A stretch of DNA of 64,000 nucleotides from contig NZ_JXZC01000001.1 of NCBI RefSeq assembly GCF_000935355.1, positions 248,001-312,000 on the forward strand, given 5' to 3'. Positions 1-64,000 of this stretch are shown here, one piece after another. How positions within the stretch are numbered: position 1 is the stretch's first letter; every line of letters starts with the position of its first letter. Position numbers and translations under genes: made by a program. The stretch is from Rossellomorea aquimaris (GTDB taxonomy: Bacteria > Bacillota > Bacilli > Bacillales > Bacillaceae_B). The notes under the pieces are model-generated. The model was not told the DNA's origin. It saw only the letters and a program-made list of their open reading frames with translations, and ran no database searches.

Positions 1-561
1 GGGAACTTTCCTCATAAATGGAAGCATATTTTGAATTGGGGAGGTTTGAAAGGGTCGCTATCCATTGCATTGGTACTTAGCCTGCCAAGAGACTTTCCGG
101 GCAGGGAAGACGTCCTTATTCTTGGATTCAGTGTGGTATTATTCAGCCTTGTCATTCAAGGATTAACGATTAAACCACTAATCAATGTATTAGGTATTAA
201 ACCAAAGGAAGAGGGACATGCAGAATTTGAAAAATTGCTCAGTCAACTACACAGATATGAAACAGCCATTGGTGAAATCCATCGGGTAAAACAAAAGCTC
301 TATATTACAGACCCTGTATCAAATGAGCTTATCGATACGTACACAAAAAGAATTGATATGCTAAAAGCTCAGTTGGATGATTTATTTGAACAAAATCCGG
401 TCATAAAAGCAGATCAGCTTACGACACTGAGAAAACACGCATTATACGCAGAATATGAGGCTGTTGCAAAACTGGAAAAAGAAGAAATCATCACAAGCTC
501 CATCGCTGAAAAAGAATATGATGATATAACCGATAGCATTGTTCATAATGAGGAAAAATAG
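1..561 (+). CDS. Na+/H+ antiporter (CPA1 family), C-terminal part
   Basis: The gene is cut by the window edge, and the reading frame is open from base 1. The visible part begins in the last membrane segments: a GGLKGSLSIALVLSLP stretch typical of CPA1 exchangers, then one more hydrophobic helix (about VLILGFSVVLFSLVIQGL). A charged cytoplasmic tail of about 130 residues rich in Lys and Glu follows. Family members exchange cytoplasmic Na+ (or K+) for external protons in the plasma membrane. The long hydrophilic tail is common in the NhaP/NhaK-like subgroup and may be regulatory. The family call is firm; substrate and exact subfamily are not. Confidence 0.85.
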   Translation, partial: GNFPHKWKHILNWGGLKGSLSIALVLSLPRDFPGREDVLILGFSVVLFSLVIQGLTIKPLINVLGIKPKEEGHAEFEKLLSQLHRYETAIGEIHRVKQKLYITDPVSNELIDTYTKRIDMLKAQLDDLFEQNPVIKADQLTTLRKHALYAEYEAVAKLEKEEIITSSIAEKEYDDITDSIVHNEEK

Positions 562-593
562 TAAAAGAGGAGCCAAATCGGCTCCTCTTTTAC
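561..593. terminator. Bidirectional intrinsic terminator
   Basis: A perfect 14-bp inverted repeat (561-574 with 580-593) has a 5-base loop. It has an A-run on the left and a T-run on the right, so it can stop both the antiporter transcript and the convergent yaaN transcript. It overlaps the yaaN stop codon. Confidence 0.9.
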
Positions 594-1729
594 TTTCTGA
601 TTTCAATGAGTTTTTGTTTTAAGTCGTTTTCCATCGTGACCATTTCCTGTTCTGCCTGCTGACGTTTCTGGCGTCCTTCTGCTTGTATGGCCAATGTTTC
701 TTCAATGGTGGAAATAAGGTTTTCCTGTGTTTTCTTCAACGTTTCAATATCAATGATTCCACGTTCATTTTCTTTCGCAGTTTCAATACTATTTGTTTTA
801 AGCATCTCTGAATTTTTCAGAAGGAGCTCATTGGTGGTGCGCGAAACCTGTTTCTGAGCGGCTACAGCCTTTTGCTGATTCAAAAGAGTCAAGGCTATTG
901 CAATTTGATTCTTCCAAAGAGGAATGGCTGTGAGCACCGATGCCTGTATTTTTTCTGCCAGTGCCTGGTTCGTATTCTGAATTAAGCGTATTTGAGGAGC
1001 AGACTGAATGGTCATTTGTCTACTCAGCTTTAAATCATGAATACGCTTATCCAATCGGTCTAGAAATTGCATGGTATCATTGACTTCCTGATAAATCAAT
1101 TCGTCATCCGTTTCTTCAGCTTTCTTGCGTAATGAAGGAAGCAGTGTATGTTGAATCTCTTCACGCTTAACTTCAGCTGCTGCGATGTACATATTCAATG
1201 CTTGGAAATAGTCTTTATTTTTTTCATATAAAGTTTCCAATAGTCGATTATCATCAAGCAGGGTTTTTTTTGAATGTTCGAGTCTGACTGAAATGCGATC
1301 GATCTGTGAGCCGATTTTTTGATATTTGGAAAGGACCTCCTGCAGGGAGGAAGAGACTTTACGAAATAGCTTCTTGAAGACACCTTTTTGCTTGGTGTTT
1401 AGCTCATCCGGATTCATTTGCTCGAGCTTTTTCATTAAATCTCCCAACACATCGCCAATCGGGCCGATGTCCCGCTTTTGTACATGATCGAGCATGGAGT
1501 GGGAGAAAGTGGATAGCTGGGTCTGTGCGGCAGTACCATATTTCAATATCGCTTCATAGTCTTTATAGTCAATCTGCGCCGCCAATTGTTTTGCCTTTTC
1601 CTGCTGTTCTTTTGGTAAGCGGTCGAGTAGCAAAGGAGATTTTGTCTGTTCACTTAATGCAGGCATTTCATCTCCAAACGGGTTGGAAAGCAGAAGGTCC
1701 AGTTCAGATTGTTCATTTCGTTGCTCCAT
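590..1729 (-). CDS. yaaN: TelA/KlaA-family toxic anion resistance protein (YaaN-like)
   Basis: A 379-residue soluble protein, close to the usual YaaN/TelA length of about 380. It is almost entirely charged and helical, with long predicted coiled-coil stretches and no membrane segment or signal peptide. TelA-family proteins are linked to tellurite and other toxic-anion or envelope-stress resistance; the biochemical role is unknown. It lies 17 bases downstream of xpaC on the same strand, the pairing known from B. subtilis xpaC-yaaN, so the two are probably one operon. The family call rests on overall sequence character and this conserved pair. Confidence 0.85.
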
Positions 1730-1746
1730 CGTAAAACCTCCGATAT

Positions 1747-2376
1747 CTATTTTAAGTCTTTTTTATGAGATAAATGTTGATTGGCAAAGTTTAGTTCAAA
1801 CTGTAGTGTATCCATATCATCAGCCAGTACGTTCTGCAGGTCTTTTTCCAATGACCCTGTCAGGTCATCAAGTGTCGTCCGGGTTTGTTGAAGTGATAAG
1901 AAAGCTTCTTTGTTTTTCCCTGATTGTGCAGCAAGAAACGTATATTTTTCTGTGATTTCAACAACTGAATCCAGATGGTAGAAAAAAAAAGATTCTGCTG
2001 AAAAAAATCTTTTTGGCTCTTTCTTCACCAGTTGATAAATTCTTCTGCTCAATCTGCTCAATTCGAGGATTTGCTTAAATGCCCCAAGTGACCTTACCCT
2101 TAATTGTTGTTTTTGAAGGCGTTTTACTTTTTCTTTCGCTTCTTTTAAATTCTTATTAATATATCGAAATTCCTGTGAGGAAAGTCCATTTTTTTTCAGC
2201 CACCATCTCTTTTGCAGTCCCTTTACGACGAAGAAAAGAAGAATACCCGTACCGAGACTTGACAAGAATGTAAGAGGAAATCCTAAGTCAAATAGGAGTA
2301 AGTAGGCGATAAAACTACTGGTCCCTATACTGAATGAGATGACTGTTCTTACTAAAAATTGAAGAAATGTATTCAT
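1747..2376 (-). CDS. xpaC: XpaC-like membrane protein
   Basis: A 209-residue protein with two N-terminal membrane helices (about residues 8-30 and 33-52), then a basic RWWLKK turn and a charged, helical cytoplasmic domain. B. subtilis XpaC was named for a phosphatase-like (X-phos hydrolysis) phenotype; no catalytic motif is visible and the real role is unknown. It is first in a two-gene unit with the TelA-family gene 17 bases downstream. The shared coiled-coil character suggests that the two proteins act together at the membrane; that is inference. Confidence 0.8.
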
Positions 2377-2526
2377 TTCATCTACCCCTTATTAAAGATG
2401 CTTACGTTAAATACGATTTAATGTGCAAAAAAGTTTCATATTCATATTCTTATTTTATTGTAAATGAAGGTGAAATGGAAATATTGTACCCATTTTTATT
2501 ACCCAGGCTGAAAAAGTTTACAGGAA

Positions 2527-2555
2527 TTGACATCATTCTTTCAATTTCTTAACAT
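2527..2555 (+). promoter_or_regulatory. Sigma-A type promoter for the carboxypeptidase gene
   Basis: A perfect TTGACA -35 (2527-2532), a 17-base spacer and a TAACAT -10 (2550-2555) lie about 75 bases before the chosen start codon at 2633. The -10 is only a 4 of 6 match. Confidence 0.5.
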
Positions 2556-2632
2556 TTCGCGCATTCATGATTAAAGAAGAAATATTTTTGGTAGAATGGT
2601 TTAGTACATTGACAAGACAGGTGTGTGGATAT

Positions 2633-3811
2633 ATGAAAAAATGGTTCATTGTGCTGATCTTCTTCTGCTTCTCTACCTCTATCGTATCAGCTCAAGAAAA
2701 TATTGTAAAAAAACCTAAAAACTTATTTAGTGATTCGGCTATTATCATAGATTCTAAAACAAATAGTATATTGTACTCAAAAAATTCGACAAAACGAATG
2801 AACCCTGCAAGTATTACAAAAATTGCTACAGCTATTTATGCCATCGAGCATGCAAACCTTGATGACAAGGTGGTAATAAGTGAGAAAGCAAGTAATACAG
2901 AAGGCTCCACCGTTTACTTGGAAGCAGGTGAAAAGGTTTCTTTGGAGCAGTTACTTCAGGGGTTGATGGTCAACTCCGGTAATGATGCAGCGGTTGCCAT
3001 TGCTGAACACACTGAGGGATCCGTTCAGCAATTTGTGGAAAAATTAAACGTTTTTCTGAAAAAAGAAATTGGCGTAGAGAAAACAAATTTTGAAAACCCT
3101 CATGGACTGTTCGGTAAGAATCACTATACAACGGCTTATGATATGGCAGTGATTACCAGCTACGCTTTGAAGAACAAACAATTTCAAGAGCTATTTAGTT
3201 TGAAATCCATAGATTGGTCGACTGAGGGATGGAAGACTACTCTTTATAATCATCATAAAATGGTGAAAGGAGAACTTCCTTATCCGGAAGTGACCGGAGG
3301 GAAGAATGGGTTCATTGATGAATCCAAACATACGCTGGTGACTTCCGCTGAAAATAATAATCTTTCTCTGGTCACTGTTACGATGAAAGCTCAGTCGAAG
3401 AGAGCCACCTACTCAGATACCAGAAAACTACTTGATTATGGATTAAACAGTTTCACTAGAAGCCATATTCCAAAGGATACGGTCTTTCAATATGAGGATA
3501 CTTCCTTTAAGCTTAATAAGGATTTCCAATATACCCGGTCTAAGAATGGAAAGATTACTGAGAGCCTGGATCGAAATGGAATATTAACACTATATAATGA
3601 AGAGCAGGAAGAAATGGCTTCAACAAAGCTCAATCCTGTGATGAAATCTCCCGTAAAACAGAAAAACGCAGTTGCTTCGAGCAAAAGCACAGAATTATTT
3701 TTCCAAGATGAGTTACGTCAACAAATCCTCTTTTATCCGTTTTTTATATACATGATTTTGCTTTTCATTATAGGAATTTCCATTGTTCGAATAGGATCTG
3801 TAAAGAAATAA
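2633..3811 (+). CDS. D-alanyl-D-alanine carboxypeptidase family protein (DacF-like)
   Basis: A peptidase S11 (low-molecular-weight penicillin-binding protein) family member of 392 residues. The start at 2633 gives a clean Sec signal peptide (about residues 1-20, ending VSA). An upstream in-frame ATG at 2567 would bury that signal. Active-site motifs seen are SITK (Ser60, Lys63) and SGN (115-117). The third motif, normally KTG, reads KNG (224-226). A C-terminal hydrophobic helix (about residues 364-385) anchors it in the membrane. It should trim the terminal D-Ala of peptidoglycan stem peptides outside the cell. The KNG change could weaken or alter activity. Confidence 0.85.
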   Translation: MKKWFIVLIFFCFSTSIVSAQENIVKKPKNLFSDSAIIIDSKTNSILYSKNSTKRMNPASITKIATAIYAIEHANLDDKVVISEKASNTEGSTVYLEAGEKVSLEQLLQGLMVNSGNDAAVAIAEHTEGSVQQFVEKLNVFLKKEIGVEKTNFENPHGLFGKNHYTTAYDMAVITSYALKNKQFQELFSLKSIDWSTEGWKTTLYNHHKMVKGELPYPEVTGGKNGFIDESKHTLVTSAENNNLSLVTVTMKAQSKRATYSDTRKLLDYGLNSFTRSHIPKDTVFQYEDTSFKLNKDFQYTRSKNGKITESLDRNGILTLYNEEQEEMASTKLNPVMKSPVKQKNAVASSKSTELFFQDELRQQILFYPFFIYMILLFIIGISIVRIGSVKK

Positions 3812-3825
3812 CCCTTAAATGGAAG

Positions 3826-3850
3826 AAGGGAGCCCTTGGGCTCCCTTTTT
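3826..3850. terminator. Bidirectional intrinsic terminator
   Basis: A GC-rich 10-bp stem (3826-3835 with 3838-3847) is followed by a T-run. It lies between the convergent carboxypeptidase and yidC2 genes. Confidence 0.85.
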
Positions 3851-4612
3851 TCATTGACTTTCTTGTTTTTCTAAAGAGGGTTGATGATGATAAAGAGTCT
3901 TACCAATCAGCGTTTGTAAGATGAGAAATGCCCCTCCAGCTGTCCAATATAGGGGTAAGGCGGCTGGTGCATTAAATGAAAAAATAAAAATCATAATGGG
4001 CGAAAGATAGCTCATTATTTTTATTTGGGCCTGCTGCTCTGCAGGCATATTTATTAAAGATACCCGAGCCTGGGCTAAATAGACCACCCCAGCGATAATG
4101 GCCATAATATAATTCGGCTGCCCCAAATTAAACCATAGAAAGGAGTGGCTTGCGATTTCAGATGATGACCGGATTGCATAGTATAACCCGATCAATATGG
4201 GTGTTTGAATTAACAAAGGTAAACATCCCATATTAAGAGGATTCACTCCATGTTTCTGGTAAAGCATCATCATTTCTTTTTGCAGTTTCATCTGCTCATC
4301 TTTATCATTCGCTTCTTTTATCTTTTTTTGAATTTCCGTCATTTCTGGTTTGATTAAAGCCATTTTCCCTTTCATCTCTTGTTGATTTTTATACGTGTTA
4401 AGCATAAATGGAAGAAGAATGAGACGAATAAGAAGTGTAATGACAATGATCGCAAGTCCAAAGTTTCCACCCAGGAAGGTCCCTATTTCATGGATGAGAA
4501 ACGAAAATGGGTTAACAAGATAGTCGTGAAAAAACGCTCCCTCAGTTGTTGCACTTTGACACCCTGAAAGAGTTAATAGTGACAAGAGCATGATGAATGT
4601 AATTTTTTTCAA
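3851..4612 (-). CDS. yidC2: YidC/Oxa1-family membrane protein insertase (YidC2, YqjG-type)
   Basis: A 253-residue Gram-positive-type YidC with a lipoprotein signal (LLTLSGC, lipobox Cys18) and five predicted membrane helices. It carries the cytoplasmic hairpin rich in Lys, Glu and Gln between helices 1 and 2, and NPLNMGCLPLLIQTPILIGLYYA-type sequence in the core. It inserts membrane proteins with or without SecYEG. The start is TTG at 4612, eight bases after a strong AGAGGAGG SD. That SD is buried in a 12-bp hairpin directly after a MifM-like leader gene. By analogy with B. subtilis mifM-yqjG, this should be the inducible second insertase, made when the primary YidC (SpoIIIJ) falls short. Confidence 0.93.
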   Translation of the reverse strand: MKKITFIMLLSLLTLSGCQSATTEGAFFHDYLVNPFSFLIHEIGTFLGGNFGLAIIVITLLIRLILLPFMLNTYKNQQEMKGKMALIKPEMTEIQKKIKEANDKDEQMKLQKEMMMLYQKHGVNPLNMGCLPLLIQTPILIGLYYAIRSSSEIASHSFLWFNLGQPNYIMAIIAGVVYLAQARVSLINMPAEQQAQIKIMSYLSPIMIFIFSFNAPAALPLYWTAGGAFLILQTLIGKTLYHHQPSLEKQESQ

Positions 4613-4620
4613 TGATTATT

Positions 4621-4665
4621 CCTCCTCTGTATAAATGCTTCATGATTAGAAACATACAGAAGAGG
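4621..4665 (-). promoter_or_regulatory. SD-sequestering stem-loop of the mifM-yidC2 switch
   Basis: On the minus strand, bases 4665-4654 pair with 4632-4621 in a 12-bp stem containing one G-U pair; a further G-U can extend it. The 3' arm contains the whole yidC2 SD. The 5' arm lies inside the last codons of the leader peptide gene (Ala-Ser-Ser-Val-Cys). A ribosome stalled on the upstream acidic codons would cover the 5' arm and free the SD. This layout matches the mechanism known for B. subtilis mifM-yqjG. Confidence 0.8.
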
Positions 4666-4927
4666 CTTCGTCGTCATTATCGGTATGATAAAATTGAAAT
4701 TTCATGCATGCAATGAACCTCAGCCCTATAGGAATAATCTTATTCGCTGTAACGCACGTTACAATGAAATTTGTTCTTTCGAGGCTCTTATCATAAGGTC
4801 GTACGTATAAATGATATATTCCAGGAAAATGATCCAAAATCAAAGCTATTATAAATAGAAATACTATACTAAAATGTAATGGGCTTAAGTAAAAATCTAT
4901 AAAGTCTTGTATAATGATAAATGTCAA
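4646..4927 (-). CDS. mifM: MifM-like regulatory arrest peptide (sensor of membrane insertion)
   Basis: A 93-residue leader protein just upstream of yidC2 on the same strand. The start is TTG at 4927, chosen because an AAAGGAG SD lies 9 bases before it and because the length then matches the 95 residues of B. subtilis MifM. An in-frame ATG at 5035 has no comparable SD. It has one strong membrane helix (about residues 18-36), a basic linker, and a C-terminal acidic run DNDDE (83-87) followed by ASSVCF. B. subtilis MifM stalls ribosomes on its own C-terminal acidic cluster. Overall sequence identity is low, as expected for arrest peptides, so the call rests on position, architecture, acidic C-terminus and the SD hairpin. 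Confidence 0.78.
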   Translation of the reverse strand: MTFIIIQDFIDFYLSPLHFSIVFLFIIALILDHFPGIYHLYVRPYDKSLERTNFIVTCVTANKIIPIGLRFIACMKFQFYHTDNDDEASSVCF

Positions 4928-5098
4928 TGGAGAAGACTCCTTTAATTTACTGATCAAATGTATTGTTGAATCATAAACTCTATTCCATTTAAAGTATACT
5001 GCTAAATGGAAAAAGAAACTATGGTAATTGTACATACGAATATGTCAACAATAGGTTTCACAATAATATAATCTTATAAAATAGGGATGTTATACAGA

Positions 5099-5476
5099 AT
5101 GAAATACTTATTAGTCGGCATTGGTGGAGCATTAGGAAGTTTGTGCAGGTGGGGAATAAGTTATCACTGGACCATTCAAAGCGGGTTACCGTTCGCGACC
5201 CTAACGGCGAATCTCTTGGGAAGTTTCCTACTAGCCTATTTCTATAGTCAATGGTCTGCTAAATATGAAAAATCGTATTTATTTATAGCTTCAGGGTTTT
5301 TAGGCTCTTTTACAACTTTTTCTACACTGAGTATCGAGTTAGTCACCTTTTTAATAGAAAAACAATTGGTTCTATTCTTCGTGTATTTTGCCTTTACTTC
5401 TATAGGTGGCCTTCTATTGGCTTGGACAGGTTATGTAGCAGGAAGAAAAAGAGGGAGGCTTGTTCATGGAGATTAA
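5099..5476 (+). CDS. crcB: Fluoride exporter/channel FluC (CrcB), first copy
   Basis: A 125-residue CrcB/Fluc protein with four hydrophobic helices and the family motifs GGALGSLCRW near the N-terminus, TLTANLLGSFLLAY and GFLGSFTTFST. Fluc proteins form dual-topology dimers that let fluoride leak out of the cell. The ATG at 5099 is preferred over 5087, because the AGGG SD directly abuts 5087. The gene overlaps the second crcB copy by 11 bases, so the two are translationally coupled and probably make a heterodimer. No fluoride riboswitch motif is visible in the short upstream gap. Confidence 0.93.
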   Translation: MKYLLVGIGGALGSLCRWGISYHWTIQSGLPFATLTANLLGSFLLAYFYSQWSAKYEKSYLFIASGFLGSFTTFSTLSIELVTFLIEKQLVLFFVYFAFTSIGGLLLAWTGYVAGRKRGRLVHGD

Positions 5477-5825
5477 CATACTTCTAATTGTATTGGGCGG
5501 AAGCTTGGGGGCTATTGGACGATACCTGGTTGCAAATGGCGTTAAAAAATGGAGTAGTTCCAGTTTTCCGAAAGCGACCCTACTAGTTAATGCGATTGGT
5601 TCTTTACTATTAGGGTTATTGGTTGGAAACGGTGCTGGAGAGACCGCCATGTTCTTTATCGGGGTCGGTTTGTGTGGGGCATTTACCACCTTTTCAACCT
5701 TTATTTGGGAGACGATAAGCCTTCTCCGACAAAATATGAAAATGGGCCTATTTTATTTCTTTGGCAGTCATATCATTGGAATCATATTTGGAGCGACAGG
5801 GTACATCTTGGGTATGGCAGCTTAG
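5466..5825 (+). CDS. crcB: Fluoride exporter/channel FluC (CrcB), second copy
   Basis: A 119-residue CrcB paralogue with four membrane helices and the motifs GGSLGAIGRYL, TLLVNAIGSLLLGLL and GLCGAFTTFSTF. The ATG at 5466 is chosen because AGGGAGG ends seven bases before it; a TTG at 5460 is too close to the SD. It overlaps the end of the first copy. In many Bacillaceae, fluoride channels come as such pairs with opposite membrane orientation, each pair forming one functional heterodimer. Confidence 0.92.
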   Translation: MEINILLIVLGGSLGAIGRYLVANGVKKWSSSSFPKATLLVNAIGSLLLGLLVGNGAGETAMFFIGVGLCGAFTTFSTFIWETISLLRQNMKMGLFYFFGSHIIGIIFGATGYILGMAA

Positions 5826-5908
5826 CAAGGTGTCATACCAAACAAAAGGACCCCTTTCGTGGAATAATCCCGCATTAGAGATCCGTAAAATAATCATATG
5901 AAAAAGGA

Positions 5909-6364
5909 TTAATCAACCACAATATATGCAATCATAGGACCGTTGCGATCAATGGTTTCATGAGTCTCGCAAATCAGTCTATACGTTCCCTCCTTCGAAA
6001 ACGTTACGTTTACAACAGTTTCTTCCCCTTTTTTTACCGTACCTTTAATGTCTGTTCCCTCAATATAAAACGGATGTTCCATGCCGTTGACTCCGTAGAT
6101 TCGTAATTCCACAGGCGTCTCTTTTTCAACTACAATCGTCCCAGGGTCCCATCTATAGGCCTCAATCTTTTTTCCGGAGGCAGTTTCAGACTTGAATTCC
6201 CCAGTGACCAGCTGGATGACTTGTTTCTCTCTTTCTTTATCTGATAATGAGACCGTAGGATAGGAGTTCTTAGAGGATAATGCCCATATCGTCCCGACAG
6301 TAATAAGCATGATTGTTACCAGTATTGCGATGATGGAACCCTTTTTTAACACAATAAAATTCAT
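5909..6364 (-). CDS. Membrane-anchored cupredoxin-domain protein
   Basis: A 151-residue protein with one N-terminal membrane anchor (about residues 8-29) and an external beta-rich domain resembling cytochrome oxidase subunit II or other cupredoxins. Likely copper ligands are His in MEHPF, then Cys and His in ICETHE and Met in NGPM, the usual mononuclear type-1 order His-Cys-His-Met. It may carry electrons or bind copper outside the membrane. No partner oxidase gene is next to it. The SD (AGAGGGGG) supports the ATG at 6364. Confidence 0.75.
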   Translation of the reverse strand: MNFIVLKKGSIIAILVTIMLITVGTIWALSSKNSYPTVSLSDKEREKQVIQLVTGEFKSETASGKKIEAYRWDPGTIVVEKETPVELRIYGVNGMEHPFYIEGTDIKGTVKKGEETVVNVTFSKEGTYRLICETHETIDRNGPMIAYIVVD

Positions 6365-6538
6365 ATGGTTTTCCCCCTCTTTTTCTATTTAGCGTAGATT
6401 TACCAAGGTCTTTTCTATTAAACCTATGCTTGTACTTGAGGGAACTTGTCAATAATTTAAAAGATGCATAAGTTAAATATTTTTCTTTCGTTCGTATTTT
6501 ATGTACAATTTGGACATGGAAATAAGGAGGGTGAAGCA

Positions 6539-6886
6539 TTGAATAATACATGGAGAGTCATGACAACAAAGAGTGATGCAGAGCCTTGGTGGTTTTTTGA
6601 AGGCTGGGAAAAAGATATCATTCATGAATGGACATTTAATAGCAGGGATGAAGCGGTTGGAAGGTTTCTTGAGGAAATGAGACGACTGAGTAATACCCAT
6701 CATAAGTCCAAAAGTAAGAAGATGCACTCTATTGCGTTTTGGGACCCAGGTGAAGTATTTTTTTGCGAAGCGTGTGACGATGATCTGCAGGTCTATTACG
6801 GATTGATCATTTTTGAAAATGACCAACCGATGGAAATGAAGGATGAGTCCGTCATCAATCAAATCAGAGATCGAATTCAACAATAA
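6539..6886 (+). CDS. DUF1033 family protein
   Basis: A soluble 115-residue protein of unknown function. The start is TTG at 6539, eight bases after AAGGAGG; a frame extending upstream to 6464 lacks an SD. Family features are the EPWWFFEGWEKDI motif near the N-terminus and the conserved FWDPGEVFFCEACDDDLQ stretch. It is monocistronic and ends at a strong hairpin. Nothing here shows a biochemical role. Confidence 0.82.
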   Translation: MNNTWRVMTTKSDAEPWWFFEGWEKDIIHEWTFNSRDEAVGRFLEEMRRLSNTHHKSKSKKMHSIAFWDPGEVFFCEACDDDLQVYYGLIIFENDQPMEMKDESVINQIRDRIQQ

Positions 6887-6895
6887 TAAAAAATA

Positions 6896-6925
6896 GGTCC
6901 ATCTTTACTGGATGGACCCTTGGCT
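6896..6925. terminator. Bidirectional terminator between DUF1033 and the ger operon
   Basis: An 8-bp stem (6896-6903 with 6911-6918) has a 7-base loop and is followed by a T-rich stretch. It lies between two convergent genes. Confidence 0.75.
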
Positions 6926-6926
6926 T

Positions 6927-8066
6927 TTAATCAATTACTCCTGTCCGAATGATCTTATTCTCTACTTTCACTTGAAAAGAAGCATCTTTGTAGAGTTTAT
7001 CCCACTTTTCCCTTGATAAATCTTCGTGTCCCCTTATACTCTTATACTCCATGCCAAATCCAATCGGATCCGTGCCTTCCTCTTGAAGCATCAAGATAAT
7101 CTCTTTAATATTCTTTTCGATATAATTCCCAATCTCATTTTCAAGTAAGCTTAACACTTTCGGATTGGACAACTTCATTTCTTCAGACATTTCAAGTAAA
7201 CGTGATTCGATCTTCAAGTTCACTTCAAAGGTTGGTGTTGCTTTTTTTTCTGTTTTTATCTTATGAGATGATTTGATACTATCTATCATAATATAAACCT
7301 TATCTTTTTCTTGTCCAAGATGAGGACTTGTCAAGTAAGGTTTGAACTTTTCTAATGGCAGTTCCACTTCGACGCTGCCGGCATCGTAATCTTCCATAAG
7401 TGATCGAATAAAAAAAATCTTGTCTTTTTTTATCTCTTTAATGAATTTATCCCGTGTAAATAATGCGAAGCCATCTACTCCAACCTTCCCGTCTGATGCC
7501 TTTAGCAACGGCAGCATGGGGTCTTTGCCAACACTTCCGTAATCAGTGATGAATTCTTGAAGTGTCGGTGAAACAAGCGTCTCCGATTCAACATTTTGCC
7601 TGACCAAGTTATATAAGTACGTCCCCATATTCGAAGGTCTTTCCGTCATTTGATAATTCAGGATTTGTTCGGCAGTTGTATCAGCAATTGTTAAGTACAC
7701 CATATTCCCAATGGAGGAATCCCGTTCCAACGTATCAACCAAGTGGGATATCCCTTTTTCCGCAAGCTCCCTTCCGTAAACAGTAATCCTTAACTGACCG
7801 GAAACAAGCTTATGGTCGGTTTCTAAATTCTGCGACAGACGGATTCCTTTACTGGTCTTAGACTTACTAATAAGTACCTTTTCAACGTCCTGCATTGCCG
7901 GATTAAACTGATACAGGACCATTGTGCCGGTTATTTTCTCGTCTTCAGCCTGATCATATCCAACGGCTGTAATCAATCCCAGCTTTTCTAAATACCTTGG
8001 CTCCACACAGCTACTTAAGAAACAAGTACAAAGACAAAGCAGAAGAAGCATGATGGTTTTAATCAT
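6927..8066 (-). CDS. gerC: Spore germination receptor subunit C (GerAC/GerKC family lipoprotein)
   Basis: A 379-residue lipoprotein with signal and lipobox CLCTCFLSSC, followed by the Ger(x)C family domain. It is the third subunit of a GerA-type germinant receptor in the spore inner membrane, on the outer face, and is needed for the response to amino acids or sugars. It overlaps the end of gerB by 4 bases (ATGA), so translation is coupled. Receptor specificity cannot be told from sequence. The gene should be expressed in the forespore. Confidence 0.93.
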   Translation of the reverse strand: MIKTIMLLLLCLCTCFLSSCVEPRYLEKLGLITAVGYDQAEDEKITGTMVLYQFNPAMQDVEKVLISKSKTSKGIRLSQNLETDHKLVSGQLRITVYGRELAEKGISHLVDTLERDSSIGNMVYLTIADTTAEQILNYQMTERPSNMGTYLYNLVRQNVESETLVSPTLQEFITDYGSVGKDPMLPLLKASDGKVGVDGFALFTRDKFIKEIKKDKIFFIRSLMEDYDAGSVEVELPLEKFKPYLTSPHLGQEKDKVYIMIDSIKSSHKIKTEKKATPTFEVNLKIESRLLEMSEEMKLSNPKVLSLLENEIGNYIEKNIKEIILMLQEEGTDPIGFGMEYKSIRGHEDLSREKWDKLYKDASFQVKVENKIIRTGVID

Positions 8067-9175
8067 ACATCTACACCCTTTTCTTTCTTACTAATGTATT
8101 TCAATTTAACCAGTATGAATAAGAGGCAGGGATAGACAAGGGAAAGAATAAAACTGGAGGTCCCGACTTTGTCTGTAATGACGTTCATCGTGAGACGATC
8201 CTGTACGCATAGGGATAATAGCCATAGCAGGATGGCGAAAAGGTAAATGGACTTTTTTTGAGAAACATTAAATACTCTTTTCATTCCTCTTGAAGCTGAC
8301 CAAAAATAGAGACAAATGTTTGGAAGGATGACCAGCATCCAGAAAGAGACTGCAATGAATTCAAATCGTTCCAAGTTTGGGATCCTCAATATCTTGAACA
8401 TGGACAGGACTGGCCAGATGGTCTTTAAAAGGGCATCTTCTGAGAAGAACCCGATACTGACAACGGTCACAATCGTAAAGAGAAAAGTGGAATATCCTGC
8501 ACCAATCAGGCCATATTTTAGTACTTTTTTCTTTTCCTTGATGTAAGGGTACACAAATAACACCAATTCAAATCCAATAAGGGTAAAGCTTGATTTATAT
8601 ATACCCATCATTATTTCTTTGGGGGAAGATGTTAAAACAGGCAGAAGATGATTGAAGTCCAGATATTTAATAGGGGTGTAGATCATAAATACTAACCAGA
8701 ATGCAAGGATGAGCCCCAAAAAAGCAATGCCGACCACAACCCGGATGCCCCCTAACACGCTATAAACCATTAAAAAAATCAGTAACCCCATCAAGAGCCA
8801 TGTAGGCATTTTAGGGAATATCCATGCCTGGACCATCTCGATATAGTTCATTAAAATCACGTAAGTGACACTGAGATAATATCCGATATATAGGACGTTA
8901 AATCCTTTGCTGATCCATTTTCCATAAATGTCCATATGGATGCCGTACAAATCGGTACTATCGTATGTTTCAAGCATTTTAACCATGAGAAATAGAACAA
9001 ACGAAACGAGAATTCCAGCTGAAAGGACAGAAATCCATGCGTCCCTGTTTGCCTCCATGTAAATGACCCTGGGCAGTCCTGCAATCCCGACTCCAGTTTG
9101 TGCCGTGTGTACGATAAACATTATCAAGAAGGCATTAAACATTAACCGTTCCTTTGGATTCACATTAATATTCAT
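8063..9175 (-). CDS. gerB: Spore germination receptor subunit B (GerAB/GerKB family permease)
   Basis: A 370-residue protein with about ten membrane helices, of the spore germination permease branch of the APC superfamily. It is the likely germinant-binding subunit of the receptor. The ATG at 9175 sits nine bases after AAAGG; the ATG at 9184 abuts the SD and is less likely. It lies between gerA (12-base gap) and gerC (4-base overlap) in the standard A-B-C order. Confidence 0.93.
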   Translation of the reverse strand: MNINVNPKERLMFNAFLIMFIVHTAQTGVGIAGLPRVIYMEANRDAWISVLSAGILVSFVLFLMVKMLETYDSTDLYGIHMDIYGKWISKGFNVLYIGYYLSVTYVILMNYIEMVQAWIFPKMPTWLLMGLLIFLMVYSVLGGIRVVVGIAFLGLILAFWLVFMIYTPIKYLDFNHLLPVLTSSPKEIMMGIYKSSFTLIGFELVLFVYPYIKEKKKVLKYGLIGAGYSTFLFTIVTVVSIGFFSEDALLKTIWPVLSMFKILRIPNLERFEFIAVSFWMLVILPNICLYFWSASRGMKRVFNVSQKKSIYLFAILLWLLSLCVQDRLTMNVITDKVGTSSFILSLVYPCLLFILVKLKYISKKEKGVDV

Positions 9176-9187
9176 ACATTTCATCCT

Positions 9188-10702
9188 TTACTCATCAACG
9201 TCTTTCTTCTCTTTTGCTTTCTTCTCAGGGATTCTTCCCTGATCTATGGGGTGGTTGGAAGTCGGACGTTGGACTAAATACTGATAAGGTAAGCGGAATA
9301 GACTGTATTTGAAGTCTGCAAACCTAAATGGGTAAATGGGTGATAGATAAGGCCTGCCCAATGTTGTCACTTTCAATAAGTGAATGAGAATAAAACAGAA
9401 GCAAAACATGATTCCCACACCCCCGTATAATCCCGCCATGATGATGATTGGAAAACGGATGATTCTGACGGCAGTTCCGATTGCATAGCTTGGAGCAGTG
9501 AAGGAGCCCAAGGCAGATATCGCGATGATGATAATCAAAATGTTACTGGTGAACCCGGCTTGAACTGACGCTTGACCGATGACGATACCACCTACGATCC
9601 CCATGGTTTGCCCAACCTTTGTTGGTAACCTTGCTCCCGCCTCTCTTAACAGCTCAATGATGAATTCCAATAAAATTGCCTCGAAAACGGGAGGGAATGG
9701 AACATTAGATCTCGACTGTCCCAGAGAAACAAGGAGAGCAGAGGGAATGACTTCATAATGAAACGTCAGGACCGCCACATAGGCAGGTGTCAAAAGGATG
9801 GAGAAAAAAATAGCTACAAAGCGGATTAGTCTTAGGAATGTCCCCATATTCCATCTCATATAAATGTCTTCTGTCGATTCAAAGAAATTCATAAACGTAG
9901 ATGGCCCGATGATCGCTGTAGGACTGCGATCGACAAGTAAACAGATCTTTCCATGCAGGAGTGAGATGGTACAGCGATCAGGCAGCTCAGTCGTGATAAA
10001 TTGTGGGAAGAATGTAATTGAATTATCTTCGATCATCTGAGCCAGCACAGTGGAATCCACTATACTATCGACTTCAATTTCCGTAATTCGCTGTCTGAAC
10101 GTATTTACATTCTCTTCTTCAGCAATGTCCTTTATGTATACCATTTGAACTTTTTTCTTCGTTCTTGAACCGATCATAAAGGTTTCGACGCAAAGTTTTG
10201 GATCGTTAATATTAGAACGGATTAAATTCAAATTCTTCGTGATGGATTCTGTGAATGAAATTTTGGGACCAAACACTAGGGATTCTGTTTCAGCTTTTTC
10301 TAAGGCACGTGTTCCTTTATCAGCTACATCTGCTAAAATACCGTGAGTATCACCTTGTTTAAAGATATAGGCCGTCCCGTTTACTAAATTATCTATTACA
10401 TCGTTCATTTGATTTGTCTGTGTAAGTTTCGCAATATTAATCGTATCTTGGATAATAAGATAATTTAGCTCTCCAGCAGTTTCTTCAAGGGGCCGGATAA
10501 TGCTATCCTGCAACGATGTTGTATCGATCAGGTCTTCAAAGTAAACCACTGCGAGTTTCTGTTCTCCGATAGTAATGATTCTAAATACTAAATCCTCACT
10601 ATGGCTAACCAGGCTGAGTACTTCTTTGTGAAACGTCTCTATATCAAAGCTATGGGCCGACCCGTTCTCAATATCCTTTTTTACTTCTCTACGTCTAAAC
10701 AC
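9188..10702 (-). CDS. gerA: Spore germination receptor subunit A (GerAA/GerKA family)
   Basis: A 504-residue protein: a hydrophilic N-terminal domain (about residues 1-290) followed by four or five membrane helices and a short cytoplasmic tail rich in Lys and Glu, the usual GerA layout. Motifs such as SNVPFPPVFEAILLEFIIE are diagnostic. It starts with GTG at 10702. It is the first gene of the gerA-gerB-gerC unit and divergent from a small yuzL-like sporulation gene. I searched the 150-base gap for a sigma-G promoter and found no convincing one. Confidence 0.93.
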   Translation of the reverse strand: MFRRREVKKDIENGSAHSFDIETFHKEVLSLVSHSEDLVFRIITIGEQKLAVVYFEDLIDTTSLQDSIIRPLEETAGELNYLIIQDTINIAKLTQTNQMNDVIDNLVNGTAYIFKQGDTHGILADVADKGTRALEKAETESLVFGPKISFTESITKNLNLIRSNINDPKLCVETFMIGSRTKKKVQMVYIKDIAEEENVNTFRQRITEIEVDSIVDSTVLAQMIEDNSITFFPQFITTELPDRCTISLLHGKICLLVDRSPTAIIGPSTFMNFFESTEDIYMRWNMGTFLRLIRFVAIFFSILLTPAYVAVLTFHYEVIPSALLVSLGQSRSNVPFPPVFEAILLEFIIELLREAGARLPTKVGQTMGIVGGIVIGQASVQAGFTSNILIIIIAISALGSFTAPSYAIGTAVRIIRFPIIIMAGLYGGVGIMFCFCFILIHLLKVTTLGRPYLSPIYPFRFADFKYSLFRLPYQYLVQRPTSNHPIDQGRIPEKKAKEKKDVDE

Positions 10703-10855
10703 AGAATCAACACCCTAAACCTTAATTTAAAGATTAGACTTCCCATGAAACCTATTCTTTATCACATAAAGTCCTTCATTCTAAGAAGTGAAAAAGGGAA
10801 AATATATACATAAACTGTAAAGGAATTGGGCAAGGTAGGAGTGGAGGTGAAGCAG

Positions 10856-10987
10856 ATGAGCAACAAGAAAAAAGATCCATCGAAAGCTGTTCTGGGTTCT
10901 TCTCAAGTAGAAGGACAAGGTACAACCAACCAGGAATTATCAGGTGGAGTAAAGGCTCCTTCTTCTAGAAGCAGAAAGAAAAAATGA
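10856..10987 (+). CDS. yuzL: YuzL-family small protein (43 residues)
   Basis: A very basic 43-residue protein that begins MSNKKKDPSKAVLGSSQVEG and ends in RSRKKK. A GGAGGTG SD lies just before the ATG at 10856. The DPSK...VEGQGTT core resembles the YuzL-like family, small proteins of spore formers that look like minor small acid-soluble proteins but have no proven function. It is divergent from the germination operon, which fits a sporulation role. The family assignment is from memory of the short motif. Confidence 0.65.
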   Translation: MSNKKKDPSKAVLGSSQVEGQGTTNQELSGGVKAPSSRSRKKK

Positions 10988-11075
10988 CGGAGGATATTCA
11001 TCCTTCCTTCAGTACATATGAGGCGATTGTTACCTATACTAAGGAGTTCATATATTAAATTGAAGTCAAGTATGG

Positions 11076-11225
11076 TATAATGGAAACAATCGTAGAAATT
11101 GTTCCGATTATACTGGCTACACCTAATTGACCACATACTATCTGCAGCATAAATTACCACAATCATTATTTTCCTGTTAGAAAGCATAGCAAGGAAATCC
11201 TACTTACCTTAAAGGAGGACGTTCA
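11076..11225 (+). promoter_or_regulatory. Probable -10 and long 5' leader of ydjO-like gene
   Basis: A perfect TATAAT at 11076-11081 has no clear -35. If it is used, the transcript has an untranslated leader of about 138 bases before the ydjO-like start. Long leaders are typical of cold-shock mRNAs, whose structure controls cold expression. No coding signal was seen inside the leader. Confidence 0.35.
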
Positions 11226-11441
11226 ATGGCTTTTGGTCGTAGAAATCAAGTTGAGGAAGAAATTAAAACAGAGGAAACAAAGATTTGGGCTTGTTCCGCT
11301 GAAGATTGTAAAGGCTGGATGAGAGATAACTTCAAAAGTGAAGATACGCCTAAGTGTCCGCTTTGTAAAGAAGATATGGTGACATCTACTAAGGTATTAC
11401 AAGTTGTAGACAATCCACATCCTACAATGAAATCTTCCTAA
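11226..11441 (+). CDS. ydjO: YdjO-family cold-inducible zinc-ribbon-like protein
   Basis: A 71-residue small protein with a four-cysteine motif: WACSAEDCKGW followed by CPLCKEDM, likely a zinc ribbon. It matches the YdjO-like family of Bacillus, described as cold-inducible with unknown function. The SD AAAGGAGG lies at 11212-11219. It is monocistronic, with a long leader upstream and a strong terminator downstream. Confidence 0.85.
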   Translation: MAFGRRNQVEEEIKTEETKIWACSAEDCKGWMRDNFKSEDTPKCPLCKEDMVTSTKVLQVVDNPHPTMKSS

Positions 11442-11449
11442 TGGGTCGT

Positions 11450-11480
11450 AAAGAACCAATCATTTGATTGGTTCTTTTTT
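11450..11480 (+). terminator. Intrinsic terminator
   Basis: A 12-bp stem (11450-11461 with 11466-11477) has an ATTT loop and a T-run. It ends the ydjO-like transcript. Confidence 0.92.
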
Positions 11481-11595
11481 CTTGACCTAGCTATACTAGC
11501 ATCATCCTCATGGTGTGATTTTAAAAAAAATATTAAACTCTTTTTTTACATTTGAATAGTATGTAATGTATTTATGTAATAAGGGAGGGAGCACC

Positions 11596-11727
11596 ATGTC
11601 TAACAAGAAAGAGAAGGAAGTCAAGAGTACTTCTACTGAGAATAAAGAAAACGTATGGGAAAGCTTTTGGAAGCTGTCAAAGCCTGTTGAAGTAAATAAA
11701 GAAGAAAAAACAGTTAAGTGGTTCTAA
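11596..11727 (+). CDS. Small charged protein of unknown family (43 residues)
   Basis: An open frame of 43 codons beginning MSNKKEKEVKSTSTENKENV and ending KTVKWF, with a strong AAGGGAGGGAG SD seven bases before the ATG at 11596. It is rich in Lys, Glu and Ser, with no membrane helix or cysteine. A 20-bp-arm-free but clear hairpin follows, so it looks like a self-contained transcription unit between ydjO and recQ. I do not recognise the family. Confidence 0.6.
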   Translation: MSNKKEKEVKSTSTENKENVWESFWKLSKPVEVNKEEKTVKWF

Positions 11728-11736
11728 GTTGATGGC

Positions 11737-11780
11737 AAGGTTGTACATGCGTGTATGAATACGACTGTACAGCCTTTTGT
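11737..11780 (+). terminator. Hairpin downstream of the 43-residue gene
   Basis: An 11-bp stem with one G-U pair (11737-11747 with 11766-11776) has an 18-base loop and is followed by TTTTGTTT. It is probably a weak intrinsic terminator before recQ. Confidence 0.5.
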
Positions 11781-11866
11781 TTGAAAAATCAGAGCTTCCT
11801 ATTGGCACATTCCTCGTTCTGGAATACAATAAAGGAATACGAATGATTTTCTTGGAGGGGAAAAAT

Positions 11867-13996
11867 GTGATCGTAGAAGCAAAACAAGTATTAAAACAAT
11901 ACTTTGGATATGACGAATTTAGAGATGGACAAGCAAAGATTATCCAATACATACTTGATGGAAAAAATACTGTAGGAATTATGCCGACGGGAGGGGGGAA
12001 ATCGCTCTGTTACCAAATTCCCGCATTAATGTTTGATGGAGTAACATTGGTTATCTCTCCACTCATATCTTTAATGAAAGATCAGGTGGATTCGTTAATT
12101 CATCAGGGAATTCAAGCAACCTACATTAATAGTACGCTATCGAATAGTGAAGTAGAGACAAGAATGGAAGAGATTTCTTTAGGTGAATACAAGCTTGTTT
12201 ACATTGCTCCTGAAAGATTAGAATCATTTGGGTTTATTCGTTTCCTCAATTCATTACCAATCCCCCTTGTAGCTGTTGACGAGGCGCATTGTTTATCTCA
12301 ATGGGGTCATGATTTCAGACCAAGCTATTTAGGTATTTATAAAGCAGTTAAACAACTACAATCAAATCCCGCCATCCTTGCACTGACCGCGACTGCAACT
12401 CCACAGGTACAAACCGATATCCTTCATCATTTACATATTCCAGACCAATATAAAGTATTAACTGGTTTTCAACGGACGAATTTGTTCTTCCAAGTTGTAA
12501 AAGGTGAAGATCGAAAGCGTTGGGTGGAAAGGTATGTACAAAAGAATCATCAGCATTCCGGCATCATTTACTGTGCCACACGGAAGGAAGTTGAAAACCT
12601 TTATATATATCTTGAGAAAAAGGGAGTTTCTGTCGGGAAATATCATGGCGGGCTGTCTGACATTATCAGGCAGGAACAGCAGGAAGCCTTCCTCAATGAT
12701 TCCATTACTATCATGATTGCGACCAATGCATTTGGAATGGGGATAAATAAATCAAATGTCCGCTTTGTGATCCATTATCAAATTCCGAAGAATATGGAAG
12801 GATACTATCAAGAGGCTGGCAGGGCAGGTCGTGATGGAGTGAACAGCGAATGTGTCCTGTTATTTTCACCTCAGGATATCCAGACACAGCGGTATATCAT
12901 TGACCAGAATATCGTAAATCAGGAATTACATGATAATGAGATGCAGAAATTGCGTGATATGGTTGACTTTGTCCATACAGAAGCATGCCTGCAGAACTAC
13001 ATTTTAGCGTATTTTGGTGAACATGTAGAGGAAGCATGCGGTCACTGCAGCAATTGCCTGGATGATAGGGAGTCCGAGGATGTAACGAGAGAAGCACAAA
13101 TGGTATTATCCTGTATGATGCGAATGAATGAAAGATTCGGTACCTCACTCATCAGCGGTGTACTGACGGGGTCAAAGAATAAAAAGATCCTGGAGTGGGG
13201 ATTTGACCGTCTTTCCACATATGGACTAATGAAAGAGCAATCTCAGAAGGATGTCGGCCTGTTCATCGATTATTTGATTTCAGAGGGAGTCATACAAGTA
13301 GAGGGTGGCAGCTTTCCTATCCTGAAAGTTTCATCAAAAGGCAAAGAGGTGTTAATGGGAGAAAGAAGCGTTACGAGAAAAGTACAGCCTACTGTTTCTT
13401 CCATCGCTCCTAAAGAAGATGGCTTGTTCCAAACCTTGCGGATACTCCGTAAATCGATTGCAGATTCAGAAGGAGTCCCACCTTTCGTTATTTTCTCAGA
13501 TAAGTCGCTTCAGGACATGTGTGTGAAGATGCCGAAAACATCAGAAGAATTCCTGCAGGTTAGCGGAGTAGGTGAAAACAAGCTGAGTCGGTATGGAGAA
13601 ATATTCATAAACGGAATTTCCGTTTTTTTACGGGAGAATCCTGAACATCAAGTTCATGTCGCCAAGCCTTCGCGATCACGGAAGAAAAGTCAGTCTGAAA
13701 CAGCTTCCCATTTAATCAGTTATGAGTTGTTCAAAGATAATATGGATATAAAAAAAATTGCGAAAGAGCGGGGAATGAGCACGGCAACGATTGAAAATCA
13801 CATTATCCGTTCCTATCAGGAAGGCATCACGCATGACTGGAATATCCTTTTTACAGAAGAAGAAGAAGAACTTATTGAAGATGCAGTCTCGAAAGTAGGG
13901 GCCGGCCTCTTAAAGCCCATTAAAGAGGAATTACCTAAAAAAATAAGCTATTTTCAGATTAAAGGATACTTGGTCAAACACGGACATCATCAGTGA
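11867..13996 (+). CDS. recQ: ATP-dependent DNA helicase RecQ
   Basis: A 709-residue RecQ helicase. GTG at 11867 is chosen because GGAGGGG ends six bases before it; extending to 11777 has no SD. Domains in order: superfamily-2 helicase core with Walker [10 protein letters not shown] (about residue 47) and DEAH box [11 protein letters not shown]; RecQ C-terminal zinc-binding region with CGHCSNC; winged helix; HRDC-like region (about 520-600); and a C-terminal helix-turn-helix domain (about 625-700, [13 protein letters not shown]). It unwinds 3'-5' at forks and recombination intermediates. It is longer than minimal RecQ (about 600) because of the extra C-terminal domain, as in other Bacillus homologues. 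Confidence 0.95.
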
Positions 13997-14014
13997 TGGG
14001 AATAGTGACTGAAT

Positions 14015-14052
14015 AAAAAAAAGCAGGTGCCGTCTGGCTACCTGCTTTTTTA
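14015..14052. terminator. Bidirectional intrinsic terminator
   Basis: A strong stem (AGCAGGT paired with ACCTGCT, flanked by A- and T-runs) lies between convergent recQ and the ABC-F gene. Confidence 0.9.
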
Positions 14053-14059
14053 TTGTATA

Positions 14060-15682
<1,623 letters not shown>

Positions 15683-15858
15683 TCAATCTAAAAGATTATA
15701 ACACGCGAGTACGTTAAAAAGATAGAGTATTGGGAGGAACAGTTATAAATTAACCGGCTATTTACATAAGGGTATGAAGGACTTGGAATGGAGAGAAGGA
15801 AGTTGAGGTTGTGGTGGGTGGTAGCACTTTTTATTGAGAGAGTTATTCTGTATGGGAG

Positions 15859-16000
15859 GATTTTTGGCTCATTCGAGGGAAACGTCCGTTTCCCTCGCCT
15901 TTCAGCAAAGCTGAAAGGTCGCCAAGTGATAAAGATGCCCTGGCAAAAATGCATTTTTGCCAGGGCATCTTTATCACTTGGCGGAAATGAGCCAAAAATC
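15859..16000. repeat. 142-bp cloverleaf inverted-repeat element
   Basis: Four nested or adjacent perfect inverted repeats fill the element with almost no unpaired base. The outer stem is 15859-15873 with 15986-16000 (15 of 15 bp). Inside it lie hairpin 1 (15874-15884 with 15887-15897, 11 bp), hairpin 2 (15898-15906 with 15910-15918, 9 bp, AAA loop) and hairpin 3 (15920-15983, a 64-base perfect palindrome, 32 bp per arm). It lies in a 437-base gap between ykpA and a DUF1232 gene, and a frame crossing it is not credible as coding. No transposase is nearby. It could be a MITE-like repeat, a cruciform-forming protein site, or an RNA. Confidence 0.9.
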
Positions 16001-16098
16001 GATGCTATATATTAGCAGACTCTTCTGAAATGCTGAAACCTTTCCATTGTTTGTTGTGCTATGATAACTTAATAAAAAAAGATAGGTGATGAGAGCGA

Positions 16099-16377
16099 AT
16101 GATGAGGTTTGTGAAGCGGGTGAGGTTTCTTTTTAATGTTCGCAGGTCGGTTCCTTTTTTGGTTGATTTTTTTCGGTCTAAAGAGGTTTCGCTATTTAAG
16201 AAGGTCTTGTCAGTTGGGCTTGTGGCGGGGTATTTCTGGCTGCCGTTTGATTTGATTCCCGATGTTTTTATATTGTTTGGGATTGTTGATGATTTGGCAG
16301 TGTTTACGTTTGTACTTCAGCTTATGGTGAAGATGGCTCCTGAAGAGTTACAGCATCGATACGAGTTAAAGAAATGA
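16099..16377 (+). CDS. DUF1232 (YkvA-like) small membrane protein
   Basis: A 92-residue protein with the DUF1232 signature: VLSVGLVAGYFWLPFDLIPD followed by GIVDDLAVFTFVLQLM. Two hydrophobic segments suggest a small membrane protein. Function is unknown; DUF1232 proteins are common in bacteria as single genes. Start may be 16099 or the adjacent ATG at 16102. The gene lies immediately downstream of the cloverleaf element. Confidence 0.85.
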   Translation: MMRFVKRVRFLFNVRRSVPFLVDFFRSKEVSLFKKVLSVGLVAGYFWLPFDLIPDVFILFGIVDDLAVFTFVLQLMVKMAPEELQHRYELKK

Positions 16378-16444
16378 CGCAGAGCATCACTATGGATGGG
16401 CTTCTATCATAGTCTGTAAAAGGCAATGCTTTAGGAGGAGATGT

Positions 16445-16888
16445 ATGATGTACAATCAATATCCATATTACTTTGAAAATCATGACGACCGTCAAATCGA
16501 TCGACAGTTGAGAAGGGATATACAAAAAGCCATTAATGATGAGTTCAAAGCTATTTCTTACTATACACAGCTGGCTGAGCTTGCTCCGAATGATACAGCC
16601 AAACAAGCGATCCTGGGAATAAGACAAGATGAGATCCGTCATTTTAATGGATTTACACAATCGTATTTACAACTGACCGGTCGCTACCCTTCCATTAATT
16701 TAGTCAATCCAAGAGACCTTCCCTCGAATTACCGGCAAGGAATAAGAGAAAGCATTAAAGATGAAAGTGATACGGTATCCTTTTATTTATCCATTTCAAA
16801 CCGCCTTACCGAGCCAAGAGCCAAACGCAGATTCATGAGGGCTGCATATGATGAACAGCGTCATGCAGAAATACTAAGGAACCTATAA
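16445..16888 (+). CDS. Ferritin-like/rubrerythrin-type di-iron protein
   Basis: A 147-residue four-helix protein with paired iron-binding motifs: an Glu in INDEFKAISYY, DEIRHF, then Glu in IKDESDTVSFY and DEQRHAEIL, the ExxRH spacing of ferritin-like di-iron sites. The Tyr- and Asn-rich N-terminus (MYNQYPYYFEN) is often seen in the spore-associated ferritin-like proteins of Bacillus. The strong AGGAGGAG SD fits the second ATG (16448) best. It may handle iron or peroxide; this is inference from the family. It ends at a strong terminator. Confidence 0.82.
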   Translation: MMYNQYPYYFENHDDRQIDRQLRRDIQKAINDEFKAISYYTQLAELAPNDTAKQAILGIRQDEIRHFNGFTQSYLQLTGRYPSINLVNPRDLPSNYRQGIRESIKDESDTVSFYLSISNRLTEPRAKRRFMRAAYDEQRHAEILRNL

Positions 16889-16896
16889 ATGATAAG

Positions 16897-16937
16897 AACC
16901 GAAAGTAGCCAAAAAATGGGCAGCTGCTTTCGGTTTT
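16897..16937 (+). terminator. Intrinsic terminator
   Basis: A 12-bp imperfect stem (AACCGAAAG...CTTTCGGTT) is followed by TTTTTTC after the ferritin-like gene. Confidence 0.88.
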
Positions 16938-17011
16938 TTCTTTTGATTTTTACTGCTGTATCCATTACACTATAATTACAACAATTCCAATAAGGAAGGT
17001 ATGGATTAAAA

Positions 17012-17434
17012 GTGGATACATTCAATTCAATACCAAAACCGCTCGTTCAATTAAATCAATGGTTTATCGTTACATCTGTTGCCTTTTCATGGGTATTTCA
17101 AATGGATTTCTTCTTAGTACTTCCATTCCTGGTGGGATTGACGTCTGTACTATTCAAGTTCAATCCTGTCATAAAAACAGGGAGGCATTTCTTAAAGAAA
17201 GAATTGTCATCCTATCCAGCTGAAGACGCTGATCAACAGCAATTCAATAATATCATTGCCGTGAGCTGTCTAGGAGCAGCTATCATTAGTACTCTAGCTG
17301 GATGGAGTACAGGCTTTTATATTTTCTCAGGAATGGTATTCTTGGCAGCATCAATTGCTCTTGCAGGATTCTGTATCGGTTGCTTTATCCGTTTTCAATG
17401 GAAAAGGTTCCAATATAAACGGTCTATGCAATAG
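17012..17434 (+). CDS. DUF4395 membrane protein
   Basis: A 140-residue protein with four hydrophobic helices, matching the DUF4395 pattern: an N-terminal NQWFIVTSVAFSWV helix, a central PVIKTGRHFLKKEL cytoplasmic loop, and a C-terminal FCIGCFIRFQWKR with paired Cys. Function is unknown. Start is GTG at 17012, with an AAGGAAGG SD 13 bases upstream, which is long; the start is therefore less certain. Confidence 0.78.
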   Translation: MDTFNSIPKPLVQLNQWFIVTSVAFSWVFQMDFFLVLPFLVGLTSVLFKFNPVIKTGRHFLKKELSSYPAEDADQQQFNNIIAVSCLGAAIISTLAGWSTGFYIFSGMVFLAASIALAGFCIGCFIRFQWKRFQYKRSMQ

Positions 17435-17438
17435 CCTA

Positions 17439-17467
17439 TTGACAATGGATCCCATACATCGTAAACT
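17439..17467 (+). promoter_or_regulatory. Sigma-A promoter of a structured small RNA
   Basis: Perfect TTGACA (17439-17444), a 17-base spacer and TAACT-type -10 TAAACT (17462-17467) begin directly after the DUF4395 stop codon. The expected transcript start is near 17474. Confidence 0.65.
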
Positions 17468-17473
17468 AATCAT

Positions 17474-17692
17474 GAATTTAAATACTGTATATTAAGGGAG
17501 TATGTTATATGTTAGGTGTCGTTCTTAACTAACCGTGAAATGAATACGGACATTTTGTAGGCAGTGGCCTTTAAATTAGGCTATTGATCAATGCTTATTT
17601 AGTTGTGCCTTCAAAGTGTAGTTAAGAACAATGGTCATAGCATACTCAAACCTTTATTAGGAGAGCTGTGTCTTTGTGCACAGCTCTTTTTG
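17474..17692 (+). ncRNA. Candidate structured small RNA, about 200-220 nt, family not identified
   Basis: The unit has its own sigma-A promoter and intrinsic terminator and no convincing coding frame. A closing stem near 17497-17506 pairs with GCATACTC near 17639-17647. A second perfect 11-bp stem pairs GTTCTTAACTA with TAGTTAAGAAC. Inside are a small hairpin (CCGT/ACGG) and a further arm closed by AGGCA/TGCCT. Size, closing stem and open centre recall 6S RNA, but the interior is more branched and I could not match known 6S product-RNA sequences. It might also be an unnamed trans-acting RNA or a leader for the MutS2-like gene downstream. Confidence 0.55.
17662..17692 (+). terminator. Intrinsic terminator of the small RNA
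   Basis: A 9-bp perfect stem (17662-17670 with 17679-17687) has an 8-base loop, followed by a T-run. Confidence 0.9.
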
Positions 17693-17803
17693 TGCACAAT
17701 GCGGGAAATCAATGTAGTCGTTTCTAACTTCGAGTTTTGAACGATACACGTTTTGCCAAAGCACAAGCTACTATTACGGGGTAATTAGTATACGAGTGAA
17801 GGA

Positions 17804-17840
17804 AGACCACAATGGACATTGTTCGTTGTGGTCTATTTTT
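17804..17840 (+). terminator. Terminator/attenuator hairpin just before the MutS2-like gene
   Basis: A perfect 9-bp stem (17804-17812 with 17826-17834) is followed by ATTTTTG, with the gene's SD beginning only seven bases later. A full terminator so close to a start codon suggests that transcription into the gene is attenuated, or that it ends a second short RNA. No T-box, riboswitch or leader-peptide signature was recognised in 17693-17803. Confidence 0.65.
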
Positions 17841-17859
17841 GTATATGGAGGAGAAAACA

Positions 17860-19794
17860 TTGAACGAAAAAACGTTTCAAACATTAGAATTTAACTCAGT
17901 GAAAGAGGAGCTAACCCGATTTGCTCTGACAGAAGAAGGAAAAACAGTACTGATGAACATGATTCCCACCACAAACATCCGCCAGATTGATATGCGTTTA
18001 GATGAAGTAACAGAAGCCGTTAGAATCCTGGAGAAGAGTGCCAGTATACCGATTCATGCGCTGGACGGGGTAGAAAACATTATAGCTAATCTTAATAAAG
18101 GAGTACCTTTAAGGCCGGATCAGCTTACAAACCTGTATTATTTTCTGGATGCATGCAAAAAACTGAAAAAATATATGCAGGATAAACAATGGGTGGCACC
18201 TAGGGTATCTTCTTATGTCTATTCCATTGAAGATATCCCTGAAATTGGAGAAGAAATCAATCGATGCATCCGAAATGGTAGAGTAGATGATTACGCAAGT
18301 AAAGAGCTACTGCGAATTAGAAAGCAAGTTGGAATTCAAGAGGACCGCTTAAAGGATAAAATCCAATCGATTGTAAAGTCTGCCAAGTATAAATCGTTCC
18401 TCCAAGAATCGATTGTGAGCCAGAGAAACGGCAGATACGTCCTCCCGATCAAGAAAGAATACAGGGGTAAAATGAAAGGTGCGGTACTCGATACTTCTGC
18501 TTCCGGGTCAACCTTATATATTGAGCCAGAGGAATTATGCAATCAGCAGGACCAACTATTGTTTTATAAACTGGAGGAAGACCGTGAAGTCGAGAATATC
18601 CTTTGGACATTAACAGGATTGGTTCAATCATATGAACCACAATTAAAACTGGCGATTGAAACAATGGTACATTATGATGTATTATTCGCAAAAGCGAAAT
18701 ATAGCCGTTCCATTGATGGTGTGAGCCCCATGGTAAATGAAGATCATCAAATACATTTGATAAATGCAGTTCATCCCCTGCTTGGAAAACAGGCAGTACC
18801 ATTATCCATTCAGATGGGTGAAGGCTTTCATGCATTAGTCATAACCGGTCCCAATACTGGAGGAAAGACGGTCGCCATCAAAACGGTGGGCCTTCTTACA
18901 CTCATGGCCCAATGCGGCCTTCATATTCCGGCAGAAAAGGGAAGTGCAATCAGTATTTATCAAGATATTCTTTTAGATATAGGGGATGGTCAAAGCCTTC
19001 AGCAAAATTTAAGTACATTCAGCTCCCATATTAAAAATATTATCGATATCCTAAAGGGTACAAATGATCGAACCTTGGTTCTGTTGGACGAACTCGGTTC
19101 AGGTACTGATCCCCTGGAAGGAATGGGTCTGGCCACCGCCATCCTGGATCAATTATATGAGAAGGGAGCAACGATTCTCGCCACTACTCATTATAGTGAA
19201 ATAAAACATTTTGCAGAAGAACACGAGGGGTTTATGAATGGAAGTATGGAATTTAATATTGAAACATTGCAACCAACGTATCGGTTGATCGTAGGGGAAG
19301 GAGGAGAAAGTCAGGCATTTTCCATTGCTTTAAAACTGGGAATGCACCCTGAAATCATTGAAAAAGCCCACGAAATCACCTATAGAGAAAAGAAAAGCTA
19401 TAACTTTGGAGAAATTGATTATCATGTGAAGAAAGAAATGGAGAAGCAGGTTATTGTAAATAAATACAAAAAAAGGCTTCATAGTAAATCCGATTCATCA
19501 AAGAGAAACAGTTCAGTTCCATTATTTCACAAAGGGGATAATGTGAAAATTTCGCCGAATGGAGAGTTCGGAATTGTATATGAAGGACCTGGTGAAAAGG
19601 GAGACTACACAGTTCAAGTAAAAGGAGAAAAAAGAAGTCTTAATCATAAACGATTGGAGTTGTACGTGTCAGCCAAAGAATTATATCCAGATGACTATGA
19701 TTTTGATATCATTTTTAACAGCAAAGAAAATCGTAAGAAAGATAAACAAATGAGTAAGCGCTTTGTAGAAGGATTAACCATTGAACATGAATAA
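17860..19794 (+). CDS. MutS-family DNA ATPase, MutS2-like without Smr domain
   Basis: A 644-residue protein. TTG at 17860 is chosen because GGAGGAG ends six bases before it; a longer frame from 17812 would run through the terminator hairpin. It has the MutS core (about residues 1-290) and clamp/ATPase domains with Walker A GPNTGGKTVAIKT, Walker B LVLLDELGSGTDPLEG and the THYSEIKHFA motif. MutS2 of B. subtilis is about 785 residues and ends in an Smr nuclease domain. Here the chain ends soon after a KOW-like segment and Smr is absent. It may bind branched DNA or act in ribosome rescue like MutS2, but without Smr cleavage. Confidence 0.85.
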   Translation: MNEKTFQTLEFNSVKEELTRFALTEEGKTVLMNMIPTTNIRQIDMRLDEVTEAVRILEKSASIPIHALDGVENIIANLNKGVPLRPDQLTNLYYFLDACKKLKKYMQDKQWVAPRVSSYVYSIEDIPEIGEEINRCIRNGRVDDYASKELLRIRKQVGIQEDRLKDKIQSIVKSAKYKSFLQESIVSQRNGRYVLPIKKEYRGKMKGAVLDTSASGSTLYIEPEELCNQQDQLLFYKLEEDREVENILWTLTGLVQSYEPQLKLAIETMVHYDVLFAKAKYSRSIDGVSPMVNEDHQIHLINAVHPLLGKQAVPLSIQMGEGFHALVITGPNTGGKTVAIKTVGLLTLMAQCGLHIPAEKGSAISIYQDILLDIGDGQSLQQNLSTFSSHIKNIIDILKGTNDRTLVLLDELGSGTDPLEGMGLATAILDQLYEKGATILATTHYSEIKHFAEEHEGFMNGSMEFNIETLQPTYRLIVGEGGESQAFSIALKLGMHPEIIEKAHEITYREKKSYNFGEIDYHVKKEMEKQVIVNKYKKRLHSKSDSSKRNSSVPLFHKGDNVKISPNGEFGIVYEGPGEKGDYTVQVKGEKRSLNHKRLELYVSAKELYPDDYDFDIIFNSKENRKKDKQMSKRFVEGLTIEHE

Positions 19795-19798
19795 TCAT

Positions 19799-19839
19799 AA
19801 AGACGAACTGAAGCACTGGCTACAGTTCGTCTTTCTTTT
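19799..19839 (+). terminator. Intrinsic terminator after the MutS2-like gene
   Basis: A 12-bp stem (AAGACGAACTG with CAGTTCGTCTT) and a T-rich tail, between convergent genes. Confidence 0.88.
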
Positions 19840-19867
19840 CAGTTTGGGGATTAATTAAGCAAAGTAT

Positions 19868-20596
19868 CTACGATATATGGGTTAATATAAAAGAAAGGAT
19901 TATACCGAATGACGATAGGAATCCAACAATCGGCCCTCCTTCTTCAAACGCCTCCGGCAGCATAGTAGATGAAACCATAGCCAATAATCCACCTGCACCA
20001 AAAGCGCCTATTATGTAAGAGATGCTTTCTGAGGCATCTTGTAAAAATATATACCCTAACAAGGAGCTAAGGGAGGAGAGAACGACAACACTTCCCCAGA
20101 GGGTGAGAATTTTGCGTGTACTATAATCGTCTAGCTTGAACCCGATGCTGCTTGATAATGATTCAGGAAGGTTACTGATGAAAATGGCGATGATAAACAC
20201 CCATTGTATTGATTGGTCTCCTATAAAGCTGACGCCAATAATGATCGATTCGGGTATTGCATCCATGATGGTTCCCCCATAAATGGCTAATCCTGAATGA
20301 CCATGGGGATTCTTCTTTGACCTCTTCCTTTCACTTCCACCTTTCTTGGAAATGAAGATTTCGAAAAGAGTGAATAAAAGGGCCCCTGATAAGAACATGG
20401 ATGTTAGATGAAGCAGGTTTGCCTTACCCTCTGCCTCACTTAGTAGATCAAAGGTGGCAGAACCTATGATCAACCCGGTTCCTAAAGCCATAATATAGGC
20501 CACAATTCGTTTTGATATGTGCAAGTAAATCCCCATGACAGCTCCGATTAGTAAGGATAAACTTGCAATCCCACCCCATAAGGCAGCCTGGAACAT
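19868..20596 (-). CDS. ZIP family divalent metal transporter
   Basis: A 242-residue protein with about eight membrane helices. The ATG at 20596 follows GGAGGTG; upstream in-frame codons are not needed. ZIP signatures are the metal-site helices DAIPESIIIG and SNLPESLSSS, plus a His/Lys-rich loop (KKNPHGHSG) between helices 3 and 4. ZIP proteins bring Zn2+ or related ions into the cytoplasm, although some bacterial members act in other directions. The usual His of HNxPEG is Asp or Ser/Asn here, which could shift metal preference. Monocistronic. Confidence 0.88.
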   Translation of the reverse strand: MFQAALWGGIASLSLLIGAVMGIYLHISKRIVAYIMALGTGLIIGSATFDLLSEAEGKANLLHLTSMFLSGALLFTLFEIFISKKGGSERKRSKKNPHGHSGLAIYGGTIMDAIPESIIIGVSFIGDQSIQWVFIIAIFISNLPESLSSSIGFKLDDYSTRKILTLWGSVVVLSSLSSLLGYIFLQDASESISYIIGAFGAGGLLAMVSSTMLPEAFEEGGPIVGFLSSFGIILSFILTHIS

Positions 20597-20670
20597 TTCT
20601 TCACCTCCATAAACATTCTTCGTATTGAGTTTTCCCTTATTGTGTGATGGATTAAACACAAGACCAGCAC

Positions 20671-20701
20671 TGAATAGTTTTAAAAAGGTGTGGGGATAGT
20701 A
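20671..20701 (+). promoter_or_regulatory. Possible forespore (sigma-G) promoter
   Basis: TGAATA (20671-20676), an 18-base spacer, then GATAGTA (20695-20701), compared with the sigma-G pattern of roughly TGAATA and CATACTA. It lies 30 bases before a sporulation lipoprotein gene, which supports the call. Confidence 0.5.
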
Positions 20702-20730
20702 AGGTTGAATACTATTTAGGAGGTAATCAA

Positions 20731-21264
20731 ATGAAAAAATATTTATTGATTTCCCTTTTGGGAATAATGTTCATGACGATTGTAGCTGGTTGTGGTATGG
20801 GGAATGACATGAACGAAGAAGGACAACAGATGAATGAGCGTAATTTGGAACAAGTGAACTACAAAAATGATCAGGCAAATCGTGACTATGTAAATAATCG
20901 TGAGTATGTAAATGACGGGACAATGAGAGAGAATTATTCACTTGCCGATAAAGAGGCGAATAAGGTGGCTAGTCTTAAAGAGGTTAAAAGCGCTTATGTG
21001 CTGACAACTGATCAAAACGCATATGTAGCAGCGGTACTTGAAGATAATATGAATGGAAAGGTCTCAAAGAACCTGGAGAAAAAGATCTCGGATCAAGTGA
21101 AAAGTCAAAACGGAAATATAAATAATGTTTATATTTCAACTAATCCTGATTTCACTGATCGCATGAGGGATTATGCGAACAAAGCAGAGAATGGGAAACC
21201 GATTGAGGGTCTGGGAGAAGAAATTACTGATATGCTGAAACGGGTATTTCCGAACAGAGGATAA
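20731..21264 (+). CDS. YhcN/YlaJ family sporulation lipoprotein
   Basis: A 177-residue lipoprotein with signal and lipobox TIVAGC, an Asn- and Met-rich spacer, and the YhcN/YlaJ domain (about residues 70-175; ANKVASLKEVKSAYVLTTDQ region). Members lie in the spore inner membrane or cortex region and affect germination or outgrowth. A good AGGAGG SD and a likely sigma-G promoter lie upstream, and a terminator follows. Confidence 0.88.
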   Translation: MKKYLLISLLGIMFMTIVAGCGMGNDMNEEGQQMNERNLEQVNYKNDQANRDYVNNREYVNDGTMRENYSLADKEANKVASLKEVKSAYVLTTDQNAYVAAVLEDNMNGKVSKNLEKKISDQVKSQNGNINNVYISTNPDFTDRMRDYANKAENGKPIEGLGEEITDMLKRVFPNRG

Positions 21265-21274
21265 TCCTATGGTG

Positions 21275-21304
21275 AAAAGTCGAACATTGCTTCGGCTTTT
21301 TTTA
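21275..21304 (+). terminator. Intrinsic terminator
   Basis: A 10-bp stem with one G-U pair (AAAAGTCGAA with TTCGGCTTTT) and a T-run. Confidence 0.85.
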
Positions 21305-21379
21305 TTTGCCTGTAGGAAATGGACAGGGAATTCAGTATACTATTTAGAGTAACGAAATAATAGGGAGGAGTGACAATGT

Positions 21380-22606
21380 TTGACGCAACCTGCTGTGAAA
21401 ACCCTGCACAAACAGAATCCTACCATTTACGGTATTTTATTAGCCATCAGTTCCGGTCATTTTATCAATGATACGTTACAGGCAGTTGTTCCGGCCATGT
21501 TTCCGATCATTGAAAAATCCTTGCAGTTGAGTTATACCCAAATTGGCTGGATCGCATTTGCACTCAATATGACTTCTTCGTTGTTGCAACCGGTATTCGG
21601 TTATTATGCGGATATACGATCAAAACCTTATCTACTTCCACTTGGAATGCTTTCAAGCTTAATCGGTTTAGTGGGCTTTGCATTATCCGGTCATTTTATC
21701 TGGATCATTCTATCTGTGTTATTTATCGGGTTCGGCTCTGCGATCTTTCATCCCGAAGGTTCCAGGGTAGCATATATGGCAGCCGGAAACCGCAGGGGCC
21801 TGGCTCAATCGATATATCAAGTTGGTGGGAATTCAGGGCAGTCACTAGCCCCATTGATTACGGCATTTATTTTTGTTCCATTTGGCCAAAAAGGGGCACT
21901 GTGGTTTTCCGTTGTAGCAATCTTAGGGGTCATTGTTTTATTTCATGTATCCAATTGGTACTCTGAACAATTACGTTCTAATGAAAAGATGAAACGTCAT
22001 GTCAAGACAAATGCGAAGAAAATCCCGATTCATCCGAGAATTAAATGGGCAATGGTATTAGTAGTGTTTTTAGTGTTTGCCCGTTCGTGGTATGGAGCCG
22101 GGTTATCGAATTACTACCAGTTTTATTTAATTGAAGATTACGGTCTTTCAATTAAAGAAGCACAAGCATACATTTTCGTATTTATGTTTGCGGGAGTACT
22201 GGGGACCTTTTTGGGCGGGCCGCTTGCAGACCGTTTTGGAAAAAGGAATATCATTTTCTTTTCAATGTTAGGTTCAGCGCCGTTAACCCTTGCATTACCT
22301 TACTTATCATTAAGTATTATCTATCCATTTATCTTTTGCATCGGGTTCATCTTGTCTTCAAGCTTTAGTGTAATCGTTGTGTATGCACAAGAGCTTTTAC
22401 CACAGAAAATTGGAATGGTGTCTGGTCTGACCGTTGGACTTGCCTTCGGTATGGGGGCTGTCGGTGCAGTCATCTTCGGGGGATTGGCAGACCTTTTCAC
22501 TATTCGTTTCATCATGATCCTTTGCAGCTTTCTCCCACTACTAGGGATGGTGACCTTCCTGCTTCCTACTGACGAAAAGGTGAGGAGTTTTCATAAACTT
22601 CCATAG
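21380..22606 (+). CDS. fsr: MFS efflux transporter, fosmidomycin-resistance (Fsr) type
   Basis: A 408-residue, 12-helix major facilitator. The N-terminal SSGHFINDTLQAVVPAMFPI and the FIGFGSAIFHPEGSRVAY stretch are typical of the Fsr/YfnC group, which exports fosmidomycin and possibly other compounds. Start is TTG at 21380; the GGGAGG SD is 11 bases before. An ATG at 21376 overlaps this TTG in another frame and runs only about 30 codons, so the exact start, or a coupling to that short frame, is worth checking. The gene is followed by a strong bidirectional terminator. Confidence 0.85.
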   Translation: MTQPAVKTLHKQNPTIYGILLAISSGHFINDTLQAVVPAMFPIIEKSLQLSYTQIGWIAFALNMTSSLLQPVFGYYADIRSKPYLLPLGMLSSLIGLVGFALSGHFIWIILSVLFIGFGSAIFHPEGSRVAYMAAGNRRGLAQSIYQVGGNSGQSLAPLITAFIFVPFGQKGALWFSVVAILGVIVLFHVSNWYSEQLRSNEKMKRHVKTNAKKIPIHPRIKWAMVLVVFLVFARSWYGAGLSNYYQFYLIEDYGLSIKEAQAYIFVFMFAGVLGTFLGGPLADRFGKRNIIFFSMLGSAPLTLALPYLSLSIIYPFIFCIGFILSSSFSVIVVYAQELLPQKIGMVSGLTVGLAFGMGAVGAVIFGGLADLFTIRFIMILCSFLPLLGMVTFLLPTDEKVRSFHKLP

Positions 22607-22613
22607 AATAAAA

Positions 22614-22658
22614 GAGAGAGTGATTGCAAAGGTGATAAACCGGCAATCACTCTCTTCC
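22614..22658. terminator. Bidirectional intrinsic terminator
   Basis: A 14-bp perfect stem (22614-22627 with 22643-22656) between convergent fsr and the purine permease gene. Confidence 0.88.
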
Positions 22659-22660
22659 CA

Positions 22661-23953
22661 TTAAGAAAAAGCAAAGTAAACAATGAATAATGCACAAAGG
22701 ATGTACATGATCGGATGAACATCTTTCCATTTTTTTAACGAGATCATCGCTAAAGGATAAAGGATGAACCCTAATGCGATCCCGGTTGCAACACTGAAGG
22801 TTAAAGGCATCATAATAATTGTTACAAATGTAGGAATAACGATTTCCAAGCGACTCCAGTTAATATGCCTTACTTCAGTGGCCATCAGAGCACCGACAAT
22901 AATCAATGCCGGGGCTGTCACTTCAGGTGTAATAACAGATAATATAGGTGAAAAGAAAAGAGCAATAGAGAAACATAATGCAATCACTATGGAAGTGAAT
23001 CCCGTTCTGCCTCCAACGGCTACTCCTGCAGAGGATTCTACAAAGGAGGCTGTCGTTGAAGTCCCAAAGATCGCTCCAGCGACTCCTGAAGCAGAATCAG
23101 CTAAAAGAGCTCTACCTGCATTCGGAATCTTATTGTCTTTCATTATACCCGCTTGACTGGCAACAGCAATCAATGCCCCTGCAGTGTCAAAGAATGCTAC
23201 AAATAGGAACGTGAAGATCACCGCCATAATTTCAAGAGTGAAAATGTCACCTAAATGAGTAAAAACAACTCCAAATGTAGGCTCTAAGCTGGGAACCTTG
23301 CCAATAATGGAGTGTGGCACGTCGATCTTCCCGGTGATCATACCCAGGACTGTGGTTGCGACCATTCCATAAAATATTCCGCCTCGGATACCTCTCACTA
23401 ACATCATCAATGTAATAACGAATCCGAAGACTGCAAGAAGTGTAGCAGGAGAAGAAAGATTTCCGATTGAAACAAAGGTTTCTGGATTGGCAACAACAAG
23501 TCCGGCATTTTTAAACCCTATAAACGCTACGAAGAATCCAATTCCACCTGCAATCGCATATTTTAAATCCTGTGGAATGACATTGATGATTTTCTCGCGT
23601 ATTTTCATGACACTTAAGATCATAAAGATGATACCAGCAACAAATACACCTGTCAGTGCAATTTCCCATTGAACTCCCATTCCTATGCATACGGAAAAGG
23701 TGAAGAAAGAGTTTAGTCCCATGCTGGGTGCAATGCCTATCGGGAAGTTTGCAAGAATTCCAATTAAAAGGGACCCGACAATAGCCGAAAGGGCAGTAGC
23801 TGTAAATAAAGCGCCTTTATCCATTCCCGCCTGGCTGAGAATGATTGGATTGACAACAAGAATATAGGCCATTGAAAGGAAGGTCGTTACCCCTGCTAAA
23901 GTTTCTTTTCTATAAGTTGTTTCTCTTTCAGCAAATTGAAAGAATGTTTTCAT
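22661..23953 (-). CDS. pbuG: NCS2-family guanine/hypoxanthine permease (PbuG-like)
   Basis: A 430-residue permease with about 12-14 helices of the AzgA-like NCS2 branch; motifs AYILVVNPIILSQAGM near the N-terminus and TSTTASFVESSAGVAVGGRTG in the core. It imports hypoxanthine or guanine with protons. A guanine-type purine riboswitch with terminator sits directly upstream, so expression should fall when guanine or hypoxanthine is plentiful. A GGAGGG SD lies 8-9 bases before the ATG. Confidence 0.93.
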   Translation of the reverse strand: MKTFFQFAERETTYRKETLAGVTTFLSMAYILVVNPIILSQAGMDKGALFTATALSAIVGSLLIGILANFPIGIAPSMGLNSFFTFSVCIGMGVQWEIALTGVFVAGIIFMILSVMKIREKIINVIPQDLKYAIAGGIGFFVAFIGFKNAGLVVANPETFVSIGNLSSPATLLAVFGFVITLMMLVRGIRGGIFYGMVATTVLGMITGKIDVPHSIIGKVPSLEPTFGVVFTHLGDIFTLEIMAVIFTFLFVAFFDTAGALIAVASQAGIMKDNKIPNAGRALLADSASGVAGAIFGTSTTASFVESSAGVAVGGRTGFTSIVIALCFSIALFFSPILSVITPEVTAPALIIVGALMATEVRHINWSRLEIVIPTFVTIIMMPLTFSVATGIALGFILYPLAMISLKKWKDVHPIMYILCALFIVYFAFS

Positions 23954-23980
23954 ATATAATAACCCTCCAAGTAGAAAAAA

Positions 23981-24120
23981 TAAAAAAACTCTGGTTCAAA
24001 AGCAACCAGAGTTATGTCCACAGGATAAAATAATTCTGAAAGAATCACTTTATTCTTGTAGACAAGCCATTTAAGGTAGCTGGTAGAAACGTTCAAGCCG
24101 TATTCCTGAACTTATACAAG
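23981..24120 (-). promoter_or_regulatory. Purine (guanine-type) riboswitch with terminator platform
   Basis: On the minus strand the aptamer spans 24120-24055: P1 pairs CTTGTA with TACAAG, and the conserved core GTTTCTACC and TAAATGG are present. The base before the final UA of the junction is C, the specificity base for guanine/hypoxanthine rather than adenine. The expression platform is a 10-bp terminator stem (24013-24004 with 23996-23987) followed by TTTTTTT. Ligand binding should favour termination of pbuG. Confidence 0.93.
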
Positions 24121-24134
24121 GTGTATGAGATTTT

Positions 24135-24164
24135 GTTATAATTGAATTAGAAGCATCATATCAA
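24135..24164 (-). promoter_or_regulatory. Sigma-A promoter of riboswitch-pbuG transcript
   Basis: TTGATA (24164-24159), an 18-base spacer and TATAAC (24140-24135) lie 15 bases before the aptamer. Confidence 0.6.
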
Positions 24165-24353
24165 GTCACTTTCATCAGGTCAATGGAAGCAAAAAATGTC
24201 CATGAATTCATTATTTTCTAAATTGATCGTTTATTATTAAAATCGCCACATGTACTATACATAATCATTGAAAAAAGCTATATTTAGTGAATACAAACGT
24301 TGAGTAGAGAGAACTTAAGTTAATACTTAATTGAAATAGGAGGAAATAGAATA

Positions 24354-25211
24354 ATGTCTTCTTTAAAACCAGGTACGGTAGTTGATTTATTCGTTGATCA
24401 TGAAGTACCGTATGGTTTCTTTCTAACGAATGATTTAGACCGTGTGTTACTTCACCATTCTGAAATAACAGAAGAAATTCAAGAAGGAGATACTGTGAAG
24501 GTATTTCTTTATCATGATAAGGATGTTCGCCTGACAGCGACAATGCGAATTCCTAAAGTACAAGTAGGTGCTTACGGATGGGCTGAGGTAGTGGATAAAC
24601 GGGAGGATTTAGGCGTTTTCGTCAACATTGGTCTGCCTAAGGATATTCTGGTTTCAGCAGATGATCTTCCAAAGTTTCTGGAACTTTGGCCAAACCCGGG
24701 TGATCAACTGTTTTTAACTCTGAATCGAGATAAGCAGGAACGATTGTACGGACGATTAGCAACTGAGAATATTATTGAACAGGTATCTAGAAGAGCATCT
24801 ACAGAAATGATGAACGCAAAAGTGCAAGGACGGGTGTATCGACTACTGAGAGTCGGAACCTTCTTCTTATCCGAACAGGGATATCGATGCTTTGTTCACG
24901 AAAATGAGCGCAAGGCGGAACCAAGACTGGGAGAGCTGGTAGAAGGGAGAGTCATCGACGTTAAGGATGACGGTAACTTAAATGTATCGTTCTTACCGTT
25001 AAAGCAGGACAAAATGCTGGATGATTCGGAGGTCATTCTCGAGTATCTGGAGCAAAGAAATGGAGCCATTCCTTATTGGGATAAGAGTCTGCCGGAAGAA
25101 ATTAAAGATCGCTTCAATATGAGCAAAGCTTCCTTTAAACGGGCTCTTGGAAAACTGATGAAAGAAAACCGCGTTTATCAAGAAGAAGGCTGGACTTATC
25201 TGAAAAAGTAA
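24354..25211 (+). CDS. cvfB: CvfB/YitL-family S1-domain RNA-binding protein
   Basis: A 285-residue soluble protein built of consecutive S1-like beta-barrels (about residues 5-60, 65-130, 150-215) and a C-terminal winged helix (about 225-283). The opening KPGTVVDLFVDHEVPYGFFL is characteristic. CvfB in Staphylococcus affects virulence and toxin expression and binds RNA; in Bacillus the role is unclear. SD AGGAGGA precedes the ATG. Divergent from pbuG; followed by a GC-rich hairpin at 25222-25250 and the main terminator. Confidence 0.9.
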   Translation: MSSLKPGTVVDLFVDHEVPYGFFLTNDLDRVLLHHSEITEEIQEGDTVKVFLYHDKDVRLTATMRIPKVQVGAYGWAEVVDKREDLGVFVNIGLPKDILVSADDLPKFLELWPNPGDQLFLTLNRDKQERLYGRLATENIIEQVSRRASTEMMNAKVQGRVYRLLRVGTFFLSEQGYRCFVHENERKAEPRLGELVEGRVIDVKDDGNLNVSFLPLKQDKMLDDSEVILEYLEQRNGAIPYWDKSLPEEIKDRFNMSKASFKRALGKLMKENRVYQEEGWTYLKK

Positions 25212-25257
25212 AAAAGAAAGCGAGGGGCTTGCCAGAGGGGATGGCCCCTCCCTGAGT

Positions 25258-25300
25258 AAAGAAAGGAGTACTGACCATATCTGTCAGCACTCCTTTCTTT
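25258..25300. terminator. Bidirectional intrinsic terminator
   Basis: A long stem (AAAGAAAGGAGT with ACTCCTTTCTTT plus inner CTGAC/GTCAG) between convergent cvfB and an MFS gene. Confidence 0.92.
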
Positions 25301-25303
25301 ATG

Positions 25304-26524
25304 TTACAATTCAGAGTGTTTCACATTATTTTGGGCTTTATGAATTCTTACAGGTTTTATCGGTAGGAGCGTGCCGATTAATGCTATAAAGGCACATCCA
25401 ATCAATACAGAGGAATATCCTGTCACTGCAACTGTGGATAACACTCCAAACACAATAAGGTCCAAGCAGGAATCTACAATGGATAGCAAGGAGATGGTTG
25501 TAGCCCTGATCCCGGATGGAATCAAATCATTGCTTAATTGAGAGTATATCGGATAACGGATGGCTCGAACGAGTCTTAATATGAAAAAGGATCCAAGAAC
25601 TATCCATAAAGATGAACCAAACATAGCGGATAGTAGTAAACCCGCTACCGCTAAAAAACCAGATACACTCATAAGCTTCACCCTCGAAAACTTTGCAGTC
25701 ATCCAACCAATGGAATTAGAAGCAAGAAAACCCATGACCGCTGAAATGGCATAAAAAACACCAATAAAATAAACAGGCAACCCTGCCTCCTTCATTAAAG
25801 GCTGATCAAAGTATTGATAAACAGCACCTGCAGGAATGAAGACCAATGTTACGTTTAGAAACATCAGCAAAAGCTCCGGTGCTTGACGAATCACGTGCAG
25901 ACCGCTTTTAATTTGAGAAAAAGGATTTTCCTTTTTGAAGGAGTCCTTAGAGGGCTGCTTAATTTTGAGGACGAAGATAACCTCGATTAAATGGAATGCC
26001 AAACCTAAGACGATGAGTAGATTAAATTGGCTGTCAGCCAAATCTTTAGCTAAATAAGAACCGACTATAACCGCAATCAACATACTGATAAATGTGGCAG
26101 ATTGAATTTTGCCCATTGCATGATCCATGCGATTTTCTTCATTGGATTCTTTGAGTGAGTCATAGATAAGTGCCTCATCAGCACCGGAAAAAAAAGTCAC
26201 GCTAAACCCATTCATAAAGCTGTACAAGAAAAACAACCATGGCTCATATGCGAATAAAAGCAGGGCAATACTAAGGATTTTAAGCATAGAACCAACTAAA
26301 AAAGAATTCTTTGCCCCAAACCGATCAGCAAACATTCCAGTTGGAACTTCTCCAATTAAAACAGCTCCACTCCAAAACATGAGCAGAATCAAAATTTGAG
26401 AAGAAGTTAATCCTCTTTCAAAATAGAATAAAGTTAAGACCGGCTGAAGAAAACTGATCGTACCAAAAAAAGAGATCCAAAATAGCATCCGGATATTATG
26501 GGATGCAATCGTTTGTTTATTCAT
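25304..26524 (-). CDS. MFS transporter, probable drug or metabolite exporter
   Basis: A 406-residue protein with about 12 helices. The conserved loop after helix 2 reads GEVPTGMFADRFGAKNSF, the usual MFS motif A. It resembles small multidrug exporters of Bacillus; substrate unknown. The ATG at 26524 follows TAGGAG. That SD lies in the 3' arm of a hairpin, and a 10-codon reading frame overlaps the 5' arm, a layout typical of translationally attenuated resistance genes. Confidence 0.8.
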   Translation of the reverse strand: MNKQTIASHNIRMLFWISFFGTISFLQPVLTLFYFERGLTSSQILILLMFWSGAVLIGEVPTGMFADRFGAKNSFLVGSMLKILSIALLLFAYEPWLFFLYSFMNGFSVTFFSGADEALIYDSLKESNEENRMDHAMGKIQSATFISMLIAVIVGSYLAKDLADSQFNLLIVLGLAFHLIEVIFVLKIKQPSKDSFKKENPFSQIKSGLHVIRQAPELLLMFLNVTLVFIPAGAVYQYFDQPLMKEAGLPVYFIGVFYAISAVMGFLASNSIGWMTAKFSRVKLMSVSGFLAVAGLLLSAMFGSSLWIVLGSFFILRLVRAIRYPIYSQLSNDLIPSGIRATTISLLSIVDSCLDLIVFGVLSTVAVTGYSSVLIGCAFIALIGTLLPIKPVRIHKAQNNVKHSEL

Positions 26525-26530
26525 TCATTT

Positions 26531-26614
26531 CTCCTACTTCCATTTTTGTACTATATGTCCTGGAAGAAGGAGCGTCGTTTCATGTTTAAAGAACCTAAAC
26601 GTTCACTCCTCCTT
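26531..26614 (-). promoter_or_regulatory. Candidate translational attenuator of the MFS gene
   Basis: On the minus strand, segment 2 (26572-26562) pairs with segment 3 (26541-26531) in 10 of 11 positions, and segment 3 contains the MFS SD. An upstream AAGGAG (segment 1, within 26614-26606) and CGTTT can pair instead with the 5' part of segment 2. The alternative pairs and the small frame over segment 2 recall erm- and cat-type leaders. The rest of the gap 26615-26877 shows nothing definite. Confidence 0.45.
26551..26583 (-). CDS. Possible 10-residue leader peptide
   Basis: ATG at 26583 opens MKRRSFFQDI and stops at 26551. It overlaps the hairpin arm that can mask the MFS SD. Its own SD is poor (AGG about 10 bases upstream; the strong AAGGAGG is about 22 bases away), so translation is uncertain. 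Stalling of a ribosome here by an antibiotic would expose the MFS start. Confidence 0.35.
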   Translation of the reverse strand: MKRRSFFQDI

Positions 26615-26877
26615 GAGATGAAAGTGTTTTGAACGTTTTTTGCATGTTATTTCCCCCTCGTAATTGATGAAGTAAGTTTAGCATACTGATGAGAAAAAGA
26701 AGAGACTTATTTGTTCGACAATTTTCTGCATAAGGGATTTATTGATGAAGGAGTGGGGGGGATGAGGGAACCGAGCAAACCGGGCGATTTATGGCCTATT
26801 GTAGTGGAGGACTTCCTCGGTTCTTATTTCTTAAAATGGACAAATTTTTATAAATTTATGCACTATTTGAAAAATGC

Positions 26878-27378
26878 TTAAAAATGTGGGGTCTTAGTCT
26901 TACCTGGTGGTCTCAATTCCTCAGGTAGAGCATGTTGTACCATGATCTGTACAATTCTCATTCGATTGTAGCGTTGCACGAGGATAAGTGGGAGATTAAA
27001 TAGAATTCCATATATAAACATCACCCAGGACACAACGCCATTATTTAGAATATAAAAGAATGGTGCCGGTAACATTTGCAGCCAGTGAGATAATTCAGCA
27101 CGATTCAATTCGTTAAGGAAGGTAACTCTACCCTGATGAGAAAATAGCCCGATATCATTCTTATTCAATCCTCCCGGAAACCATCCCCCTGCATCGGGTA
27201 TATGCTTCTTCCATTTTTGGATCCTTACGAACCTATACATACCACCCCCCGCTTCCATTTGAAGTGGTTGAAAGGGGGCGGACAACTTCTGGAGTTGATG
27301 TGGGGTCATTCTGGAAGTTATATAGGAAACAAATAAATGAATACTTACCCATGCAAAAATATTTAGAAGGATGATCAT
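26878..27378 (-). CDS. crtO: CrtO-type acyltransferase of carotenoid glycoside synthesis
   Basis: A 166-residue membrane protein with helices at both ends (about residues 2-20 and 108-135). It matches the size (165) and pattern of staphylococcal CrtO, glycosyl-4,4'-diaponeurosporenoate acyltransferase, including GGWFPGGLNKNDIG and the RVTFLNELNRAELSHW segment. It would attach a fatty acid to the glucose of the C30 carotenoid. Its ATG overlaps the crtQ stop by 4 bases (ATGA), so the two are coupled. Function is by family and neighbourhood. Confidence 0.85.
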   Translation of the reverse strand: MIILLNIFAWVSIHLFVSYITSRMTPHQLQKLSAPFQPLQMEAGGGMYRFVRIQKWKKHIPDAGGWFPGGLNKNDIGLFSHQGRVTFLNELNRAELSHWLQMLPAPFFYILNNGVVSWVMFIYGILFNLPLILVQRYNRMRIVQIMVQHALPEELRPPGKTKTPHF

Positions 27379-28490
27379 TTCATTTTTTCATCCTTCCCTT
27401 TTTCTATATAAACATATCGATCCTTCCATTTCGTGTTTTTCGTGAAAAATGTAGTCAAAACGGAGTGGGAAAAAGTCACAATGAAAAATAGGACATGGAT
27501 TGGAAATAAGAGCGTATCAAAAACGGTGAAATTCCCTATCCTACTAATTATGAAATACAAGTAAACACTTAAAAAAATGTACTGAATCATATAAGTATAT
27601 GGGTTTGTCCATACCATTACCGGCGAATGGATGACGAAAGAAGTGAGAGAGGCAATCCACAAAGAAGAAAGTCCCAATAATATGATATTTGTCGATTTGG
27701 CCCCAGAAGCGAAACTTTTCGACCACCCTCGGAATACTTCACTTAATCCGTTACCGTACATTCTCATGGAAATTGCATTTCTTCCGCTGACTGCTTCTAC
27801 GGATTCACCACATTTTTTTGCACGTCGACTCAAGGCAAAATGCTCCACCATTTCTCCTTTGATTGCTTCGTGGCCTCCGATTCGCTGATATACATCTCTA
27901 GAACACAGGAAACACTGACCAAAGCCACCTGAAGGTTTGAACAACCCTGAAAGGAGGTGGGTGACACCGGTTGAAGCGAACACCATTAAATGAAACATCA
28001 TGGATAATGTTTCATATCCACTATTCATCCTATGATATGGGTGAATGCTCAGAACTCCCTGACATTGCTGTCGTTGATACGTTTCGCATATTCTAAGCAG
28101 TCCTGCTTGCTCAAACCATGTATCAGAGTCGACAAACAATAAGAATTCACCCTTAGATGCTTTCACTCCATTCCAACAAGCCCATGATTTCCCGTTCCAC
28201 CCACTTGGCAGAGGGGGGGAATCGATGACTGTTGCTCCGAATCCTTCAGCTATATCCTTCGTGCGATCCTTTGATCCATCATTCACAACGATCACTTCTA
28301 CTGGCTGAATAAATTGCTTCTGAATACACGATAATAAATTTCCTATCGTCTTTTCTTCATTCCTGGCAGGAATGATGATGGAGCATTTTTTTACGAGAAA
28401 GCTATTCCTAACGTGAATGGACTTTTTGACTGTCGGGATTCTAGTGAAAAGGAAAACTGTAAGAATAACAGACCATAACCAAATATACAT
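27375..28490 (-). CDS. crtQ: CrtQ-type glycosyltransferase (diaponeurosporenoate glycosyltransferase)
   Basis: A 371-residue GT2 family enzyme with an N-terminal membrane helix, catalytic domain (IIPARNEEKTIGNLL, VVNDGSKDRT, DSDTWFE for the nucleotide-sugar metal site) and C-terminal membrane helices. Staphylococcal CrtQ (375 residues) glucosylates diaponeurosporenoic acid. The ATG at 28490 with GAGGGTG before it is preferred; an in-frame extension to 28535 is not needed. It is divergent from crtP over a 202-base gap. Confidence 0.87.
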   Translation of the reverse strand: MYIWLWSVILTVFLFTRIPTVKKSIHVRNSFLVKKCSIIIPARNEEKTIGNLLSCIQKQFIQPVEVIVVNDGSKDRTKDIAEGFGATVIDSPPLPSGWNGKSWACWNGVKASKGEFLLFVDSDTWFEQAGLLRICETYQRQQCQGVLSIHPYHRMNSGYETLSMMFHLMVFASTGVTHLLSGLFKPSGGFGQCFLCSRDVYQRIGGHEAIKGEMVEHFALSRRAKKCGESVEAVSGRNAISMRMYGNGLSEVFRGWSKSFASGAKSTNIILLGLSSLWIASLTSFVIHSPVMVWTNPYTYMIQYIFLSVYLYFIISRIGNFTVFDTLLFPIHVLFFIVTFSHSVLTTFFTKNTKWKDRYVYIEKGKDEKMK

Positions 28491-28692
28491 ATTTTCACCC
28501 TCTAATCTTTTAATTTGTATGGACATTTTAACCATTTTGGTTGAAGGTGATACGTTTATTCTTCAGGATAGGATGTTTTGGGCTGATTCCTTCTACGTTA
28601 ATTCATGGTATGAATTTAAACAAAATGGGTACAATGGAAAGCTGAATAGGCGATTCAGCCGAAAACGATCTTTCTCGTTGGGAGGAAATGAA

Positions 28693-30198
28693 ATGAAGAA
28701 GAAAGTAATAGTAGTAGGAGGCGGCTTAGGAGGTATGTCAACAGCCATCCGTCTTGCCTCAGAGGGATATGACGTTACGATAGTTGAAAAAGGGGAAAGG
28801 CTTGGCGGAAAATTAAATAAAAGAGAAGGAAAAGGCTTTTCTTTCGATACAGGACCTTCCATCCTTACGATGCCTTGGGTACTGGAGAAAGTCTTTGCCC
28901 ATGCGAATCGCGACCTTCATGATTATGTAGATATTATGAGAGTGGAACCGGGCTGGAGGACATTTTTTGAAGATGGGAAGGTGCTGGATGTATCATCGGA
29001 TCTTCCGACGATGCTTGAAGAAATGAACAAGACATCTATAGAGGATGCGAGTAACTTCTTTAACTATTTAAGCTACTGTGGGAAAATGTATGAACTTACA
29101 TTGAAGAGCTTCTATAAAAAGAGCATCAATGGCTTGCAAGACTTACGTTCAATGCATCCGGTCAAAGAATTACTGCAAATGGATCCAATGAAATCCATGG
29201 ATGCTGCAAATCGTAAATTTATTAAAGACAAGCATTTACAGCAGTTATTTAATTTCCTTATCATGTATGTCGGGTCTTCGCCTTACCATGCGCCAGCCAT
29301 CATGTCACAGCTCACTCATGTTCAGCTAGGTCTTGGTGTCCATTACGTTAAGGGCGGAATGTACAAAATTGCTGAGGCAATGGCTAAGGTGTTGCAGGAA
29401 CTCGATGTAGAGGTCCGCTTAAATTGCGAAGTGGAAGATATACTTACATCAGGCAGCCGTACTGAAGGAGTCCGGACGAAAATAGGAGAAGAGCTGAAGG
29501 CGGACATCGTTGTATCAAACTTAGAGGCAATCCCTTGCTACAAATCCCTATTAGCTGATTACCATGAATCTTCAAAAGAAGTCGATGAATTAAGCAAATA
29601 TGCTCCAACAGTTTCGGGGCTGGTGCTGCTACTCGGGGTAGATCGTAAATATGAACATCTCGCTCATCATAATTTCTTCTTCAGTAAAGATCCCAAGAAA
29701 GAATTCAGACAGATCTTTGATGAAAATAAAATAGCGGACGATCCAACGGTCTATATCGGCATTTCTTCCAAATCGGATCCCACCCAGGCTCCTGAAGGAA
29801 AAGAAAACATGTTTGTGTTAACACACGTGCCTCCATTAAAAGAGGGGGAAGATTGGACCCAATACAAAGAATCCTATCGCTTCAAAGTGCTGGATAAATT
29901 GGAGAAGATGGGTGTTACAAACTTAAGGGATCATATCGAATATGAATATACTTTTACTCCTAATGACCTTAAAAGTCTCTACGGGGCTAATGGTGGGTCT
30001 ATCTATGGTACGGTCACGGACCGAAAGCTTAATGGAGGTTTCAAGGTTCCGAATAAGAGCAGAGTGCTCTCAAATATGTATTTTGTGGGAGGTTCAACCC
30101 ATCCGGGTGGAGGGGTGCCAATGGTCACTCTTTCCGGACAGCTTACAGCGGAATTGATCTTGGAAGAACAAGTGAAGGTAAATCGTTTTATTGGATAA
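28693..30198 (+). CDS. crtP: CrtP/CrtN-family carotenoid oxidase/desaturase
   Basis: A 501-residue FAD enzyme with N-terminal dinucleotide fold VVGGGLGGMSTAIRLA and C-terminal carotenoid-desaturase signature FVGGSTHPGGGVPMV. The segment DTGPSILTMPWVLEKVF resembles CrtP (diaponeurosporene/diapolycopene oxygenase) more than CrtN (GPTIVMMP). It should oxidise the end methyl of a C30 carotene, feeding crtQ and crtO on the other strand. The ATG at 28693 follows GGAGGAAA; a frame extending upstream to 28417 overlaps crtQ and is rejected. The synthase crtM and desaturase crtN are not in this window. Confidence 0.87.
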   Translation: MKKKVIVVGGGLGGMSTAIRLASEGYDVTIVEKGERLGGKLNKREGKGFSFDTGPSILTMPWVLEKVFAHANRDLHDYVDIMRVEPGWRTFFEDGKVLDVSSDLPTMLEEMNKTSIEDASNFFNYLSYCGKMYELTLKSFYKKSINGLQDLRSMHPVKELLQMDPMKSMDAANRKFIKDKHLQQLFNFLIMYVGSSPYHAPAIMSQLTHVQLGLGVHYVKGGMYKIAEAMAKVLQELDVEVRLNCEVEDILTSGSRTEGVRTKIGEELKADIVVSNLEAIPCYKSLLADYHESSKEVDELSKYAPTVSGLVLLLGVDRKYEHLAHHNFFFSKDPKKEFRQIFDENKIADDPTVYIGISSKSDPTQAPEGKENMFVLTHVPPLKEGEDWTQYKESYRFKVLDKLEKMGVTNLRDHIEYEYTFTPNDLKSLYGANGGSIYGTVTDRKLNGGFKVPNKSRVLSNMYFVGGSTHPGGGVPMVTLSGQLTAELILEEQVKVNRFIG

Positions 30199-30246
30199 AA
30201 ATATAAGGTGATGGTTTGATGCATGATAACCATCACCTTATATTTT
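30198..30246. terminator. Bidirectional intrinsic terminator
   Basis: A perfect 19-bp stem (30198-30216 with 30228-30246) with an 11-base loop, between crtP and a small gene on the other strand. It overlaps both stop codons. Confidence 0.92.
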
Positions 30247-30398
30247 CATTCTGAACTATGATTATCCACCGTATCCGAATTATTCACTTTCGCCTCGTCC
30301 TGAGCTGGATAGGGATCAAAAAAGTTCACCAGTTTTCCTGGACCTTCATATCCCACGACTTGCTCTTTATCTTCTTTGACGAAATCATTTTTCTTCAT
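30246..30398 (-). CDS. Small acidic protein of unknown function (50 residues)
   Basis: A 50-codon frame beginning MKKNDFVKEDKEQVVGYEGP, with a conserved-looking GYEGPGKLVNFFDPYP centre and an acidic tail. SD AAAGGAG lies seven bases before the ATG. That SD is in the 3' arm of a strong hairpin downstream of msrA, so the gene may be read only when the hairpin is opened or transcript starts inside it. I do not recognise the family. Confidence 0.6.
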   Translation of the reverse strand: MKKNDFVKEDKEQVVGYEGPGKLVNFFDPYPAQDEAKVNNSDTVDNHSSE

Positions 30399-30403
30399 AT
30401 AAA

Positions 30404-30444
30404 AACTCCTTTCTGCCAATTAGTTTGGCAAAAGGAGTTTTTTT
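30404..30444. terminator. Hairpin between msrA and the 50-residue gene
   Basis: A 9-bp stem (30404-30412 with 30431-30439) plus an inner 5-bp GCCAA/TTGGC. T-runs on both sides let it act as a terminator in either direction. On the minus strand its 3' arm holds the SD of the next gene. Confidence 0.8.
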
Positions 30445-30477
30445 CATTCTCCAGGAATGATAAATTTATTAAAGTCC

Positions 30478-31017
30478 TTAAGCTTTTGGGTTTTCCCAAT
30501 GACTCTCAATAAATTCGTCACGACCAGATTTTGCCCGGTCTTGTTTATATTCATCGGGATTCTTTTTGTAGAACTTTTGATGATATTCTTCTGCCGGATA
30601 GAAGATTGAGGCAGGAAGGATCTGTGTGACGATTGGTTTTTTAAATCGGCCACTTTCTTCTATTTCCTTCTTCGTGTTTTCTGCTAAGCGTTTTTGTTGC
30701 TCGTTGTGATAGAAAATGGCTGTGCGATACTGGTCACCGCGATCATGGAATTGTCCTCCGTCATCAGTCGGATCAATCTGAGGCCAGTATAGTTCTAATA
30801 ATCTTTCATAGGGAAAGAGAGCAGGATCGAAGGTGATTTGAACAGCTTCAAAATGCCCACTGTTACCGGCTTTGATATCCTTATAGGTAGGGTTCTCAAG
30901 ATGCCCTCCTGAATAACCTGACACGACATCAATAATACCCGGTAGTTCATCAAAAGGTTTTACCATACACCAAAAACAACCGCCGGCAAAAGTAGCGACC
31001 TCTTTCTTTTCATTCAT
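30478..31017 (-). CDS. msrA: Peptide-methionine (S)-S-oxide reductase MsrA
   Basis: A 179-residue MsrA with catalytic motif GGCFWC (active Cys14) and conserved YSGGHLENPTY and HFEAVQITFDP stretches. It repairs methionine-S-sulfoxide in proteins using thioredoxin. GGAGG lies eight bases before the ATG. No msrB partner is fused or adjacent. A plausible TTGATT -35 with TGATAA -10 lies about 80 bases upstream. Confidence 0.96.
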   Translation of the reverse strand: MNEKKEVATFAGGCFWCMVKPFDELPGIIDVVSGYSGGHLENPTYKDIKAGNSGHFEAVQITFDPALFPYERLLELYWPQIDPTDDGGQFHDRGDQYRTAIFYHNEQQKRLAENTKKEIEESGRFKKPIVTQILPASIFYPAEEYHQKFYKKNPDEYKQDRAKSGRDEFIESHWENPKA

Positions 31018-31273
31018 TGCGAAAACCTCCTATACATATGCCACTCTAAAGTAGTAAGGCGATAGCTTGAAACAGATTTTATCATGAATGGGGGGAAGCC
31101 ACAATCAATTAGCTTCAATGTCTCCTTGCCTATAGGGATTACTTTAAGTGGGTAATTGATAACCACATAAACCGAAGCTATTTTCCTATTCTATGGCATG
31201 GGCACACAATCAACTTGCATTACGCAGGTAGATTCAATCATTCTGCAAATTTCAACAAATTCATAAAAATCAA

Positions 31274-31302
31274 TTCACTAAAGATGATAACTTGTGTATA
31301 AT
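31274..31302 (+). promoter_or_regulatory. Sigma-A promoter of the cobalamin operon
   Basis: TTCACT (31274-31279), a 17-base spacer and perfect TATAAT (31297-31302), about 30 bases before the riboswitch. Confidence 0.6.
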
Positions 31303-31334
31303 TCATGTGAACGGAACAATTACATATGATACGA

Positions 31335-31530
31335 GATTAGGTGAAGCGGAAGTTTCGGTAGCAAACTTTTAGCTTCTTAATAGGGAAGTTGGTGTAATTC
31401 CAACGCGGTCCCGCCACTGTAAATGGAAGTGAGCTGTATGAATGCCACTGTACCAATAGGTATGGGAAGGTGCAGCAAACAATGACCATGAGCCAGGAGA
31501 CCTGCCTAATGTCTTTCGCACCAAATCTAC
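31335..31530 (+). promoter_or_regulatory. Cobalamin riboswitch
   Basis: The conserved core elements are all present in order: GGTGTAATTCC with GCGGTCCCGCCACTGTAA (about 31391-31421), and the B12 box AGCCAGGAGACCTGCC at 31491-31506. A paired closing region lies at the ends. It precedes btuF and a terminator stem at 31594-31626, so adenosylcobalamin should shut down the salvage operon. The rest of the gap 31018-31273 shows only promoters. Confidence 0.96.
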
Positions 31531-31593
31531 GCGGATAGAAAGGTGTAATGTGCATGTCTGACGGTATGAAAGCCATTTTTATGCATTTTACAC

Positions 31594-31626
31594 AACATCT
31601 CTAGTCCCACTGGAGATGTTTTTTTG
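31594..31626 (+). terminator. Riboswitch-controlled terminator
   Basis: An 8-bp stem AACATCTC with GAGATGTT and a run of seven T, between the B12 aptamer and btuF. Confidence 0.82.
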
Positions 31627-31660
31627 TCTGGGAATAAGTTCATTTACAGGAGGAAAACGT

Positions 31661-32626
31661 ATGAAACACACATTCAAAATCATTCTTGCACTACTATTAT
31701 CCCTGGGACTCCTTTCAGCTTGCGGTACTGATGGTGAAAGTGTAGAAAAGAAAAAAAATAGCGGTGAAGTCAGTCAGGGACAATCTGCTTTTCCTTTGTC
31801 AGTAAACGACGCCCTGAATAATAAAGTCACGATGGAAGAGCAACCTAAGCATATTGTTTCATTGATTCCAAGCAACACAGAAATCTTATTCGAGTTAGGG
31901 TTGAATAAGGAAATTGTAGGGGTTTCAGATTTTGATAATTATCCAAAAGAAGCGGCGGCGAAAGAAAAAATAGGAGGAATGGAATTTAACGTCGAGAAGA
32001 TCATCAGCCTGAATCCGGATTTGGTTCTCGCTCATGAGTCCACAGCTGTTTCGGCAGAAGAGGGGCTAGAACAGCTTCGAAGTGCAGGGGTAAAGGTATA
32101 TATCGTACGTGATGCCAATAGCTTTGAGGAAGTGTACACCACGATGGAAAACATCGGCACATTGGTCGGAAAGAAAGATGAAGCTGAATCCGTCATTTCG
32201 GAGATGAAAGCTGATCTCGAATCCATTAAGGAAAAAGTCAGTGGTGTATCTGAGAAGAAAAAAGTGTATGTAGAGGTGTCACCTTCACCTGACATATATT
32301 CTACTGGTAAAAATACATTCATCGATCAAATGCTATCACTTGTAAATGCCGAAAATGTAATGAGTGACCAAGAGGGATGGGTCCAAGTAAACCAAGAAGC
32401 AGTCATCGCTTCAAATCCAGACATCATCATTACAACATACGGTTACTACAGCGAAAACCCTAAAAAACAGGTGATGGGCCGAGAAGGATGGAAAGACGTA
32501 AATGCTGTGAAAAATGAAGAAGTTCATGACGTTCATTCTGACCTGGTCACACGTACTGGCCCAAGACTGGTTGAAGGAGTAGAGGAAATTGCAAAGTCGA
32601 TCTATCCGGAGTTATTTACAGAATAA
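31661..32626 (+). CDS. btuF: Cobalamin ABC transporter, substrate-binding lipoprotein BtuF
   Basis: A 321-residue lipoprotein (signal ending LLSAC) with the class III periplasmic-binding fold: KHIVSLIPSNTEILFELG near the start, and a C-terminal half with PDIIITTYGYY. It captures cobalamin or cobinamide outside the cell for BtuCD. The ATG at 31661 follows AGGAGG. First gene behind the B12 riboswitch; btuC overlaps its end. Confidence 0.93.
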   Translation: MKHTFKIILALLLSLGLLSACGTDGESVEKKKNSGEVSQGQSAFPLSVNDALNNKVTMEEQPKHIVSLIPSNTEILFELGLNKEIVGVSDFDNYPKEAAAKEKIGGMEFNVEKIISLNPDLVLAHESTAVSAEEGLEQLRSAGVKVYIVRDANSFEEVYTTMENIGTLVGKKDEAESVISEMKADLESIKEKVSGVSEKKKVYVEVSPSPDIYSTGKNTFIDQMLSLVNAENVMSDQEGWVQVNQEAVIASNPDIIITTYGYYSENPKKQVMGREGWKDVNAVKNEEVHDVHSDLVTRTGPRLVEGVEEIAKSIYPELFTE

Positions 32627-33647
32627 GATATGGATAACATACGGATTGGCAGTATCGTTTTTACTATTCACTCTTCTCGCAGGTATATCGATTGGAACCA
32701 TCTCAATCCCACCAAAGGACATTTTGTTCATCGTCGGAGCTAAATGGTTTGGATACCATCTACCGGAAGAGATTGATCCCATGTTTACCAACATTGTGTA
32801 TTCAATTAGATTGCCCAGAGTATTATTGGCATTATTGGTTGGAAGCTCCTTAGCTATCGCCGGAGCTTCTTTTCAAGGGCTTTTGCGAAACCCGTTGGCG
32901 GATCCATATACATTAGGCGTGTCTTCAGGAGCATCAGTCGGCGCTGTTATTACCTTGTTTTTTAATTGGAGCATTCCGTTCATTGGAAAGTTTACGCTTC
33001 CTTTTCTCAGTATTCTTTGTTCGATTATTACCGTGTTCCTTGTATTATGGTTTGCACAAAAAGTTGAAAGAACGATGAAGGTAGAAACCATCATTTTAAC
33101 AGGAATTATTTTCAGCTCTTTTTTAGGGTCCTTTATTTCCTTAATGATCGCCCTGACTGGAGAAGAATTAAGACAAATCATTGGTTGGCTTCTTGGGAGT
33201 GTATCCATGAGAGGGTGGGATTACATTGCGATAATATTCCCGTTTTTCCTCATTGGAGTGATTTTGTTGTTCTTTAATAGCAAGGAACTGAATGGCATGA
33301 GTTTTGGTGAAGACCAAGCCCATCATATCGGGATATCCGTACAAAAGAGAAAACTCTTCATCTTAATTGCTGGAAGTATTCTGACAGGAGCGGCTGTCGC
33401 CGTTTCAGGTACGATTGGATTTGTTGGTCTTGTGGTCCCTCATTTTCTGCGAAGGATGGTGGGTCATGATCATAGGCACTTACTTCCTTTGTCTATCATA
33501 GTAGGGGGAAGCTTTCTCGTTCTGGCTGATCTTATCTCGAGAACCATCATTGCACCGACAGAACTTCCAATCGGAGTGATAACAGCCCTGATTGGTGCTC
33601 CCATGTTTGCTTATATTCTCCTAAAGAAAAGAGGTCTTTCACCATGA
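32589..33647 (+). CDS. btuC: Cobalamin ABC transporter permease BtuC
   Basis: A 352-residue FecCD-family permease with about ten helices. Motifs include RLPRVLLALLVGSSLAIAGA and the GFVGLVVPHFLRRMVG coupling loop. Start is TTG at 32589, with AAGGAG nine bases upstream inside btuF; the overlap with btuF is 38 bases. It forms the membrane channel with BtuF and the ATPase encoded next. Confidence 0.92.
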   Translation: MQSRSIRSYLQNKIWITYGLAVSFLLFTLLAGISIGTISIPPKDILFIVGAKWFGYHLPEEIDPMFTNIVYSIRLPRVLLALLVGSSLAIAGASFQGLLRNPLADPYTLGVSSGASVGAVITLFFNWSIPFIGKFTLPFLSILCSIITVFLVLWFAQKVERTMKVETIILTGIIFSSFLGSFISLMIALTGEELRQIIGWLLGSVSMRGWDYIAIIFPFFLIGVILLFFNSKELNGMSFGEDQAHHIGISVQKRKLFILIAGSILTGAAVAVSGTIGFVGLVVPHFLRRMVGHDHRHLLPLSIIVGGSFLVLADLISRTIIAPTELPIGVITALIGAPMFAYILLKKRGLSP

Positions 33648-35104
33648 TTGATATAAACGGGGTTACAGTAGGATACAACGATGAAAAAATCGTGGAGGAC
33701 ATGAATTTTCATATAGACAAAGGAGAATTCTTTGGGATTCTTGGACCTAACGGCAGTGGAAAGACCACGCTATTAAAAGCAATGACGGGACTCCTACCAT
33801 TAATGGAGGGGAATATCACATTAAAAGGAAAAAACCTGCATCATTTTTCTTCAAGAGATTTAGCCACAGAAGTAGCGGTACTTCCTCAGATATCGACAGA
33901 ATCCTTCTCATATGAAGTGAGGGAGACGGTTATGCTCGGAAGATATGCTCACCAAAAAGGTTTTTTTAAAGGGACGACTGAACGAGATATTGAGATCGTC
34001 GAGAAGGTTATGAAACAAACCGGCATTACGTCCTTCCAGCACCGCTACCTTCATGAGTTGTCCGGGGGAGAACGGCAGCGGGTGTTCCTTGCACAGGCCC
34101 TGGCTCAGGAACCACAAGTCCTGTTGCTTGATGAACCTACTAATCATCTTGACCTTTCGTATCAGAAGTCACTGTTGGATTTAATTAAGAATCAAACGGT
34201 ACACGAAAAATTAACAGTAATCGCGATCTTTCATGATTTGAATTTAGCAAGTTTATACTGTGATCGCTTACTTCTCTTAGACAAAGGAAAAACCAAACTA
34301 CTCCATCACCCGGAAGAGGTTCTGAAAGAGAAATATATTGAAGAGGTGTATCATACAAAGGTTCAAAAACAAGCTCATCCTTTAGTGGCGAAACCTCAAA
34401 TGGTGATAGTTCCTGAGGAGAGTGCGACAGAGAACTTTGTTTTAGATGAAAGGTACCTCAGAGTGGGGGCAGAGTACATATACTTCTCTGCTCCTTATCC
34501 GCTAAAATGTATGTCTTTAGGGATTATTGGTGCAGGAATAGGATGGTATAAGCACTTTATCAATCGTAGAGTCCCTGCAGATTATGATTGCCCGGATTAT
34601 CAAGAGGATATGAAAGAATTTCTTGTTCATAATCAGCTGGATCCCTCATTGTCTGTTGGTATGATGACAGCTCTTCCTTTAAATAATATGGTATGTGATC
34701 GTTTCGAAGTACAGGGTCATTCCGTATTCGTTGTAGTGACAGCCGGTGTCGGGAATGCGATTGATGTCTCAACAAGTTATCAATATGATATAGATTCAAG
34801 GCCGGGCACGATTAATACATGGGTTTTCATCAATGGGAATCTATCAGATGAGGCATATATAGAAGCCCTTGTAACCTCAACAGAAGCGAAAGTGAGAGCC
34901 CTTCAAGACATGAGTGTGAGGGACAGAAGAACAGGTCAGCTTGCAACCGGTACACCGACCGATAGTATTCTGATAGCCTCCAGTCAAAGAGGTGAGCTTG
35001 AACCGTTTGCCGGGCCGATTACACCGATAGGGAAGTTGATTGGCCGCGGTGTGTATGAGGTAACGAAAAAAGCCATTCAACGATATTTGGATCATACAAA
35101 GTAG
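33644..35104 (+). CDS. btuD: Fusion: BtuD ATPase plus CbiZ adenosylcobinamide amidohydrolase
   Basis: A 486-residue two-domain protein. Residues 1-255 are an ABC ATPase (Walker A GPNGSGKTT, signature LSGGERQR, Walker [12 protein letters not shown]). Residues about 265-486 form a CbiZ domain (GIIGAGIGW, MTALPLNNM, VTAGVGNAIDVS, RRTGQLATGTPTDSI). CbiZ cuts the amide linking the nucleotide loop, releasing cobyric acid from cobamides or cobinamide. Uptake and remodelling of foreign corrinoids are thus in one chain. It overlaps btuC by 4 bases. Similar fusions occur in other Bacillus (YvrA-like). Confidence 0.93.
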   Translation: MIDINGVTVGYNDEKIVEDMNFHIDKGEFFGILGPNGSGKTTLLKAMTGLLPLMEGNITLKGKNLHHFSSRDLATEVAVLPQISTESFSYEVRETVMLGRYAHQKGFFKGTTERDIEIVEKVMKQTGITSFQHRYLHELSGGERQRVFLAQALAQEPQVLLLDEPTNHLDLSYQKSLLDLIKNQTVHEKLTVIAIFHDLNLASLYCDRLLLLDKGKTKLLHHPEEVLKEKYIEEVYHTKVQKQAHPLVAKPQMVIVPEESATENFVLDERYLRVGAEYIYFSAPYPLKCMSLGIIGAGIGWYKHFINRRVPADYDCPDYQEDMKEFLVHNQLDPSLSVGMMTALPLNNMVCDRFEVQGHSVFVVVTAGVGNAIDVSTSYQYDIDSRPGTINTWVFINGNLSDEAYIEALVTSTEAKVRALQDMSVRDRRTGQLATGTPTDSILIASSQRGELEPFAGPITPIGKLIGRGVYEVTKKAIQRYLDHTK

Positions 35105-35148
35105 AATTATTTCAATGACAGGGGTGATTGTGGAGAGGGGGAATCGCC

Positions 35149-35730
35149 TTGGGAACCCTATATTTTATAACCGGAGGGGTTAGAAGCGGCAAAAGCTCTT
35201 TTGCTGAAAAATGGGCAATAGAGAAGAAAAAGTCTGATGTTCCATTGGTCTATCTTGCTTGTGGAGTGAACACTGACAGGGAAATGGAGCAAAGAATCCT
35301 GAAACACCAGCAGGACCGGCAAGCGTCTACTGTGGAGTGGACGACGATTGAATGCCCTAATTCGATAGAAGGGATAATCAATCACATTCCTCGACACTCC
35401 GTAGTTTTGTTGGACTGCCTCACTACTCTCTTAACAAATGAGATGTATATGAATGGAGATAATAAAGGTCAGTCTCTAGAAGAGAAAATCTATCAGTCTA
35501 TCTTACAGTTACTAAATAGAGTTGATGTACTGATCCTGGTTAGTAATGAATTGGTTTCTGACCTTCCAATTGATTCAAACGATCTTCTTACTTTCCAGAA
35601 ACGACTTGGTTCATTACATATAAGAATGGTAAAGAAAGCATGTGTCGCAATTGAAATGACGGCGGGAATCCCTGTTGTGAAAAAAAGGGGCCCGAATGAG
35701 GAAGGACGGTTGCCTCATGATCCTATTTAA
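35149..35730 (+). CDS. cobU: Adenosylcobinamide kinase/guanylyltransferase CobU
   Basis: A 193-residue enzyme. TTG at 35149 follows GAGAGGGGG; an upstream TTG at 35128 is less well spaced. P-loop GGVRSGKSSFAEKWA, and VVLLDCLTTLLTNEM with VSNELVSDLP match CobU. It phosphorylates adenosylcobinamide and adds GMP, giving adenosylcobinamide-GDP. A second shorter CobU-like gene lies 1.3 kb downstream. It overlaps cobS by 14 bases. Confidence 0.9.
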   Translation: MGTLYFITGGVRSGKSSFAEKWAIEKKKSDVPLVYLACGVNTDREMEQRILKHQQDRQASTVEWTTIECPNSIEGIINHIPRHSVVLLDCLTTLLTNEMYMNGDNKGQSLEEKIYQSILQLLNRVDVLILVSNELVSDLPIDSNDLLTFQKRLGSLHIRMVKKACVAIEMTAGIPVVKKRGPNEEGRLPHDPI

Positions 35731-36508
35731 AAGTTTTCTCCTTAACCTGCAGTTTTTTACGATTGTGCCGATTCGAAAGGAATTCTCTATAGGGAAAAGG
35801 GAAATGAAGTGGATGGTTCGTACATTTCCAATGCTGGGTTTATTTGTAGGTGCGATTCTCCTTGGAGGATATGTTTTTCTGACTTCTTTTACCCAAATAA
35901 GCTCTTTGGGAATATCATTCTATATCTGGGTAATGCCAATTGTATTAACGGGTGGTATCCATTTGGATGGCTATATGGATGCGAGTGATGCTTTTTTTTC
36001 CTATAGAGAAAGGGAGAAGCGTTTAGATATCATGAAAGACCCAAGGGTAGGTGCCTTTGGCGTTTTGTCACTGGTGGTATTGCTTTCATCCCGGTTTTTA
36101 TTTATTTATGAAACCATCCTTCAATCCCAATCCCCAATTTTGAGGGGTATGGTCCTTGTGTCGATTCCCTTTTTAAGTCGAATGATGATGGGGGCGAGTC
36201 TAATCTTTATCCCTGCAGCCCAGTCGTCAGGAATGGGATATGGTCTCAGTAAGAATGTGACGCGTTATGATTTTATTTGGATTGTTTTTGGTTTAATGCT
36301 GGGTGGAATCGGCAGCTTCTTTTTAAATTGCTTTTATTTTTATGCTTTATTCACCCTGGTGACGTTAGCTTTATTCTGGTTTGTTTATTCCAGATCCATT
36401 AAATGGTTTGGCGGTATGACCGGCGATACAATCGGGGGCAGTGTAGAGGGAGTGGAGTTGTTATTATGGATGACTATATGGTTGTTGCATGTATTCGCCA
36501 TGGTTTAA
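35717..36508 (+). CDS. cobS: Adenosylcobinamide-GDP ribazoletransferase CobS (CobV)
   Basis: A 263-residue membrane enzyme with six or seven helices. Motifs: LQFFTIVPI near the N-terminus, GGIHLDGYMDASDAFFS and KDPRVGAFGV (metal-binding Asp), and GGMTGDTIGG near the end. It joins alpha-ribazole or its phosphate to adenosylcobinamide-GDP. The ATG at 35717 overlaps cobU and is followed by cobC with a 43-base overlap. Confidence 0.93.
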   Translation: MILFKSFLLNLQFFTIVPIRKEFSIGKREMKWMVRTFPMLGLFVGAILLGGYVFLTSFTQISSLGISFYIWVMPIVLTGGIHLDGYMDASDAFFSYREREKRLDIMKDPRVGAFGVLSLVVLLSSRFLFIYETILQSQSPILRGMVLVSIPFLSRMMMGASLIFIPAAQSSGMGYGLSKNVTRYDFIWIVFGLMLGGIGSFFLNCFYFYALFTLVTLALFWFVYSRSIKWFGGMTGDTIGGSVEGVELLLWMTIWLLHVFAMV

Positions 36509-37095
36509 CAGATGAAAATGAAAAGGGGAAATACCTCGGCTGGACAAATTCTAGTTTATCTAAAAAAGGAATCGAATCACTTAAAAGGAGAAATACCTTT
36601 TTTGAAAATTATGAACGATGCTTTACGAGTGATCTTAATCGCTGTTTAGAAACTGCTCATCTTTTGTTTCCTCATGCCCCATTAATCTCTTCATCCCTTT
36701 TAAGAGAGATACACTTCGGAGGCTGGGAAGGTTTGACCTATGAGAGCTTAAAGGATGACGATGTTTATCAAGAATGGTTATTGGACCCATCCATTCCCCC
36801 ACCAAATGGGGAAGGAATTGATCAATTTGGAAAACGAGTCGATTTAGCCTGGGCACAGATAGTAGCCCAGATAAAAGAGCATAATGGGAAGCGGTATGCC
36901 CTGATTACTCATGGTGGAGTCATTCGACATCTATTAACTACTTTATCCCCTATAGATGTTCACAGAACGTTTTGGGAATGGGAGGTCAACCATGGGGAAG
37001 GGTATGAATTTGTATGGAAGACAGAAAATGATTGGAGGAATCAAACATGTACTTCGTTACGGGAGGTTCCTTTAATGGGAAAAGTAAATGGGTGA
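36466..37095 (+). CDS. cobC: Histidine phosphatase, probable alpha-ribazole phosphatase CobC
   Basis: A 209-residue histidine phosphatase with catalytic IRHG near residue 11 (His on the phosphate), REIHFGGWEG, and second His in LITHGGVIRHL. It removes the phosphate of alpha-ribazole-5'-phosphate or of adenosylcobalamin phosphate. The ATG at 36466 follows a GTGGAG SD inside cobS. Function is inferred from the operon. Confidence 0.85.
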   Translation: MDDYMVVACIRHGLTDENEKGKYLGWTNSSLSKKGIESLKRRNTFFENYERCFTSDLNRCLETAHLLFPHAPLISSSLLREIHFGGWEGLTYESLKDDDVYQEWLLDPSIPPPNGEGIDQFGKRVDLAWAQIVAQIKEHNGKRYALITHGGVIRHLLTTLSPIDVHRTFWEWEVNHGEGYEFVWKTENDWRNQTCTSLREVPLMGKVNG

Positions 37096-37484
37096 AAGTC
37101 CATTTTAATCTTAATAGTACTGATACAACCTGGATTTCATTATTTAATAGGGAAAGGATTCATCTGGAGGATATCGATTTTTCAAAATCTGTCATTGTAA
37201 TAGAGGGACTTGAGTATGGAATTCGATCAAGCATTTTAAATAATGAGTCTGAAATCAGAAAGTCCTTGACCATGTTGATGCAATTCTTAAAGCAGTGGGA
37301 AGAAGAAAACCCTGATCGCAAGGTAATCTGGATAGGTTCAGAAATCGGGAAAGGGATTGTCCCAATGGATAAGCTGTCCAGGGAATGGCGGGACATGACA
37401 GGATGGGTTTATCAAGATCTGGCGGAAATGTCTCAGAAAGTATGGCTGGTTTGGTACGGACTTGCTACACCATTAAAAGGATAA
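37047..37484 (+). CDS. Second CobU-like protein, shortened
   Basis: A 145-residue protein with P-loop FVTGGSFNGKSKWV and a C-terminal stretch EIGKGIVPMDKLSREWRDM followed by YQDLAEMSQKVWLV, matching the end of CobU. The middle is much shorter than in a full CobU (about 180). The ATG at 37047 follows TTGGAGG and overlaps cobC by 49 bases. It might split kinase and guanylyltransferase functions with the first CobU, or regulate it; neither is shown. Confidence 0.75.
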   Translation: MYFVTGGSFNGKSKWVKVHFNLNSTDTTWISLFNRERIHLEDIDFSKSVIVIEGLEYGIRSSILNNESEIRKSLTMLMQFLKQWEEENPDRKVIWIGSEIGKGIVPMDKLSREWRDMTGWVYQDLAEMSQKVWLVWYGLATPLKG

Positions 37485-37498
37485 AGGAGAGGGTTAGT

Positions 37499-38089
37499 AT
37501 GCAGCTTTACACAAGAACTGGTGATAAAGGTCAAACGAGTTTAATCGGTGGAAGAGTAGATAAAGATGATATTCGTGTCGAAGCATATGGTACATTAGAT
37601 GAAGTTAATTCATTCGTTGGACAAGCCATTTCTGAACTTCATGATGAGCGTTTTACAGATTTGTTAGAGGATCTTGAGACGATTCAGCATGAGCTCTTTG
37701 ATTGCGGAGGTGACCTATCCAACGTTTCGAAAAATAAAAAGATCAAGCTCCAGCCCCAATCCGTCCAGGCGTTGGAAGAGAAGATCGATCGCTTCACTAA
37801 GGAAGCGCCCCCTCTGGAAAAATTCATTTTACCAGGTGGTGTGAAAGCTTCTTCAAGTATTCATATAGCGAGAACGGTTACAAGGAGAGCAGAGAGAATC
37901 ATGGTGTCACTTTCAAAAACGGACGAGGACTTTCCTATAGTGACATTGCAGTATATCAATCGCTTATCCGACTACTTTTTTGCCTTGGCACGTGTGATCA
38001 ATTATCGCTGCAATGTAAAAGGTGTCGAATATATTCGCAGCGCAAACGTATTTTCAACAGGTAAAGTTCATAAAAAAAATGAAAAGTAA
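37499..38089 (+). CDS. pduO: Cob(I)alamin adenosyltransferase, PduO type
   Basis: A 196-residue PduO-family enzyme with the ATP-binding start YTRTGDKGQTSLIGG and the conserved ARTVTRRAERIM helix. It moves adenosyl from ATP to cob(I)alamin or cobinamide, the step needed before CobU. The ATG at 37499 follows AAAGGAGAGG. It overlaps cblT by 11 bases. Confidence 0.94.
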   Translation: MQLYTRTGDKGQTSLIGGRVDKDDIRVEAYGTLDEVNSFVGQAISELHDERFTDLLEDLETIQHELFDCGGDLSNVSKNKKIKLQPQSVQALEEKIDRFTKEAPPLEKFILPGGVKASSSIHIARTVTRRAERIMVSLSKTDEDFPIVTLQYINRLSDYFFALARVINYRCNVKGVEYIRSANVFSTGKVHKKNEK

Positions 38090-38564
38090 TCTTAAAACTC
38101 TTTTATTACTGTCCTTGTTTATGGGTTTTTCTGCGATCGGTGGAATGGTAAAGATCCCTGCCGTGATTGGTACGGTTGCTTTAGATAGTATGCCTGCACT
38201 ATTAATTGCATCCCTTTACAATCGGAGATGGGGCGCAATCGTTGCTGGGGGAGGACACTTGCTGTCAAGTTTATACGTTGGATTTCCGTTGGGACCTTTA
38301 CATGTTCTCATTGCTATTGAAATGGCCTTCTTTGTATGGGTATTTGGATATGTGTTTTCCAAGGGGAATCGTGTACTGGCAGCCATCCTGTTTCTTATAG
38401 GTAACGGGGTACTGGCAGGAGTTCCATTTATATTCATCCTGAATGCCTCCTTTTATTACACCATTGTCCCTTCCTTATTATTGGCCAGTTTCATTAATTT
38501 GACGATTGCCCACTTCCTGTTCCCTCCTCTGGCTTCAAGAGTTAGGAGGGGAAAAATCGCATGA
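38079..38564 (+). CDS. cblT: CblT-like alpha-ribazole transporter (ECF S-component type)
   Basis: A 161-residue protein with five or six helices and the pattern of ECF transporter substrate-specific components (GGHLLSSLYVGFPLGPLHVLI). CblT of Listeria and Geobacillus imports alpha-ribazole. Position just before the kinase-like cblS supports this. The ATG at 38079 has no clear SD and overlaps pduO, so it is probably coupled; a GTG at 38022 is the alternative. Confidence 0.78.
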   Translation: MKSNLKTLLLLSLFMGFSAIGGMVKIPAVIGTVALDSMPALLIASLYNRRWGAIVAGGGHLLSSLYVGFPLGPLHVLIAIEMAFFVWVFGYVFSKGNRVLAAILFLIGNGVLAGVPFIFILNASFYYTIVPSLLLASFINLTIAHFLFPPLASRVRRGKIA

Positions 38565-39280
38565 TTCAAAATCGGGATGTTATATCCATATCGATCTCAG
38601 ATGAAGAAGAGCTGATCCTGGCTTCAGATTGCAGCGGAGGGATAGGAAGTAAAGAAGGGGATGCGGTTATTGTTGATCCGGAGACTGTGGGGTATTACTG
38701 CTTTCGTGTAGCAGTGATGGAATGCTTGTCCGTGGGAGCAACCCTAAAAGCTGTTCAAATATTGAACTTTACGAGTAACTCTGCATGGGAGAGTTATTAT
38801 TGTGGTGTGAAGAAAGGTTTGAGTGAATTAAACAAAGAGGATATTCCCATAACGGGAAGCTCTGAATCGAATATCGTTCTACATCAATCTGCTCTTGGAG
38901 TTACTTGTATTGGGACGAGAATAAAAGAGAGACCTTTTACCTCTTGTCATAACCTTGCCCATGCCCTTATCGGAACGCCATTAGTAGGAAATGAAGTAAT
39001 CACGAATGGTGCTTCTGTTGCCCCCCTATCCCTATTCATGGACTGTGTACTTCACTCTTCCATCATTGATATTCTGCCAGTAGGCTCTAAAGGAGTATTT
39101 CATGAACTTTCTCTATTATTAGGGAATCCTTTAAGAAGGGAGGATGTCACCTCTGGTCAAGACTTGGATAAATCCAGCGGGCCTTCTACTTCATTTCTCA
39201 TTTCTTACAAGAAAGAGGATGAACATGATGTACGAAAGCTTACCGGGAGGCATTTTCATTCACTACATTTATCATGCTAG
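38561..39280 (+). CDS. cblS: CblS-like alpha-ribazole kinase (AIR synthase-related)
   Basis: A 239-residue protein of the PurM/AIR-synthase-like fold: DCSGGIGSKEGDAVIVDPE resembles the ATP-binding start, followed by AVMECLSVGA and GSSESNI. CblS phosphorylates alpha-ribazole taken up by CblT, bypassing CobT. It overlaps cblT by 4 bases (ATGA). Last gene of the operon; no strong terminator was seen right after it. The call combines family resemblance and neighbour. Confidence 0.78.
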   Translation: MIQNRDVISISISDEEELILASDCSGGIGSKEGDAVIVDPETVGYYCFRVAVMECLSVGATLKAVQILNFTSNSAWESYYCGVKKGLSELNKEDIPITGSSESNIVLHQSALGVTCIGTRIKERPFTSCHNLAHALIGTPLVGNEVITNGASVAPLSLFMDCVLHSSIIDILPVGSKGVFHELSLLLGNPLRREDVTSGQDLDKSSGPSTSFLISYKKEDEHDVRKLTGRHFHSLHLSC

Positions 39281-39369
39281 GAACAAATAAATACTTTTTA
39301 GGATATTTATGATAAAATATACTTTCAAACGGTATGGAGAAATATGTTAGTTCATCCAGCATTCTGCGA

Positions 39370-39398
39370 TTGTCAATTGTATTTGGATAAAGTACTAT
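39370..39398 (+). promoter_or_regulatory. Sigma-A promoter of the LCP gene
   Basis: TTGTCA (39370-39375), a 17-base spacer and TACTAT (39393-39398), each a 5 of 6 match, about 50 bases before the start. Confidence 0.6.
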
Positions 39399-39447
39399 TT
39401 CATACTATCATCAGTAATTCATGAATGTCTTAAAAGTAGGTGAAGAA

Positions 39448-40401
39448 ATGGATTCACGATTAGATCGCAAGACTAAAAAGAGAAAACGTGGAAGAAAAGT
39501 GATTTTGGTATTATTTTTACTTATCTTTAGTTTACTCGGCTATGCTGCTTATCAATTTTATAGTGGATATAAAATGGCTGGAAACGATCAGCTTCAAGGA
39601 GATTATAAATTCAATGGTGTGAAAGATGAAAACGGTAAGGTTAACGTTTTGTTATTAGGAGTCGATAGCAGGGGCGAGGAGAAATCAAGAACCGACACAA
39701 TGATGCTCGCACAGATTGATCCGAAAACAAATGAAACCAGGCTTGTTTCTTTTATGAGAGATATCTATGTTGAAATACCAGGATACAAAAACTACAAGCT
39801 GAATACAGCTTTTTATTTAGGTGGACCCGAATTGCTCAGGAAAACCATTAAACACAATTTTGATATTGATATTCAATATTTTATGGTGGTCGACTTTAAA
39901 GGATTTGAACAATCCGTAGATATACTTGCTCCTGAAGGTATTGAGATGGATGTTGAAAAGGCGATGTCTGAAAACATCGGCGTTTCCCTCCAGCCTGGAG
40001 TCCAAAATTTAAATGGGAAAGAGTTATTAGGCTATGCCAGGTTCCGTGCTGATGCAGAGGGGGACTTTGGAAGGGTTGAAAGACAGCAAAAAGTCATAAA
40101 TGCTCTTAAAGATGAGGTCCTCTCAATAGGCGGCGTCACTAAGCTTCCGAAAATGGCAGGATCGATTCAACCTTATATTAAGACGAATATGAGTAAGCTG
40201 GATCAGATTTCCATCGCAAAGGATATCTTGTTGAGTAACACGAGTGATATGGATAAGCTCACCATTCCTGTTGAAGGTAGTTATGGTTTTGGAAGCTATA
40301 GCGGTGTAGGATCAGTACTTGAAATCGACTTTGAACAAAACACGAAAGCACTAAAAGACTTCCTAAATGGAAAAAGCCCGGATGAAGCTGCAACTGAATG
40401 A
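39448..40401 (+). CDS. LytR-CpsA-Psr (LCP) family cell-wall ligase
   Basis: A 317-residue protein with a basic cytoplasmic N-terminus, one membrane helix (about 19-38) and an external LCP domain: VNVLLLGVDSR, RTDTMMLAQID, SFMRDIYVEIPGY and a later RFRADAEGDFGRVERQQ motif. LCP enzymes attach teichoic acids or other anionic polymers to peptidoglycan. The ATG at 39448 is preferred over 39421, which lacks an SD. It cannot be assigned to TagT, TagU or TagV by eye. Confidence 0.93.
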   Translation: MDSRLDRKTKKRKRGRKVILVLFLLIFSLLGYAAYQFYSGYKMAGNDQLQGDYKFNGVKDENGKVNVLLLGVDSRGEEKSRTDTMMLAQIDPKTNETRLVSFMRDIYVEIPGYKNYKLNTAFYLGGPELLRKTIKHNFDIDIQYFMVVDFKGFEQSVDILAPEGIEMDVEKAMSENIGVSLQPGVQNLNGKELLGYARFRADAEGDFGRVERQQKVINALKDEVLSIGGVTKLPKMAGSIQPYIKTNMSKLDQISIAKDILLSNTSDMDKLTIPVEGSYGFGSYSGVGSVLEIDFEQNTKALKDFLNGKSPDEAATE

Positions 40402-40407
40402 GTTTGT

Positions 40408-40448
40408 AAAGCCCGTTAAGCTGGTAAATGACTTAACGGGCTTTTTTT
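40408..40448 (+). terminator. Intrinsic terminator
   Basis: A perfect 13-bp stem AAAGCCCGTTAAG with CTTAACGGGCTTT and a T-run after the LCP gene. Confidence 0.93.
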
Positions 40449-40514
40449 GTACAAATGGAAGAAAGAAACGTTCCCTTAGAATTGATATAGCAGTCTTCAT
40501 CATATAAAAATTGA

Positions 40515-40569
40515 TGCCTCTTCAAGTAGAGGCAGAATTTTAAAATTCTGATTATAGGCTCTCTGAGCC
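40515..40569. repeat. Three adjacent short palindromes in the LCP-proC gap
   Basis: Within 55 bases lie TGCCTCT/AGAGGCA (40515-40521 with 40528-40534), an 18-base perfect palindrome (40533-40550), and GGCTC/GAGCC (40557-40561 with 40565-40569). They fall inside an 81-codon minus-strand frame (40500-40745) that has no SD and is probably not a gene. The rest of the 450-base gap shows no other feature. Confidence 0.55.
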
Positions 40570-40853
40570 AATATATAGCCTTTAGACGGAATCTGACTAA
40601 CATAAATGACGATGATAACGCTTCCACTAGCTATTTCGGCCAATTCCTTACTACTTCCTATATTGCCCTTGATATCATTTACCAGCATGTTACGATTATA
40701 AACGTTGTGAACAAAACACACGCCAACAAAGGTTTTTTGAGACATGAACCAGTGATTTTAATAACAAACAAAACCTTCTTATTATTACTATTTATTAAAA
40801 TGAATGCACGATTAAAAACTAATCATTAAATATAGGAACAGGAGTGGATATGA

Positions 40854-41699
40854 TTGTTAAAAAATAAAACAATTGCTTTTTTAGGTGCAGGAAACATGGC
40901 TGAAGCTATGATTTCAGGAACTGTACAAAGTGGAAAAATCCCATCTGATCAAATTATTGTTTCAAATCGAAGCAATCAAGGAAGACTTCAGGAAATGAAA
41001 GCCAAATACGATATAACAGCTTTAACAAAAGATGATCTACCTTTTAATGAAATAGATATTCTTATCCTGGCGATGAAACCGAAGGATATTGATAAAGCAT
41101 TAGATTCCATTAATCACTTAGTAAGGAACGATACGGTGATTATGTCAGTGCTGGCGGGAATCACCACCTCTCATATGGAAGAGCAGCTACCGGCAGGGCA
41201 GCCAGTTATCCGGGTCATGCCAAATACGTCAAGTATGTTGAAAGAATCTGCTACAGCCATAAGTGCAGGACGTTTTACTTCTAGAGAAGACATGGATAAT
41301 GCAAAAGAATTATTATCAAGCATCGGAGAAGTTTTCGTTATCGAAGAAAGTCAAATGGACATCTTCACTGGAATTGCCGGTAGTGGTCCAGCATACTTCT
41401 ATTATTTAATGGAACACATCGAAAAGACCGGTGCTGAAGCAGGATTAGACCCTAAATTAGCTCGTAAAATCGGAGCTCAAACCATTTTTGGCGCAGCTAA
41501 AATGATGCTTGAGCGAGAAGAAACACCAACTCAACTTAGAGAAAATGTAACATCCCCAAATGGTACTACAGCTGCAGGACTTGATGCATTAGCAGAGTTC
41601 GGCGGAGGTAAGGCTATCTCAGAAGCTGTCAAGGGAGCAGAAAAACGTTCGAAAGAAATCAGCTCATCCTTACAGTCCAAACAATTAGTAACTAGCTAA
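40854..41699 (+). CDS. proC: Pyrroline-5-carboxylate reductase
   Basis: A 281-residue enzyme with NAD(P)-binding IAFLGAGNMAEAMISG and the C-terminal signature REnVTSPNGTTAAGLDAL-like segment. It reduces pyrroline-5-carboxylate to proline, the last step. Start is TTG at 40854, with AGGAG nine bases before; an overlapping ATG at 40850 stops after five codons. It is followed by proB and proA, separated by terminator-like hairpins. Confidence 0.95.
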   Translation: MLKNKTIAFLGAGNMAEAMISGTVQSGKIPSDQIIVSNRSNQGRLQEMKAKYDITALTKDDLPFNEIDILILAMKPKDIDKALDSINHLVRNDTVIMSVLAGITTSHMEEQLPAGQPVIRVMPNTSSMLKESATAISAGRFTSREDMDNAKELLSSIGEVFVIEESQMDIFTGIAGSGPAYFYYLMEHIEKTGAEAGLDPKLARKIGAQTIFGAAKMMLEREETPTQLRENVTSPNGTTAAGLDALAEFGGGKAISEAVKGAEKRSKEISSSLQSKQLVTS

Positions 41700-41756
41700 A
41701 ACAAACATCGACTATTAAACACCCCATATAAACATTACCAACCAAACAAGAAATAC

Positions 41757-41804
41757 AAGTCCGTCCCTACACACATAAAGAGGGGCTAGGGACGGACCTT
41801 TTTA
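41757..41804 (+). terminator. Hairpin with GGGACGGACC arm between proC and proB
   Basis: A stem (41757-41769 with 41787-41800) followed by TTTTT. The arm sequence TAGGGACGGACCTT recurs at 47959-47972. It should limit readthrough from proC to proB. Confidence 0.82.
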
Positions 41805-41818
41805 CTAGGAGTGATTGA

Positions 41819-42934
41819 ATGTCCCAAAATAATCAGAAGAAACGTATCGTAATTAAGATTGGAAGTAGTTCATTAACAAGCTTGCATGGAGAAATGAGTC
41901 GCAGGAAGCTGGAGCGACTTGTTGATGAAGTTGTTCGATTAAAGGATGACGGTCATGAAGTATTGCTTGTTTCCTCAGGAGCCGTCGCTGCGGGCTATCG
42001 AAAATTAGGATGCTTAACACGCCCAAGCTCTCTTCCGGAGAAGCAGGCAGCAGCAGCTATCGGCCAAGGACTATTGATTGAAGCGTATTCTGATCTGTTA
42101 ATCTCCAACGGCTACGTGGCTTCTCAAATTCTGATCACTCGTAGTGATTTTTCTGATGAAGACCGATACAACAACGCAAGAAACACAATCAATGTCCTTC
42201 TTGAACGAGGAATCATTCCAATAGTAAATGAAAATGATACCGTAACGATCGACCGATTGAAATTTGGAGATAATGATACACTTTCAGCCAAAGTTGCGGC
42301 ATTAGTGGATGCTGATCAACTCATCATTCTATCTGATATTGATGGATTATATGATTCTGATCCACGTAAAAATCCTGATGCTGAACTGTTAGAGAGTGTT
42401 ACGGAAATCACTGAAGATATTGAAGATATGGCTGGTGAGCCGGGAAGTGCAGTAGGAACAGGTGGTATGAGGTCTAAGATTGATGCATTTAAAATCACAA
42501 TGGCTTCAGGCATTCCGGCGTTCCTTGGTAAATCAGGGCATTCAAACGTCATTTACGATGCTGTCCAACACACAGCTAAAGGGACGTATTTTGAATCTAC
42601 TGAAGATTCCGTCAACCTTGACTCTAAAAAGCAGTGGATTGCGTTTAACTCAGGTCCAGAAGGTGAAATTACCATAGATGCGAGTGCGAAAGAGCGCATT
42701 TTAGAGCAGAAGGAAAGTTTGACAATAGATGATATTTATACTGTAAAAGGCCGATTTGATAAAGGGGCCGTCGTTCGAATTCTTGACAATCGTAATGAAG
42801 AAATCGGGTTGGGAATGGTGAATTTCCGTTCAGGTCAACTGAAGAATCCTACAGACATCAAAGCCGATCAAGTCGCAGTTGAAATCGATCACCTTGTGTG
42901 TCATGTAGAAGTACCCATTCCAGTAGGAGTATAA
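41819..42934 (+). CDS. proB: Glutamate 5-kinase
   Basis: A 371-residue protein with amino-acid kinase domain (about 1-260; VIKIGSSSLTS, VNENDTVTIDRLKFGDNDTL, GTGGMRSKIDAF) and a C-terminal PUA domain (about 275-355). It makes gamma-glutamyl phosphate, the committed step of proline synthesis. AGGAG lies before the ATG. No proline T-box was recognised upstream. Confidence 0.97.
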   Translation: MSQNNQKKRIVIKIGSSSLTSLHGEMSRRKLERLVDEVVRLKDDGHEVLLVSSGAVAAGYRKLGCLTRPSSLPEKQAAAAIGQGLLIEAYSDLLISNGYVASQILITRSDFSDEDRYNNARNTINVLLERGIIPIVNENDTVTIDRLKFGDNDTLSAKVAALVDADQLIILSDIDGLYDSDPRKNPDAELLESVTEITEDIEDMAGEPGSAVGTGGMRSKIDAFKITMASGIPAFLGKSGHSNVIYDAVQHTAKGTYFESTEDSVNLDSKKQWIAFNSGPEGEITIDASAKERILEQKESLTIDDIYTVKGRFDKGAVVRILDNRNEEIGLGMVNFRSGQLKNPTDIKADQVAVEIDHLVCHVEVPIPVGV

Positions 42935-43008
42935 GCGAAGGGTTTTTTCTCCTTCATATCCTGCTAAATCCGTTCGAATTCTTTTTATAAATATTCAGGA
43001 GGTATTTG

Positions 43009-44271
43009 ATGAATTTAACTATAGAAAAAACCGATGTAAAAAAACAAGCGATGCTAGCCAAGAAAGCTTCAAAGACATTAAGTATGCTAACAACGGAACA
43101 AAAAAATAAAGCTCTTCATATCCTTGCCGATCATTTAGAAGCTAATTACGAATCCATTCTGACTCAAAATGAAAAAGACCTTGAAAGAGGTAGAGAGAAG
43201 GGATTCGAAGCTGCATTTATGGATCGCTTATCTCTATCGAAGGAACGTGTCCAAGACTTTGCAAATGGGCTTCGTCAGGTAGCTGACTTGGAAGACCCAA
43301 CTGGAAAAATCGTATCCGATTGGACACTTGAAAATCAACTGCAAGTTCAAAAAGTGACGGTTCCTCTAGGTGTCATTGGAATGATTTATGAAGCACGTCC
43401 TAATGTAACAGTTGATGCGACAGGATTAGCCCTGAAATCCGGTAATGCCATTGTTCTTAAAGGTGGTTCAAATGCCATTACCTCGAACAAAGCTATTGTA
43501 GACGTCATGCATGAAGCACTTGATAAAACGGATATTCCTAAAGATGCAGTACAATTCATTAATACAACCGACCGAGAAGCAACAAGCGAGTTATTCACAA
43601 TGAAAGAGCATATTGATGTGTTAATTCCAAGGGGTGGCGGTGCATTAATCAATGCTGTTGTAAACAATGCAACTGTACCTGTTCTTGAGACTGGCGTAGG
43701 AAACTGTCATATCTATATTGACAAGGAAGCTCATGTAGAAAAAGCATTAAACATTATCATCAATGCAAAAACGGACCGTCCAGCGGTATGTAATGCTGCT
43801 GAAACCGTTATCCTTCATGATGACTGGTTTAAAGAGAATAAGGATGCTTTTGTAGAAAAGCTTAAAGAACACAATGTTTCCATTCATGGTGATGAAAAAG
43901 CTGTCGCAGCGATTGAAGATGCTAAGCTTGCTGGAGAAGAAGATTGGGCAAACGAATACCTGAGCTTGGATATTGCCGTGAAGATTGTATCTTCTTTGGA
44001 TGAAGCAGTCGATCACATCGAACAATACGGGACAAAGCATTCAGAAGCCATCGTCACTGAAAACACAGAAACGGCGAAGAAATTCATGATGCTCGTGGAT
44101 GCTGCCGCTCTTTATCATAATGCTTCCACTCGCTTCACTGATGGAGGAGCGTTAGGATTTGGTGCAGAAATCGGAATCTCTACACAGAAATTACACGCTA
44201 GAGGACCAATGGGGCTGCCAGCGTTAACAACTGTCAAATATATGATGCATGGAACAGGACAAATCCGATAA
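43009..44271 (+). CDS. proA: Gamma-glutamyl phosphate reductase
   Basis: A 420-residue aldehyde-dehydrogenase superfamily enzyme with VPLGVIGMIYEARPNVT, ALKSGNAIVLKGGS and the catalytic Cys in ETGVGNCHIYID. It reduces gamma-glutamyl phosphate to the semialdehyde. The ATG at 43009 lies six bases after AGGAGG; a TTG at 43006 is closer to the SD. It is 74 bases after proB, probably co-transcribed. Confidence 0.97.
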   Translation: MNLTIEKTDVKKQAMLAKKASKTLSMLTTEQKNKALHILADHLEANYESILTQNEKDLERGREKGFEAAFMDRLSLSKERVQDFANGLRQVADLEDPTGKIVSDWTLENQLQVQKVTVPLGVIGMIYEARPNVTVDATGLALKSGNAIVLKGGSNAITSNKAIVDVMHEALDKTDIPKDAVQFINTTDREATSELFTMKEHIDVLIPRGGGALINAVVNNATVPVLETGVGNCHIYIDKEAHVEKALNIIINAKTDRPAVCNAAETVILHDDWFKENKDAFVEKLKEHNVSIHGDEKAVAAIEDAKLAGEEDWANEYLSLDIAVKIVSSLDEAVDHIEQYGTKHSEAIVTENTETAKKFMMLVDAAALYHNASTRFTDGGALGFGAEIGISTQKLHARGPMGLPALTTVKYMMHGTGQIR

Positions 44272-44281
44272 TAAACATGGC

Positions 44282-44316
44282 AAAACGCTTGAGATATTTT
44301 CTCAAGCGTTTTTTCT
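44282..44316 (+). terminator. Intrinsic terminator
   Basis: A 12-bp perfect stem AAAACGCTTGAG with CTCAAGCGTTTT and a T-run after proA. Confidence 0.92.
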
Positions 44317-44347
44317 CATTTATCAGGTAGCAGGGGAAGAATTCTGA

Positions 44348-45103
44348 TCAGAACCCTGAGCTGGTATCCTCCAGTATGAACTCATTCAATCCCCTTATCG
44401 TGTGGACTTCTTGCTGATAACAGATTTTTAATAGTTCCTCAAAGATTTCGGCGGTCATGATCGCGTCATTCAGTGCATGATGACGGGTCCGGTAGTCGAT
44501 GCCAAACTTCTTTACAAGGGCGTCCAGGTAACAATCGTCCCGTTCCAATAATCCATTTGCAAGTGAAAAGGAGTCTACATATTCGGGGTTAAATGAAGGT
44601 AGCTGCCACTTGAAAATACGTTTCCGAAGAAAGTTTATGTCAAAACTAGCAGGATGGGCAACAAGGATGGTACCTTTGCTAAACTCTAAAAATCGCTGCA
44701 ATCCAATCGGCAGTGTAACCCCGTTTAGAAAGTCTTTTCGTCTTAGACCCGTAAATCTCTTCGTACTCCTAGACACCGTTTGAAGGGGGTTGATGACTTG
44801 ATAAAACGTGTCTTTCCCTTGAACTTTACCTTCCTTGATCTTTACCGCTCCGATGGAAATGATTTCATCTCCCACCTCAGGAAAAAAGCCCGTGGTTTCA
44901 AGGTCAAATATTGTAAAGTCACAATCGAATAAATGTTTTTGCTGAAGCGTGGGTTTTTCCTCTTCAAATTCTTTTAGGGCACGAGATAATTTATGGTAGG
45001 AAAGCTTTTCTTTTTCCTTTTTCACTTGAAAGCGAAAGAAAAACTGCTGCCATAAATAATATTTCAGAATGCGGTAGCCCACATTAATTCCAATATCGTT
45101 CAT
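44348..45103 (-). CDS. DnaQ-like 3'-5' exonuclease
   Basis: A 251-residue DEDDh exonuclease: motif I FDLETTGFFPEVGDE, motif II HPASFDINFLRKR, motif III HHALNDAIMTAEI. An N-terminal extension of about 60 basic and acidic residues precedes the domain. Such genes sit next to cNMP/CBS/nucleotidyltransferase genes in many Gram-positive and other bacteria. Its ATG overlaps the preceding stop by one base (TAATG), so translation is coupled. The cell substrate is unknown. Confidence 0.87.
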   Translation of the reverse strand: MNDIGINVGYRILKYYLWQQFFFRFQVKKEKEKLSYHKLSRALKEFEEEKPTLQQKHLFDCDFTIFDLETTGFFPEVGDEIISIGAVKIKEGKVQGKDTFYQVINPLQTVSRSTKRFTGLRRKDFLNGVTLPIGLQRFLEFSKGTILVAHPASFDINFLRKRIFKWQLPSFNPEYVDSFSLANGLLERDDCYLDALVKKFGIDYRTRHHALNDAIMTAEIFEELLKICYQQEVHTIRGLNEFILEDTSSGF

Positions 45104-47019
45104 TAAACCACCCGGTTCCTATTAAAACTAATTTCCATCACTTGTTGAAGTCGATTAGCAATTTGGATGGATTCTTTTAATTTCTGACGATCCTCTTTTG
45201 AAAGAGTACGTACATCAATATCGTTACTTAATGCCTTTCCTTCTTTAAGTTCAAGAAGGTTTTGCTTTGTGCGCAGAGTGAGGAGTATATGCATAGCTGT
45301 TTTAACATTTTGTGCATCCCTGGGATGGAACGCCTGCATATTTTTCAATGCGTGAACACGTTTAATTGTATTGACTTCTTTAATTCCATACCTCACAGAA
45401 TGAATACGTATCATATTGACGATCTGCAAAAGTCCTGACTTTTTAATATTAAATAAATGATTCCTGGGTTTCAGGTTAACCCGTCCCAAAGGACCGACAG
45501 GAAGCTTGAAACGAAGGGCATCTTTTCTTAATAATTGCTGCATATTTAGAGATCGTTTCGATTTTTCCGCTAAATAATTTCGAATTTCTTCTGCGATGGA
45601 GTAATCACCGTAAATCGGACGGAAATCATAAAACATTGTAATATTTTGAACTTCCTGTGCGTCTATTTCAAAGAGCCATTCATCAATCGCTTTTTTCCAA
45701 TCGGTATAGGAACGTTTCCATTTTTGTTCCTTCGCCATGATCCCGCCAGTACATTCAGGAAAACCACATGCTGCAAGCTTTAAATTGAGTTTTTCCGTGA
45801 ATGCCTGGAAATACAAATCAACCTTTTTGAGATCCGATAAGTGATTATAATCATCGAGTATGATTCCATTATCCTGATCAGTATGAAAGCCTTGTTCACT
45901 CCTGCCCTGACTGCCCATGACGATAAAACAATAATTGATAGGTGCAGAGCCAAAGCCTTCCTGACGCATTTCTTTTTCGGTCAACTGAATGATTTTTCGG
46001 TGAAGGCGATCATTATAGTTTGAAATCACTTCGCATATATCGTAGCCAAAACTATCCTGAACAAGAAGGTCTTTAATGAACTGTTGAAAGGTATTACTTT
46101 TTACAGTTGCCAGTTCAACGAGTTCATCATTCGAAACGGCTTTTTGGATTTTATAGGATAGGTCCAAATAATTTGAATCCTGTATATTGAGAAACGATGT
46201 ACTTGTCAGAACCCCAACAACTTTATCATTGCGAATAATCGGTACAAAATCCACTTCTTCATGTTTGAAATAAGAAAGAGCTTCATAAGCAAAAGATTCA
46301 TCACGAATCCAGAACGGTTTTTTCTTCATCCAATCCTTGACTGTTTCACTGACACTTGGGTTTGTAATATAAGACAGGATTTCCCGTTGGGTAAGAATGC
46401 CATGCATTTTTTTATCTTGATCCACTACTACTAAACCGTATGTATCTTCTTCTTTCATCTTTCTTGCTGCATCAAGAACAGTGGCATTGCCGTCAATGAA
46501 AGTGGGGCGATCCATTAAAGTATGGACTTTGGTACGAAACAGGCTGATATTTTCATCGTCGGTATCCGTAGCAGACTTCGCTTTTATTTCATCGTACAAA
46601 GTTTTCATACGATTTCCGATGCTCTCGAAGATGATTTTTGAAAAGTCGTTGTTCTTGGTCATAACCTCCAGGAGCCTATCCTTGTGAATCCGGAACACGG
46701 TACAATTTTCTATTGCCTGTACGGAAAAGGTCATTTCACCGCTTGTAAGCATGATCATGATCCCGATTAAGTCCCCAGGATAATAGAATCGGAGGGAATA
46801 CTGCTTGCCACTTGATCGATGCAGGACATTTTTCGCAAGTCCCGAGACAAGGAAATATATATCCAATTCTTCTACTGTCTCATCTTCATGAAAAAGGAAT
46901 TCACCCTTCTTGAAGGTAGTGTATTTAGAACCGGAAATAATGTAGTCTAACTGTTCTGTGGTTAGAACATCAAAGGGATAGTGATCTCGTATAATTTGTA
47001 ACAATTCCTGCTGGTTCAT
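45103..47019 (-). CDS. cNMP-binding, CBS and DUF294 nucleotidyltransferase protein
   Basis: A 638-residue regulator. The ATG at 47019 follows GGGAGG. Domains: cyclic-nucleotide-binding fold (about 15-135), two CBS motifs (about 165-285), a GlnD-like nucleotidyltransferase domain with GSQGRSEQGFHTDQDNGII (about 400), and a C-terminal DUF294 substrate-binding part. The layout suggests ligand-controlled nucleotide transfer to a target; acetate-linked transport regulation has been proposed for related proteins. No transporter is adjacent. It forms a coupled pair with the exonuclease gene. Confidence 0.87.
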   Translation of the reverse strand: MNQQELLQIIRDHYPFDVLTTEQLDYIISGSKYTTFKKGEFLFHEDETVEELDIYFLVSGLAKNVLHRSSGKQYSLRFYYPGDLIGIMIMLTSGEMTFSVQAIENCTVFRIHKDRLLEVMTKNNDFSKIIFESIGNRMKTLYDEIKAKSATDTDDENISLFRTKVHTLMDRPTFIDGNATVLDAARKMKEEDTYGLVVVDQDKKMHGILTQREILSYITNPSVSETVKDWMKKKPFWIRDESFAYEALSYFKHEEVDFVPIIRNDKVVGVLTSTSFLNIQDSNYLDLSYKIQKAVSNDELVELATVKSNTFQQFIKDLLVQDSFGYDICEVISNYNDRLHRKIIQLTEKEMRQEGFGSAPINYCFIVMGSQGRSEQGFHTDQDNGIILDDYNHLSDLKKVDLYFQAFTEKLNLKLAACGFPECTGGIMAKEQKWKRSYTDWKKAIDEWLFEIDAQEVQNITMFYDFRPIYGDYSIAEEIRNYLAEKSKRSLNMQQLLRKDALRFKLPVGPLGRVNLKPRNHLFNIKKSGLLQIVNMIRIHSVRYGIKEVNTIKRVHALKNMQAFHPRDAQNVKTAMHILLTLRTKQNLLELKEGKALSNDIDVRTLSKEDRQKLKESIQIANRLQQVMEISFNRNRVV

Positions 47020-47107
47020 CGAATACCTCCCGTTCTCACTAGTTCCATAGTACTTTACCATAGAATTCCCTAATTTGAAAACGATAAAACAGGCACGGTA
47101 TATACAA

Positions 47108-47144
47108 AAAACACCCAACTGTGCAAAAATCATAAGGGTGTTTT
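47108..47144 (-). terminator. Intrinsic terminator between the HAD gene and the DUF294 gene
   Basis: On the minus strand AAAACACCC pairs with GGGTGTTTT, followed by more T. A second hairpin with AGTCCC/GGGACT lies at about 47203-47231 directly after the HAD stop codon. Confidence 0.75.
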
Positions 47145-47230
47145 CTAAGGTTATATAGCATTTATGTAGTTGTTCACTAAAACGATGGAATAAGAAAAAG
47201 GAGTCCCATCCCCTAGGGACTAAGAGGGAC

Positions 47231-47758
47231 TTACTTATTGACGATGAATTCAGCAGCTTCCATTAAGTTTGTAAACATGTAATCGGCGTTAAATAGGGGA
47301 GAAGGACCGTCGGCAAGTAAGATCGTTGTGCATCCCGCTTTGTGGCCCGCTTCAATATCTACATCACGATCACCTACCATATAAGATTGGGCAATATCCA
47401 AACCATACTTTTGGACTAAGTCCAGAAGCATCCCTGCTTCGGGTTTTCTGCATTTACAACCTTCGTGCGGCTTGTGAGTACAACAGGAAACCTCTTGAAT
47501 CAATCCACCAGCCTTTTCAATTTCCATAACCATATGATCATGTATGGATCGTAATTGTTCATGAGAGAGATATCCCAACCCAACTCCACCCTGGTTGGTG
47601 ACGACAAAAATCAGAAAGTCTGATTCTGTCAATAATTTAATAGCGTCAAGAACTCCCTCAAGGAAATAAAATTGATCTGGTCGATTAACAAATGTCACTC
47701 GTTGGGTTTTCACCTCATTGATTACTCCATCACGATCCAGAAAAACAGCTTTCTTCAC
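47231..47758 (-). CDS. HAD-IIIA phosphatase, GmhB-like
   Basis: A 175-residue HAD enzyme with catalytic AVFLDRDGVINE (Asp nucleophile), TNQGGVG, a zinc loop CCTHKPHEGCKCRKP and VGDRDVDIEAGHKAG. It resembles D-glycero-D-manno-heptose-1,7-bisphosphate phosphatase and histidinol-phosphatase-like proteins. Gram-positive members may act on other sugar phosphates. Start is GTG at 47758, seven bases after AGGGGG. Confidence 0.87.
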   Translation of the reverse strand: MKKAVFLDRDGVINEVKTQRVTFVNRPDQFYFLEGVLDAIKLLTESDFLIFVVTNQGGVGLGYLSHEQLRSIHDHMVMEIEKAGGLIQEVSCCTHKPHEGCKCRKPEAGMLLDLVQKYGLDIAQSYMVGDRDVDIEAGHKAGCTTILLADGPSPLFNADYMFTNLMEAAEFIVNK

Positions 47759-47951
47759 CAGTAATCCCCCTAATTCGATCTTATTCTTCAACAAATCCTT
47801 ATTTTGTGTCGCTTTATGCGGTTTCCGAGGAAATAATGACAGAGTATTCTGTCATTTACAGATGATATGAACTTAAACCTATAAATGAAATTTTACCACC
47901 ATTCTTTACAGAAATAAACGAATGGAGCAGGACTCACCTCCAGATATACAA

Positions 47952-47994
47952 AATAGATAGGGACGGACCTTTCAAAGGTCCGTCCCTATCTATT
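47952..47994. terminator. Near-perfect palindromic terminator with GGGACGGACC arm
   Basis: A perfect 21-bp stem (47952-47972 with 47974-47994) with a one-base spacer, directly downstream of the RlmI-like gene. The arm contains the same TAGGGACGGACCTT found in the proC-proB hairpin. The rest of the gap 47759-48003 is empty. Confidence 0.85.
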
Positions 47995-48003
47995 ATCTAT
48001 CTA

Positions 48004-49206
48004 TTATAATTTTTGAATAAAAGCGACTTTAAGGTAATCACTCTGTTTGTATTGACTGAGGGTTTTAAAGTCTTCCGGCAGGGTGTACTCCTCAAGTATT
48101 TTGTATTTACCAGTGGTTTCTTTAAAGGCTTCTTCAATAAAGCTTTTGAATTTCTTCATATTGAAGGTACTGCAATTAGTGGATGCCACAATGGTACCGT
48201 TTTTTTCAGTTATTGCAATCGCTTCTTTTAACAAATCTTTATAATCCTTTGATGCACTGAATGTATGTTTCTTTGAACGTGCAAAGCTTGGTGGATCAAG
48301 AATAACAAGATCAAAGGAGAGTTCTTTTTTTACGGCATATTTAAAGTACTTAAAGACATCTTCCACAATGATGTTTTGTGCTTCATAATCGATTCCGTTA
48401 ATGCTGAATTGTTCAATCGTTTTACTTAGACTGCGATTAGCAAGATCTACACTAGTGGTCTGTGAGGCACCACCGAGTGCAGCGAAAACAGAAAATGCTC
48501 CTGTGTAAGAAAACGTATTTAATACCCGTTTTCCCTTAGAATAAGAATCGCGAATTCGTTTACGCACTTCACGTTGATCAAGGAAAACACCTACCATGGC
48601 ACCGTCATTTAAATAGATGGCAAATTGAACGCCATTTTCTTTGACGAGAAGAGGGAATGAAGGGCGGGTCCCTTCGACGAAATCATCTTCCTCCACATAT
48701 TTTCCTTCCTGTGCAAACCGCTTTTTCTGATAAATGCCTTTGAAATCGGTTAGTTTTCTTAACGATTGCATAACCTCTTCGTGAAAAGAATAGGCTCCCT
48801 TTGAATACCATTGAATGAGGTAGTAGCCATCAAAGTAGTCGATGGTGATGCCCCCAAAGCCGTCTCCTTCACCATTAAACACACGAAATGCTGTAGTATC
48901 TTCATTATAAAAGAAGTGAAGTCGTTGATTGATGGCAGCTTGGATTTTCTTAAAGATAAAGTCTCTATCAATTGCTTCTTGCTCCTTCCAGCTCAGAAGC
49001 CAGCCTCTCCCTTTGTTCTGAATTCCGAAGTAGCCTTTCGCAATAAAGGTATTCTTATTGTCAACAAGCTTGAAAATTTCTCCGTCTTGTACACTCTCCA
49101 TCGATGTTGTCACATTTTCTTTATTTAAGAGGGGAAAACCTTTTTGGAATTGTTGTATGTACTTAGGGTTTGCTTTAATGATTCTTTCTTTTGTCATTCT
49201 ACTCAT
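48004..49206 (-). CDS. Class I SAM-dependent rRNA methyltransferase (RlmI/YwbD-like)
   Basis: A 400-residue enzyme: N-terminal PUA domain (about 10-75), a linker domain with FRVFNGEGDGFGGITIDYF, and a Rossmann methyltransferase domain (VLNTFSYTGAFSVFAALGGA for SAM, LDPPSFARSK as catalytic loop). E. coli RlmI makes 5-methylcytosine in 23S rRNA. The exact target base here is inferred from family only. Monocistronic. Confidence 0.9.
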   Translation of the reverse strand: MSRMTKERIIKANPKYIQQFQKGFPLLNKENVTTSMESVQDGEIFKLVDNKNTFIAKGYFGIQNKGRGWLLSWKEQEAIDRDFIFKKIQAAINQRLHFFYNEDTTAFRVFNGEGDGFGGITIDYFDGYYLIQWYSKGAYSFHEEVMQSLRKLTDFKGIYQKKRFAQEGKYVEEDDFVEGTRPSFPLLVKENGVQFAIYLNDGAMVGVFLDQREVRKRIRDSYSKGKRVLNTFSYTGAFSVFAALGGASQTTSVDLANRSLSKTIEQFSINGIDYEAQNIIVEDVFKYFKYAVKKELSFDLVILDPPSFARSKKHTFSASKDYKDLLKEAIAITEKNGTIVASTNCSTFNMKKFKSFIEEAFKETTGKYKILEEYTLPEDFKTLSQYKQSDYLKVAFIQKL

Positions 49207-49275
49207 CCTAACCTTGAGGTTTAGTCTTGTGTAGTATAGAACGTAAAGGGATTTTACGCAACTGCACAGAAAAAA

Positions 49276-49316
49276 ACTTCCGTATCAGAATAGAAACTCT
49301 ATCTGAGTACGGAAGT
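49276..49316 (-). terminator. Intrinsic terminator of the lipase-like gene
   Basis: On the minus strand ACTTCCGTA pairs with TACGGAAGT with an inner CAGA/TCTG, followed by TTTTTTTC. Confidence 0.85.
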
Positions 49317-49326
49317 AAATATTCTC

Positions 49327-50160
49327 TTATTTACTCCATAGGTAATCTCCAACAAGCCGGTCTACTTTAATCGTCTCATGTAGGCCGCTATGAGAAATAG
49401 ATGGATCATACACGATCTTGTATTGAAAACGACTTTCTTCAAATAGTGATTGACTACCTATAGCACTTGGAACGTTTACCACATCATCACCTGATCCAGC
49501 AATGGATAATACATTTATATGGGAAGGGATTAGATGACGATTGATAAATAACTCCTTTAATGCATGTGACTCAGGTTTTAGATCAATAACAGCTGCGCCT
49601 GTATTAATTTGGTCATAAGATTCCTTCGTAACTCCAAGGAAAGGTGTAGCAATCGTAATGAATTTATGGGTCTTCGGAACAAACGAGTGATCTCTTGTAT
49701 TTAGAATATATTTAGTCGAGGCAAGCCCACCCATGGAGTGTCCTACGATATTTACGTTTGAAACGTCAAATTGGTGATATAAGAGCTTCATTGCATTTTC
49801 TAACCAGATTGCTTGCTTCTCTAACGATGCACGGTTATCTTCAAATATGACTTGAACGAGTGGAGGTGAAGTGGGATTTGTGGAAAGAGATCCTTTATAC
49901 ACTACACTCCCATCTTCAGACACATAAATCTCCAACGTTTTTTGACCCCAGCCATGCTGATTTTCAAAGCGTTCTAACATCGTTCTAAAAGAATTATATG
50001 TACCTTTGTACCCGTGTACAAAGACAGTGGGATATTTTTCTTCAGCGGTTAAAGGTTTTTCACTGGATTGAACATTTGTAGTGCGAAATAGAATATATAA
50101 AGTGAAGAGGGTGAAGATGATACCACTCCACAAAAACAAATGTTTATGATTAATTGACAA
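49327..50160 (-). CDS. DUF915-type alpha/beta hydrolase, membrane-anchored or secreted
   Basis: A 277-residue protein with an N-terminal hydrophobic anchor or signal (about 7-25) and an alpha/beta hydrolase domain: YPTVFVHGYKGTYNSF and nucleophile elbow GHSMGG. A likely catalytic Asp is in AGSGDDVVN and the His in SISHSGLH. It may be a lipase or esterase outside the membrane. Start is TTG at 50160 after AAAGGAG. Confidence 0.85.
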   Translation of the reverse strand: MSINHKHLFLWSGIIFTLFTLYILFRTTNVQSSEKPLTAEEKYPTVFVHGYKGTYNSFRTMLERFENQHGWGQKTLEIYVSEDGSVVYKGSLSTNPTSPPLVQVIFEDNRASLEKQAIWLENAMKLLYHQFDVSNVNIVGHSMGGLASTKYILNTRDHSFVPKTHKFITIATPFLGVTKESYDQINTGAAVIDLKPESHALKELFINRHLIPSHINVLSIAGSGDDVVNVPSAIGSQSLFEESRFQYKIVYDPSISHSGLHETIKVDRLVGDYLWSK

Positions 50161-50335
50161 GGAAATCGCTCCTTTAAAAAGGTATACTTCTATTGTAAAG
50201 GATTCGAGAAGTATTGAATATGTTAAAAAAGAAATTTATTTGTCATATTATATGTAACTTTTACCAAAAAGTGATGCAGTGCTTATACGTTTACATTCCT
50301 GATTGGAAGTGAAATTGTGTTGATTGAACTAAAAA

Positions 50336-50368
50336 AAGGCTTAAATGATTCATTTAAGCCTTCAGCTT
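50336..50368 (-). terminator. Intrinsic terminator of ampS
   Basis: A perfect 12-bp stem AAGGCTTAAATG with CATTTAAGCCTT; on the minus strand a run of T follows. Confidence 0.9.
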
Positions 50369-50391
50369 TATTCTCCCATAATCATCATTTT

Positions 50392-51624
50392 TTAAACCCA
50401 ATCACCAGCTCTGAAAACAGGTTCAAATGTCCCGTCTTCCTTTTCGCCGTCGATGTCTAACTGATCCGATCCTATCATGAAGTCAACATGAATCATGCTT
50501 TCGTTAAAACCTACTTCCCGTAATTGTTCAGCCGACATACTTTTACCACCTTCTACACAGACGGATAAGGCTCGTCCCAGCGCTATATGACAAGATGCAT
50601 TTTCGTCAAAAAGTGTGTTGTTAAAGACGATGTTTGTATTAGAGATAGGGGAGTTATGGGGAACCAATGCCACTTCTCCTAAATAGGAAGACCCTTCATC
50701 TGTTTCTAGTAGATTTTTCAAGGTGTCATACCCTTCCTCGGCTGTGAAATCTACAACTTTTCCTTTTTTAAACGTGAGCGAAAAGTTCTTAATTAACGTA
50801 CCGCTATAGTTAAGTGGCTTTGTGCTTGAAACTACACCATTCACACCATGTTTAACCGGAATAGTAAACACTTCTTCCGTTGGTAGATTAGGAACAAAGG
50901 GAATACCCTGATCATTTGTAAACTGAGCACTGATCCATTCCGTTTGAGGATGGAATTCAATTGTAAGATCTGTTCCAGGTCCTTTATAATGAAGCTTTTT
51001 ATATTTGTTTTGATTTAAACGTTCGGCGTTCTTGTTTAGGTTGTTAATATGTGCTTCCCATAGGGCAACTGTGTTCACTTGATCCGTTCTTGTTGTATAA
51101 AAAATGTTTTCCCATAGTTTATCAATTGCTTCTTCTTGGGAAAGTTCCGGGAAAACGGTTTGAGCCCATTCGACCGTAGGGAACGCAGCTATCAACCAGC
51201 TTATTTTTCCCCCGCCTATATAAGCAGAAAAATCTTTCATGGCTTCCGCTGAGGCTCTGTTCAATATAGCAACCCTTTTAGCATCTGTATCTCTTAATAG
51301 GGAAGGGTTTGGTGCAGCTAAATTCAAGAGGGCCACGTTGTTTTCTGCCATCTCGATATATCCTTTTGCTTTCCAATCAGGAAAGACTTTCAAGCCTTCC
51401 TCGGATGAATTCTCTAAGCGGATTTTCTTTAATTCTTCATCGTAGAAGTCCGTTAATACATTTAAAACCCCGGCTCCATATGCCTTTTCAGTAACAAGAC
51501 GAACAAACTTGTACGCTGTAACTGGTGCAGAAATCAGTAATTCCTGATCCTTTTGCAGATTTAGTCCTACCTGTACGATTAAATCTGCATATCTCTCCAA
51601 CTTTTTCTCAAATGCATGATTCAT
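50392..51624 (-). CDS. ampS: Aminopeptidase of the M29 family (AmpS)
   Basis: A 410-residue thermophilic-type M29 metallo-aminopeptidase, the same length as B. subtilis AmpS. Likely metal ligands are Glu in the EEVFTIPV segment, Glu in GEVALVPHNSPIS, His in ENASCHIALGRA and Asp in GSDQLDIDG. It removes N-terminal residues from peptides in the cytoplasm. Upstream are a GGGGG SD and the divergent quorum-sensing locus. Confidence 0.93.
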   Translation of the reverse strand: MNHAFEKKLERYADLIVQVGLNLQKDQELLISAPVTAYKFVRLVTEKAYGAGVLNVLTDFYDEELKKIRLENSSEEGLKVFPDWKAKGYIEMAENNVALLNLAAPNPSLLRDTDAKRVAILNRASAEAMKDFSAYIGGGKISWLIAAFPTVEWAQTVFPELSQEEAIDKLWENIFYTTRTDQVNTVALWEAHINNLNKNAERLNQNKYKKLHYKGPGTDLTIEFHPQTEWISAQFTNDQGIPFVPNLPTEEVFTIPVKHGVNGVVSSTKPLNYSGTLIKNFSLTFKKGKVVDFTAEEGYDTLKNLLETDEGSSYLGEVALVPHNSPISNTNIVFNNTLFDENASCHIALGRALSVCVEGGKSMSAEQLREVGFNESMIHVDFMIGSDQLDIDGEKEDGTFEPVFRAGDWV

Positions 51625-51784
51625 CTGAAATCCCCCTCAATATGTATTCAATACTAACTATATCTCTTTATTCAGAAAATTTCATTGATTATGTTTATGA
51701 AGTACGTAATGAAGAAATGGTATTGAAGTGGATAACAACCTGAGGAAGAAATTGTGTTTCATAAAAGCTATAATAACAAAAGAA

Positions 51785-51812
51785 AAAGGACTGCCCAGAT
51801 GGGCAGTCCTTT
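51785..51812 (-). terminator. Intrinsic terminator of the quorum-sensing cassette
   Basis: A perfect 12-bp stem AAAGGACTGCCC with GGGCAGTCCTTT and a T-run on the minus strand, seven bases after the signal-peptide gene stops. Confidence 0.93.
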
Positions 51813-51818
51813 ATGGTT

Positions 51819-51938
51819 TTATAGTTTACTAGAGAAGGGCGGGAACTCTTCTTCATTGCCATTTATTACGACAACACCGGAGAGTGCCATAGCAGTTAGG
51901 CTCGTGATTAGTAATAATTTTTTTAGCTTTTTCATCAT
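51819..51938 (-). CDS. Pre-propeptide of a secreted quorum-sensing signal (PapR/NprX-like)
   Basis: A 39-codon gene beginning MMKKLKKLLLITSLTAMALS, a Sec signal (Lys-rich start plus hydrophobic core), and ending NGNEEEFPPFSSKL. A perfect AGGAGGTGAA SD overlaps the stop codon of the HTH-TPR regulator just upstream. RNPP regulators (PlcR, NprR, Rap) are encoded next to exactly such short exported pro-peptides, which are cut outside and re-imported. The mature signal probably lies in the last 5-10 residues; EFPPF resembles LPFEF of PapR, but this is only suggestive. Confidence 0.8.
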   Translation of the reverse strand: MMKKLKKLLLITSLTAMALSGVVVINGNEEEFPPFSSKL

Positions 51939-51946
51939 TTCACCTC

Positions 51947-53203
51947 CTATAAAGTTAACATTTCTTCATAAATGACATTGGCTTCATTTAGATGAAATGC
52001 TGCATGTTTATATTTTCTAACCCCCTGATAATACTGACCAAGGAATTTAGAATACTCGGCATATAACAGATGGTAGCCGCTCTTTTTAAAAAAGGGCAGT
52101 GTATACTCCTTCATAAACGCTTCAAAACCATGTGGGAAATCATTTAAAGCAAACTGATAATAAGATAATTGATAGAACTTATCCGGATACTTTTGTTTAG
52201 AGCAAAGGTGTAATCCTTTAGGTAACCAGAAACGCACCTCGGTAAATTGGTTTTTTTTGTAATATTCTTTGACCAGAGAAAGAATAGAGTACAACTTTCC
52301 TTCTTCGTCTGAGTCTTTAAGTTCAATACTTCGTAAATAATGCTGAATGGCTTCTTCACTCTTATTCATAAATGATTTTAAATAGCCTAAATTCTGCTCC
52401 ACCTTGGAGTTTAATGACGTATAGTTTATGGAATGTGAAATGAAATTGGCCCAATCATAATGTTTCATCGCTTCTTCGCTATAACGTATCCGCCGATAGC
52501 AAATCCCTAATATCAAATGCACCTCAGCGCATCTCTTCTGGTAATAAACGCCCTGGAAAATGGAGAGTGCCTTCTCCCCATAAAAGATTGCCAAACGGTA
52601 TGTACCTAAACGGGTCAAGACTAAGCTGAATAAATAATATAAATCTGCCCGTTCTTCTTCATTAATCACATTGCCAAGTACGTAGTAGGTTTCAGCTTCT
52701 TTCAGTTCCCCTTGGGCTTTATCGTACTCTTCAATCAAATAATAGTAATTTCCTTTGTATTTGTGATAATAGAATTTCAGCGTATCTGAGAGATCTTTAT
52801 AATTGGATTGGATCTGTACCATATGCTCTAAAGCTTTCTGAAGGTTCCCTTTAATCAATTGGACACGGAAGCAAAGGATTTTATAGAATAAATGAGGTAT
52901 AAGATCATCCGTTTGTTCAAGCTCCTTTTTAATGACCTCGTTGATGGACTTGGCTTCCTCTGATTTACTCCACAACAATGCATGGTTCCAGTTCTCGAGA
53001 AGCTTGTTCAAATGGTTTGGGTTATCAAGCAGATTGTTTACCCCTAATCGGTCACAGAGCAGATTAATTATGTCATTTGACGGAGTAACTTGATTGTTTT
53101 CCAGTTTGGAAAGATATGATACGGAAATAATCCCTTTTGATAAATCTTCTTGAGTTAAATTTCGTTTTAGTCTATGAAAGCGGATTTTAGAACCGATTGT
53201 CAT
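51947..53203 (-). CDS. HTH-TPR transcription regulator of the RNPP type (NprR/PlcR-like)
   Basis: A 418-residue protein with an N-terminal helix-turn-helix (about 5-60; KRNLTQEDLSKGIISVSYLSKLENN) and a long tetratricopeptide-repeat array (about 75-415). Its length is near NprR (about 423) and larger than PlcR (about 285). RNPP regulators bind a re-imported peptide in the TPR groove and switch DNA binding. The pre-propeptide gene follows immediately on the same strand. Target genes are not evident here. An AGGAG SD precedes the ATG. Confidence 0.87.
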   Translation of the reverse strand: MTIGSKIRFHRLKRNLTQEDLSKGIISVSYLSKLENNQVTPSNDIINLLCDRLGVNNLLDNPNHLNKLLENWNHALLWSKSEEAKSINEVIKKELEQTDDLIPHLFYKILCFRVQLIKGNLQKALEHMVQIQSNYKDLSDTLKFYYHKYKGNYYYLIEEYDKAQGELKEAETYYVLGNVINEEERADLYYLFSLVLTRLGTYRLAIFYGEKALSIFQGVYYQKRCAEVHLILGICYRRIRYSEEAMKHYDWANFISHSINYTSLNSKVEQNLGYLKSFMNKSEEAIQHYLRSIELKDSDEEGKLYSILSLVKEYYKKNQFTEVRFWLPKGLHLCSKQKYPDKFYQLSYYQFALNDFPHGFEAFMKEYTLPFFKKSGYHLLYAEYSKFLGQYYQGVRKYKHAAFHLNEANVIYEEMLTL

Positions 53204-53457
53204 ATGATCCTTCTCCTCTAACCGGGCTTTAATAGTTCATTTCTTCATGTGATTGAGCTATTAAAATAGTAACATATAAAAAGGGTAAATGTTTTGAATA
53301 TTCCTATAATTATATTTTTTGTGGGTATTTTGTATGGTGTTTTATTCCTGATGCTTTTATTGAGGGAGAATGAAACTGTGAGAAACTCTTTCTCATTTCG
53401 TCTGGGGGAGGAGACGCAGGGGTGTGGGGGAAGGGAAGAGGCCCCCTCCACATTTTC

Positions 53458-53796
53458 CTATTCTTTGTGATCAAGTTGTTTTCCATGGTGTTGATGTGGA
53501 TGCCATCTCATCATATAGTCATTTTCTTTCAATTTTTGAAACTTAGCTTCCATCATTTTAAGTACGTTGTCCCCCTGTTCTTTTGAGAAGACGCCATACT
53601 CTACATATTTTTTCACAAGTTCTTTCTTTGTTGAATACATTTGTTCATGCAATTTGCCAAGCTCTGCTTTTTGTTCTTCAGTAAGGTTCACCTTCGGCGT
53701 TTGTGGTTCACCTTCTGCTGCTGCAATTGTGCCGACATTCAGGCTAATCAAAAAGACAGCTAAGATAGATACAAACATTTTTTTCATTTTATTCAC
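53458..53796 (-). CDS. DUF2680 (YckD-like) secreted small protein
   Basis: A 112-residue protein with a Sec signal (about residues 1-27, ending AAA) and a helical, charged domain with the DUF2680 pattern VNLTEEQKAELGKLHEQMYS. The C-terminus is His-rich (RWHPHQHHGKQLDH), which may bind metal. Function is unknown. AGGAG lies before the ATG. Monocistronic. Confidence 0.82.
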   Translation of the reverse strand: MNKMKKMFVSILAVFLISLNVGTIAAAEGEPQTPKVNLTEEQKAELGKLHEQMYSTKKELVKKYVEYGVFSKEQGDNVLKMMEAKFQKLKENDYMMRWHPHQHHGKQLDHKE

Positions 53797-53916
53797 TCCT
53801 TTTCAATGTTTCTCCCATATTCTTTGCCGAATACTAGCAGAATATGTAGGAATAGACGAATAAGACGGGTATATAATAGGGTAAAGACAAGTAGTTATAG
53901 GAAAGGTGGCTGAAAT

Positions 53917-54321
53917 ATGATTAAACAATTTTTGTCCAGCATAGGCATAGGACATGTAAAGGTGGATACAATCGTGCACAAAACTGAAATTTCTCCCGGG
54001 GATCCGATTGAAGGTGAAGTCGTCTTAGTCGGGGGAATGTCCGAACAGCCTATTAACGAAATTCAATTATTGCTTCTTGAAAAATATGAGGAGGATAAAA
54101 AAGATAGTGATTTTTCCTATCATGAAAAAGATTTAGATACGATTATCCTTGATAAGGTAGGTACAATCCGTGCGGGTGAAGAAAAGAGGATCTCTTTCAC
54201 GTTTCCTACCTCTACGGATCATCCCAAAACAACGGATGCAAACAAAACCATTTTAAGAACGACAGTAGATATACCCCAAGCGGTAGATCCTACAGATGAG
54301 GATAGTATAATTGTCCGTTAA
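53917..54321 (+). CDS. Short Spo0M-like protein, N-terminal arrestin-like half only
   Basis: A 134-residue protein matching the first half of Spo0M (sporulation control protein, about 255 residues): HVKVDTIVHKTEISPGDPIEG and DPTDEDSIIV at the end. Spo0M is an arrestin-fold protein affecting sporulation onset and cell shape. A clean stop and a terminator follow, and I saw no continuation in any frame, so it is either a natural single-domain version or a stable truncation. AAAGG lies upstream of the ATG. Confidence 0.82.
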   Translation: MIKQFLSSIGIGHVKVDTIVHKTEISPGDPIEGEVVLVGGMSEQPINEIQLLLLEKYEEDKKDSDFSYHEKDLDTIILDKVGTIRAGEEKRISFTFPTSTDHPKTTDANKTILRTTVDIPQAVDPTDEDSIIVR

Positions 54322-54331
54322 CATTTCACGT

Positions 54332-54363
54332 AAGGCAGATTCTATTATTGAATCTGTCTTTTA
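54332..54363 (+). terminator. Intrinsic terminator
   Basis: An 11-bp stem AAGGCAGATTC with GAATCTGTCTT and T-run after the short spo0M-like gene. Confidence 0.85.
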
Positions 54364-54503
54364 ATTTGGCTTCTATGTCAATTAAGAGTAAAAGTTCTCA
54401 TTGAAATCCATATTAGCCCAATGTAAAATATAGTAAGCGTATACATTCGAAAAATTCAGATATTTAAGAACGTATACTAAATTAAATGAGTGGGAGGAAT
54501 TTG

Positions 54504-56243
54504 ATGGGTGGAATATGGTTAGCGGTAATAGGGGGGCTTGTCTTTTTATTAGGGTATAAATATTATTCTAAGCTTATCGCTGAGCGGGTGTACCGGCTGG
54601 ACCCGAATTATGTCACACCGGCTCACCAATATAAAGATGGGGTCGACTTCGTACCGACGAATAAGTTTGTCCTTTGGGGTCACCATTTTACTTCTGTTGC
54701 CGGGGCGGCTCCGATCGTTGGCCCTGCAATTGCCGTATATTGGGGATGGCTGCCTGCTTTTCTATGGGTCATATTAGGAACCGTATTCGCTGCCGGCGTG
54801 CACGATTTTGGGACCTTGGTTCTTTCAGTTCGAAATAAGGGGCAATCTGTTGGTTCTTTAGCCAATAAATTAATAGGCAAAAGAGCAAAAGTACTTTTTC
54901 TATTCATTATTTTAATTCTTGTGTTAATGGTTAACGCAGTATTTGCCTGGGTAATTGCAAATCTATTCATTACTTTCCCAGCAAGTGTGGTGTCGGTGTT
55001 CATTCAGATTCCATTAGCAGTGTGGATTGGGTATTCGGTCTATAAGCGCAATGGAAGTATGTTGTTGCCTTCAATCGTGGCTCTGGCTGTGATGTACGCA
55101 TCAGCCGTCATTGCAAGCCGGGTGGGATTTTTACAAATTGATCTGGTTCGATATTTTGGTGGACAAGAGGCAACCTCATTGTTTGGCTTGAGTTCAACAA
55201 GCATGGCTTTCTTTGTATGGATCGTCATTCTGATGATTTATGTGTACATAGCTTCAACTCTACCAGTTTGGAAGTTATTACAGCCCCGTGATTATATCAA
55301 CTCACATCAATTAATCGTTGGTTTAGGACTGCTTTATCTTGGTCTCCTTTTTACAAATCCTGAAATCACCGCACCAATGACAAACGGAGCTGCAGATGTT
55401 TCATGGTTCCCGTTACTATTTATTACAATTGCCTGCGGTGCCATTTCCGGGTTTCATGGGCTGGTTTCTTCCGGCACATCATCCAAACAGCTGGATAAAG
55501 AAACGGATGCACGCTTTGTAGGATATTTAGGTGCTGTAGGTGAAGGGGCACTTGCACTGATTGCGATCATTGCATGTATTACATTTTTTCCGAATGTGGA
55601 AGAATTTCAAGCGACATACAGCGGATTTGCTGCAGCAAGCGGAGCTGGGCTGGGTGTCTTCATCCAAGGAGCCGGACAACTTGCAACAGGTGTAGGAATT
55701 CCGGCGGATATCGCAGCTACGATTGTTTCCGTGATCATTGTGAGCTTCGCCGCAACAACATTGGACTCCTCTGTTCGACTTATGCGCTATATCATTGCCG
55801 AGCTGGGAGAAGAGTACAACGTGAATCCTTTAACAAATGCTCATGTTGCTACTACCATAGCCGTTGTTTCAAGCGCAGCCTTAACCTTATTACCTCAAGG
55901 ACCTAAAGGATTCGGGTCGGGTGGATATCTTCTATGGCCACTTTTTGGTACATCGAATCAATTGCTTGCGGGAATCAGTTTACTTCTGATTACCATTTGG
56001 CTTAAGCGCCAAGGAAGGAATTATATCGCCACCTTGATTCCAATGGTATTCCTTATGTTCATGACCTTATGGGCTATGATTAACCAAGTCGTGTTTGAAT
56101 GGTCAGGTGTCGGTGAATCAGAAGGGAATATGCTGCTCTTTATCTTTGGAAGTATCATTCTCATTTTCACCTTGTGGATTCTTATAACTGCGGCATCTTC
56201 ACTGTCTAAAAAGGGAGATGACCCTTCACAGTTTTCTGCTTAG
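54504..56243 (+). CDS. cstA: CstA-family carbon starvation transporter (pyruvate/peptide uptake)
   Basis: A 579-residue protein with about 15 membrane helices. The family stretch VPTNKFVLWGHHFTSVAGAAPIVGPA is split here into FVLWGHHFTSVAGAAPIVGP, with GVHDFGTLVLSVRNKGQSVG and FAATTLDSSVRLMRYI further on. CstA members import pyruvate or peptides during starvation. The ATG at 54504 follows GGGAGGA; an ATG at 54486 lies upstream of that SD. A small partner and an ArsA-like ATPase follow, a grouping also seen in other Bacillaceae. Confidence 0.93.
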   Translation: MGGIWLAVIGGLVFLLGYKYYSKLIAERVYRLDPNYVTPAHQYKDGVDFVPTNKFVLWGHHFTSVAGAAPIVGPAIAVYWGWLPAFLWVILGTVFAAGVHDFGTLVLSVRNKGQSVGSLANKLIGKRAKVLFLFIILILVLMVNAVFAWVIANLFITFPASVVSVFIQIPLAVWIGYSVYKRNGSMLLPSIVALAVMYASAVIASRVGFLQIDLVRYFGGQEATSLFGLSSTSMAFFVWIVILMIYVYIASTLPVWKLLQPRDYINSHQLIVGLGLLYLGLLFTNPEITAPMTNGAADVSWFPLLFITIACGAISGFHGLVSSGTSSKQLDKETDARFVGYLGAVGEGALALIAIIACITFFPNVEEFQATYSGFAAASGAGLGVFIQGAGQLATGVGIPADIAATIVSVIIVSFAATTLDSSVRLMRYIIAELGEEYNVNPLTNAHVATTIAVVSSAALTLLPQGPKGFGSGGYLLWPLFGTSNQLLAGISLLLITIWLKRQGRNYIATLIPMVFLMFMTLWAMINQVVFEWSGVGESEGNMLLFIFGSIILIFTLWILITAASSLSKKGDDPSQFSA

Positions 56244-56254
56244 TTAGGTGATAA

Positions 56255-56295
56255 GGGTGACTCGGGGTCTCGAGTCCCCTTTTCTTCTTATTTTT
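56255..56295 (+). terminator. Terminator-like hairpin after cstA
   Basis: A stem GACTCG/CGAGTC with outer GGG/CCC is followed by TTTTCTTCTTATTTTT. A strong AAAGGAGG SD at 56297-56304 precedes frames of only 12 and 16 codons (near 56311-56365) with no recognisable product. Confidence 0.7.
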
Positions 56296-56395
56296 AAAGG
56301 AGGGATTATGTATGGTAGAGGTACTGATGATTCGCTCAGAGCTTGAAGTAGGCATGGGTTGATGTGGTGGGGTAAGTGGTGACGGGTTCATCACA

Positions 56396-56683
56396 ATGAA
56401 ACATGATTTTTCTCATCATCATCATGAAAGAAGTTCTCTTGGAAGACTCTATTGTGAAACCAGTGAAAAATATGGGGAGGCCGTGTCCATCCTATATTGC
56501 GACCCTAGAAATCTCTTTTCTATCATCTATTATTTAGTGAGGCAGGTAATAAGAAAGCATATACCTCTCTATAAAGCTTTTTTATCATTTCTCTTCTCGA
56601 TTAAAAGAGAGGCCATTTTCATTAATGGTCATTATCTAAGAGACAATCTCAAGTATCATGCCACATTACAGAAACATCTATAA
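56396..56683 (+). CDS. Uncertain 95-codon frame, His-rich N-terminus
   Basis: An open frame between cstA and the cory-CC-star gene. It starts with HHHH and carries two Cys (RLYC, ILYC) and a hydrophobic centre (FSIIYYLVRQVIRKHIPLYKA is amphipathic). There is no proper SD before the ATG at 56396. The frame fills the whole gap and ends 14 bases before the next gene, which favours a real gene. I recognise no family. Confidence 0.45.
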   Translation: MKHDFSHHHHERSSLGRLYCETSEKYGEAVSILYCDPRNLFSIIYYLVRQVIRKHIPLYKAFLSFLFSIKREAIFINGHYLRDNLKYHATLQKHL

Positions 56684-56697
56684 GGAGGGGAACACGA

Positions 56698-56967
56698 ATG
56701 GATAGCTCTCTGAAAGAAAAGTTCAAAAGAATCATACAGCTCTATGATGACATGATTCGTCTTCCTCACAAAACAGAAATTGCCAGGGAATTGAGAGATG
56801 AGGATGATTTATTCTTATTATTGCTCTATTCAGATATGCTTGGCCTGCCGAATCCCGTTTTTTATTATACATTGGAACTTTATCCATATATAATAGAGAA
56901 ATTTCATGATTGGCATTTGAGAATGGGAATGGAGCACTCTCCCTTGGATGGCATCAGATGTTGTTAA
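56698..56967 (+). CDS. Cory-CC-star family small protein
   Basis: An 89-residue protein ending in Cys-Cys-stop (GIRCC), the feature for which the family is named. It has a helical N-terminus (KEKFKRIIQLYDDMIRLP), a conserved GLPNPVFYYTLELYPYIIEKFHDWHLRMG block, and no signal peptide. AAGGAGGGG precedes the ATG. It is 23 bases before an ArsA-family ATPase gene; the pair recurs in Bacillaceae. The terminal Cys pair could bind a metal(loid) or thiol passed to the ATPase; that is inference. Confidence 0.8.
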   Translation: MDSSLKEKFKRIIQLYDDMIRLPHKTEIARELRDEDDLFLLLLYSDMLGLPNPVFYYTLELYPYIIEKFHDWHLRMGMEHSPLDGIRCC

Positions 56968-56990
56968 AGTAAACTGAGGAGGGTAGGTAT

Positions 56991-57950
56991 ATGAATGAAT
57001 TACTGCACCAGTCAATTTTATTTGTGGGAGGTAAAGGAGGCGTAGGAAAATCAACATCTGCCTCTGCTTTAGCCGTAATGTTTGCCAAGATGGGAAAGAA
57101 GACGTTGATCATTTCAACAGATCCTGCTCATAATTTAGGTGACATATTCCATCAAGATATCAAGGGATATAAAACACCATTACTTGAAAATCTATGGGGA
57201 ATAGAAATTGATCCACAAATCGAAACACAGGGATACATCAACGGAGTGAAACGAAATCTAAAGGGAATGGTCAAATCAAATATGGTGAATGAGGTACATC
57301 GCCAAATTGATATGGCTGCCTCTGCACCCGGGGCAGAAGAAGCTGCATTATTCGATCGAATGGTTTCCATCATTCTCGAAGAAGGAAATGAGTTTGAAAA
57401 AATCATCTTTGATACAGCCCCAACAGGCCACACGATCCGACTATTGTCTCTTCCTGAACTGATGGGAGTTTGGATGGACGGTATGCTTGAGAGGAGAAAG
57501 AAAACAAACAAGAATTATTCTCAACTTTTAAATGATGGTGAGCCAGTAGAAGATCCCATTTATGATGTGTTGCAAAAACGACGTGAAAAGTTTTCAAAAG
57601 TTCGGGGGATCCTTCTTGATCAAAAAAGAACAGGGTTCATTTTCGTACTCATTCCTGAAAGGCTTCCGATTCTTGAAACTGAAAAGGCTATTGAAATGAT
57701 GTCGAATCACGGATTGAAAATTGGTGGACTGATCATAAATAAGATCCTTCCCGTTCAGGCAGATGGGAAGTTCTTGGAAAAAAGGAGAGATCAGGAGAAA
57801 CTATATTTAAAAATCATGATAGAGAAGTTTACAAACCAAACATTATTTCGGATTCCTTTATTAGAAGAAGATATCTGTTCATTCCGTCATCTTGAAAAAT
57901 TTGTAGACAATCTACAGCAAGAGGTATTTAGTGGGGAACGAAGCATTTAG
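56991..57950 (+). CDS. ArsA-family ATPase
   Basis: A 319-residue single-domain ArsA/GET3-like ATPase with deviant Walker A GGKGGVGKSTSA, switch ISTDPAHNLGDIF and DTAPTGHTIRLLSLPE. Family members drive arsenite pumps or chaperone tail-anchored proteins. No arsenical pump (ArsB) or regulator is nearby. Its stable neighbours are the Cys-Cys-ending small protein and CstA, so an arsenic role is doubtful. SD AGGAGGG. Confidence 0.88.
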   Translation: MNELLHQSILFVGGKGGVGKSTSASALAVMFAKMGKKTLIISTDPAHNLGDIFHQDIKGYKTPLLENLWGIEIDPQIETQGYINGVKRNLKGMVKSNMVNEVHRQIDMAASAPGAEEAALFDRMVSIILEEGNEFEKIIFDTAPTGHTIRLLSLPELMGVWMDGMLERRKKTNKNYSQLLNDGEPVEDPIYDVLQKRREKFSKVRGILLDQKRTGFIFVLIPERLPILETEKAIEMMSNHGLKIGGLIINKILPVQADGKFLEKRRDQEKLYLKIMIEKFTNQTLFRIPLLEEDICSFRHLEKFVDNLQQEVFSGERSI

Positions 57951-57980
57951 CATGAGAATATACATATAAATTTTTCAAAC

Positions 57981-58019
57981 AATGACCATTAGGATATTTT
58001 CTCTAATGGTCATTTTAAT
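57981..58019 (+). terminator. Intrinsic terminator
   Basis: A perfect 11-bp stem AATGACCATTA with TAATGGTCATT and a T-rich tail after the ArsA-like gene. Confidence 0.88.
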
Positions 58020-58090
58020 TTCTTAGAAGGGATAAATCATTTTTTGTCGAAAGTGTGTAATGAAAACTATGGAATAAGGGAGTGACACCC

Positions 58091-59344
58091 ATGAGTAGTG
58101 ATAAGAAGGATTTACCGGGAATTCTCCCCTTGAAGAAAAGAGAAGAAACACAGAATCGTTGGCTATTTCACCGACTTAATACCCTTCTACCATCGTTGAT
58201 GAAAAAACATAATCTTGATATGTGGATTATTGCGGGCCGGGAGTATAATGAAGATCCTGTGCTGAAGACTCTTTATCCAGCATCCATAGACGGTTCGAGG
58301 AGATTGACGATCTTAGTGTTCTTCCTCGACGGCAATCAACAGGTGAAAAGGTGGGTACTGCATCCTAATCCAAATTTTGAGCCTTTTTATGAACGGGTAT
58401 GGAATCCTGAAGTTTGTGATCAATGGGAGTGCCTCAAACGACTGGTAAAAGATCATGATCCGGATACAATTGCATTGAACTATTCCGCTACCTTTGCCGC
58501 AGCTGATGGTTTAAGTCATTCGTTATATCAACATGTAAGCATGCTACTGTATGAGTACTCTCATAAATTTGTATCTGCCCAACACATCATTGTTGATTGG
58601 CTTTCGATGAGGACATCAAAGGAACTCATAGCCTATCCCTTTATTGCGGAACTGGCTCGGCAAATAGCAGCAGAAGCATTATCCGGAGCGGTGATTCATC
58701 CAGGTATCACAACGACTGAAGATGTAGTCGATTGGATAAGACAACGCGTCTTGGATTTAGGAATAGAAACCTCATTTTACCCTACTGTAGATTTACAAAG
58801 GAAAGGAGCTGATATGGATCGATTAGAGGGGGAAATCATACGATGTGGGGACATTGTACATGTGGATTTCGGTATTCGTTACTTAGGTTTAGCGACAGAT
58901 ACTCAGCAGCTTGCATACGTTCTCTATCCAGGCGAAGAAGAAGCTCCTGAAGGAATTCAATCAGCGCTACAGACAGCCTTAAGGTTTGAGGACGTTGTGT
59001 CAGAAGAAATGAGAGTGGGCAGAACAGGAAACGAAGTATTTCGACAGGCAATGAGAAAGGCAAGGGAAGAGGGTATAGAGGCGATGCTTTATTCTCATCC
59101 CTTAGGAAACCACTGTCATGAAGCAGGGGCTTTAATGGGATTGTATGATCAACAAAGAGATATCCCAATAAAAGGTGACCTGCCTCTAACAGAAAATACA
59201 TGCTATGCCATGGAGTTCAATATCAAGCAATACGTTCCTGAATGGAATCAGGTTGTCCCGATTTATCTAGAAGAGCCCGTTGCCTTCATTCAGAATCGAT
59301 TGGAATACATGGCGAAAAGGCAAGTGTCCTTCTATCTTATATAA
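58091..59344 (+). CDS. M24-family metallopeptidase, Xaa-Pro aminopeptidase-like
   Basis: A 417-residue protein with an N-terminal creatinase-like domain (about 1-175) and a C-terminal pita-bread domain. Metal ligands seen: Asp in HVDFGI, Asp in LATDTQ, His in SHPLGNHCHEAG, Glu in YAMEFN and a final Glu. The first Asp context DFG and TDTQ departs slightly from the common DxG and D.TR forms. It may be a dipeptidase or aminopeptidase. The ATG at 58091 follows AAGGGAG; GTG at 58082 is an alternative. Confidence 0.85.
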   Translation: MSSDKKDLPGILPLKKREETQNRWLFHRLNTLLPSLMKKHNLDMWIIAGREYNEDPVLKTLYPASIDGSRRLTILVFFLDGNQQVKRWVLHPNPNFEPFYERVWNPEVCDQWECLKRLVKDHDPDTIALNYSATFAAADGLSHSLYQHVSMLLYEYSHKFVSAQHIIVDWLSMRTSKELIAYPFIAELARQIAAEALSGAVIHPGITTTEDVVDWIRQRVLDLGIETSFYPTVDLQRKGADMDRLEGEIIRCGDIVHVDFGIRYLGLATDTQQLAYVLYPGEEEAPEGIQSALQTALRFEDVVSEEMRVGRTGNEVFRQAMRKAREEGIEAMLYSHPLGNHCHEAGALMGLYDQQRDIPIKGDLPLTENTCYAMEFNIKQYVPEWNQVVPIYLEEPVAFIQNRLEYMAKRQVSFYLI

Positions 59345-59376
59345 TGAAATGAAAGAAATATCGGTTATGGAATCAG

Positions 59377-59418
59377 GAGCTCAAGTACAGTAAGAATTGT
59401 ACTCAAGCTCTTTTTTGA
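59377..59418 (+). terminator. Intrinsic terminator
   Basis: An imperfect stem GAGCT...AGTACA with TGTACT...AGCTC and TTTTTTG after the M24 peptidase gene. Confidence 0.78.
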
Positions 59419-59505
59419 TTTTGACTGCACAGCCTTTCGTCCAGACAAGTTCCAAATAAACTTCTATAATAATCTATTCCAATTAAAAAAATTGTTGATT
59501 ATCCC

Positions 59506-59534
59506 TTGACTTTATACCTAGTGGGGTATATTAT
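59506..59534 (+). promoter_or_regulatory. cstR promoter with overlapping CstR operator
   Basis: TTGACT (59506-59511), a 17-base spacer and TATTAT (59529-59534). A palindromic site TATACC-N6-GGTATA (59513-59530) fills the space between them, where a repressor would block RNA polymerase. The site resembles the ATACCCC/GGGGTAT operator known for staphylococcal CstR. Confidence 0.75.
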
Positions 59535-59577
59535 TGTAAATGTAGCAAGAAACAACAAGCCAACAGGAGGTGTCTTT

Positions 59578-59838
59578 ATGGAATACAATTCACAAGTTAA
59601 GAATCGAATAAAACGTGTCGAAGGGCAGCTCCGAGGAATCGTAAGAATGATGGAGCAAGGGGAAGATTGTAAAGACGTTATTACACAACTTTCCGCAGCC
59701 AAAACAGCTCTGGATCGTTCCGTAGGCTTAATCGTCAGTATGAATCTTGTTGAATGCGTACGGGATTCACAAGAAACCGGTGAAAGTACAGAAGACCTTG
59801 TAAAAGAAGCAGTGAATTTATTAGTAAAGAGTCGATAA
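59578..59838 (+). CDS. cstR: CstR, persulfide-sensing CsoR-family repressor
   Basis: An 86-residue all-helical repressor: RIKRVEGQLRGIVRMMEQGEDC (DNA-facing) with Cys30, and VSMNLVECV with Cys60. The copper-binding His of CsoR is Asn56 here, which marks the CstR type that forms di- or trisulfide bridges between the two Cys when persulfide is present. It should repress itself and the following sulfur genes. ATG at 59578 follows AGGAGG. B. subtilis YrkD is the probable counterpart. Confidence 0.9.
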   Translation: MEYNSQVKNRIKRVEGQLRGIVRMMEQGEDCKDVITQLSAAKTALDRSVGLIVSMNLVECVRDSQETGESTEDLVKEAVNLLVKSR

Positions 59839-59872
59839 AAAAGAGTTGACTTCTTTTTTTATATCATATAAT

Positions 59873-59888
59873 ATACCCTTATAGGTAT
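59873..59888 (+). promoter_or_regulatory. CstR-like operator before tusA
   Basis: ATACCC-TTATA-GGTAT lies just after a TTGACT/TAATAT promoter-like pair (59846-59874) and before the tusA SD. It matches the site at cstR. Confidence 0.7.
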
Positions 59889-59917
59889 TTTAAATCATTT
59901 TCTAGGAGGAATTATAA

Positions 59918-60145
59918 ATGAACGCAGATAAAGTATTAGATGCAAAGGGACTTGCTTGTCCAATGCCGATTGTAAAAACCAGAAAGGCAATTAAAGAAAT
60001 CGAGGCTGGTCAAATTTTAGAGGTTCAAACAACTGATAAAGGTGCCAAAAGTGACTTAACAGCTTGGGCTAAATCTACTGGACATGAATTGCTAGATTCA
60101 AAAGAAGAAAATGATGTATTTACATTCTGGATTAAAAAAGGTTAA
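59918..60145 (+). CDS. TusA-family sulfurtransferase
   Basis: A 75-residue TusA-like protein with DAKGLACPMPIVKTRKA (sulfur-carrying Cys in CPMP) and KGAKSDLTAWA. It carries persulfide sulfur between enzymes. First structural gene after cstR; a similar domain is repeated in the YrkF-like fusion 600 bases downstream. AGGAGG SD. Confidence 0.93.
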   Translation: MNADKVLDAKGLACPMPIVKTRKAIKEIEAGQILEVQTTDKGAKSDLTAWAKSTGHELLDSKEENDVFTFWIKKG

Positions 60146-60163
60146 ATTTTTTTGAGGGGATCA

Positions 60164-60178
60164 ATACCCCATATAGTA
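60164..60178 (+). promoter_or_regulatory. Half-site of CstR-like operator before the DsrE-like gene
   Basis: ATACCCC at 60164-60170 is followed by a degenerate partner (TAGTA). It lies about 15 bases before the SD, in the same position as the better site upstream of the YrkF-like gene. Confidence 0.45.
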
Positions 60179-60194
60179 AATTGGAGGAGATACA

Positions 60195-60674
60195 ATGTCA
60201 GAAAGAAAAACAACCAATATTATTCTCTTTAGTGGAGATTATGATAAAGCGATGGCTGCATATATCATTGCGAACGGAGCTGCAGCTTATGATCATGACG
60301 TAACCATTTTCCATACATTCTGGGGATTAAATGCTTTAAGAAAAGAAGAAATGGTACCTGTGAAAAAAGGATTTATGGAGAAAATGTTTGGGCGTATGAT
60401 GCCTCGTGGCGCAGATAAGCTAGGATTATCAAACATGAATTTCATGGGTATGGGCCCTAAAATGATCAAAGGTGTTATGAAGAAGCATAATGCGATGCCT
60501 TTACCTGATTTAATTGACATGGCAAGGGAACAAGATATCAAACTGGTTGCTTGTACCATGACAATGGATTTATTAGGATTACACAAAGACGAATTATTAG
60601 AAGAAATTGAGTATGCTGGAGTGGCTGCATATTTAGCGGATGCTGAAAATGGTAACGTGAACTTATTCATCTAA
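60195..60674 (+). CDS. DsrE/DsrF-like sulfur-relay protein (YrkE-like)
   Basis: A 159-residue protein of the DsrE/F/DrsH-like fold: IILFSGDYDKAMAAYIIANGAA and the Cys in KLVACTMTMDLLG. A Met- and Gly-rich middle (FGRMMPRGADKLGLSNMNFMG) is typical. It matches YrkE of B. subtilis in size (about 160) and neighbourhood. It probably exchanges persulfide with TusA-like partners. Confidence 0.88.
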   Translation: MSERKTTNIILFSGDYDKAMAAYIIANGAAAYDHDVTIFHTFWGLNALRKEEMVPVKKGFMEKMFGRMMPRGADKLGLSNMNFMGMGPKMIKGVMKKHNAMPLPDLIDMAREQDIKLVACTMTMDLLGLHKDELLEEIEYAGVAAYLADAENGNVNLFI

Positions 60675-60693
60675 TTTTTTTTTGCAACGAAAT

Positions 60694-60709
60694 ATACCCT
60701 ATAAGGTAA
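60694..60709 (+). promoter_or_regulatory. CstR-like operator before the TusA-rhodanese gene
   Basis: ATACCC-TATAA-GGTAA, one mismatch from the 59873 site, ending three bases before the SD. Confidence 0.6.
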
Positions 60710-60724
60710 TTGGAGGTTTTATGT

Positions 60725-61297
60725 ATGAACACAATTGAATCAAACTTCGTATTGGATGCAAAGGGATTAGCTTGTCCGATGCCTATTGTTAAAACAAAAA
60801 AGGCCATGAATAACCTGGAAGCAGGCCAAGTGATTGAAATTCAAGCAACAGACAAGGGATCAAAGGCTGATCTTCAAGCATGGGCAAAAAGTTCCGGTCA
60901 TGACTATCTGGGCACGATTGAAGAAGGAGATGTGCTGAAGCATTTTGTGCGTAAATCAAGTGGTGAAGATACAGTAGAACGCAAACATGAGTCAGTAACA
61001 GATAATGGTACATTAGCAGGTAAATTAGGCGATGAAAATATCGTTGTATTAGATGTCCGTGAAAAAGCGGAATATGCGTTCAAACATATTCCTGGTGCTA
61101 TTTCAATGCCACTTGGGGAGCTTGAAACACGTGCAGACGAACTGAATAAAGACAAGGACATATATGTGGTTTGCCGTACAGGAAACAGAAGTGACATGGC
61201 AGCGCAATTGTTAGTTGAAAAAGGATTTTCAAATGTGATCAATGTAGTTCCGGGAATGAGCGATTGGACTGGAGACGTTGAATCGGATATTAAGTAA
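60725..61297 (+). CDS. TusA-rhodanese fusion sulfurtransferase (YrkF-like)
   Basis: A 190-residue two-domain protein: TusA-like domain (about 1-78; LDAKGLACPMPIVKTKKA) and rhodanese domain (about 95-185; VLDVREKAEYAFKHIPGA with active-site loop CRTGNRS). It moves sulfane sulfur. The ATG at 60725 lies eight bases after GGAGG. Size and order match YrkF of B. subtilis. Confidence 0.92.
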   Translation: MNTIESNFVLDAKGLACPMPIVKTKKAMNNLEAGQVIEIQATDKGSKADLQAWAKSSGHDYLGTIEEGDVLKHFVRKSSGEDTVERKHESVTDNGTLAGKLGDENIVVLDVREKAEYAFKHIPGAISMPLGELETRADELNKDKDIYVVCRTGNRSDMAAQLLVEKGFSNVINVVPGMSDWTGDVESDIK

Positions 61298-61329
61298 ATT
61301 TATTACAATATCATTAGGAGGTTAAATTA

Positions 61330-62457
61330 ATGGCAGTCAAACCAATGAATTCAAAAGAAGTAGCTCAAAAAGTAATGAATAGAGAAGGTTTATTCATATT
61401 AGATGTCCGTAATGCAGATGCCTTTGAAGATTGGAAAATCGAAGGCGAAAAATTCGAATACCTGAACATCCCGTACTTCGACCTTTTAGATGGTGTAGAA
61501 GAAATTATGGATCAACTTTCTAAGGACAAAGACATTCTTGTCGTGTGTGCGAAAGAAGGTTCTTCAATTATGGTAGCGGAAATGCTTTCAGACGAAGGAA
61601 AGGACGTTTCTTACCTTGAAGGCGGAATGAAAGCTTGGAGCGAACATTTGGAACCTGTGAAAGTGGGTGAATTAACAAACGGAGGAGAGCTTTATCAATT
61701 TGTGCGTTTAGGTAAAGGGTGTCTTTCCTATATGGTCGTTTCAAATGGTGAAGCAGCGATCGTCGATGCTACTCGTATGACTGATATCTTTATTGACTTT
61801 GCAAAAGAAAAAGGTGCAACGATTACGAATGTATTTGATACTCACTTGCATGCCGACCATATTTCTGGCGGACGTAACATAGCAGAAGCAACAAATGCTA
61901 CCTATTGGCTACCTCCTAAAGATGCTGAAGAAGTTACCTTTGAATATGCTGCACTAGAAGATGGGAATAAAGTCGTGATTGGAAATACAACGATTGATAT
62001 TACAGCTCTGTACTCACCGGGGCATACAATCGGATCAACTTCATTTGTGATTGATGGTAAGTATTTATTATCAGGTGACATTCTATTTGTGGATAGTATC
62101 GGACGACCGGATCTTGCCGGGAAAGCAGAAGATTGGGTAGCAGACCTTAGAGAAAGTCTTTACAAACGGTATAAAGAACTTTCTATGGAGCTTACCGTTT
62201 TACCTGCTCACTTTATGATTATTGACGAAATAAATGAAGATGGCTCAGTAGGTGAAAAGTTAGGAACATTATTTGCAAAGAACCATGGTTTGAATATCGA
62301 AAGTGAAGATGAATTCAGAAAGCTGGTATCTGAAAACCTTCCACCTCAGCCAAACGCTTATCAAGAAATTCGTGAAACGAACATGGGTAAAGTAACTCCT
62401 GATGAAGAGAAACAGCGTGAGATGGAAATTGGACCAAACCGCTGTGCAGTTCGATAA
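61330..62457 (+). CDS. Rhodanese-MBL persulfide dioxygenase-like protein (YrkH/CstB-like)
   Basis: A 375-residue fusion with N-terminal rhodanese domain (about 1-108; [12 protein letters not shown] and loop CAKEGSS) and a metallo-beta-lactamase domain (about 118-375) with [11 protein letters not shown] and [11 protein letters not shown]. The MBL part resembles persulfide dioxygenases, which oxidise glutathione- or coenzyme-linked persulfide to sulfite or thiosulfate. The order rhodanese-MBL is like YrkH; CstB of Staphylococcus has MBL first. A strong terminator follows. Confidence 0.9.
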
Positions 62458-62485
62458 TCAATCGTACTAATTTAAACAAATAATC

Positions 62486-62518
62486 AAAACGGGAACCTGC
62501 CAGAGAGGTTCCCGTTTT
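62486..62518 (+). terminator. Intrinsic terminator
   Basis: A perfect 12-bp stem AAAACGGGAACC with GGTTCCCGTTTT after the MBL gene, before the TauE gene. Confidence 0.92.
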
Positions 62519-62541
62519 ACTAGAAGAGGAGGAACCACACG

Positions 62542-63318
62542 ATGGATTTGGCCTTTATTATTACAATCTTTCTAATCGGATTTATCGGTTCTTATATATC
62601 AGGAATGGTAGGGATCGGGGGGAGTATTATTAAATATCCCATGCTCCTATATATTCCACCGATGCTTGGAGTAGCAACATTCACTGCTCACGAAGTTTCA
62701 GGTATTAGCGCAGTTCAAGTATTCTTTGCCACGCTTGGTGGCGTTTGGGCTTACCGTAAAGGAGGCTATCTTAATAAAACTCTTATCACTTACATGGGTA
62801 TAAGTATATTAATCGGTAGCTTCATTGGCGGGTACGGGTCGAAATTCATGAGTGAAGCCGGGATAAATATTGTGTATGGAATGCTTGCATTAATTGCAGC
62901 TGTCATGATGTTCATCCCCAAAAAAGGGATAGATGATGTAAAACTCGAGGACGTAACATTCAACAAATGGTTATCTGCAACACTAGCCTTGATCGTTGGT
63001 ATTGGAGCAGGTATCGTTGGAGCGGCCGGAGCCTTCCTGTTAGTTCCGATCATGCTGGTTGTACTTAAAATCCCTACAAGAATGACGATTGCCTCATCCC
63101 TGGCTATTACGTTGATATCTTCAATTGGATCAACGATTGGTAAGATATCGACAGGTCAAGTGGACTACTTACCAGCTATGATCATGGTGGTAGCGAGTTT
63201 AATTGCATCTCCACTGGGTGCGATGGCAGGAAAGAAAATGAATACAAAGATTCTTCAAATGATTCTAGCCGTTTTAATTTTGGGAACAGCGATTAAAATC
63301 TGGCTCGATATACTATAA
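62542..63318 (+). CDS. TauE/SafE-family sulfite or sulfur-anion exporter (YrkJ-like)
   Basis: A 258-residue protein with about eight helices and [18 protein letters not shown] near the N-terminus, repeated in part as [16 protein letters not shown]. TauE/SafE members export sulfite, sulfoacetate or similar. Position after the persulfide dioxygenase suggests removal of sulfite or thiosulfate formed there. GAGGAGG precedes the ATG. A terminator separates it from the upstream genes, so it depends on readthrough or its own promoter. Confidence 0.9.
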
Positions 63319-63327
63319 AACGTTTAA

Positions 63328-63399
63328 AGCTTAGTTCTTATTCACAATGCATCTTCTGCTGAAAAGAAGATTTCTGTTGAAAAGAACTAAGCTATTTTT
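63328..63399 (+). terminator. Intrinsic terminator, long hairpin
   Basis: An outer 12-bp stem (63328-63339 with 63382-63393) and an inner ATCTTCT/AGAAGAT, followed by ATTTTTG. Confidence 0.85.
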
Positions 63400-63442
63400 G
63401 TGTTATAGCTTCGTGGTTGTTAAAATATCTTTAAAAAAGTAT

Positions 63443-63471
63443 TGTAACTTTCCTCTAGTATTGTGCGTCTA
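63443..63471 (+). promoter_or_regulatory. ECF sigma (sigma-M/X type) promoter of ypuA
   Basis: TGTAAC (63443-63448), a 17-base spacer and CGTCTA (63466-63471), an excellent match to the sigma-M, sigma-X and sigma-V pattern. B. subtilis ypuA is in the sigma-M regulon, which supports the call. Confidence 0.75.
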
Positions 63472-63583
63472 ATCAATTGCAAGAAATAAGACTCTGGATG
63501 GATGAACATACTCAATGACACTAGTACAATGGATGAATGGAATAGCTCTATTATCCATCAAACATGAAAAGGGAGAATGATTG

Positions 63584-64000
63584 ATGAAAAAATGGATTGG
63601 TATTGCCTTACTGTTTTCACTAATGGTGGGCCTCATACAGCCGGCATCGGCGGCAGATAATGATAAAGAAAGCATTAATGAAAAATTCGGATTACCTATC
63701 GTTGTATATGGACAAACACTTACTAGTGAACAAAAGAAAGAGGTTCAAGCTCAATTAGGAATTGAGGAAGGAACAGAAGTAGAAGAGTTTACGGCCACAG
63801 GAGAAGACTTGGTGAAATATATTGACGGTGAAAACCGAAATGCCCGTATGTTTTCCTCCGCGATGATTACACGTAAGGATAAAGGTGAAGGTTTAAAGGT
63901 TAATATTGTGACGCCCGGTAATATCACGGAAGTGACGAATTCTATGTATTCAAATGCTCTTTTAACTGCGGGGGTTGAGAACGCAGTAGTAGATGTAGCC
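63584..64000 (+). CDS. ypuA: DUF1002 secreted protein (YpuA-like), 5' part
   Basis: The gene runs off the window; 139 codons are visible. It has a Sec signal (about residues 1-23, ending PASA) and the DUF1002 pattern KFGLPIVVYGQTLTSEQKKE and ARMFSSAMITRK. Secreted or membrane-associated, function unknown. GGGAG precedes the ATG. It lies about 110 bases downstream of an ECF-type promoter and is therefore likely induced by cell-envelope stress. Confidence 0.88.
   Translation, partial: MKKWIGIALLFSLMVGLIQPASAADNDKESINEKFGLPIVVYGQTLTSEQKKEVQAQLGIEEGTEVEEFTATGEDLVKYIDGENRNARMFSSAMITRKDKGEGLKVNIVTPGNITEVTNSMYSNALLTAGVENAVVDVA

Follow-up and report, generated by a model that had tools for sequence, protein, structure and literature searches.

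The reading frame directly upstream of yidC2 in the analysed stretch of Rossellomorea aquimaris DNA (64,000 nucleotides, here called the window) very probably encodes a MifM-family monitoring substrate that switches yidC2, in an operon behind a promoter of SigW consensus. MifM is the YqzJ protein of Bacillus subtilis, a 95-residue leader of yidC2/yqjG. Judged by sequence comparison, the leader described here is a new member of this known family, diverged at the place of W73. We infer that its translation undergoes arrest, that the arrest depends on YidC, and that SigW is used by the leader-yidC2 operon. An earlier note on this DNA had proposed a MifM-like switch; at the level of sequence, the proposal is supported by the conserved frame, acidic run and hairpin, by selection on codons 66-87, by co-occurrence with yidC2 (27/27 genomes with the gene vs 0/9 without it), and by profile homology. 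The SigW-type promoter upstream of the leader was missed in that account of the locus.

Table 1. Features of the leader-yidC2 locus in window coordinates.
Feature	Position	Strand	Basis or remark
SigW-type (ECF) promoter, TGAAAC-N16-CGTAT	5034..5060	minus	-35 at 5060-5055, -10 at 5038-5035; exact match to the published motif
Conserved AGCAGTATACTTTAA block, possible second -10 box (TATACT)	4989..5003	minus	15-locus alignment
Leader Shine-Dalgarno, AAAGGAG	4937..4943	minus	Sequence
Leader, putative MifM type	4646..4927	minus	93 codons; TTG start 4927, stop TAA 4648-4646
Leader membrane helix, about residues 14-31	4835..4888	minus	Hydropathy; limits are our reading
Arrest-type region, residues 66-87	4667..4732	minus	pN/pS and register to MifM 71-90
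DNDDE, leader residues 83-87, closing the arrest-type region	4681-4667	minus	
Hairpin 5′ arm	4654..4665	minus	Within leader codons 88-92
Hairpin 3′ arm	4621..4632	minus	Contains the yidC2 Shine-Dalgarno AGGAGG (4626-4621)
yidC2, membrane protein insertase, lipoprotein-like N-terminus	3851..4612	minus	TTG start 4612; PF02096, E 4.3e-44

The 93-residue frame with its TTG start, AAAGGAG Shine-Dalgarno (SD) sequence, one helix and C-terminal DNDDE, all given in the earlier note, was re-found in the sequence. Hydropathy analysis showed a single hydrophobic segment, with a maximum of 2.3 over 19 residues, ahead of a predicted soluble tail that leads to the acidic run. The searches of Pfam and NCBIfam assigned the leader to no family, and the Rfam search returned nothing at the gathering score. 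A start at the ATG of 5035, which would give a 129-aa frame, was rejected, as the extension is not constant across loci and this ATG falls on the -10 box of the ECF promoter. The genome contains two YidC genes in all, yidC2 and one further YidC. Two adjoining CrcB genes (5087-5476 and 5460-5825, plus strand) are divergent from the leader and presumably encode a two-subunit fluoride exporter. The window also contains three consecutive genes of GerA, Spore_permease and GerAC type (10702-6927, minus strand), which form a spore germinant receptor operon.

The genus sample comprised 36 congeneric (Rossellomorea-type) genomes, 27 with a YidC2-type match and nine without. A leader of 93-98 aa was present directly upstream of yidC2 at all 27 loci; with the start taken as the one with the best SD, 25 begin with TTG and two with GTG. 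A search with the window leader recovered 24 of these leaders at E ≤1.4e-10; those of G013, G014 and G027 are too diverged for this search and were located by position. The leader search in the nine genomes lacking yidC2 gave nothing in two and E values of 0.02 or worse in seven; G016, one of the nine, is 84% complete. The earlier note had suggested an alignment of the upstream regions in relatives and had counted a frame without conservation there as evidence against the switch. This comparison was run, and the frame was kept at the 27 yidC2 loci, together with the acidic run and the hairpin.

In total, 124 yidC2 loci (27 genus, 97 other) were collected as the best search matches and are not a random sample. 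The counts below cover 97 leaders, consisting of the 27 genus leaders and 70 other Bacillales leaders of 85-105 aa. As 68 of these 70 were picked by a rule requiring neighbouring acidic residues, the acid conservation among the other leaders is partly by choice. The 27 loci omitted include, by our reading, 16 with a leader of other length or start and 11 without a leader. The leaders of a further set of 48 loci stand outside all counts but one, the check for SigW motifs over 600 nt. At five loci (L171, L172, L173, L175 and L177), the C-termini of the yidC2 leaders (84-101 aa) follow a different plan (RK.P.KE...DEE), and the 600 nt upstream of yidC2 include a strict SigW-type motif.

A 12-bp hairpin with the yidC2 SD as its 3′ arm, as claimed previously, was found at the positions in Table 1. 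Its arms form 12 pairs, one of them G-U, and the 5′ arm spans the second base of leader codon 88 to the first base of codon 92. RNAfold over 84 nt gave -23.4 kcal/mol (z of -4.7 vs 50 dinucleotide shuffles), with the yidC2 SD fully paired. The leader had been described as ending inside the 5′ arm; this holds for the last codons, while the stop codon lies in the loop, and the description therefore needs a small correction.

The hairpin was counted at the 85 of 97 leaders with a recognised in-frame yidC2 SD, the 12 without one being dropped. The SD was paired (≥0.6) with a partner upstream of the leader stop at 25/26 genus loci and 53/59 other loci. In genus and other loci alike, the 5′ end of the partner was a median of 17 nt ahead of that stop. 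The folding z was -2 or below at 23/26 genus and 42/59 other loci. In a rough control of 33 window genes with strong SDs, the same SD pairing was seen in 13. Across 20 genus loci, the 12 hairpin pairs were kept in 91.7% of cells, vs 44-71% when slid. Covariation in the genus hairpin was not significant (44/500 shuffles reached the score, 20 genus loci); the SD leaves little room for it. At L085, L088, L090 and L092, the last 60 nt before yidC2 are without a MifM-type leader and share a stretch ending CCTG(C/T)nnnnCAGGCGCAGGAGG, where a hairpin adjoins the yidC2 SD. This stretch appears to be a control element different from the MifM-type leader.

Selection was assessed by Nei-Gojobori counts over four leader segments in three groupings of 6 (the window group), 11 and 21 loci. 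Codons 66-87 had pN/pS values of 0.14, 0.04 and 0.19, respectively, the lowest of the four segments each time. The pS of codons 88-93 was 0.24, 0.08 and 0.28, against whole-leader values of 0.24, 0.48 and 0.58; the synonymous rate was thus low in the two wider groupings, where these codons are held at the DNA level, as the hairpin arm predicts, and was not lowered in the window's own 6-locus group (0.240, equal to the whole leader). All 21 leaders with a length of 93 aa have D83 and an acidic residue (D/E) at both 85 and 86.

These results bear on two other explanations of the locus. Since the hairpin overlaps the last leader codons, every ribosome that translates them would open it transiently, which favours plain translational coupling, in which translation of the leader melts the hairpin without a regulated arrest and the peptide sequence matters little. 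We consider it improbable, as purifying selection is strongest on codons 66-87 in every grouping and the plan of helix and acidic run, with a W-to-acid spacing of 13, recurs in MifM and in all 12 Trp-bearing leaders of the genus core defined below. The helix is conserved too (pN/pS 0.07, 11-locus group), which could also be expected of an independent small membrane protein beside a hairpin that is incidental or an RNA thermometer. This reading is very improbable given that the leader was found only beside yidC2 (27/27 vs 0/9 genomes), that the pairing of the SD with the leader end recurs in the other genera at the frequency given above, and that the last codons show little constraint as protein (pN/pS 0.95, 21 loci).

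The relationship to MifM was examined with sequence profiles, with the MifM reference sequence read from PDB 3j9w. A genus profile was built from the 24 'core' leaders (all genus leaders except L038-L040). Compared with the 70 leaders of other genera, it gave a score of 38.3 and a probability of 93.7. When the columns were shuffled 200 times from residue 41 onward, the highest score was 25.8, and 200 shuffles confined to the final 29 columns gave at most 27.5; none reached the observed score. The C-terminus alone scored 23.1, which 0/200 shuffles reached (at most 14.4). A repeat of the genus profile against 41 outside leaders gave a probability of 91.2. In searches of the PDB, MifM ranked first with profile A1 (20 Bacillales leaders, the window leader included; E 0.008), and second with profile A3 (41 leaders without the 24 core leaders; E 0.0037), behind a galanin receptor (0.0026). 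The PDB searches with the window leader alone and with the genus profile A2 (24 leaders) found no MifM up to E 10. On the outside profile, the window leader alone scored 6.7 bits, a value reached by 404/960 partly shuffled core leaders.

In the window leader, the register is ungapped from the W73 place to D89 of MifM. The W73-to-D86 spacing of 13 in MifM is the same in 12/12 Trp-bearing core leaders, two of L038-L040 and 18/70 others; among these 70, 35 are without Trp in range and 17 have a different W-to-acid spacing. By the transitive profile chain from genus to outside leaders to MifM, the leader appears homologous to MifM, and the proposed family membership draws on this chain together with position and anatomy; the case is indirect but consistent. 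The leader had previously been called nearly unrelated in sequence, a description that the profile chain replaces with that of a homologue that has diverged while keeping the register.

The critical residues published for MifM are R69, I70, W73, I74, M80, N81 and D86-D89 (PMC7897499, PMC4423224). The window leader has R70 at the W73 place, F71 at I74, K76-F77-Q78 at R79-M80-N81, and D-N-D-D at MifM 86-89 (N at the E87 place), and R69-I70 are without an aligned counterpart. A list of this kind, read as a test of membership, would exclude the window leader. We treat it as specific to B. subtilis and not as family-defining, because the other Bacillales leaders vary at these places too. The W73 place is most often Trp (32), Arg (17) or Gln (12) in the 70 other leaders, and Trp (12), Arg (11) or Leu (1) in the 24 core leaders. 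At residues 68 and 70 of the core leaders, R68 with W70 occurs in 12, G or V68 with R70 in 11 and G68 with L70 in one, such that an Arg two residues before the W73 place accompanies Trp in 12/12 and Arg in 0/11. On the tree, all W73-place labels require five changes, with many forks weak. The R79 place is Lys in 24/24 core leaders and Arg or Lys in 64/70 others. The M80 and N81 places are mostly basic in the others (Arg or Lys in 52/70 and 53/70, respectively), and B. subtilis MifM is unusual in this sample.

On the ribosomal side, F85 and M90 of uL22 are reported to be needed for, or to modulate, MifM arrest (PMC4423224). All 30 genomes checked have both residues, and in 23 of them the surrounding 27-residue stretch is identical, in Trp and Arg types alike. 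No uL22 change compensating for Arg at the W73 place was found in these 30 genomes.

The promoter assigned to the operon matches the SigW motif TGAAACN16,17CGTA, extended to CGTAT (PMC2375139). The strict motif (CGTA) was present within 200 nt upstream of 22/27 genus leaders and 20/70 other leaders, the latter falling in eight further families, and was missing there from 5/27 and 50/70. It was found in 0/97 cases on the opposite strand and 0/97 in the first 200 nt of the leader, and 100 dinucleotide shuffles gave means of 0.00 (genus) and 0.02 (other) loci, at most 0 and 2. With a relaxed motif (one TGAAAC mismatch, spacer 15-17, 250 nt), the counts were 24/27 and 25/70, against a background of 22 sites on both window strands (0.04 per 250 nt). 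The genus loci without the relaxed motif (L034, L035 and L037) are close relatives. SigW is encoded in the genome (TIGR02948, 346.8 bits vs a cut-off of 243.1), and its gene is preceded by TGAAAC-N17-CGTATA. Genome-wide, TGAAACN{16,17}CGTAT occurs 21 times vs three for the reversed control; across the 36 genomes, the range is 18-34 vs 1-5. The window has one other strict SigW-type site (2411-2438, minus strand, TGAAAC-N17-CGTAT), which precedes a Halogen_Hydrol (PF10112) and TelA (PF05816) pair (genes 2376-1747 and 1729-590); a site like it lies near yidC2 in G003 and G004.

At the 21 genus loci with the N16 form, likeness was 0.83 in the spacer, 0.77 for the 49 nt after the site and 0.50 for the 25 nt before it; the identities of the -35 and -10 boxes, which anchored that alignment, were not counted as evidence. 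This pattern supports a conserved control region in which this promoter is not singled out, as TTCACA and TATACT elements are also there. The AGCAGTATACTTTAA block reads TATAAT in L032, and no good -35 was seen for it. A sigma-A match over the ECF site was rejected, its TTGACA being found only in the window among 15 aligned loci. Shuffles gave promoter-like matches in this region at the same frequency (mean 6.5, vs 7 in the sequence).

The SigW-type site may itself be unused: sigma A could transcribe the operon from conserved elements that overlap the site or lie downstream of it, or a different ECF factor could do so. In the window, TTGACA-N16-TACCAT overlies the site, and a large part of the genus retains the TTCACA and TATACT elements. 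Other ECF factors exist in the genome, since 21 stretches match the model of the SigW family with E ≤0.001. We regard this possibility as doubtful, although it is the most probable of the alternatives considered: TGAAAC-CGTA recurs in diverged loci where other elements have changed (L032, L033 and L038-L040, as well as the 20/70 other loci), and CGTC, the SigM form, occurs at the -10 of 0/97 leaders.

In the mechanism we propose, a SigW-type factor would yield more leader-yidC2 mRNA under envelope stress, and translation of the leader would test whether its own helix gets inserted. Rapid insertion of the helix by YidC would release the stalled ribosome, whereupon the hairpin would re-form and YidC2 would stay low. 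Where insertion capacity is short, the ribosome would stay at about codons 83-89, covering the 5′ arm and freeing the yidC2 SD; were D86 to occupy the P site, this arm would begin 7 bases on, within the ribosome footprint. The promoter would add a second condition, such that mRNA would rise in envelope stress and YidC2 would follow only with insertion limiting. All steps from arrest onward are transferred from MifM, as presented in the introduction to PMC6037786. More broadly, we lean slightly towards the view that the mifM-yidC2 operon acts as an AND-gate of a SigW-type sigma factor and a MifM-type arrest across many Bacillales families, and that Arg at the W73 place also supports arrest in this genus, with the uL22 tip unchanged.

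Few arrest peptides that sense membrane insertion are understood; MifM is among them, and most work on it concerns a single species. The loci collected here form a natural mutational series in which Trp, Arg or Gln stands at the W73 place and M80-N81 are often basic, while the basic residue at 79 and the acidic run are kept; such a series points to the arrest contacts that may differ between species. If the SigW-type promoter is used, it would join envelope stress to insertase supply, with the prediction that yidC2 needs both signals. The part that appears new is the stress-sigma promoter on a mifM-type operon, a dual control without a report in the literature searched. The search found no paper placing yidC2 or mifM under SigW, which is weak evidence given that most subscription journals lie outside its coverage, and nothing combining Rossellomorea with YidC. 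In the accessible part of PMC6827917, YidC1 of B. subtilis is tied to SigM-driven membrane-protein load and yidC2 is described as MifM-controlled.

A MifM cluster of 572 sequences from 592 Firmicutes genomes has been described (Fujiwara et al. 2024, PMC10987492), in whose text the words 'sigma' and 'promoter' are absent. The cluster shares with the window leader the position before yidC, an acidic run within residues 70-100 and an N-terminal localisation signal; DNDDE at 83-87 falls within the range near residues 75-95 given there for the acidic run, and the helix-to-acid distance is about 55 by our count vs a reported median of 54. In its proposed function, the leader also resembles SecM and VemP, as well as ApcA and CliM, which precede yidC genes; these four are described as localisation-monitoring arrest peptides that free a downstream SD, and their arrest sequences differ from that of this leader. 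The promoter is like those of the B. subtilis SigW regulon in its TGAAACN16,17CGTA motif with the extended CGTAT (PMC2375139). Unlike B. subtilis MifM, the leader starts with TTG, has Arg at W73, F-Q at M80-N81 and N at E87, and has no aligned R69-I70. Like MifM, it precedes yidC2, is of similar length (93 vs 95 residues), and has one N-terminal helix, a C-terminal acidic run, an SD-hiding hairpin over its last codons, an ungapped W73-D89 register and a uL22 with F85 and M90.
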